From: Spirogloea muscicola
Lineage: Eukaryota; Streptophyta; Zygnematophyceae; Spirogloeales; Spirogloeaceae
Direction: 5' to 3'
Length of the DNA stretch: 32,197 nt
NCBI GenBank assembly: GCA_009602725.1
Contig: WELB01000064.1
Coordinates: 330,364-362,560 of the forward strand
How positions within the stretch are numbered: position 1 is the stretch's first letter; each line of letters starts with the position of its first letter. The notes beneath the pieces are model-generated. The model was not told where the DNA came from, searched no databases, and saw only the letters and a list, made by a program, of their open reading frames with translations. Positions 1-32,197 of this stretch are shown piece after piece. The translations under genes were made by a program, and so were the position numbers.

Positions 1-60
1 GCCCCCCCCGGTCTCTTTTTCTCTTTCCACTCTCCCGCCCCGAAGGCCCCCCCCTATCTC

Positions 61-414
61 TGGTCAAGCAAGGTGAGCACCGGTCTGCACTACTGCGTCG
101 TCGTTGCGGACTGTCTTTCGTGACAACTGGTGTCACTGAACCACTTACCGCCTCGTTTCTCCTTCAAGCCAAGCGCTGCCTGAAGCGAATGCTCACAATC
201 ATTGATGGGAAGCATCCGAGCTTCGAAAAGGACGTTGAAGCCTGCCAAGCGAAGTACAAGCACCTCGACAAATCCTACAAGGAGGAGAAAGGAAGAGGGG
301 CACGAGTGGCGAGGCGGCATCAACTCTTTGCGGCAATGCAGCCCAGGTCGTTGACATCATCAACTTATATCCGGGATCGAAGCCTAACGTTAGCACTGCG
401 GCACATCTTGACAG
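61..414 (+). pseudogene. SANT/Myb-like gene remnant, short arm of palindrome M1
   Basis: This is one of two convergent copies of the same gene in palindrome M1. It starts just before a 5' splice site (TGGTCAAGCAAG, then GTGAGC at 73). A GT-AG intron spans about 73-168. The second exon encodes KHPSFEKDVEACQAKYKHLDK, then after a frame change GEAASTLCGNAAQ and GSKPNVST. The KYKRLDKSYK-type segment resembles the third helix of SANT/trihelix DNA-binding domains (inference from pattern). A few bases are missing after the acceptor relative to the other copies, and at least one frameshift separates the two halves, so it is not functional as read. The first SANT helix, present in the long arms, is absent here. 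Confidence 0.55.
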
Positions 415-487
415 CGTCGGGCTTCCGCCGACTGATCGAGGCCTCCTCCCTGGGCGCCATGCCCGGAAGATCCATCGAGGGACCCCC

Positions 488-1020
488 GCTGTCAAGATGC
501 GTTGTTGTGCTGACGTTCGGCTTCGACCCCTAATACGAGTCGATGATGCCAAATAGCTCGGCCGCAGTGCCGCAGAGAGTGGATGCCGCCTCGCCGCTTG
601 TGCCCCTCTTCCTTTTCTCGTCCTTATAGGATTTATCGAGGCGCTTGTATTTCTGCCGGCAGGCTTCCATGTCCTTGTTGAAGCTCGGATGCTTCTCGAC
701 AATGCTTGTGAGTATTCGCTTCCACTCAGCCAGCGCTTGGAAAGAAGGAGATTAGAGGCGGTGAGTGGTTCAGTGACACTGGTTGTCGGGAAGAACGTCT
801 GCAACGATGACGCAATAGTGGAGACCAGTGCTCACCTTGCTTGACCACGCCGCTCTTCTTGGCCAGCTTGGTGGCTTCTTCAGCTACTTCTGTCAATTCT
901 ATTTCGGCTTACCACAACCTTATCCCCATTTATAGAACCATTTGCTTTAGCGTGTAAGAGCTTTGACTACCCACTCATGTCTTTACGAGCCCCTGCCGTC
1001 ATCGCCGGGGTTGCTGCCAA
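488..1020 (-). pseudogene. SANT/Myb-like gene remnant, long arm of palindrome M1
   Basis: This is the best-preserved reading frame of the SANT-like gene. On the minus strand exon 1 ends LAKKSGVVKQ (to 836). The intron is about 835-736 and the acceptor has slipped to CAAG. Exon 2 then reads in one frame ALAEWKRILTSIVEKHPSF, NKDMEACRQKYKRLDKSYK, DEKRKRGTSGEAASTL, and runs to IIDSY. There a TAG at 532-530 replaces the glutamine codon seen in other copies. Further upstream (about 1020-945) the block RHEWVVK is recognisable but broken by a TAA and an extra base. About 70 bp absent from copy M2 lie between, with a CTATAAA string (minus, 936-930). The domain assignment is pattern-based. A role as transposon-linked DNA-binding protein is inference. 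Confidence 0.6.
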
Positions 1021-1306
1021 TGGATTATAGTATCCCCTCCGTCGGGCCGGCCCTCCAGGGCTGGGCCATGGAGCGACCCTCTACACACCCTCGGGTATTT
1101 GTGTATTTGTTTTTTCGTGTATTCGAAAGAAACGAATTTCACAATGGCCAAGAATAAAGGCAAGCACATGTTATGAAGTACATCACCAACTACACATTGA
1201 CCCGCTCAATGACCACGGGTCGATACACGAGAAGTGCTTGGGAAGGGTGGCACGTGAAGCACTAAAAGAAATGAGCCGAGACGGGACTCAGGAAACTGTA
1301 GCAGTG
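1021..1306. other. No recognisable gene
   Basis: This spacer lies between palindrome M1 and the segmental duplication. I see no coding signature, RNA gene or clear retrotransposon end. Confidence 0.5.
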
Positions 1307-1990
1307 ATGCCCAGCGAGAGACGCAGCTCTGCTGCTGCCTGCTGCCGCAGCCCGTCGCTGCAGCTCACTGCCGGCACTTCCTCGAAGTAAATCAGAATGT
1401 CTCCGGCCCTTGCGGAAACACTTGCTACTTGTGTACAAATGGAAGAGTCACCGCCTGCCGGTGGTGCTTCAGGGCAGGACCTCCGCTGCTGTGTGCGCTG
1501 GCGCTTGATTATGTAGGAGATTTTGCCACTAGAATTTTCTGTTTCCAAATCCCTATCAGGACTACGCTATTACTTTGGACTGCGTGTGCAGCGTAGGGTC
1601 ATCACACAGGTACTCTCTTCCGGAAGGCGTCATGGAGAGGAGTCTTGTAATATTGCCTTTTCTGTGCCATTCCAGACCTTGTCCATTTCTTTTAGGCTGG
1701 CCTCTCACAGTCATCTCCTCAGTCTTGAAGGAGCTGCTCATGTTCCCCTGCACCGCTTGTCGCCAGCTAACCTGGCCAACCCGTTCCACCCACATCAGGC
1801 AGTGTGTCTAACATGGGCAAGCACGAGAATCGTCTGTGGCATAGTCCCTCCAGACCGCAATGGGCAGCAAACCATATTTTGGAACCCCGACCGGCCTGTC
1901 CACAATGTTGCAGTACACCCCGTGCAGTACGCCCGGCATTGCATTCACTCTGGTTGGCAACAGACAGTCTGTTTCTGGCTGCAGGATAAG

Positions 1991-2187
1991 AAAAAAGCGC
2001 GGCCGAATTGACTGGTGGCTGGGAGAAGCCAGCCCAAAAGGAATGGACAAGCTCAAGAGGAGCCGAATGGCGCAGAAAGCAGGGGACTAAGTGCTAAGAC
2101 GACAAGGAGGCTCTCAGTAACCTCTAGTCAGCAAGTGCAGGTCAGAATAGCTAGAGGGCGGGAAGACGTCGCCTGTCGCCCGTCGAG
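1991..2187 (-). mobile_element. Retrotransposon 3' end (T2/e4), filled site
   Basis: Read on the minus strand this gives GDVFPPSSYSDLHLLTRGY-stop. A short UTR follows with CTTGTCCATTCC, the hairpin GGGCTGGC-TTCTC-CCAGCC, ACCAGTCAATTCGGCCGCGC and a T-rich end. Its limits are set by the homologous site in copy 2 of the duplication, where AGGATAAG runs straight into CTGCAGTTC (around 13951-13965). There is no clear target-site duplication; at most AG is shared. Confidence 0.8.
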
Positions 2188-2600
2188 CTGCAGTTCCCCT
2201 CCTTGGAATTCCAGCTCACAAGGCTTTTGCCACCAATGCAATACCATTTGCCGCTCAATCACGCTGTGCATGTTACGACCTTTGCAGTCAAGGAACTTAA
2301 GTTTACAGGCGGAAATGAGCCACCCCTGGCGGAAGCGGGAGGCGGCAGCCAAAGCGTGGGCTCCCCGCTAGTGGATAGCAAACGCCAAGGAACGCTGCAG
2401 GAAGATGGCATGGCGCATGCTGTACGCCCACACCAAGTAGGCAAGGCCCAAGGTAGGATTTGACAGGTCGCCTGAGCAAGTAGTGCGAATTCATAATGTT
2501 GAAGGTAATGAAAATGATTGCTGTTCTGAAGGTATCTTCACTGACTGTACTCAGTGTCCTGTTGCGCCTATCCAGAAGCACCTTCGTAAATTTTCATCCA
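2188..2600 (-). pseudogene. Degenerate retrotransposon C-terminus (copy 1)
   Basis: Minus-strand translation gives SMRHAIFLQRSLAFAIH, an in-frame stop, then AHALAAASRFRQG. This matches the block RMRLAVSLQRSLAFAVHLRAGRALAAASGFRQG of the better copies. Upstream, LLAQATCQ fits the LLxxLARQ segment. The terminal peptide appears to be KLKFLDCKGRN instead of SDLHLLTRGY, so this may be an older, divergent family. Stops and shifts show it is dead. It is shared with 13960-14330 and so predates the duplication. Confidence 0.45.
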
Positions 2601-3221
2601 GACACAGCACGATGGTATACTATTATAGCAGAATTTGCAGTTCAGAAGTAACGTAGTGAGCAACTTTTGTAGGAATCCCCTTAAAAACGTTGATTCATTG
2701 AGTTCACGTTCTGCAAGCCCAGTGTCTTTTTCGTAGTAGTCCATAATACCTGACACCACAGCTCGATCACAGCCTAGGAATGAATATAGTGTGAAGATCT
2801 TTACAGCTGGCTTGTTGTAAACTTCCGCTCAATAGCTTTTAATTCAGCAAGTGCAGACCAAAATAGCTAGATGGCGTCTTTCCTCCCAAGGATTGAGCTC
2901 CTTTTAGAGGAGCGAGGGCTGTGAAAAAACCAATCTGTGCCGTGCTTGACGTCTTGCTGGCATTCCTCGTCCAGACCAGACAGCGGACCCAGGCTGCAAG
3001 AGAATGGAGCACAGCCGACTTGTACTCACCAGGCTGATTGGACAACTGCAGTGCGAGTATCCACAGGAGTAAATAGATGGAAGCTGTTTACAGCAGGCAC
3101 TGCTTCCTGCAGCAGCAATTTGATTGCTGTACAGTGTCCAGGTTCGGAAGCTTCCACAGAAATCAACTTCGATGGGTTTTGGTCCACCTAAGGGCTATCA
3201 GATTACTCAATAGCACAATTG

Positions 3222-3722
3222 TCAGCTGTCCTGCGCTGGCGAGGTGGGGCGGGCGGTTGAAGCCGGCGGCTCAGGCTCAGGCGGCGGCGGCGGGGGGGCG
3301 CGGGCGCCCACCGTCGGGTAGCGGCACTTGGAGTCTCTATGCGCGACTCTGGCCGCCCACCGGTACTTCCTGACGGTGCCGTCGCAGAAGAAGTCGGGGC
3401 GGTTCTCCGCGTAATCGCACAGGGCGCGCGCAATACGGGTGACCTCCTTGTCAGAGTACCCAAACACGTCCCGACACCACGCGACGAAGGCCGCGAACTC
3501 GGCCAGGCCGAGGCGGCCGGACCAGCCCCCAAGCCACTCGTCGTATGCGGCGTTGCTGCCGTCCGTGGCGTAGGTGAGGAACTCGATGAGGGCGTCGAAC
3601 GCCTCCCCCAGCGCCTCCGCGCGCTGCAACCTGCGACGCAACCACTCGTCCTGCGCGGGCCCGATGGGGGGGCCGCCGTCCCCCTCGTCGTGGTTGTCGT
3701 CACGGGCGGCGCGCTCCGCCAT
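3222..3722 (-). CDS. Unrecognised GC-rich ORF (166 aa)
   Basis: The minus-strand frame from ATG at 3722 reads MAERAARDDNHDEGD, then a charged, partly helical region (DEWLRRRLQRAEALGEAFDA, later WCRDVFGYSDKEVTRIARAL). It ends in a proline-rich tail (PPPPPPEPEPP) before a stop at 3222. The frame is open further upstream to 3815. The amino-acid mix is plausible for a real globular domain plus disordered tail. I do not recognise a family, and there is no visible promoter or intron. It lies between the segmental duplication and the GC-rich module and may belong to another mobile element. Confidence 0.4.
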   Translation of the reverse strand: MAERAARDDNHDEGDGGPPIGPAQDEWLRRRLQRAEALGEAFDALIEFLTYATDGSNAAYDEWLGGWSGRLGLAEFAAFVAWCRDVFGYSDKEVTRIARALCDYAENRPDFFCDGTVRKYRWAARVAHRDSKCRYPTVGARAPPPPPPEPEPPASTARPTSPAQDS

Positions 3723-3989
3723 CCGGCGGCACGGCGGCAAGGCCCTCCGCGGCGGCGGCGGCAGCGGCGGCAGCGGCGGGCAGCGCCTCGACACGCGTGC
3801 CACGGGAGGGAGCACGGCGCCGGGTGGGTGAGTAGAAGAACCTGGAAATGTTGCGGCACATCAAGTTCTAAAGCGAATGGTGGAACGCCTTGCATGCATG
3901 CGTCATCACGCGACACCGTAGGAGGTGCGGCGGCTGTGCGCAAGCGGGCGGCGTGGGGGAGCGCCGGGCAAGGCGAGCATGCAGGCGGG

Positions 3990-4483
3990 CGGGGCAACGG
4001 CACCTGCGAGAGGGGACGCGGGCGGAGCGGGGCCGCGGCTGCCGGTGGCGCGGCGGTGGCGCGGGCGGNGTGCCCGGGAGCGCTGATCAAATGGGGGTGG
4101 TGCGGTACGGAAGCTTGTGGTGCGAAAAGAAAGGCGAAGAAGTGGCACTCCCAGCGGGGGCAAGGGCTGAAAAAAAAGGCGAAGGCGGCGGGGCGCCAGC
4201 CGGGTCTCTGCCTGCAGTCAGAGTTTCTTGCTTCACTCATGCTTTGATAGGCTGGCCTCTAACTGCCACCGCCCTCTCCTGAAAGCGTCTTTCCTTCTCC
4301 TTTTTGCCCGGCCGCGGACTTCCGTGTTTTGCCCGGCCGCGGACGCCCTTTCCTCGAGAACGCCGGGAGACGGCGCACGGCGGTCGCCGCGGCGTCGATT
4401 GGACGGCTCTGGACGGCCTGTGAAGAAATGCGCGTGTATTAAGAAGGTGTGAAGGTTGCGTGGGCGCTGCCGGGCGCAAAGAG
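3990..4483 (+). repeat. GC-rich module, copy G1 (contains an N)
   Basis: This shares GCGAGAGGGGACGCGGGCGG, GCGGCTGCCGGTGGCG and GGGAGCGCTGATC with 8170-8345 and 22919-23120. It then shares CCTCGAGAACGCCGGG and CGGACGGCCTGTGA with 8450-8545 and 23130-23240. The single N at 4069 falls where copy G3 has a run of GGC triplets, so the base call probably marks an unresolved GC microsatellite. Unlike the other two copies it is not next to a SANT arm. It is interrupted by other DNA (about 4093-4320), including the 35-bp insertion at 4140-4174. Confidence 0.6.
4140..4174 (-). mobile_element. 35-bp retrotransposon 3' end (e3) with 10-bp TSD
   Basis: The minus strand reads TTTTTCAGCCCTTGCCCCCG then CTGGGAGTGCCACTT, the e3 3' terminus seen for example at 31712-31743. 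It is flanked by identical 10-mers AAAGGCGAAG at 4130-4139 and 4175-4184. Direct repeats at the exact ends of a known 3' end indicate a bona fide retroposition of almost nothing but the terminus. Confidence 0.7.
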
Positions 4484-4760
4484 AAGAAGTGGCACTCCTA
4501 ATGGGGGCAAGTGCTGTGAAAAAAGAAAGAGCTCGCCCATTGCCGCTGTGAAAAGCCAGCCCGAAAGAGAATACAAAGGTTCGAAGGGGCCAAAAACGCT
4601 TAGCAGCTACGAAGAGGCCTGAAGAAGCTATGTCAGAACGGGGGGAGGATGGACCACAGAGAGAGAAAAAGGAGAAGCGCTTTCAACTTGACAGCAATGG
4701 CTGTGAGAGGCCAGCCCATGGACAAAGTCTAATTAAGGAGACTCTCATTGGCCTAGCAGA
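4484..4760 (-). mobile_element. Nested retrotransposon 3' UTR fragments
   Basis: Three or more minus-strand ends lie in a row. One is an e3 end (AAGTGGCACTCC at about 4487). Another is an e1/e2-like end (GAGCTCGCCCATTG at about 4529) with AAAAGCCAGCCC. A third ends with GAGAGGCCAGCCCATGGACA at about 4700. No coding tail is preserved. Confidence 0.55.
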
Positions 4761-4846
4761 ATAGGCGCAGTGGGTGAGTCTACCGACCCACTGATTCACC
4801 ATATTTCTATTTTAAACACAGGGCGTGCCCCGCGCCTTACCCTTCT

Positions 4847-5165
4847 TCTTTCCCTTGTCAATTCTTCTCGGGCTGGCTGTTCACAGCCCTTGCCCCGTTT
4901 GGAAGAGCCACTTTTTGTTTCCGGGCCGCGCTTTCCCGCCGCCGCCGCCGCCTCCGGGTCTCGGCGGAGTGCCTCCTTCCCCGCAGCGAGCTACTCTGAC
5001 CTGATGTTGCTCACTCGCGGGTACTGCGCTTCCCTAGTGTGTTGTCTTGTTTGGTAGTGTAGTCCTTTTCCAGCAACTCTTTCTTCGGCTTCAGACATTG
5101 TCCATTGTTTTTGGGCTGGCCTTGCCAGCCCTTCTTCTCTATGGGCGAGCACTTCTTTCCCTGGC
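4847..5165 (+). mobile_element. Two head-to-tail retrotransposon 3' ends
   Basis: First comes a hairpin end (GGGCTGGCTGTTCACAGCCC, about 4871-4920). It is followed by a T1 coding tail SGSRRSASFPAASYSDLMLLTRGY at about 4957-5029, where the stop codon TGA has become TGC. The UTR then runs to GGGCTGGCCTTGCCAGCCC and CTATGGGCGAGCACTTC (about 5120-5165). The second unit is thus a 5'-truncated copy placed directly behind the first. Confidence 0.65.
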
Positions 5166-5235
5166 CGGCGCCGCTCTGGGAGAAAGACAGTGGCTGTCCC
5201 AGAGGGAGAACTCAATCCGTTCCTTCTCCGAGAGA

Positions 5236-5353
5236 AATATTTAGTCAGCAAGTGCAGATCAGAATAACTAGAGGGCGGAAAAGCATCACCCCTGTCTGAA
5301 ACCAAAGGCAACAGCCAAGGCGCGGCCTGCCTTCGAGTGGATGGCAACCACAC
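5236..5353 (-). mobile_element. Truncated retrotransposon tail (T2)
   Basis: The minus-strand peptide DAFPPSSYSDLHLLTKY corresponds to the conserved terminal peptide. The usual GGTTACTGA end has been altered so the stop is lost. No UTR or hairpin follows before the next sequence. Confidence 0.55.
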
Positions 5354-5485
5354 AGCTATGCAAGCGGCTAAAATCGAACAGGAGCTTGCAAACCCCTAGT
5401 CAGCAGCTCAAGTCGGGGAATTGCTGATGAAAATTAATGAATACGCCTGCAGCAGACTTCCGCAGTTGAGCCCCTTTGCCATCTG

Positions 5486-6320
5486 GAGACCACCCAGAGG
5501 TATATGTTCTGATTATTATTGTATTTAGTATTATTAGTCATGTTGTTTCTACCTTCTCACGTAAGCTGTCTTTGCTTACTTAGGTATGGTATATGCACCA
5601 ATCAGTATCCTAGTTTTAGGTTTTATTGTAGGGGCTCACCACAATGTTTACAGTGGTGTTAGATGTAGATACTCGTGCTTACTTTACTGCTGCCACAATC
5701 ATCATTGCAGTACCAACAGGAATCGTTGTTAGTTAAATTGCTACTGTGTGGGGAGGTTCCATTGAGCTGAAAACACCTATGCTATTTGCTGTAGATATTT
5801 TCATCTTATTTACTATAGGACGGCTAACGGGATTTGTATTAGCTTACTGCAATTTGTATATCGTTTTGCATAATACTTACTATGTAATAGCCCATTTTCA
5901 TTATGTTCTTCTATGGGAGCTGTCTTTGCCTTATTCGCAGGATTCAATTATTGGATCAGGGAATATTTCGAGTCTTCAATATCAACGAACTTTAGGTCAA
6001 ATCCATATTTGGAGTACTTTTGTGGGTGTAAATTTGACCCTTTTTCCTATGCATTTCGTAGGACTTGCAGGTATGCCACGTCATATATCAGATTATCCAT
6101 ATGCATTTACGCCATGGAATGCCCTTTGTAGTTTCGGTTCTTATGTATCTGTAGTAGGTATTCCACTGTTCTTTTACATAGTATACCTGACTCGGAGTGT
6201 TGATAACAAATGTGCTGCTAGTCCCTGGGGTACACAAGATAATTCTACTACCATAGAATGGATGGTACAGAGCCCTCCAGCATTTCATACTGTAGAAGAG
6301 ATAACAGCTATCAAAGAGCT
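5486..6320 (+). pseudogene. cox1: Nuclear mitochondrial insertion: cox1 fragment
   Basis: This is the C-terminal half of cytochrome c oxidase subunit I, the haem-copper catalytic subunit of mitochondrial complex IV. Recognisable blocks in order are [123 protein letters not shown] and [12 protein letters not shown]. It is broken by at least four frameshifts (near 5568, 5643, 5912 and 5960) and by a TAA at 5734-5736 where tryptophan is expected. It is AT-rich against a GC-rich surround. Most tryptophans are TGG. The [12 protein letters not shown] segment is typical of plant and green-algal COX1, which is my main taxonomic clue. Confidence 0.92.
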
Positions 6321-7200
6321 CTGGAATGTGTTCTCGACCTATGTAATTGCTGCATGTGTGACGCGCAACACATGCTCACGCTGTCTTACAGAATATTGCA
6401 ACACCTCGGCTGAGGTATAGGGTCTGGTCGAAGAATGCATGCACGTGTTGCTAGATTGTTCAGCTCCCCACACTAGATATTGATAGCACATCAAGAGCCT
6501 CACTCCCACATCAATCAGAGAGCCTCAATCAGAGTCCTAGTATTCAGATCGATGGACTCGACATCTAGAATAATCTGTCGCAACAATTCTTCACCATTTG
6601 GGTCCTCACGTTCCATCTACAGATTCAAGATGCACCTTTGCATACACCTGACCTCGCAAAAGTAGGCGATTCAGATGCCAAGGGAACCATCGCCGCCAGA
6701 GAAGCTTGGGGCAGTTCATCACTCTAATGTAGTCAAGTTGGGTGCACAAAGGATGCAGCCGACTGGCGAACCTAGAGATTGGTACCTTCTATCGCTCGCG
6801 CTACAAGGTGCTTCCACTGACTCATCCCTCACTTGAATTCCTGAGAGTGCTCAGCTATTACCAAAAGGTGCATTGGCAAGACTTGGCTGCACTAGCGAGG
6901 GCGTCCCGGCAATTGCAGCTCATATGAGAGAGTGCTGATACATGAACAGGAAAGCCATCCTTCAGAAGGCCCAGTCCCTGGACAGCCGCAGTCGGTAGGG
7001 CAGCTGCAGCTGGTGGCTGCCATGGCAGCAGCTGACATGCCGGACGCAGCCTGCGACAGCGGCACAATGCCTCGCCGCCAATGCCAGCGCTACCAGCGCC
7101 AACAGCGCCAGCCGGCGGGGTCACTCTAGCGCGAAGGGGCACAAAGCCGATGCGCATCCCCGACCGCAACTTGGACGTCCGGGAGCAGCAAGTGCGGGAC
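6321..7200. other. No recognisable gene
   Basis: This AT-moderate sequence follows the cox1 fragment. It has a small direct repeat (TCAATCAGAG twice at about 6513-6533) and short open frames without family signatures. I cannot assign it. Confidence 0.45.
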
Positions 7201-7229
7201 AGTGGCGGAGGCGCAGGAAGAAGCAGCCC

Positions 7230-7282
7230 AATTGAAGAAGGTGGCTGAGAAAGGCCAGCCCAAAAGAAAGGACAGGCAGGCA
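7230..7282 (-). mobile_element. Possible 53-bp retrotransposon 3' end
   Basis: The minus strand carries TTTTGGGCTGGCCTTTCTCA then GCCACCTTCTTC, a hairpin-type terminus. A 7-mer GCAGCCC occurs at 7223-7229 and 7283-7289. No clean empty site is available, so the duplication could be chance. Confidence 0.4.
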
Positions 7283-7733
7283 GCAGCCCCGGCGATGACG
7301 GCAGGGGCACGTGGAGACATGAGTGGGTAGTCAAGCTTGTACACGCTAAAGGAGCCGCCGATCTGGCCAAGAAGAGCGGCGTGGTCAAGCAAGGTAAGCA
7401 CCGGTCTTACACTATCGCGTCATCATTGCCGACGGTCTTCCTCGACAATAGGTGTCACTGAAGCAGTTACCGCCTCTTGTCAGGCCAAGCGCTGGCTGAG
7501 TGGAAGCGAAGTCTCACCAGCATTGTCGAGAAGCATCCGAGCTTCAACAAGGATGATGAAGCTTGCCGAGCGGTTACAAGCGCCTCGACAGATTCTACAA
7601 GGACGAGACAAGGAAGAGGGGCACAAGCGGCGAGGCGGTGTCAAACCTTCGCGGCACTGCGGCCGAGCTCTCGACATAATCGATTCATATCAGGGGTTGA
7701 AGCCGAACGTCAGCACAACAGCACATCTTGACA
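7282..7733 (+). pseudogene. SANT/Myb-like gene remnant, long arm of palindrome M2
   Basis: Exon 1 (about 7282-7393) is open and reads GDDGRGTWRHEWVVKLVHAK, then GAADLAKKSGVVKQ. A consensus donor CAAG|GTAAGC begins an intron at 7394 that ends with CAG at 7483 (90 nt). Exon 2 continues GQALAEWKRSLTSIVEKHPS, FNKDDEACRA. A one-base deletion near 7575 shifts the frame. The following segment is then in frame as YKRLDRFYKDETRKRGTSGE. Tryptophans in helices 1 and 2 and the KYKRL-type third segment fit a SANT/trihelix DNA-binding domain. This copy defines the gene's 5' part best. It is still a pseudogene because of the frameshift. Confidence 0.65.
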
Positions 7734-7802
7734 GCGGCGGCTGCTCGACCGATCTTCCTGGCATGCTCCCAGGGAGGAGGCCTTACGGAAGAGGAATGCC
7801 GA

Positions 7803-8163
7803 CGATGTAAAGATGTGCTGTGGTGCTAACATTTAGCTTCGATCCCTGATCTGAGTCGATGATGTCGAAGACCTCGGCTGCACTGCCGCGAAGAGTTGAT
7901 GCCGCCTCGACGCACGTGCCCCTCTTCCTTTCTCCTCCTTGCAGGATTGTCGAGGCGCTAGTACTTCGGTCGGCAGGCTTCAACGTCCTTGTCGAAGCTC
8001 GGATGCTTCCTGACAATGGTGGTGAGAATTTGCTTACACTCAGCCAGCGCTTGGCCTGAGGGAGACAAGAGGCGGTGAGAGATAAAGTGACACCGGTTGT
8101 CGCGGAAGATCGTCCGCAACGATGACGCAATAGTGCAGACAGGTGCTCACCTTGCTTGACCAA
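7803..8163 (-). pseudogene. SANT/Myb-like gene remnant, short arm of palindrome M2
   Basis: The minus strand begins CTTGGTCAAGCAAG. The intron runs from GTGAGC at 8150 to CTCAG ending at 8056 (95 nt). Exon 2 reads QALAECKQILTTIVRKHPSF, DKDVEACRPKY, then a TAG and frame changes. Exon 1 helix 1 is missing, as in the short arms of M1 and M3. Confidence 0.6.
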
Positions 8164-8169
8164 GATAAG

Positions 8170-8560
8170 GGGGGTGTTGGTTGCGAGAGGGAACGCGGGC
8201 GGGAGGTGGTCCGACGCGCGGGCGGAGCGGGGCGCGGCTGCCGGTGGCGCCGCGGCGGCCCGGGCGGAGAGGGCCGTNGGGGAGCGCTGATCGGGTGGAG
8301 GGTTGCGGTTGGGCGCCGGGTCCGCCTGCAGGCGGGCTGGGGAGGGGCTGCCCGTTCTTTGTTCATTCTTTTTTGGGCTGGCTTGTCCAACCCCTATCCT
8401 CAATGGGCGAGCCCTTTCTTTCTGCTGCCCGGGCGTGCCGGGCATTTTCAACGCCCTCGAGAACCCCTAGTGGATCGACGGCGTACAGCGGTCCTCGTGG
8501 CGAAATTCGGACGGCTGGGAAAGGCCTGTGCGGTTGCGCTGGCGCTGCCCAAAGAGAGAA
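8170..8560 (+). repeat. GC-rich module, copy G2 (contains an N)
   Basis: This directly follows the short SANT arm. Shared strings with G1 and G3 are TGCGAGAGGGAACGCGGGCG, GCGCGGGCGGAGCGG, GGGAGCGCTGATCGGGTGG, GCCCTCGAGAAC and GGCCTGTG. The N at 8278 lies at the position equivalent to the GGC-triplet run of G3. A 69-bp retrotransposon end interrupts it at 8355-8423. It may be the 5' leader or promoter of the short-arm gene copy (inference from position only). Confidence 0.6.
8355..8423 (+). mobile_element. 69-bp retrotransposon 3' end (e2) with 8-bp TSD
   Basis: The insert runs from TTCTTTGTTCATTC through the hairpin GGGCTGGC and CTATCCTCAATGGGCGAGCC to CTTTCTTTCT. It is flanked by GCTGCCCG at 8347-8354 and 8424-8431. 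The GC-rich copy G3 lacks this insert. No coding sequence is included. Confidence 0.75.
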
Positions 8561-8760
8561 GGCGCGCGGTGCGCATGAAATTGAAAGGGAGGCCAATTCT
8601 AGCCTTACAAATGTCCTGTTAACTGGGTAATGAGCTGGCTAAGAGGGACGCTACTATCCCCGAGTGAGCACATGCATATCTGACAAGCTATACTGAGGAG
8701 CCGAACCACCTCCACGGAAGCCATTAGCCTGGGCACGACCAGCACGCTGGTGAATCGCGA
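8556..8760 (-). mobile_element. Family B retrotransposon 3' end, degenerate
   Basis: The left end GAGAGAAGGCGCGCGG and the stem GAATTGG...CAATTT (minus strand) match the family B copies at 27845 and 31986. The terminal-peptide region is recognisable by the GAGTGAGCACATGCATATC string (minus strand). It is more diverged than the two later copies. Confidence 0.55.
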
Positions 8761-8767
8761 GTGCTTG

Positions 8768-9478
8768 GGAAAGAAGGCTCGCCCATAGAGAAAGAGGGGC
8801 TGGCAAAGCCAGCCCAAAAAGAATGGACAATGTCCAAAGCCGAAGAATGAGATGCCGAGGAAGGACTCCTCTACTCTACCAATCACGACAACATACTAAG
8901 GAAGCTCAGTACCCGCGAGTGAGCAACATCAGGTCCGAGTAGCTCAAGGCAGGGAAGGAGGCACTCCGCCGAGACCCGGAGGCAGCGGCCAGAGCGCGTC
9001 CTGCGCGCGTGTGGTCAGCGTGGGCAAGGGATCGCTGGAACGATACCGCCAAGCGCATGCGAAAGACCTGGGCGAGCGACCCGGCAGCGTTGAAGCCGGG
9101 CAGCGCCCCGGGCGGACCCGACCGCCGATCAATAGCCTGACGAGCAAGCCGCTGGAGGAGATCCAGCCAGGCGGCTGCCGAAGGCCCCGTGAACATCTAT
9201 CGCCAGGGCCGCGAACTCATCACCGACCGGGTGATCGGCATATTTTTTCTCTTTTGCCCGGGCTGCCAGGCCTACCGCATGCCCTGCAAACGACGCCGAC
9301 CTGGTGGGGTTGCCGGAGTCGTAGCTGTCCGTTGTCACCACATCAGCGATGATGCGGGGACCGCCGCCGGGCGGGATAGCGACCAGGTCGGCGCGTCGGG
9401 TGTGCGACCGGCCGTCCTCGCCCCGCAGAATGGGCATGACTGAGGAGCACTCCACCGCCACCTTGAAGCCCGCTTGGG
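8768..9478 (-). pseudogene. Endonuclease C-terminus and 3' UTR (T1/e1)
   Basis: Read on the minus strand it starts AGFKVAVECSSVMP and then has the PD-(D/E)XK-like core: HTRRADLV, a glycine-rich turn, IIADVVTTD, and KEKKYADHP. DEFAALAIDVHGAFG follows, and after a frame change WLDLLQRLARQAID, NAAGSLAQVFRMRLAVSFQR, RAGRALAAASGSRRSASF, SYSDLMLLTRGY-stop (ends 8906). The UTR carries GGACATTGTCCATTC, the hairpin GGGCTGGCTTTGCCAGCCCC and CTATGGGCGAGCC near 8768. The acidic residues and lysine expected of the nuclease are present. A frameshift in the middle kills it. Confidence 0.7.
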
Positions 9479-9737
9479 AGCGCTGCAGACTCAATGATAG
9501 CCTCATCCTATAACATGCAACGATGGCTTGCGGGACGATAGAATGGCCTAAGCTACCCGCCCGACTACGTCGGCGGGCATCAACATGCAGTGCCAGGCGA
9601 TGGAGGAGGGCAGACCACTTCGTTCCATAGCCGCCGTAGATGTCCATGGCGCATGGGAAGAAGTGGTCGCCCCGGGGGTGGTCGTTATAGTGTCTCTCCT
9701 TCTTCCTCTCCGCATGATGCGTCGCCCAACCTGGCAC
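9479..9737 (-). pseudogene. Second endonuclease C-terminus, cut by the element at 8768-9478
   Basis: Minus-strand peptides are DHFFPCAMDIYGGYGTKWSA, LLHRLALHVDARRR and CYRMRLSLSLQRSQ. It stops exactly where the neighbouring copy begins (AGFKVAVE), so the two form one chimeric open frame of about 200 codons. The older element lost its 3' end to the younger one, or recombination joined them. Confidence 0.6.
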
Positions 9738-9802
9738 AGTCGGTGTGGGTGCCCCTGGTTGGAAGGCACAAAAGAAACAACCCGCCTCGAGGGCGTGTTA
9801 TC

Positions 9803-9998
9803 AGAAAGAAAAGGCTCGCCCATTGAGGATATGGGCCGGAACAGCCAGCCCAAGATAAAGAATGAACACAGTTCAAGAAGGGGGCTAAGCGAAGCACTTA
9901 GGTGAAGCACTAAGAAAGACAAGCACACAAGAAGAAACAAAGCAGCTACTAATCACTCAGTAACCCCTGCTAAGCAGTCGCAGGTCAGAGAGACTATG
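9803..9998 (-). mobile_element. 196-bp retrotransposon insertion (T3) with 17-bp TSD
   Basis: The minus-strand insert starts CATAGTCTCTCTGACC, encodes SLSDLRLLSRGY-stop, continues through the T3 UTR to the GGGCTGG hairpin and a GGGCGAGCC end, and finishes CTTTTCTTTCT. It is flanked by CTCGAGGGCGTGTTATC at 9786-9802 and 9999-10015. The unoccupied version of this site is at about 16512-16540. This is the clearest complete insertion in the window and fixes the 3' boundary of the family. Confidence 0.88.
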
Positions 9999-10016
9999 CT
10001 CGAGGGCGTGTTATCT

Positions 10017-10048
10017 GCCCCTCTCCTCAGGGGCGAGCCCTTTCTTTC
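10017..10048 (+). mobile_element. 32-bp retrotransposon 3' terminus with 5-bp TSD
   Basis: GCCCCTCTCCTCAGGGGCGA then GCCCTTTCTTTC is inserted between TATCT at 10012-10016 and TATCT at 10049-10053. The empty equivalent near 16527 runs from the CTCGAGGGCGTGT motif straight into TGCCCGGGCAGG. The insert lacks even the first hairpin of the 3' end. It hit immediately beside the right TSD of the 196-bp insertion. Confidence 0.65.
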
Positions 10049-10103
10049 TATCTGCCCGGGCAGGCCCCCACGCCGCTGCCCGAGGACAGCCGCCGCGGCG
10101 CGC

Positions 10104-10330
10104 GCCATTCTTTCGCTTGCTTTGCACCGCCGCGCTGGTCGCGCCCTTGCAGCAGCCTCTGGCTTGCGCAGCGGGGTTGCTCTTCCTCCCCTCAGCTCAT
10201 CTGACTTCCTACTGCTGACACGGGGGTATTGAGGGCGCCCTGTCTGCCTAGCCTTTGGCTCCGTCATGAACACCTGTATGCATCTGGCTGGCATTTCACA
10301 GCCGATTCTTTCATATCAGCAGCCGCTTTC
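10104..10330 (+). mobile_element. Retrotransposon tail with short UTR
   Basis: The plus strand encodes RRAGRALAAASGLRSGVALP, PLSSSDFLLLTRGY-stop (ending about 10232). A UTR follows with a degenerate hairpin (GGCTGGCATTTCACAGCC at about 10279). The upstream GC-rich part is shared with 16529-16575. Confidence 0.6.
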
Positions 10331-10379
10331 TTTTTGTCCCTGAATGATGTCTTCGTCCTAGTCCTTCGCACTCCGGCTC

Positions 10380-10940
10380 CTCCAGACCTTGCGGCTGCTT
10401 AGCAGGGGTTACTGAGTGATTCGTAACTGCTTTGTTTCTTCTTGTGCTTGTTTTTCTTAGCGCTTCCCCTGGGCCCCTTCACGTACTTTGTTGATTCTGT
10501 TTTGGGCTGGCTTTACCAGCCCCTATCCTCAATGGGCGAGCACTTTCCTTCTTGTCCATTGCTTTGGGCTGGCCTTTCCCAGCCACCAGTCAATCTGGCC
10601 GCGCTTTCTCTTCTTTCCCGCTTCCAGGAGCCCAGCGTCTCTGACCTGTGGCTGCTTAGCAGGGTTACTGGCGGTGTCGTTTCAACGCGCCGGCAGAGCC
10701 CTCGCTGCTGCCTCTGGCTCTGGCCAGGGGACCCACTTTCAGGAGCCTAGCGTCTCTGACCTGAGGCTGCTTAGCAGATTTTACTGAGTGTTCCGCAGCT
10801 GCTTTGTTTTTTTGTGTGCTTGTTTTCTTAGCGCTTCCCCTGGCCCCCTTCTCGTACTTCGTTCATTCTTTTTTGGCGGCCATTATTTCTTCAGGCCCCT
10901 CCTTCGGGCCACCTTCTTCAGGCGCCTCATTCTTTCTTCA
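10380..10940 (+). mobile_element. Head-to-tail array of T3 and e4 3' ends
   Basis: At least three plus-strand units follow one another. A stub (CGGCTGCTTAGCAGGGGTTAC, broken here at the codon for SRGY) has a T3 UTR and e2 end, to about 10545. An e4 hairpin end runs to about 10612. A tail SGSGQGTHFQEPSVSDLRLL with altered terminus (AGATTTTACTGA) and UTR runs to about 10880. The unusual end at 10880-10940 has GGCCCCTCCTTCGGGCC in place of the usual stem. Confidence 0.6.
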
Positions 10941-11420
10941 GGAAGAAAGAAGGCTCGCCCATAGAGAAAGAGGGGCTGGCAAAGCCAGCCCAAAAAGAAT
11001 GGACAATATCCAAAGCCGAAGAATGAGATGCTGAGGAAGGACTCCTCAAAGAAGAAAGTGCTCGCCCATTGAGAATAGGGGCTGGAACAACCAGCCCGAA
11101 AAAGAATGAACAGAGTACGAGAAGGGGGCCAGGGGAAGCGCTAAGTAACAGAAACAAAGCTGCTACGAGACACTCAGTAACCCCTGCTAAGCAGCCGCAG
11201 ATCAGAGATGCTGGGCTCCTGGAAGTGGGTCCCCTGGCCAGAGCCAGAGGCAGCAGCGAGGGCTCTGCCGGCACGAAGGTGCAGGACTCCTCAAAGGGCT
11301 CGCCCATTGAGAATATGGGCTGGAACAGCCGCCCCAAAATGGAGTGAACAAAGTACCAGAAGGGGGGCTAGGCGAAGCACTAAGGAAGACAAGAACAAAA
11401 AGAAAGCAGCTACGAATCAC
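10941..11420 (-). mobile_element. Head-to-tail array of minus-strand 3' ends
   Basis: On the minus strand there is a T3 UTR ending near 11285, a T3 tail (SLICGC / SDLRLLSRGY frame) with e2 end near 11050, and an e1 UTR ending near 10941. Each terminus is the GGGCGAGC motif followed by CTTTCTTC. The array faces the plus-strand array on its left, so the two meet 3' end to 3' end. Confidence 0.6.
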
Positions 11421-11435
11421 TCAGGAACTGCCAGG

Positions 11436-11790
11436 CCGTGCTATGTTCTTTGTGTGCTTGTTTTTCTTAACGCTTCCCCTTGCCCCCTTCTCGTAATTTG
11501 TTCATTCTTTTATAGCTGGCTTTTCCAGCCCCTATCTTCAATGGGCGAGCCCTTTCTCTATGGCCGCCGCCTCTGGGTCTCGGCGAAGTGCCTCTTTCCC
11601 TGCAGCGAGCTACTCAGACCTGATGATGCTCACTCGCGGGTACTGAGCTTCCCTCTACATCGTCTAGTGTTTTGCAGTGTTTTGTAGTGTAGTCCTTTCT
11701 CGGCACCTTCTTTCTTTGGCTTTGGACATTGTCATTCTTTTTGGGCTGGCTTTGCCTGCCCCTCTTCTCTATGGGCGAGCACTTCTTTCT
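11436..11790 (+). mobile_element. Two plus-strand 3' ends joined at a recurrent junction
   Basis: A T3 UTR ends CAATGGGCGAGCCCTTTCTCT at about 11560. It runs straight into the T1 tail ATGGCCGCCGCCTCTGGG..., encoding MAAASGSRRSASFPAASYSD, LMMLTRGY-stop (11643-11645). The T1 UTR follows to the e1 end at about 11788. The same junction recurs at 23985-24003. Confidence 0.65.
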
Positions 11791-11955
11791 ACTGAGTGCT
11801 TCGTAGCTGCTTTGTTTCTTTTTGTGCTTGTTTTTCTTAGCGCTTCCCTGGCGAAGAAGAGAGTGCTCGCCCATAGAGAAGAGGGGCTGGCAAAGCCAGC
11901 CCAAAAAGAATGGACAATGTCCAAAGCCAAAGAGGTGCCGAAAATGGACTACACT
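11686..11955. repeat. Fold-back of two T1 3' UTRs
   Basis: About 105 bp of T1 UTR plus e1 end (11686-11790, plus) is repeated inverted at 11854-11955. A spacer of about 63 bp carries a piece of T3 UTR. A transcript across it would form a long hairpin. Confidence 0.7.
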
Positions 11956-12400
11956 GGCCCCCCTGGGCTGCCGACCAGGGTGGTGTCGAGAAGTGCATTA
12001 CGTGGTCTCCGCGTGGCCTCCCTGCCCCCTTGCCCCTGCCGCCCGGGTGCCAGACTCCCCCAAGCGGCCTCACCATCCTGGGGTTCTGTCATGCGCAAAG
12101 GCGTCGATGCGAAATGGCGTCGATGAGCCTAGATGAAGACAAATGCTGACGTACTAGCCTACGAGAGGTTCAATCCAAACATAGATGTTGGCTACCTTGA
12201 CCAGCTGACCTGAAGGACAGTCTGTTAAGAAGTAAACAATATAATTTGTTGTCAGTTGTCAAAGAGCACAACACGTAAACAAATCAAGAAGGGTTGAAAT
12301 TGAACTACGCAGCATTGTTGTTGGACTTTGCTTGGATTCTTGCTCAAGGCTGCTAGTGTGACAGTTGCTTGGATTTGCTTTCAGTATCACAGAGTTGCGT
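11956..12400. other. No recognisable gene; possible retroelement leader
   Basis: The left part is GC-rich and unassigned. From about 12140 the sequence becomes AT-rich and leads into the gag-like frame, with a repeated TTGCTTGGATT (12330 and 12370 areas). It could be the leader or LTR remnant of the gag element, but I see no paired LTR or primer-binding site. Confidence 0.35.
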
Positions 12401-12456
12401 GCATTATTCCAAAGCATTGTTGTTTGAACATTTGACCTACCTTTGACGATTATTTT

Positions 12457-12828
12457 ATGCGACTTAGGTCAGGCAAGGTCGTCACGCTGGACGATCAGAC
12501 TATTGCAGAGATGGACAATCAGACAATTGTAGATTTGTTTGACTCTGAATCATCTACATCTGTTGTACCTGAATCTAGTGCAGCTTCAGGCGTTCCACCT
12601 TTGTCGACTCCTCGAGTACGTAGGAGAAAGAACATGGCAACTGGAGATCGGCCCAAATTTGATGGTACTCCAGGTGGGACTTCCTTAGCTGAAGTCAATG
12701 AATACTATACCCCAGAATTATGTGAATTAGATGGCTGTGGTTATGTGGTGAAACGTGATCAGAAGGTGAAATTGCTCGCAAAGTATTTCATGGGACATGC
12801 GGGAGCCATTTTTCGACCGGATCATTGA
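12457..12828 (+). pseudogene. gag-like retroelement N-terminus, left arm
   Basis: The frame starts MRLRSGKVVTLDDQTIAEMD, has a serine-rich stretch, then RRRKNMATGDRPKFDGTPGG. It continues VNEYYTPELCELDGCGYVV and KLLAKYFMGHAGAIF, and stops soon after the inversion breakpoint. The basic start and the following globular part suggest a gag-type protein of an LTR retrotransposon. That call is by general resemblance only. Protease, reverse transcriptase and LTRs are absent. Confidence 0.45.
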
Positions 12829-13273
12829 TTAGTTGCGGTCCTGTCAATTTCTCTGCATCCGATGCTGTCTCTGCAACGGGCACTCTCTTATCCAGGACCT
12901 CACGTTTGACCCGTCGAAATATGGCTCCCGCATGTCCCGTTAAATACTTTGCAAGCAATGTCACCTTCTGGTCACGTTTCACCACATAACCACAGACATC
13001 TATCTCACATAATTCTGCGGTAAAGTATTCATTGACTTCGGCTAGGGAAGTCCCACCTGGAGTACAATTAAACTTGGGCCGATCTCCAGTTGCCATGTTC
13101 TTTCTCCTGCGAACTCGAGGAGTTGACAAAGGTGGAACGCCTGAAGCTGCACTAGGTTCAGGTACAACAGATGTGAATGATTCAGAGTCAAACAGATCTG
13201 CAATAGTCTGATCGTCCAACTCTGCAATAGTCTGATCGTCCAGCGTGACGACCTTGCCTGACCTAAGTCGCAT
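12818..13273 (-). pseudogene. gag-like retroelement N-terminus, right arm
   Basis: This is the inverted copy of the same gene, extending further. After HAGAIFRRVKREVLDK it continues VPVAETASDAEKLTGPQLIN and then runs into the antisense of the left arm. A duplicated DDQTIAELDDQTIADL near the start parallels DDQTIAEMDNQTIVDL in the other arm. It shows the original gene was longer than either arm. Confidence 0.45.
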
Positions 13274-13324
13274 ACAATAACCGACAAAGGTAGGTCAAAT
13301 GTTCAAACAACAATGCTTTGGAAT

Positions 13325-14951
13325 AATGCCCAGCGAGAGACGCAGCTCTGCTGCTGCCTGCTGCCGCAGCCCATTGCTGCAGCTCACTGCCGGCACTTCC
13401 TCGAAATAAAAGAAATGGCTCCGGCCTTTGTGGAAACACTTGCTACTTGTGTACGAAAGGAAGAGTCACCGCCTGCCGGTGGTGCTTCTCGGCAGGACCT
13501 CCGCTGCTGTGTGCGCTGGCGCTGGGTTATGTAGGAGGTTTTGCGCCTAGACCCTTCTACGACCGGACCCCAATCAGGAAGCTATTACTTTGGACTGCGT
13601 GTGCAGCGCAGGGTCATCACACAGGTACTCCCTACCGAGGATGCGTCATGGAGAGGAGTCTTGTAAAATTGCTTTTTCTGGCTATATCGGACCTTGCCCA
13701 AAATGGTCCGCCGCTTTGCATAGTGCACGCTTTCCGCCAGCTGAGCTGGCCAACCAGTTCCGCCCACATCAGGCAGTGTGTCTAACATGGGCAGACTCTT
13801 CTGTGGCATAGATCCTTCAGACGGCAATAAGCAGCAGACCACAATCTGGAACCGCGGCCGGCCCTGTCCACGATGTTGCAATACGCCTAGTGCAGTACGC
13901 ATAGCATTGCGTTCACTCGGGTTGGCAACAGCGAGTCCAGGTTTGACTGCAGGATAAGCTGCAGTTCTCCTCCTTGGAACTCCACCTCACACGGCTTCTG
14001 TCACCAAGGCACTATCATTTGGCTGTCAACCACGCTGTAAGCGTTACGGCCGTTGCAGTCAAGGAACTTAATCTCATGAGCGGAAAAGCGTCACCCCTGG
14101 CGGATCCCGGAGGTGGCGGCCTCCCCGCAAGTGGATAGCTTACACCGAGGAACGCTGCAGGGATATGGCAAGGCGCATGCTATTCGCCCACACCAAGCAA
14201 GCAAGGGCCCCAAAGTAGGAATCAACGGGTCGCCTGAGCAAGTACTGCGACTTCGCACCTTAAGAAGGTGATCAGATTATGCTGTTTATCAGGTGTATTC
14301 ACTGACTTTGTACTTGTGTCCTGTTGGCCCTATCCAGAAGTCACCGTGAATTTTCATAGTCCATTCAGACGCAGCACGATGGGTGTACTATAATAGAAGA
14401 CTAAGCACTCCAGCAGTGATATCTTAAGCAACCTTGTAAGGATCTTCATAGAAAGCTATATAGCGTTCTATGAATTTCTCTGAATTCACGTTCTGTAAGC
14501 CCAGCGACTTTTCTGTAACATTCCAATATACCTGACATCATAGCTCGATCACAGCCTAGAAAAGAGTTGAATATGTGCAGATCTTTACAGCTGGCTTCCT
14601 GTAAGCTTACGCTCAAAAACCTTCTGGTCAGCAAGTGCAAATCAGAATAAGCAGAGGGCGTCTTCCTTCCAAGGGAGTGAGCTCTTTCACCAGGGGGCGA
14701 GGGCTGTTAATGCCAATCTGTGCTGTGCTTGACCTCATGCTGGCTTTCCTTGTCCGGATTAGACAGCGGACCTAGGCTGCAAGAGGCATGCAGACGTGTA
14801 CTCACCGGGCTGATCAGGACGACTGCAGTGCGGGTATCCACAGGAGCATAAGATGGAATTGAAGCTGTTTACAGCAGGCACTGCTTCCTGCAGCAGCAAT
14901 TTGATCGCTGTACAGTGTCCAGGTTCGGAAGCTTCCAAAGATATAAAGTTC
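13325..14951. repeat. Segmental duplication, copy 2
   Basis: This is the counterpart of 1307-3185, beginning ATGCCCAGCGAGAGACGCAG right at the gag palindrome and ending about 14951 at an endonuclease fragment. It preserves the unoccupied site (around 13951-13965) for the 197-bp insert of copy 1. It contains degenerate minus-strand retrotransposon pieces at about 13960-14330 and 14628-14725. Confidence 0.75.
13960..14330 (-). pseudogene. Degenerate retrotransposon C-terminus (copy 2)
   Basis: This is homologous to 2188-2600. The minus strand retains AHEIKFLDCNGRNAYSVV and EVEFQGGELQLILQ with an in-frame TGA between them. The two copies keep the same frame over LLPTRVNAM, which may mean this stretch was once coding beyond the retrotransposon tail. 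I cannot name it. Confidence 0.4.
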
Positions 14952-15235
14952 GAGCCACCGAGCACCCAGCGCCCCGTGTGTGTCGATAGCCAGCGGGAAG
15001 AACTCGTCGGCCGGCGGATGGTCAGCGTACTTCAGTTCTTTTGCCCGAGCGGCGCAGGCGACCGCGTACCCAGCCTTGGTGGCACACTGGGCTGGGTGGG
15101 AGCGGTCGAATGCGTCGGTAGTCACCACGTCCAGGAGGAGACGTGACCCACCAGCTGGAGGGGGGGCCACCAGGTCGACACGACGGGCGTGGAGACCGTC
15201 GGCACTCCCAATGTGGGCAAGGGCTGCGAAAAGTG
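14952..15235 (-). pseudogene. Endonuclease core fragment
   Basis: The minus-strand frame contains LHARRVDLVAPP, LLLDVVTTDAFDRSH, KAGYAVACAARAKELKYADH and DEFFPLAIDTHGALGARWLE, that is both acidic positions and the K of the PD-(D/E)XK-like core. It ends at 14951 in the segmental duplication, losing the C-terminal block and UTR. Its upstream side joins a 3' end of another copy at about 15216. Confidence 0.65.
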
Positions 15236-15239
15236 CTCG

Positions 15240-15512
15240 CCCCTTGGAGGCTAGAGAATGTGCTCGCCCATAGAGAAGAGTGGCTGGCAAAGCCAGCCCA
15301 AAAAGAATGGACAATACCCCAAGCCAAAGAAAGAGGATCCGAAGAAGAACTACACTACAGTCCATGCCTTTGGACAAGGACGAAGACATCAGCCAGAGGA
15401 CGCTCAGTAACCTCCAGTCAGGAGATGCAAGTCGGAGTAGCTAGCCGGGGGAAAGACGTCGCCCTGACGGAAGCCGGAGGCCGCCGCCAAAGCTTGGCCT
15501 GCGCGCACAGGG
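15240..15512 (-). mobile_element. T2 tail with e1 UTR
   Basis: The minus strand encodes RAGQALAAASGFRQGDVFPP, ASYSDLHLLTGGY-stop (ending at 15404). A UTR follows with CATGGACTGTAGTGTAGTTC and the hairpin GGGCTGGCTTTGCCAGCC, ending CTATGGGCGAGCAC at about 15260. It is closely similar to the minus-strand copy at 17336-17670. Confidence 0.7.
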
Positions 15513-15660
15513 AATAGGGGCTGGAAATACCAGCCCAAAAGAGAATGAACAAAGTACGAGAAGGGGGCCAGGCTTGGGGCTGGCTTTTCCAGGGGGAAAG
15601 TAGGTACGTGGCACTCCAAATGGGGGCAAGGGCTGTGAAAAGCCAGCCCAAAAAGAATTG
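15513..15660 (-). mobile_element. Stacked 3' UTR fragments
   Basis: A T3/e2 UTR piece (TTTTGGGCTGGTATTTCCAG on the minus strand, about 15515-15575) and an e3 end (CCCCCATTTGGAGTGCCAC, minus strand, about 15605-15655) are placed next to each other without coding sequence. Confidence 0.55.
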
Positions 15661-15663
15661 ACG

Positions 15664-16495
15664 AGGGCTCGGGCTGCATCGCTGGCAGCTCACATGCTCA
15701 GGTGCGCACGGGGCGGGGAGCGGACAGGAACACACGACTTGCTGCGGAACGCCATGTATGGAATCTTTGTCGAGGCCGGTTACTCGGTGGCGCTCGAGAG
15801 TACCAGCATCATGCCTCCGACCGCTGGGGCGGATGGCCGCGTCCACACCCGGCGGGCCGATCTCGTCGCCAGCGCGCTCGGCGGGGGGCCTCGGCTCATC
15901 GCCGATGTGGTCACGACTGACTGTGTGTCTCCGGCAGCGCCAAGCGATCGTCGGAGGAGGCGGGCTGCGCAGTCCGCCACGCGGCGGACGCCAAGGAACG
16001 TAAATACGCAGACCACCCGGTGGGCGACGAGTTTGTTCCCCTTGCAGTCGACGTACAAGGGGCCTTCGGCGCAAAGTGGCTCGACTTGCTTCACCGCCTG
16101 GCGCAGCAGGCCGCGGCCCGCCGCCACGGGCAGCAGTTCGAGCAGCCCGGCTTCAATGTCGCCGGGTCCCTTGCGCAGGTCTTCCGCATGCGGTTGGCCG
16201 TCTCGCTTCAGCGGTCACTAGCGTTCGCGGTCCACTTGCGCGCAGGCAAAGCTTTGGTGGCGGCCTCCGGCTTCCGTCAGGGCGACGTCTTTCCCCCGGC
16301 TAGCTACTCCGACTTGCATCTCCTGACTAGGGGTTACTGAGCGACCTCTGGCTGATGGCTTCGTCCTAGTCCAAAGGCATGGACTGTAGTGTAGTTCTTT
16401 TTCGGCTCCTCTTTTCTTTGGCTTGGGATATTGTCCATTCTTTTCGGGCTGGCTTTGCCAGCCACTCCTCTATGGGCTAGCACATTCTTCGGAGG
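15664..16495 (+). pseudogene. Most complete retrotransposon endonuclease domain (T2/e1)
   Basis: This is the longest copy of the family. An N-side helix region (AAHMLRCARGG, THDLLRNAMYGIFVEAGYSV, ALESTSIMP) precedes the nuclease core HTRRADLVAS, LIADVVTTD. After one frameshift near 15935 it continues KERKYADHPVGDEFVPLAVD, FGAKWLDLLHRLAQQAAARR, FNVAGSLAQVFRMRLAVSLQ, RAGKALVAASGFRQGDVFPP, ASYSDLHLLTRGY-stop (16338-16340). The UTR runs to a GGGCTGGCTTTGCCAGCC hairpin and CTATGGGCTAGC (about 16475). The D...DVVTTD...K arrangement fits the PD-(D/E)XK restriction-like endonuclease of R2/CRE-type non-LTR elements. The protein would act in target-primed reverse transcription. The frameshift makes it inactive. 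Confidence 0.75.
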
Positions 16496-16593
16496 GGGCC
16501 AAAACACCCCGCCTCGAGGGCGTGTCACATGCCCGGGCAGGGCCGCCACGCCGCCGCCCGAGGAAAGCCGCGCTTTGACGTTCACGGAGCGAC

Positions 16594-17035
16594 GAGTTTG
16601 TTCTACTGGCAGTCGACGTGCACGGAGCCTTTGGCACTAAATGGCTTGACTTGCTTCACCGCCTTGCGCAGCGGGCAGCGGCCCCCGCCACGGGCAGCAG
16701 GAGCAGCCCGGCTTCAATGTCGCCGGGTCCCTCGCTCAGGTCTTTTTGGCTCAGGTCTTCCGCATGCGTTTGGCCGTCTCGCTGCAGCGGTCCCTTGCAT
16801 TTGCAGTTCACTTGCGCGCCGGCCGTGCTTTGGCGGCGGCCTCCGGCTTCCGTCAGGGCGACGTCTTTCCACCGGCTAGCTACTCAGACTTGCATCTCCT
16901 GACTGGAGATTACTGAGCGTCTTCTGGCTGATGTCTTAGTCCTAGTCCTTCGCGCTCCGCCTCCTTCAGACCTTGTCCATTCCTTTGGGCTGGCCTTTCC
17001 CAGCCACCAGTCAATCTGGCCGCGCTTTCTTCGCG
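16594..17035 (+). pseudogene. Second T2 copy, C-terminal block with e4 UTR
   Basis: The reading frame has DEFVLLAVDVHGAFGTKWLD, LLHRLAQRAAA, an internal tandem duplication of about 14 bp around GGCTCAGGTCTT (16735-16762), RMRLAVSLQRSLAFAVHLRA and SYSDLHLLTGDY-stop (16914-16916). The UTR ends in a GGGCTGGCCTTTCCCAGCC hairpin and CACCAGTCAATCTGGCCGCG (about 17025). Upstream (16498-16593) lies the CTCGAGGGCGTGT site sequence that is the empty form of the 9.8-10.05 kb insertions. Confidence 0.65.
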
Positions 17036-17320
17036 GGGCTTCTGCTGTTGCTCACTCGTGGATACTGAGCATTCATCTGCATCATTCCGTGTCTTGGTGT
17101 GTAGTTTTGTCTTTCTGAGCACCGTTTTGTGGCCTTTGAGGCCTGCGACATTGTGCATTTTTTGCTGGGCTGGCTTTGCTAGCCCTCTCCCCTCGTCCAC
17201 ATGCGAGCGGGCCGTGCTATGGCCGCTGTCTTTGGGTCTCGTCGGAGTGCCTCTTTGTCCATTCTTTTTGGGTTGGCTTTGCCAGCCCCTCTTCTCAATG
17301 GGCGAGCTCTTCTCTCTTTC
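17036..17320 (+). mobile_element. Stub plus UTR units, head to tail
   Basis: A stub encoding LLLLTRGY-stop (to 17067) has a T1 UTR ending at the hairpin GGGCTGGCTTTGCTAGCCC (about 17170-17195). Next is a fragment AMAAVFGSRRSASL without the terminal peptide, joined at CTTTGTCCATTC to another UTR with the e1 end at about 17310. Confidence 0.55.
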
Positions 17321-17390
17321 CCTGCAGCGAGTGAAAGTGCTCGCCCATAGAGAAGAGTGGCTGGCAAAGCCAGCCTAATATGAATGGACA
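17256..17390. repeat. Fold-back of two e1 ends
   Basis: The plus e1 terminus (17256-17310) and its inverted copy (17336-17390) are separated by only 25 bp, which includes CCCTGCAGCGAG from a coding tail. It could form a stem of about 55 bp. Confidence 0.7.
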
Positions 17391-17670
17391 ATATCCCAAG
17401 CCAAAGAAAGAGGAGCCGTAAAAGAACTACACCACAGTCCATGCCTTTGGACGAGGACGAAGCCATCAGCCAGAGGACGCTCAGTAACCTCTAGTCAGGA
17501 GATGCAAGTCGGAGTAGCAAGCCGGGGGAAAGACGTCGCCCTGACGGAAGCCGGAGGCCGCCGCCAAAGCTCGGCCGGCGCGCAAGTGGACCGCGAACGT
17601 AAGGGACCGCTGAAGCGAGACGGCCAACCGTATGCGGAAGACCTGCGCGAGGGACCCGGCGACATTGGAG
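17336..17670 (-). mobile_element. T2 C-terminus with e1 UTR
   Basis: The minus strand encodes, with minor damage, SLAQVFRIRLAVSLQRSL, LRAGRALAAASGFRQGDVFP, YSDLHLLTRGY-stop (about 17488). The UTR contains CATGGACTGTGGTGTAGTTC and ends at the e1 motif near 17336. It is near-identical in layout to 15240-15512. Confidence 0.65.
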
Positions 17671-18275
17671 CGAGTTACTCAGACCTGATGCGGTTACTGA
17701 GCTTCCCTTTGCATCGTCGTGTGTTTCGTAGTGTAGTCCTTTTCCTATGGGCGAGCTCTTTCTTTTCCGGCTCCTCATTTTTGGCTTTGGACATTGTCCA
17801 TTCTTTTTTGGGCTGGAATTGCCAGCCCCTCTTCTCTTCTCTCAGGGCGCGCTATTCTCTTTCGGCAGTCGCTGGCTGGACCTCCTCCAGCGGCTTGCCC
17901 GGCAGACCATCGATTGGCGGCCGGGTCGGCCAAGGGAGCTGCCCGGCTTCAACGCTGCCGGCTCGCTAGCGCAGGTCTTCCCGCATGCGGCTGTCGATCT
18001 CGGTGAAGCGCTCCCTGGCTCACGCATTCCACTCGCGAGCAGGCCGCGCTATGGCGGCTGCCTCTTGGTCTAGGCGGAGTGCCTCTTTCCCGGCAGCGAC
18101 TTACTTGAACTTGCCGCTGCTCACTCGTGGGTACGAAAGCTTTCATCTACGTCGACTCGTTTCTAGCAGTGTGGTTTTACTTTTCTGCATCTATTGGCTC
18201 TTTGCATCTTGTCCATTCTTTATGGGCTGGCCTTTCGCAGCACCTATCTTCTATGGGCGAGCATCAATTCCTTTG
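17671..18275 (+). mobile_element. Two plus-strand T1 copies, second with endonuclease C-terminus
   Basis: The first is a tail ASYSDLM with a deletion before the terminal GY and a T1 UTR ending near 17830. The second encodes FGSRWLDLLQRLARQTID, FNAAGSLAQVF, a one-base shift, RMRLSISVKRSLAHAFHSRA, GRAMAAASWSRRSASFPAAT and LPLLTRGY (about 18134), where TGA has become GAA so the stop is lost. The UTR hairpin is GGGCTGGCCTTTCGCAGC at about 18224. Confidence 0.6.
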
Positions 18276-18279
18276 AGTG

Positions 18280-19020
18280 GCTCTCCCCAAAGAAGCAGGC
18301 TCTCCCCAAAAAGGCAGTGGCAGTGGCAGTCCCAAAGCTCGGAGACAGCGGTCTTGGCCCCTTCGGACAGTTGTCCATCCTCTTCGGGCAGGCTGTTCAC
18401 AGCCACGGCCCCTCTTTGGGAGGGCCACTTGCTCTTTGCATACCTCTCGGCCCCTCTGGAAGCGCCAATTCCTTCCTTATTTTCCCTCGGAAGAGCTGCT
18501 TCTTCTTTCGGGGGAGTGCTGGGATGGGGGGCGTTTTATCGCGGTTACTAAGAGCCCCCTTGCTGCCGGCTTAGCAGCTAGTATCTCGCTTTTTACGCCA
18601 TTCGGCCCCTCCAGACCTTGTCCATTCTTTTGGGCTGGCCTCTCACAGCCACTAGTCAATTTGAAGCGCTATTGTTTGCTTCACTGACTAGAGGTTACTG
18701 AGAGGGCGTTTTTCTGCGACTAGTATCTTGCTTTTTGCGCCATCCGGCCCCTTCAGACCTTGTCCAATCCTTTGGGCTGGCCTCTCACGCACTGTTTGTT
18801 CTCGTAGCCACCAGTCAAATACGAAGCGCTGTTTCTTCTTTACTGATTAGAGGTCATTGAGAGCCGACTTGCTTATGGCTTATCGCTTAGTATCTTGCTT
18901 CTTGCGCCATCCGGCCCTTTCAGATCTTGTCCATTCCTTTGTGTTTTAAGCTTTTACCGTGGTCCCTTCGAATTTGTTCATTCTTTTAATTAGGATGGCC
19001 TCTCCCATCCCTCTCCTGGA
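18280..19020 (+). repeat. Tandem array of 3' ends retaining only the last codons
   Basis: Successive units each begin with a few terminal codons and stop: GCGGTTACTAA near 18539, GACTAGAGGTTACTGAG near 18686, GATTAGAGGTCATTGAG near 18845. A UTR of roughly 120-150 bp follows each, with CCAGACCTTGTCCATTC or a variant, a GGGCTGGCCTCTCACAGCC-type hairpin (shortened in one) and CACTAGTCAATTTGAAGCGC. The last unit has the stem GGATGG...CCATCC at 18993-19010, a compensated change. All units point the same way. Confidence 0.65.
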
Positions 19021-19420
19021 AGCGCCTCTCGGTTTGGGCTGGCCTATCACGCGCTTATAGCAAGCTTTAGGCCCCTCCGTCATTTGGCCCCTTTGAATTT
19101 TTGTCATTCTTTTCGGCCTGGCTTTTTACAGCCCTTCAGAGCCCTTGTCCATTCTTTCTGGGCTGGCTTTGCTAGCCCCCCTTCTCTTAATACACACGCA
19201 TTTCTCCTTTCCTTCTCTATGGGCGCGCACTTTCTTTCTTTCTTGGCCCAATGGGAGAGCCACTTCTTCTTCTTTCACAGCCCTTGCCCCCATGGGGCCA
19301 TTTGGCCTACGTTTGTTCCAAATACACGAAGTTTTCCATTGGGAGAGCCCCCTTCTCTCTTACAGCCACTGCTACACTCGGGGAGTGAGCTTCCGTTCTT
19401 TGAGCCGAGCTCGGGCTGGC
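19021..19420 (+). mobile_element. Degenerate plus-strand 3' ends
   Basis: Hairpin-type strings occur at 19037 (GGGCTGGCCTATCACGC), 19117 (CCTGGCTTTTTACAGCCC), 19161 (GGGCTGGCTTTGCTAGCCCC) and 19247-19300. No coding tail is visible. The remainder to about 19580 has no recognisable gene. Confidence 0.45.
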
Positions 19421-19584
19421 GAAAGCAAGACTTTGGTTATTGGGCGAGAGCAGGCGCGCTGTGCCGTGGAATTAAAGGGTGGCAACTGCTATGAGGCCAA
19501 CAGAATGTTCGGGCAAAAGCTATTGCAGGAAGTGAAAAAGTTTCGTGTATTTGAAACAAACGAAGGCCAAATGGGGCCACAAGA

Positions 19585-19690
19585 AACGAGGCCCTAAGCT
19601 GAGGTGGTTAATGTAACAGTGTGACGTTAGTACCCACAAGTGAGCACATAGAAGTCCGACGCTAATTGTGGGAGCCGGAGCGCGGCCGCG
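19585..19690 (-). mobile_element. Family B-like tail
   Basis: The minus strand encodes SDFYVLTCGY-stop followed by a UTR start. It resembles the SDLxVLTRGY end of family B at 28025 and 32166. Confidence 0.45.
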
Positions 19691-20529
19691 GAAGCTGCGA
19701 CTATCTCTAGTCAGGGCCAAGGAGAAGCTGCTGAAGGCGAAGAGCGCATGGTGCGCACGATCCTCGCTCAGGATCCTTGATCATGGCGGCATCCTAGGTG
19801 CCAGAGCCCACTGCAGCGAAATGTCCGCAGGAGGAGCCGTTGTTAGCTCGGCCGCAAGAGGCAGCGGGAGAACAGCAAGAGACGGTGGAGACCATGGCGG
19901 TGCCAGAGCCGTTGCCGCTCGTGCTGGAAGGAGCTGCCAGCGGAGCTCGAGAAGCGCTTAAAGCGGCAGGGCGTGGTGGGAGTGACACGAAGACGTGGTT
20001 GCGGACTGTCTCACAGAGTAGTGCCACGTAGTGAGCTTCGTCGCCTGCTTCGACATCGCGGGGCGCGTGATGGCATGGGGCCGGGGAGCATCTGAGTGGT
20101 GCTTCTGCACAAGGCGGGCATAAGTGGCAAGGCGGTGGATCTATTCTAGGTGTGCCCGGAAAGGGAGGAGATAAGTGTGCCCTGAAAGGTGTGACCCGAA
20201 CATGTTATTGCTTTCGAGGTGGAGGGCAAGAGCTCTGCCGTGCTATGTCGTGCTATGTCCCGTCGGTGGCGTATGTGCGTCGATCTGACAGGGACGCTGA
20301 GGTGCCTGCACGCACGTCATATCTAAGGTATTGCCTGAAAATGGAGAGCTGTCGCCTAGGTGAGCTGTGGCGGGTACCAGCTAGGCAACGGCGTGGTGAC
20401 GGTGGTGTAGTGGGAGAGTTCACGGTCCCAGGCGACATCGGGCCATCGAACTGGGGGTGCCAAATAGGCCAGATGGCCTATTCCAACAAACGGTATCGTC
20501 CTTCACCTGACCAAGCATGAGGGGTGTGG
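19691..20529. other. No confident gene; two short open frames
   Basis: Plus-strand frames at 19798-20031 (77 codons, glutamate/alanine rich) and 20152-20520 (122 codons) are open but show no family signature. A small repeat (GTGCCCGGAAAGG / GTGCCCTGAAAGG, 20152-20190) lies at the start of the second. I would not call either a gene without transcript evidence. Confidence 0.3.
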
Positions 20530-21050
20530 AGCTAGAGTAAGCCCATCCATCCAAAGGGGGCGAGGGCTGTGAAAGGCCAGCACGAAAGAGTCTGGACAAG
20601 GTCCAAAAGCCGGAAAGCGCTGAAACACACACTAAAGTATTACGAAGAATGGTCACCGGACACCCTCTAGTTAGCAGCCGCAAGTCAAAATGCCAGCCGC
20701 CGGAAAGAGAAGTAAGTTCTTCCAAAGAGGGCGAGGGCTGTGAAAGGCCAGACTGGAAAAGATGACAAGGTCCAAAGGGGCCTAAAATCGCTGAGACACA
20801 TAAGAAAGCAAGAACCATGTAGGATGATCACTTGGTAACCTCTACTTAGCAGCCGCAAGTCAGACAGACTAGCCGCCGAAGCCGGAAAGCAGTCCCCTTG
20901 ACGAAAGGCAGAGGCTGCAGCTAGAGCACGGCCAGCAGCCAGATGCGAGGCGCGGTCGAGGACCGCTAGAGGAATATGGTCAGGCGCATGCGACACACCT
21001 GCGTTAACGAGCCAGCGGCGTTAAAGTCGGCCTGCTCGCACCGCCTGCAG
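20530..21050 (-). mobile_element. Two minus-strand units; the longer has the C-terminal block
   Basis: The right unit encodes CEQADFNAAGSLTQVCRMRL, then after shifts LAAGRALAAASAFRQGDCFP, LSDLRLLSRGYQ (stop changed to CAA, about 20838). Its UTR hairpin is at about 20727-20760. The left unit keeps only a tail (CRLLTRGCP frame, about 20665) and a UTR ending with AGCCCTCGCCCCCTTTGGAT (minus strand) near 20555. Confidence 0.55.
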
Positions 21051-21721
21051 GTTTGGAGGGTCGGGCCCGAGCAATTCTCCCGGCCCAGTCTCTCACTCTT
21101 GCAGAAGCTGCCTCGCGCCACCACCGCCGCTGCATTGCCGACGGGCGTCTGTTCGCTGTGCCACGCCAACAGGACGTGAGCCCAAAGGAAACGCAGCAAC
21201 GCAGCAAGTGAGCCATACCCCGAGGGACCTGCAGCCGATTGCACAGGACTGCGCGTATGAAAATGGATTGCACACTTCTGCACCAAAGAAATAAGTTGTG
21301 CTATTGCTCTCATTGCTTGACACGTAGAAGTGCAATATTAGCAGGAGCATCCCGAGAAGATGCCTAGTGCATCGAGGGGAGAGGAACATCGTCTGCTCAG
21401 CCTACTATGGTGTGCCAAACTTGACAAAATGACAAAATCTCAGAGCTGTCCAAACATTTTGCTCTCCCTCGGAAGCAGCAAGGACTCTAGGTGGCTACGA
21501 CTGCACTCCCCATGTAATTTTGCAGGAAGAAGACGACTTTTGGCCCGACATGCATCATCAACAAGAGTCCGATGAGTAGGTTTTTTTTTCATGCCAACCT
21601 GTCATCGCAGCTTTGCCAGAGGCTACTCCTGCCAGTCGAAATCGTCTACCAGCGAAGACAGACTTAGTGGCAACAGAAGGTTCGCTCGGGCATTGCTAAG
21701 TCTCCGGCCAGCTTCAAGCTA
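21051..21721. other. No recognisable gene
   Basis: I see no coding signature or retrotransposon end here. A T9 run is at about 21582. Confidence 0.4.
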
Positions 21722-22282
21722 CAGGAAGACCAAGCTGTGCCTCAGCACATTGTGACTAAGAATGTCACATCGACTCACATAAAGGTCAATCATATCATCA
21801 CTTGTGCTTTGTCCGATAACGTGATACTTATTAAGAAGCACACTGCTACCGTTCATGCCATTGTAGTGCCCGAGGAGAAGTTGCTTGAGATGGGTGCAGA
21901 CCAACCGTGGTATGAAGTTTTCATAGTGCCAGTGGCAGACCCCGGTACCCCCGCGATTACCAAATCTGCTTTTAGGATGATGTCTGCCATACGAGCTCAT
22001 GACGCCATTGTAGCGCATATGGCACGGAAATATCATACTCATATGAACCCAACAGGCCAAAGGTGGAGGCCTCCGGCAGAGAGGACAGAGGTAACGTCAT
22101 ATGTGACGACGATGGACACCACCAGTGAAGTCGCCACAGCTGCAAGCACAGCAAGGCCAGCACTCATGCTCGTAGAATTAGCTGCCCAACCCATTGTGAT
22201 TGGCCGTCGTTCTGCTATGTCGCTGAATCTTGGAGAACATGACTTGTTTCGCAACGATGTACAGATCAAGCCAGCAATTGCA
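21722..22282 (+). pseudogene. Unrecognised coding remnant fused to SANT arm
   Basis: An open frame of about 185 codons starts LQEDQAVPQHIVTKNVTSTH (upstream part possible) and continues NVILIKKHTATVHAIVVPEE, KLLEMGADQPWYEVFIVPV, IRAHDAIVAHMARKYHTHMN. Its amino-acid composition looks like real protein, with a beta-rich first half. It runs without a stop into the SANT arm at about 22283, but in the wrong frame for the SANT third helix, so the fusion looks accidental. I do not recognise the family. A mobile-element structural or integration protein is possible. Confidence 0.35.
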
Positions 22283-22475
22283 TCGACAAGGACGTTGAAG
22301 CCTGCCAAGCAAAGTACAAGCGCCTCGACAACAACTACAAGGAGGAGCGGCACTACAAGAAGGGGCACGAGCGGCGAGGCGGCATCAGTTTCCCGCGGAA
22401 CTGCGGCCGAGCTGGTCAACATCATGGACTCATATCAGGGGTCGAGGCCGAATGTGAGCACAACAGCACAGCTTG
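22283..22475 (+). pseudogene. SANT/Myb-like remnant, truncated long arm of palindrome M3
   Basis: This begins inside exon 2 at CGACAAGGACGTTGAAGCC, so exon 1 and the intron are lost. It reads DKDVEACQAKYKRLDNNYKE in one frame and GTSGEAASVSRGTAAELVNI, MDSYQGSRPNVSTTAQLDSG in another. A frameshift between the two parts is shared in position with several other copies. Confidence 0.55.
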
Positions 22476-22549
22476 ACAGCGGCGGCTGCTCGACCGATCT
22501 TCCGGGCATACACCCAGGGAGGAGGTCTTAGCAAGTCAGGGGAAGAGGA

Positions 22550-22915
22550 AGGCCGACGCTGTCAAGGGGTGCTGTTGTGCTTACGTTCGGCCTCGACTCC
22601 CTGATACGAGTCGATGATGTCGACCAGCTCGGCCGCAGTGCCTCGGAGAATGATGCCGCGTCGCCGCTCGTGCCCCTCTTCCATTGTCCTCCTTTAGATT
22701 TGTCGAGGCGCTTGTACTTCGCTCCGTAAGCCTCAACGTCCTTGTCGAAGCTCGGATGCTTCCTGACAATGGTGGTGAGAATTTTGCTTCCACTCATCCA
22801 GCGCTTGGCCTGAGGGAGACAAGAGGCAGTGAGTGTCAGTAACACCAGTTGTCGCGCAAGACCGTCCGCAACGATGACGCAATAGTACAGACCGGTGCTC
22901 ACCTTGCTTGACCAA
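22550..22915 (-). pseudogene. SANT/Myb-like remnant, short arm of palindrome M3
   Basis: Minus strand: CTTGGTCAAGCAAG, intron 22902-22810 (93 nt, GTGAGC...CTCAG). Exon 2 has QALDEWKQNSHHHCQEASE, with an extra base relative to the consensus that displaces the frame, and then DKDVEAYGAKYKRLDKS. It has the same boundaries as the short arm of M2. Confidence 0.6.
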
Positions 22916-22918
22916 GGA

Positions 22919-23250
22919 AGGGGGAGTTTGGTTGCGAGAGTGGACGCGGGCGGGAGGTGGTCCGACGCGCGGGCGGAGCGAAGCCGCGGCTGCCCGTGGC
23001 CCGGCGGCGGCGCGGCGGAGGGCGGGGCGGCGGCGGCGGCGACGGCGGCGGCGGAGTGGGTGCGGGGAGCGCTGATCGGGTGGGGGGTTGCAGTTGGGCG
23101 CCGCGTGGCGGGCTTACCCGGCCAAGGACGCCCTCGAGAACGCCGGGGGGATCATCGGCGCACAGCGATTGACGTGGCCGTGATCGACGGCTCGGGACGG
23201 CCTGTGAGGTTGCTTGGCGCTGCCCGGGCGCAAAACTTCTCGCCTCGAGG
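22919..23250 (+). repeat. GC-rich module, copy G3 (uninterrupted)
   Basis: This is the complete reference copy of the module. It has GTTGCGAGAGTGGACGCGGG and GGAGGTGGTCCGACGCGCGG, then a GGC/GGA triplet run (about 23020-23060), GGGAGCGCTGATCGGGTGG, CGCCCTCGAGAACGCCGG and GACGGCCTGTGAGGTTG. It follows the short SANT arm as in M2. The triplet run falls where G1 and G2 have an N. Confidence 0.6.
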
Positions 23251-23455
23251 GCGTGTCGTCTCATTTTTGGGCTGGCCTCTCCCAGCCACCGTTGGAGAAA
23301 ATTTCGTTGGGAGAGCCACATTCTCCCAGCCACCGCCCTCTTCTGGAAGCGTCCTTTATTCTGGCTTCCTCTGGCCCCCTTCTCGTTCTTTGTTCATTCT
23401 TTTTTGGGCTGGCTTGTCCAGCCCCTATCCCGAAAAGAACAAACAACTCTTCCAA
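23251..23455 (+). mobile_element. Stacked 3' ends
   Basis: The first unit starts right after CGCCTCGAGGGCGTGTCGTC, with hairpin GGGCTGGCCTCTCCCAGCC. The second terminus is near 23320-23350. The third is a T3 UTR with GGGCTGGCTTGTCCAGCCCC (about 23407-23428), whose end is replaced by CGAAAAGAACAAACAACTC. Confidence 0.55.
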
Positions 23456-23491
23456 TTTATTCATCTTTACGGGCACACGCGAGCAGGCCGT

Positions 23492-23997
23492 GCTATGGTC
23501 GCCTGCGCCGCTCGTGCAAACGAGATCAAGTACGCCGACCATCCGCCGGAAGACGAGTTCTTCCCGTTGGCAATTGACATCCATGGGGCACTGGGCGCTC
23601 GGTGGCTTGAGCTACTTAACCAGCTCGCCCGCCACGCAATCGCACGTCGCTTCCATGGTGAGCCGGTAGACTTTCCTGCAGCCGGGTCGCTGGCGCAAGT
23701 GTATCGCATGCGCTTGGCCGTCTCGCTGCAGAGGTCCATGGCCATGGCGCTGCACCTTCGTGCCGGAAGAGCCCGAGCTGCTGCCTCTGGCTCTGTCCAG
23801 GGGACCCACTTCCAGGACCCTAGCATCTCTGATCTGCGGCTGCTCAGCAGGAATTACTGAGTCATTCGTAGCTGCTTTGTTTCTTCTTGTGCTTGTTTTT
23901 CTTAGCGCTTCCCCTGGCTCCTTTCTCGTACTTTGTCCATTCTTTTTTGGGCTGGCTGTTCCAGCCCCTATCCTCAATGGGCGAGCTCTTTCTTTTC
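23492..23997 (+). pseudogene. T3 endonuclease C-terminus with e2 UTR
   Basis: The continuous frame reads ACAARANEIKYADHPPEDEF, FPLAIDIHGALGARWLELL, NQLARHAIARRFHGEPVDF, AAGSLAQVYRMRLAVSLQRS, RAAASGSVQGTHFQDPSISD, LRLLSRNY-stop (23858-23860). It is 5'-truncated just after the second acidic motif and fused to HTRAGRAMV from another copy. The UTR runs to GGGCTGGCTGTTCCAGCCCC and CTATCCTCAATGGGCGAGC (about 23985). The frame is undamaged over its length but lacks the DVVTTD part. Confidence 0.65.
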
Positions 23998-24310
23998 TAT
24001 GGCTGCTGCCTCTGGGTCTCGGCGCAGTGCCTCTTTCCCTGCCGCGAGCTTCTCTGACTTGATTTTGCTCACTCGAGGCTACTGACCTTCCCTCTGCATC
24101 GTCTTGTGTTTTGTGGTGTAGTCCTTTTCGGCACCTTTTCTCTTTTGGCTTTTGGACATTGTCCATTCATTTTTGGGCTTGTAGGCCCCTCCGAACCCTT
24201 GTCAATTCTTTTTGGGCTGGCTTATCACAGCCCTTGCCCCTTTTTGGAGTGCCACTTCTTCTTCTTGGGCTTGGCTTTGCCAGCCCCTCTTCTCTATGGG
24301 CTGGGTGTTC
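23998..24310 (+). mobile_element. T1 tail and UTR behind an e2 end
   Basis: This starts at ATGGCTGCTGCCTCTGGG, directly after the previous copy's end, and encodes MAAASGSRRSASFPAASFSD, LILLTRGY-stop (about 24084). The UTR is mixed with pieces of e3 and e1 ends (about 24215-24300). Confidence 0.6.
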
Positions 24311-24720
24311 ACAGCCCTTGGCCTCTTCGTAGCTGCTAATCGCTTGTAGGCCCCTCCAAACCTTTGTCAATTCCTTTTGGGCTGGCTTTTCGCAGCCCTT
24401 GCCCCCATTGGGAGTGCCACTTCTTCTTCCACAGAGGGTAGGGGGCTGGGAAAGAAATTGCTCGCGTATAGAGAACGGGCTGGGAAAGGCCAGCCCAAAA
24501 AGCATGGAATGGGAGAGCCACTTCTTCTTCACTGTCCGGGCGACCCCACGCCGCGCACCCCCCACGCCCCCGACCCAAGTCAGCCGCTACGCCCGCGCGG
24601 GCCCTCTTTCCCTGGCCCCCTTCTCGTACTCTGTTCATTCTTTTTCGGGCTGGTTGTTCCAGCCCCTATTCTCAATGGGCGAGCACTTTCTTCTTCTCCC
24701 AGCCCGCGCCCCAAAGAGAG
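24311..24720. mobile_element. Mixed-orientation 3' ends
   Basis: These are a plus e3 end (24377-24430), a minus e1-like end (TTGCTCGCGTATAGAGAACG, about 24460-24505), a second e3-like terminus (GGGAGAGCCACTTCTTCTTC, about 24510) and a plus T3 UTR with e2 end (24611-24695). None has coding sequence. Confidence 0.55.
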
Positions 24721-25005
24721 ATGAGGTCACTTTTATCTCTCGACAGGATGTGTTTCTCGGAGTGCTGCTTCGCTCTAATCTCCTTCCCTCCTAGGCGTTC
24801 TCAAAAGCTTTTGGGAAGCGTCTTCTCTTTCTCATTGTTTCTTTGGGAACCAGGCAGACCCCTCCCTTGTGGACGTCGTGCTCGGGGGCAACTCCGGCCG
24901 AAGCAGCCTTCTCAGACCAGCGCCATACTGGTGGGGTGCAAGGTGGGCCTGTGCTTGCCCCAGGTATCGCTGCCACAGATGTGGAGGGAAGACGCTTCCA
25001 GTAGA
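24721..25005. other. No recognisable gene
   Basis: Only short frames without signatures occur here. No retrotransposon end is evident. Confidence 0.4.
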
Positions 25006-25680
25006 GGGCAATGACTGTGAGTCGTCAGCCCAGAAAAAGTATTGAAAAAAGTTCGGAGGGGCCAGAGAAAGAGCTAAAGCACACAGTGACTCAAATGGCC
25101 ACGAGGCACTCAGTAACCTCTCGTGAGCAGCCGCAGCTCAGAGAGACTAGTCTCTGGGTAGCGGGTCCCCTGGCAAAAGCCAGAGGCTGCAGCCAATGTG
25201 CGACCGGCACGCAGATGCAGCGCGCGTGCCATTGACTGCTGCAGCGAGACTAACAGGCGCATGCGATACACCTGACTGAGAGAGCCTGCTGCGTTGAAGT
25301 CAGCCTGCTCCCCGTGGTGACGGCCCGGTGACGGCAGGATACAACACTGCGCGAGAGCCGGTGTAGGAGCTCGAGCCACCGAGCGCCAAACTCCCCGTGG
25401 ACGTCAGTGGCTAGGGGAAAACTACGTATTCCCTGGGGTGGTCCGCATACTTCACTTCTTTGCCCCGGGCGCTACAGGCCTCCGCGTGTGCTGCCTTGGA
25501 GGCAGAGAGAGTGGGTTGGGCAGCGTCGAACGAGTCGGTCGTCATCACAGCGTGCGCGCCACCAGTTGATACAGCACCTCCCCAGGGCGATGAGATGGAC
25601 CACACCATCAATCCGGACGATGGCGAGCATGATGCTGGAGCACAGCACCATGCGTGTGGCAGCAGGGCACCTTGACAAGC
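25006..25680 (-). pseudogene. Endonuclease C-terminus, left half of a head-to-head pair
   Basis: Minus-strand pieces in order are VLCSSIMLAIVRIDG (the EST-SIMP region), a decayed ADLV region, VMTTDSFDAAQPTLS, GKEVKYADHPRE, LATDVHGEFGARWLELL, YRMRLLVSLQQSMARALHLR, AGRTLAAASGFCQGTRYPET and SLSELRLLTRGY-stop (about 25110). The UTR runs to CCTCTACTGG near 25010. Several frame changes are present. It lies back to back with the plus-strand copy beginning about 25690. Confidence 0.6.
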
Positions 25681-25689
25681 AGACAAGGT

Positions 25690-26330
25690 GGAAGAGGAAG
25701 ACTCTTCGCACGCCGTGTAGACCTTGTGGCCACCCCACAAGCCGGTGGGCCACGTCTTCTCCTGGACGTGGTGACTACCAACGCATTCGACCGCTCCCAC
25801 CCCGCTCAGTGTGCCACCAAGGCTGGGTGCGGTCGCCTGCGCCGCTCGGGCAAAAGAGCTGAAGTATGCTGACCATCCGCCGGAAGACGTATTCTTCCCG
25901 CTGGCTATCGACACCCATGGGGCGTTGGGTGCTCGGTGGCTAGACCTCCTCAACCTGCTCGCCCGCCACACCATCGCCCGTCGCTTCCATGGGGAGCCGG
26001 TCGACTTTCCTGCAGCCGGATCCCTGGCGTAAGTGTAACGTATGTGCCTGGCCGTCTCGCTGCAGAGGTCTATGGCCCGTGCGCTGCACCTTCGTGACGG
26101 CAGAGCCCTCGCTGCTGCCTCTAGCTCTGGCCAGGGGACCCACTTCCAGGAGCCTAGCATCTCTGATCTGCGGCTGCTTAGCAGGGGTTACTGAGTGGTT
26201 CGTAGCTGCTTTGATTCTTTGTGTGCTTGTTTTTCTTAGCGCTTCCCCTGGCCCCCTTCTCGTACTTCATTCTTTTTTGGGCTGGCTTTTCCAGCCCCTA
26301 TCCTCAATGGGCGAGCCCTTTCTTCTCCAG
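25690..26330 (+). pseudogene. T3 endonuclease domain with e2 UTR, right half of a head-to-head pair
   Basis: FARRVDLVAT, LLLDVVTTNAFDRSHPAQCA is followed by a frame change near 25825. The text then reads VACAARAKELKYADHPPEDV, FFPLAIDTHGALGARWLDLL, FHGEPVDFPAAGSLA, a stop from GCG-CAA to GCG-TAA (about 26030), more shifts, and SISDLRLLSRGY-stop (about 26191). The last acidic residue of DVVTTD is N here. The UTR ends CTATCCTCAATGGGCGAGCC near 26325. Confidence 0.65.
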
Positions 26331-26659
26331 TAGAGGGCGATGATTTTGATAGGCCAGCCAGATAAAGCATGAAAAGCGACCAAGGATGAATGACGCTTCC
26401 AGTAAAGGGCGACGGCTGTGATTGACCAGCCCAGTAGAAGAAAGCGCGGCCAGATTGACTGGTGGCTGGGAGAGGCCACCCCAAAGAAATGGACAAGGTC
26501 TGAAGGAGCCGGAGTGCTAAATACTAAGACAACAGCAAGGAAGAAAGGGCTCGCCCATCGCAAGGGGACTCTCAAAAACCTCTAGACAGGGGTACAAAAG
26601 AACGATTAAGCTTCGAAGGAGGCCAGAAGAAAGTGCTCGCCGATAGAGAAGAGGGGCTG
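26331..26659 (-). mobile_element. Stacked minus-strand 3' ends
   Basis: Decayed ends of the type ..GGGCGATGATTTTGATAGGCC.. and ..GGGCGACGGCTGTGATTGACC.. (26333-26430) are followed by an e4-type end (GCGCGGCCAGATTGACTGGT, 26446). A tail stub CCTAGACAGG... and an e1 terminus (26632-26660) come after. Confidence 0.5.
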
Positions 26660-27197
26660 GCAAAGAAAGAAAGGGCTCGCCCATTGAGGATAGGGGCTGG
26701 ACAAGCCAGCCCAAAAAAGAATGAACAAAGAACGAGAAGGGGGCCAGAGGAAGCCAGAGGAAGCGCTAAGAAACCAAAGCACACAAAGAAAGAAAGCAGC
26801 TACAAATCACTCAGTAACCCCTGCTAAGCAGCCGCAAATCAGAGAGGCTAGGGTCCTGGAAGTGGTTCCCCTGGACAGAGCCAGAGGCAGCAGCGAGGGC
26901 TCTCCCGGCACGAAGGTGCAGCGCACGGGCCATGGACCTCTGCAGCGAGACGGCCAAGCGCATGCGATACACTTGCGCCAGCGACCCGGCTGCAGGAAAG
27001 TCTACCGGTTCACCATGGAAGCGACGGGCGATTGCGTGGCGGGCGAGCTGGTTAAGTAGCTCAAGCCACCGAGCGCCCAGTGCCCCATGGATGTCAGTTG
27101 CCAACGGGAAGAACTCGTCTTCCGGCGGATGGTCGGCGTACTTGATCTCTTTTGCCCGAGCGGCGCAGGCGACCGCATACCCAGCCTTGGTGGCAGA
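26660..27197 (-). pseudogene. T3 C-terminus with e2 UTR, open frame
   Basis: The minus-strand frame is undamaged: KAGYAVACAARAKEIKYADH, PPEDEFFPLATDIHGALGAR, WLELLNQLARHAIARRFHGE, AAGSLAQVYRMRLAVSLQRS, RAGRALAAASGSVQGNHFQD, SLSDLRLLSRGY-stop (26811). It is 5'-truncated after the DVVTTD motif. The UTR has the doubled CTTCCTCTGG characteristic also of 28203-28222, and an e2 end near 26666. It is almost identical to 23492-23860. Confidence 0.7.
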
Positions 27198-27575
27198 CTC
27201 TACCAAACACGACAACATACTAGGGAAGCTCAGTACCCGCGAGTGAGCAACATCAGGTCAGAGTAGCTCGATGCAGAAAGGGCTCGCCCATAGAGAAGAG
27301 GGGCTGGCAAAGCCAGCCAAAAAAAGAATGGACAATGTCCAAAGCCAAAGAAAGAGATGCCAAAGAAGGACTACTCTACCAAACACAACAGCACACTAGG
27401 GAAGCTCATTACCCACGAGTGAGCAACAGCAGGTCAGAATAGCTCGATGCAGGGAAGGAGGCACTCCGCCGAGACCCGGAGGCGGCGGCCAGAGCGCGTC
27501 TTGCGCGCGTGTAGATTGCGTGGGCAAGGGATTTTTCTTCTAGGGATCGTTGGAACGACACCGCCAGGCGCGAAG
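27198..27575 (-). mobile_element. Two minus-strand T1 units head to tail
   Basis: The right unit (27276-27575) encodes RLAVSFQRSL (with an insert), RARRALAAASGSRRSASFPA, SSYSDLLLLTRG with the terminal Y-stop altered, and the T1 UTR to an e1 end at 27276. The left unit starts at CTGCATCGAGC and keeps only SYSDLMLLTRGY-stop and UTR beginnings. Confidence 0.6.
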
Positions 27576-27844
27576 AGAGAATGAAACGAGGGAGAAAGAA
27601 ATGATGTATTGAACAAGAGGCCCAGAACTCGTGGAGCTCAACGCGCCGCCCCGGCGCTCCCGCCACGCGCGCGCCGCCGCGCCGCCAGGGGTCGGAGGCG
27701 GGGCGCCAACTGGCGCCAGCTGGCCGGCAGCGGACACGGTGGGGCCGCGGCCCACGTGGCTCGCGTGCGATGCCCGCCGTGTGGGCCCTGGGCTTGGTCT
27801 GCGGCGGCCGGCCGTCGCTGGAGCCGGGCGCCACCTCCCTTCCA
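27576..27844. other. GC-rich stretch without recognisable gene
   Basis: Frames are open in several phases because of GC bias, and no signature is present. It ends at the family B terminus, as the GC-rich module G2 also does. Confidence 0.4.
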
Positions 27845-28025
27845 GAGAGAAGGCGCGCGGGGCGCATGAATTGAAAGGGAGGCCAATTCAAGCCAATACA
27901 TTGTTCAGGCAGAGTCGAGTGCAGACTAAACAATGCTACATAACATGGAGACCTAATCTAAGGTACCTAAGATGACATTAGTACCCACGGGTGAGCACAA
28001 ACAAATCTGACAAGCTAACTTGGGG
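27845..28025 (-). mobile_element. Family B 3' end, young copy 1
   Basis: The minus strand ends its coding part SDLFVLTRGY-stop and continues through a UTR to a GAATTG...CAATTC hairpin and GCGCCCCGCGCGCCTTCTC. The 181 bp differ from 31986-32166 at only about four positions, so both copies are recent or homogenised. Confidence 0.75.
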
Positions 28026-28094
28026 AACCAGAGGGAATTGTCACTCGTCGCTGCCATACCATAAGTGATTGAGAGCTCTGCCTTGGCGGACACA

Positions 28095-28300
28095 GGGCCT
28101 TTCCTCCAGGACCCTAGCCTCTCTGATTTGCGGCTGCTTAGCAGGGGTTACTGAGTAATTTGTAGCTGCTTTCTTTCTTTGTGTGCTTTGGTTTCTTAGC
28201 GCTTCCTCTGGCTTCCTCTGGCCCCCTTCTCGTACTCTGTTCATTCTTTTTCGGGCTGGTTGTTCCAGCCCCTATTCTCAATGGGCGAGCACTTTCTTCT
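28095..28300 (+). mobile_element. T3 tail stub with e2 UTR
   Basis: The plus strand encodes SLSDLRLLSRGY-stop after a short truncated start (about 28115-28154). The UTR has the doubled CTTCCTCTGG and the hairpin GGGCTGGTTGTTCCAGCCCC, ending CTATTCTCAATGGGCGAGCA. Confidence 0.65.
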
Positions 28301-28489
28301 TCCTCTGGCCCCCTTTCCTCCGGCTGGCGTGGAGATGGCGGGAGTGGCGAGGGTAGTTGCCGGCCGAGTGGGGAGGAAGATGGCACCCCCCCAGCTTGCG
28401 GCGCTGCGGTGGTTCTGACGGCGGGGCCGGAACGAAGCAAGCGCTTCCAGACGAGTACTTCCTTTTGAAAGAGCTTCTTTCCTTCATGA
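28301..28489. other. GC-rich spacer, no gene seen
   Basis: It begins with a repeat of the UTR string CCTCTGGCCCCCTTT and continues into unassigned GC-rich sequence. Confidence 0.35.
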
Positions 28490-28760
28490 GAGAAGGCGCG
28501 TGGTGCGCATGGTAGGCGAGCGGTGCATTGCATGGAAGAGAGGGCAAATTAGCCTTTCAGTGTTCAAACAGAAGCTAGTGCACAGACTGGGCTATGCAAA
28601 CCAAAGCCCTTTGTAACTTTGGGCTGGCTTTTCCAGCCTCTATCCTCAATGGGCGAGCCCTTCTTCTTTGTAACTAAGGCTAAGGTAACAGAACGAAAGC
28701 TGGCTGAAGGAGAGTGGGTAAGTACCCGTGAGTGAGCACATATACATCCGACAGGCTAAC
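28490..28760 (-). mobile_element. Family B 3' end, diverged, interrupted
   Basis: Left end GAGAGAAGGCGCGTGG; coding tail LSDVYVLTHGY-stop on the minus strand (about 28722-28755). The UTR is interrupted by the 47-bp insertion at 28619-28665 plus its TSD. Confidence 0.6.
28619..28665 (+). mobile_element. 47-bp retrotransposon 3' end (e2) with 10-bp TSD
   Basis: The insert is TTGGGCTGGCTTTTCCAGCC, TCTATCCTCAATGGGCGAGC, CCTTCTT, that is exactly the terminal hairpin and end motif. It is flanked by CTTTGTAACT at 28609-28618 and 28666-28675. It carries no coding sequence. Confidence 0.85.
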
Positions 28761-28789
28761 TTGGAGAACCGGTGTATCATCACAGAAAG

Positions 28790-29290
28790 CCAGAAAAGGC
28801 GGTACTACCGGAGGCCAGCCAAAAGAGAGGGCAAGCAATCTCCAGGTGAAGGGGCAGAAAGGGAAGAACCTCTGCCAGAAGGGGGCGATGGCTCTGGAAT
28901 GCCAGATAGAAAACTCAATCAAGGTTAGAAGGGGCCGAGAAGCGCAAGATTAGGAACTCTAAATCGCACAGCTACATGCCGGTACACAAGGTTGTTCAGT
29001 AGCCCTTGGTCAACAGCCGCAAGTCGGGACTAACAGCAGCTGGAAAGGAATTGCCCCGCCGACAACCAGAGGTGGCAGCCAAGGGCGCGACATGCCCGCA
29101 AATGCACCTTAAAACGCCTACGAGCAGTAGGAGCCCCTCTATAATGCTGGAGCAAGATAGAGGGGTACATATGGTAGACCTTAGCGAGCGAGCGGAGAGA
29201 CGGAGCGGGCAGCAACAAGTTCTGATAAAACGCGGACCATTTACTGTGACAGGCCAGCCCAAATTGATTGACATGATCTAAAGGGGCCAG
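28790..29290 (-). mobile_element. Minus-strand UTRs and a tail (LRLLTKGY)
   Basis: The coding tail on the minus strand is LRACRALAATSGCRRGNSF (with shift), VSPDLRLLTKGY-stop at about 28996. Its UTR ends near 28878 (GGGGGCGATGGCTCTGGAAT). A further UTR piece lies at 28795-28875, and another hairpin (CAGGCCAGCCC) at about 29250. The upstream coding part is decayed. Confidence 0.5.
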
Positions 29291-29349
29291 AAAGCGCAAA
29301 CCACGCAGCTATGCATGTGGCTACTGTGAATGGGTGCTCAATTATGCAA

Positions 29350-29760
29350 AGGGCGGAAGCGAGCGGCGAGACGAGCTGGCGATGGATGTTTATGGGGACT
29401 TCAGGAACTGGTGGCAAGACCTTCTCCAGCAGCTTGCACGGCAGGTGATATCCAGACGTCATCAAAGTGAGCAGCTCGCTTCTATGCCGCTAGGTCGCTC
29501 AGGCGTTCTGGATGCGTCTACAATCTCGCTCCAGCGTCCCAGGCATTTGCAGTGCATTGCGGCTGGCTGCGCTCTGGCTGCTGCTTCTTGCTTTTGACGC
29601 TGTGACTACCTTCTCACTCAGAGCTACTGTAGATGGCGGCTGCTGACTAGTGGTCATTGAGCACCATTCGTTGTAGCCACTTAAGTAGCTGTATGCTGTA
29701 GTAATTTCCGACCTTTTTGGACCTTGTCCACCCTGTTGGGCTCGCCTTTGTTATGATTAT
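29350..29760 (+). pseudogene. Decayed endonuclease C-terminus
   Basis: The frame reads DELAMDVYGDFRNWWQDLLQ, QLARQVISRRHQSEQ, then a degraded MRL region and CIAAGCALAAASCF-stop. A second stub encoding LLTSGH-stop (29643-29660) and a UTR follow. It is more diverged than most copies. Confidence 0.5.
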
Positions 29761-29789
29761 CGCACACGTTTGGGTCGAAGATTCAATCC

Positions 29790-30290
29790 TTGAGGAAGAG
29801 AAGCAGCTCTTCCAGCTCTTCCATATCCTCCGGCTCCTTCAGACCTTGTTCATTTCGGCTTGTGGGCTGGCTATTCACATGGCCCAAGCCTTGCATCTGC
29901 GTGCTGACCGTTCTCTAGCTGCAGCCTCTGAATGCCTCTGTTTTTCGTCAGGGGAATTGCCTTCCGGCTGCTATTCTTTGTGATTTGCGGCTCCTCACTA
30001 GACGTGACTAAGTGCTTTTTCTACTGGGAAAGCTTTGAGACAGCGGTTTATGGCAACTCGGACCTTGTCAATAACATTTCTGGCTGGCTGTTCGCAGCCC
30101 TTGCTCCCTTTAGGGGAGCCACTTTCTTTCTCTTTGCTCACTAGGGGATGTTGAGCAGTCAGTGGCACTTGAGTCGCTGTGTGCTTAAGCACTTTTCTGG
30201 TCCCTTCGAGCTTTGTGCATTCTTTTATTGGCTGCCCAACCACAGCAATGCCCTCCACTGGAGAAATTAACAGCTCTTCCAATGTAGGGC
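29790..30290 (+). mobile_element. Head-to-tail 3' ends with stub LLTRGC
   Basis: A tail MAQALHLRADRSLAAASE with shift and a changed end LLTRRD-stop (about 30008) has a UTR ending with hairpin GGCTGGCTGTTCGCAGCC (30081) and GGGGAGCCACTTTC. A stub CTCACTAGGGGATGTTGAG (30137) follows immediately, then another UTR with the altered stem ATTGGCTG...CAGCAAT (30227). Confidence 0.55.
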
Positions 30291-30460
30291 AATGGGTGTG
30301 AGAGGCCAGCCAACTGAATGTACAATGTCTGAAATGGCCGGAAGGTGCAAAAGCAAGAAAGGACTCTCCATGACTTCTGCGAGAAAATAGAGGACTTTAC
30401 TGGAAAAAGTCTTTTGTTCTCTCTTTTCCTTGTACTCTCCTCTCTCCCAGATTCCGCCAT
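30291..30460 (-). mobile_element. Minus-strand UTR fragment
   Basis: The string GGGTGTGAGAGGCCAGCC followed by TGTACAATGTCTGAAATGGC is an inverted 3' UTR. The rest to about 30460 is unassigned. Confidence 0.4.
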
Positions 30461-30700
30461 CGGTTAGCAACCTCTATGTGCTGACTCGTGGTCACTGAGC
30501 GGGTCAGTGCGCTTGCCTTTGTAATTGGCCACTCATGCCATTATCACACAATACAACACACTCCACTTCCTTCTCTCACTCGCCTTCGTGGACTGGCCTT
30601 TTACCTTGTCCACTCTTTTCGGGCTGGCTTTCCAGCCCATATCCTCAATGGGCGAGCCCTTTCTTCTTTTCACGGCCCCCCGCCACTTTTGGATGAGCTT
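30461..30700 (+). mobile_element. Tail stub with e2 end
   Basis: A stub encoding VSNLYVLTRGH-stop (30465-30498) and UTR are followed by the CTTGTCCACTC, GGGCTGGCTTTCCAGCCC and ATATCCTCAATGGGCGAGCC end near 30665. Confidence 0.55.
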
Positions 30701-30739
30701 GCTTCTTTGACAACCGTCGCTGCCGCTAGAAGCAGCGCT

Positions 30740-31255
30740 GTTGCAGAAGGGACGAGGGCTGTGAAAGGGTTTCCGGTAAGCGCTTCTCGATGCCTTCTGG
30801 GCTGGCTTTTCGCAGCCCTTGCCCCCATTGGGAGTGCCACTTCTTTCTTTCTTCGGACATTGGCAATACTTGACGGGCTGGCTGTTCACAGCCCTCTGCC
30901 CTCACTGGGGGAGCCACTTTTCTTTCTTGCTGCTAAGGTACAGAGAAGAAGGTACAGTGTGCGCTCGCGAAATAGGAGGCGGGGGAAGAAGTGGCACTCC
31001 CAATGGGGGCAAGGGCTGCGAAAAGCGAGCCCAAAAAGAACTGACGGTTTGGAAGAAAGAGCTCGCCCATTGAGGATAGGGGCTGGAACAGCCAGCCCAA
31101 AAAAGAATGAGCAGAGTACAAGAAGCCCAAGAAGAAGGGGGCCAGGCGAAGCACTAAGGCGAAGCACTAAGAAAGAAGCACACAAGAAGAAACAATGCAG
31201 CGACTAACTACTCAGTAACCCCTGCTAAGCAGTCGCAGGTCAGAGAGGCAGAGGA
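30740..31255. mobile_element. Mixed 3' ends, then a minus-strand T3/e2 copy
   Basis: Plus e3 ends occur at 30798-30845 and 30876-30930. A minus e3 end is at 30988-31045. A minus T3 unit at about 31050-31255 has SLSDLRLLSRGY-stop, UTR with a small duplication (GGCGAAGCACTAA twice) and e2 end at about 31050. Confidence 0.6.
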
Positions 31256-31257
31256 GT

Positions 31258-31755
31258 TTGGAGGGGCCTACAATGGGCGCGCCCTTCTTCTACAAGCGAT
31301 TAGTCCCCTTGGCTGTGAACGTACACGGGGCTCTCGGGTCCCAGTGGCTTGACCTGCTGGCCAGGCTTGCGCGGCGGGTTGTGTCCTGTAGGCGCAGCGA
31401 GCCGGCTGACTTCAACGCCGCTGGCTCCTGGGCCCAGGTCTACCGTATGAGACTGTCTGTATCCCTTCAGCGGTCCATGGCCCACGCTCTGCATCTGCGT
31501 GCTGGCCGTGCTCTCGCTGCGGCCTCTGGCTTTCGTCAGGGGGATAGTTTTCCGGCAGCTAGTCTGTCGGATCTGAGGCTCCTCACTCGTAACTACTGAG
31601 TGATCCATCCTCCCCCTGCTCTACCATAGCATCTTCCGACCCCTTTGTAGCTGCTCAATGCTTTTTCGGCCCCTTCGAACCTTGGTCAACTCTTTTTTGG
31701 GCTGGCCTTTTGCAGCCCTTGCCCCCATTGGGAGTGCCACTTCTTCTTCTGATTA
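31258..31755 (+). pseudogene. C-terminal block with open frame and e3 UTR
   Basis: The continuous frame reads LVPLAVNVHGALGSQWLDLL, ARLARRVVSCRRSEPADFNA, WAQVYRMRLSVSLQRSMAHA, RAGRALAAASGFRQGDSFPA, SLSDLRLLTRNY-stop (31597-31599). It is truncated upstream of the nuclease core, so it cannot be an active endonuclease. The UTR has CGAACCTTGGTCAACTC, GGGCTGGCCTTTTGCAGCCC and TTGCCCCCATTGGGAGTGCC (to about 31745), making this the reference e3 end. Confidence 0.7.
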
Positions 31756-31759
31756 GCAG

Positions 31760-31890
31760 CTACAAAGAAGGCCCTCGCCCATAGAAAAGAAGTGGCACTC
31801 CAAATGGGGGCAAGGGCTGTGTTAAGCCAGCCCAAAAAGAATAGAAAAAGGGGGCCAGCAAAGCCAGCCCAGAAAGGGGCCGGAAGATGC
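31760..31890 (-). mobile_element. Stacked minus-strand 3' ends
   Basis: A short e1-like end (GCCCTCGCCCATAGAAAAG, 31771) is followed by an e3 end (AAGTGGCACTCCAAATGGGG, 31789) and another CAGCAAAGCCAGCCC hairpin (31856). Confidence 0.5.
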
Positions 31891-31985
31891 TATGTCACAA
31901 CAGGGGGAGGATGGATCACTCAGTAGGTACGAGTGAGTAACCTCAGATCCGACAGACTAGCTGCCGGGAAACTATCCCCAGGGGA

Positions 31986-32197
31986 GAGAGAAGGCGCGCG
32001 GGGCGCATGAATTGAAAGGGAGGCCAATTCAAGCCAATACATTGTTCAGGCAGAGTCGAGTGCAGACTAAACAAGGCTACATAATACGGAGACCTAATCT
32101 AAGGTACCTAAGATGACATTAGTACCCACGGGTGAGCACAAACAAATCTGACAAGCTAACTTGGGGAGCTGGAGCGCCGCCACGAAAGCCGGAGGCC
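31986..32197 (-). mobile_element. Family B 3' end, young copy 2
   Basis: This is nearly identical over 181 bp to 27845-28025, with SDLFVLTRGY-stop on the minus strand. It continues upstream to the window edge, where GGCCTCCGGCTTTCGTGGCG (minus strand) is the AASGF-type region, so more of the element lies outside. Confidence 0.75.

Follow-up and report, generated by a model that had tools for sequence, protein, structure and literature searches.

What does it mean that a single stretch of DNA holds, three times over, a gene set tail to tail against an inverted copy of itself? The question is raised by 32,197 nucleotides of Spirogloea muscicola DNA (contig C64, positions 330364 to 362560; the whole of this stretch is called the window below), for which a preliminary description proposed a palindromic cassette of two convergent, intron-containing SANT genes that might be a non-autonomous mobile unit or a source of small RNAs. 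The window was compared with itself and with the whole assembly (153 Mb in 471 contigs). The cassette is very probably a defective relic of a PIF/Harbinger transposon, in which a palindrome of the ORF1 gene formed once, was duplicated together with its flanks and has since decayed.

Five palindromes and their common build

Comparison of the window with itself (BLASTN) confirmed the palindromes M1 (61–1018), M2 (7279–8162) and M3 (22280–22914), with M1, as described, in the orientation opposite to M2 and M3. Set against their own reverse complements, M1 is 78.4% identical over 801 columns (61–847), M2 79.3% over 799 columns (7382–8162) and M3 79.3% over 487 columns (22280–22751; all BLASTN). 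The palindrome of M2 stands as first placed, but not its extent, since sequence derived from the parent element reaches, on the right side, to approximately 6969. The features of the three loci are listed here; P4 and P5 are two further palindromes, placed below, and L003 is a single copy of the parent element.

61–421, plus strand: M1 left arm, a partial copy of the same gene in inverted orientation, whose end lies 12 nt ahead of the splice donor
414–422: M1 inversion junction, with imperfect GCCGNCGC microhomology
422–1018, minus strand: M1 right arm, a degenerate Harbinger ORF1 (Myb/SANT) with exon 1, the intron and part of exon 2, up to the inversion junction
885–947: insertion in M1 exon 1, at the same position in P4 (alignment); by eye like the abundant repeat tail
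1018–3779: M1 flank, collinear with the P4 flank and including repeats found elsewhere
5899–6968: M2 flank, with a full-length match only beside P5 (best 40 of 108 candidates) and pieces at a few other places
6969–7224, plus strand: rest of the parent Harbinger 5′ region in M2 (L003 1698–1935 compared with M2)
7225–7278: short repeat-tail insertion in M2, between an imperfect duplication of approximately 12 nt of gene sequence
7279–7802, plus strand: M2 right arm, with exon 1, the intron and part of exon 2
7803–8162, minus strand: M2 left arm
8163–8350: M2 right flank, common to P5 and, for the first 110 nt or so, to M3 (best 40 of 965 candidates)
21505–22279: M3 flank, common to P5 and approximately 90–92% identical to it, occupying the place expected for exon 1 and the intron
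22280–22555, plus strand: M3 right arm, truncated, without exon 1 and intron; its truncation point is that of P5
22556–22914, minus strand: M3 left arm

Three copies had been counted, and a genome search for more with the core and both sides had been proposed. When the core and its surroundings (window 330–520) were searched against the assembly (at least 69 matches), long matches on both sides of the junction were found, among the best 40 of 48 candidates, at five places: M1, M2, M3, P4 (C64:11601–12556, with a junction-spanning match at C64:11873–12060) and P5 (C19:912050–912685, with a junction-spanning match at C19:912322–912517). The palindromes are thus upheld and their number rises to five, four on contig C64 and one on C19. 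At C249, C22, C67:2265 and C121 the matches pass the junction by 7–16 nt, and the remaining matches end there.

The right arm enters exon 2 and ends at a point where the single gene copies continue (alignment); the inverted copy begins at a gene position approximately 67 nt earlier, and its far end lies 12 nt ahead of the splice donor. It is because the two arms stop at unequal points that the core is asymmetric, with an unpaired length of approximately 67–70 nt. The outer end of the left arm is the same in M1, M2 and M3 (61, 8162 and 22914) and consists in all three of 12 nt of exon ahead of the splice donor, in agreement with the earlier statement that one arm always begins just before it. 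The statement that helix 1 is included in M1 and M2 also holds, the exon-1 piece extending up to 1018 in M1, starting from 7279 in M2 and being missing in M3. Against the single gene copies, the M1 right arm gives matches at query positions 3–74 and 137–599. At the join, GCCGACGC on the gene side meets GCCGCCGC on the inverted side, an imperfect microhomology that would fit snap-back or template-switch repair. The two gene copies in each cassette are partial and degenerate. A coding function is unlikely because the reading frames of the M1, M2 and P4 right arms are disrupted by stops, frameshifts or insertions and the right arms of M3 and P5 are truncated.

Exon 1 is broken, or carries an insertion, at nearly one spot in three palindrome lineages (7225–7278, 1018 and P5 in L002), for which the position in the parent is L003 1924–1935; this may go back to a single event or to a favoured site. 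The abundant short repeat tail, GGGCTGGC...CCAGCCCC...ATGGGCGAGC, is found at 19 places on one strand of the window (e.g., 17265–17324) and also on the other strand, and by eye forms of it also sit as insertions in the first exon of M1 and P4 and next to M2. The window holds a further palindrome (12401–12820 and 12910–13329, with 420-nt arms of 93% complementarity and 89 nt between them), which is better preserved than M1 to M3 and has no match to M1 among the M1-query matches listed. Repeated open reading frame fragments occur at 9132–9737 and 14814–15389 on the minus strand and at 15658–16221 and 22895–23857 on the plus strand, with a by-eye motif in common (RADLVA..DVVTTD..KYADHP..F.PLAID.HGA.G). 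A Pfam search of the fragments at 9132–9737 and 22895–23857 gave no match; the fragments are reminiscent of the endonuclease end of non-LTR retrotransposons.

The PIF/Harbinger parent and its Myb/SANT gene

The gene of the palindromes comes from a PIF/Harbinger DNA transposon with two genes, of which it is ORF1, the Myb/SANT-like one. ORF1 of PIF/Harbinger elements of the Ping/Pong type is Myb-like, and these elements have terminal inverted repeats and a 3-bp TWA target duplication. Mobility takes two element proteins, ORF1 and TPase (PMC2836001).

With M1 as the query (at least 114 matches, best 40 of 58 candidates), non-palindromic single copies of the gene are found at a minimum of 35 places on 28 contigs when the matches are clustered at 1 kb, a count that leaves out the five palindromes, exon-1-only pieces and opposite-strand pieces of the same stretches. 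Copies with a single arm had been named beforehand as the observation that would speak against copying of the palindrome as such. They have indeed turned up at these places, at least 35 in number, but do not contradict it, because they are copies of the parent transposon's own gene. In the fuller single copies L007 and L009, the SANT gene is on one strand and a transposase gene lies downstream on the other, both with stops; a Myb-like gene together with a DDE transposase is characteristic of PIF/Harbinger transposons. Against Pfam Myb_DNA-bind_4 the spliced protein of L009 scores 28.3 bits, just above the cut-off of 27 and with the splice point set by eye. For DDE_Tnp_4 (cut-off 24.8 bits) the transposase frames of L038 on C161 and L033 on C67 score 110.4 and 100.1 bits, respectively; C161 has no SANT match of its own among the M1-query matches listed. 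Genome-wide there are 51 matches to DDE_Tnp_4, and one transposase gene has an open frame of 441 aa.

The fuller copies thus resemble PIF/Harbinger elements in pairing a Myb/SANT-like gene with a DDE_Tnp_4 transposase gene that reads the opposite way, whereas the palindromes differ from these elements in having neither the transposase nor the 3′ half of the element and in their truncated ORF1 copies. Of the 35 single SANT places, 20 have a DDE_Tnp_4 match no more than 3 kb away and the other 15 have none in that range; within 10 kb of the palindromes it was found at none of the five. A tblastn query made of the L038 transposase minus its first 100 residues matches L007 (best piece 70% over 186 aa) and L009, and has no match in the window, P4, P5 or the extended M1 region. 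The palindromes accordingly lack the transposase gene of autonomous PIF/Harbinger members. The 5′ region of the parent is kept in M2 and P5, ending approximately 50–80 nt short of the 5′ start shared by the single copies (L003 1628), and the 3′ half of the parent is gone in all five palindromes.

Comparison of the two sides of each of eight parent loci (short BLASTN) gave no convincing terminal repeats. In 5 of 34 stretches (L003, L005, L009, L014 and L016) there is a 3′ motif resembling GTGTAAACAGGCCC with TCA or TAA directly after it, and a motif search of the 34 found no 5′ end to match it at the expected side; extra matches of this type, one in the M2 stretch and one of 5′ type in L012, far downstream of the gene, both look like chance.

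Some single copies are themselves rearranged: L010 (C31) is a Harbinger copy with its own inverted rearrangement, and in L009 (C49) and L029 (C48) one segment of ORF1 is repeated three times in tandem. The single copies L006 and L024 differ very little across the stretch compared. HSP70 matches in the genome group as three or four similar places each, which suggests a polyploid or haplotype-containing assembly; because of these HSP70 sets and the near-identity of L006 and L024, some of the 35 single places may be homoeologous or allelic and not separate insertions. Chlorophyll-binding protein gives 68 matches in the genome, which points to a photosynthetic organism.

Hairpin RNA and the question of silencing

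The expectation that a transcript of the cassette would fold into a long hairpin is borne out by RNA folding: M1 61–847 has a predicted energy of −570.7 kcal/mol, compared with −275.1 on average (sd 7.5) for 20 shuffled sequences (z −39.6), and a single gene copy of that length does not stand out (z −1.3). In maize, Mu killer is a partial inverted duplication of mudrA that is proposed to act by way of hairpin or antisense RNA (PMC3440606). The S. muscicola palindromes resemble it in being inverted partial duplications of a DNA transposon gene that could in principle give long hairpin RNA, and they show the hallmark of this type, a transposon gene in extended inverted duplication whose RNA is predicted to fold. 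The likeness is one of architecture: Mu killer copies the transposase gene, retains two terminal repeats and has silencing shown for it (PMC3440606), whereas here it is the Myb/SANT gene that is duplicated and the arms are some 17–21% diverged.

RNA from the palindromes could in principle feed silencing of the parent transposon. The reading that they act in the manner of Mu killer, with read-through hairpins processed by Dicer into siRNAs against the Myb/SANT gene of the fuller Harbinger elements, would be in keeping with the contrast between the fold of M1 and that of a single gene copy and with arms that are 82–88% identical to their closest single copies. A pathway for small RNAs is plausible, since the genome has Argonaute-like matches to the Piwi domain at four places and Dicer-like pairs of RNase III matches at three; a search for RdRP gave no match in this genome, nor in any control genome, and so is not evidence of absence. 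TAG codons in the Piwi matches raised the idea of a recoded TAG, which was dropped since most HSP70 matches are without a stop. What weighs against the silencing reading is the state of the arms. Identity between arms of the same copy averages 0.819, compared with 0.815 between arms of different copies, and among 120 pairings the true one ranks 25th; with same-copy arms no more alike than cross-copy arms, pairing is not visibly maintained, and the divergence of approximately 17–21% within one copy points the same way. We regard the reading as improbable, and give slightly less credence still to its extended form, in which a repeatedly duplicated hairpin locus feeds RNAi and silences Harbinger, as Mu killer does its target, through ORF1 instead of the transposase.

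Probable copying of one palindrome with its flanks

Less survives of the proposal that the palindrome is a non-autonomous mobile unit. MITEs and foldback elements have an inverted-repeat architecture derived from a DNA transposon, as the palindromes do, and a unit of that kind driven by a Harbinger transposase could draw on the five copies over two contigs and on the transposase genes of the family elsewhere in the genome, one of them open for 441 aa. However, neither element ends nor target duplications are seen in the palindromes, whose transposase gene and parental 3′ half are missing and which stop short of the shared 5′ boundary; the five copies found stand against at least 35 single-copy places; and the outer ends, at which no clean insertion edge is seen, run into flanking DNA that is common to copies on one or both sides. 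The collinearity of M1 and P4 continues for approximately 2.8 kb beyond the palindrome on the exon-1 side, where 1028–1113 was matched only by P4 and nearly the whole of 1018–1320 by P4 only, the other matches falling on an abundant repeat within it (both among the best 40 of 840 candidates). Beside M2, 5899–7231 has a full-length match only beside P5 (best 40 of 108 candidates), and approximately 0.77 kb beside M3 was matched only beside P5, at 90–92% (best 40 of 5913 candidates). The exclusivity of these flanks is not exhaustive because it refers to the best 40 candidates in each case, of 840, 965, 5913 and 108. Since flanks are common to copies, the palindromes look like passengers of larger duplications, not like a mobile unit, and the fact that the copied blocks exceed the palindrome fits duplication of a neighbourhood, not transposition of a cassette. 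The mobile-unit reading is largely refuted by the common flanks and missing parts, and we consider it very improbable. A degenerate fragment of mitochondrial cox1 lies at 5746–6417 of the window (Pfam COX1, 100.4 bits), part of it inside the block common to M2 and P5.

That the palindrome formed once and was then copied had been proposed from three copies, and five bear it out. In alignment the junction and the outer breakpoint are identical in all five. An insertion in exon 1 is common to M1 and P4; a 1-nt deletion in the core is common to M2, M3 and P5 and absent from the four single copies aligned; and the truncation point is common to M3 and P5, so that the derived changes nest as ((M1,P4),(M2,(M3,P5))). 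It is this combination of common junction, common outer breakpoint and nested derived mutations that argues for a single origin.

The arm tree (39 rows of arms and single copies, with stretches in which less than 180 nt of the query was matched left out) has too little resolution to show if the two arms stem from one element. Neither the left arms nor the right arms form a group. The left and right arms of M3 and P5 are joined at an unstarred node with support 87/90, a pattern compatible with conversion between arms in this lineage or with noise from the right arms of M3 and P5 (205 nt). The constraint that unites all ten arms is not rejected (p-AU 0.136), nor are those uniting the five right arms (0.129) or the five left arms (0.176), though the tree itself does not show one origin of the ten. 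Holding together the two arms of M1 alone is rejected (p-AU 0.040), as expected if the arms parted earlier than the copies; the equivalent constraint is not rejected for P4 (0.058) or M2 (0.156).

Independent formation of the palindromes, several times over, from two Harbinger copies tail to tail at a hotspot might be read from the ungrouped arms and from the rearrangements, inverted or tandem, that L010, L009 and L029 carry in this gene. It is nonetheless rejected as scarcely credible, because junction and far breakpoint agree in five of five and the insertion, deletion and truncation nest neatly. Finally, an assembly error behind the joins is unlikely, because the identical join recurs at five separate places on two contigs.

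The reading of the palindromes as relics of a single rearrangement can be put as a sequence of steps. The Myb/SANT gene (ORF1) of one ancestral Harbinger element would have been cut in exon 2 and joined to its own inverted partial copy through the imperfect microhomology GCCGNCGC, in the style of snap-back or template-switch repair; this rearrangement of ORF1 would have removed the transposase gene and the 3′ half; and the palindrome locus would then have been duplicated with flanking DNA at least four times, after which the copies decayed. The repair mechanism, the agent of block copying and the absence of a function are what we infer, and the palindromes are most likely transposon debris.

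Among the open-access titles listed, none concerned an inverted duplication of a Harbinger Myb gene, which does not prove that none exists. What was introduced as a two-gene palindromic cassette becomes a traceable rearrangement of a known transposon type. Small RNAs from it, if detected, would make it a naturally occurring silencer of the inverted-repeat kind, directed at a Harbinger transposon and open to direct comparison with Mu killer; in their absence, it would be a clean case of a transposon gene that became palindromic a single time and then travelled with larger duplications.
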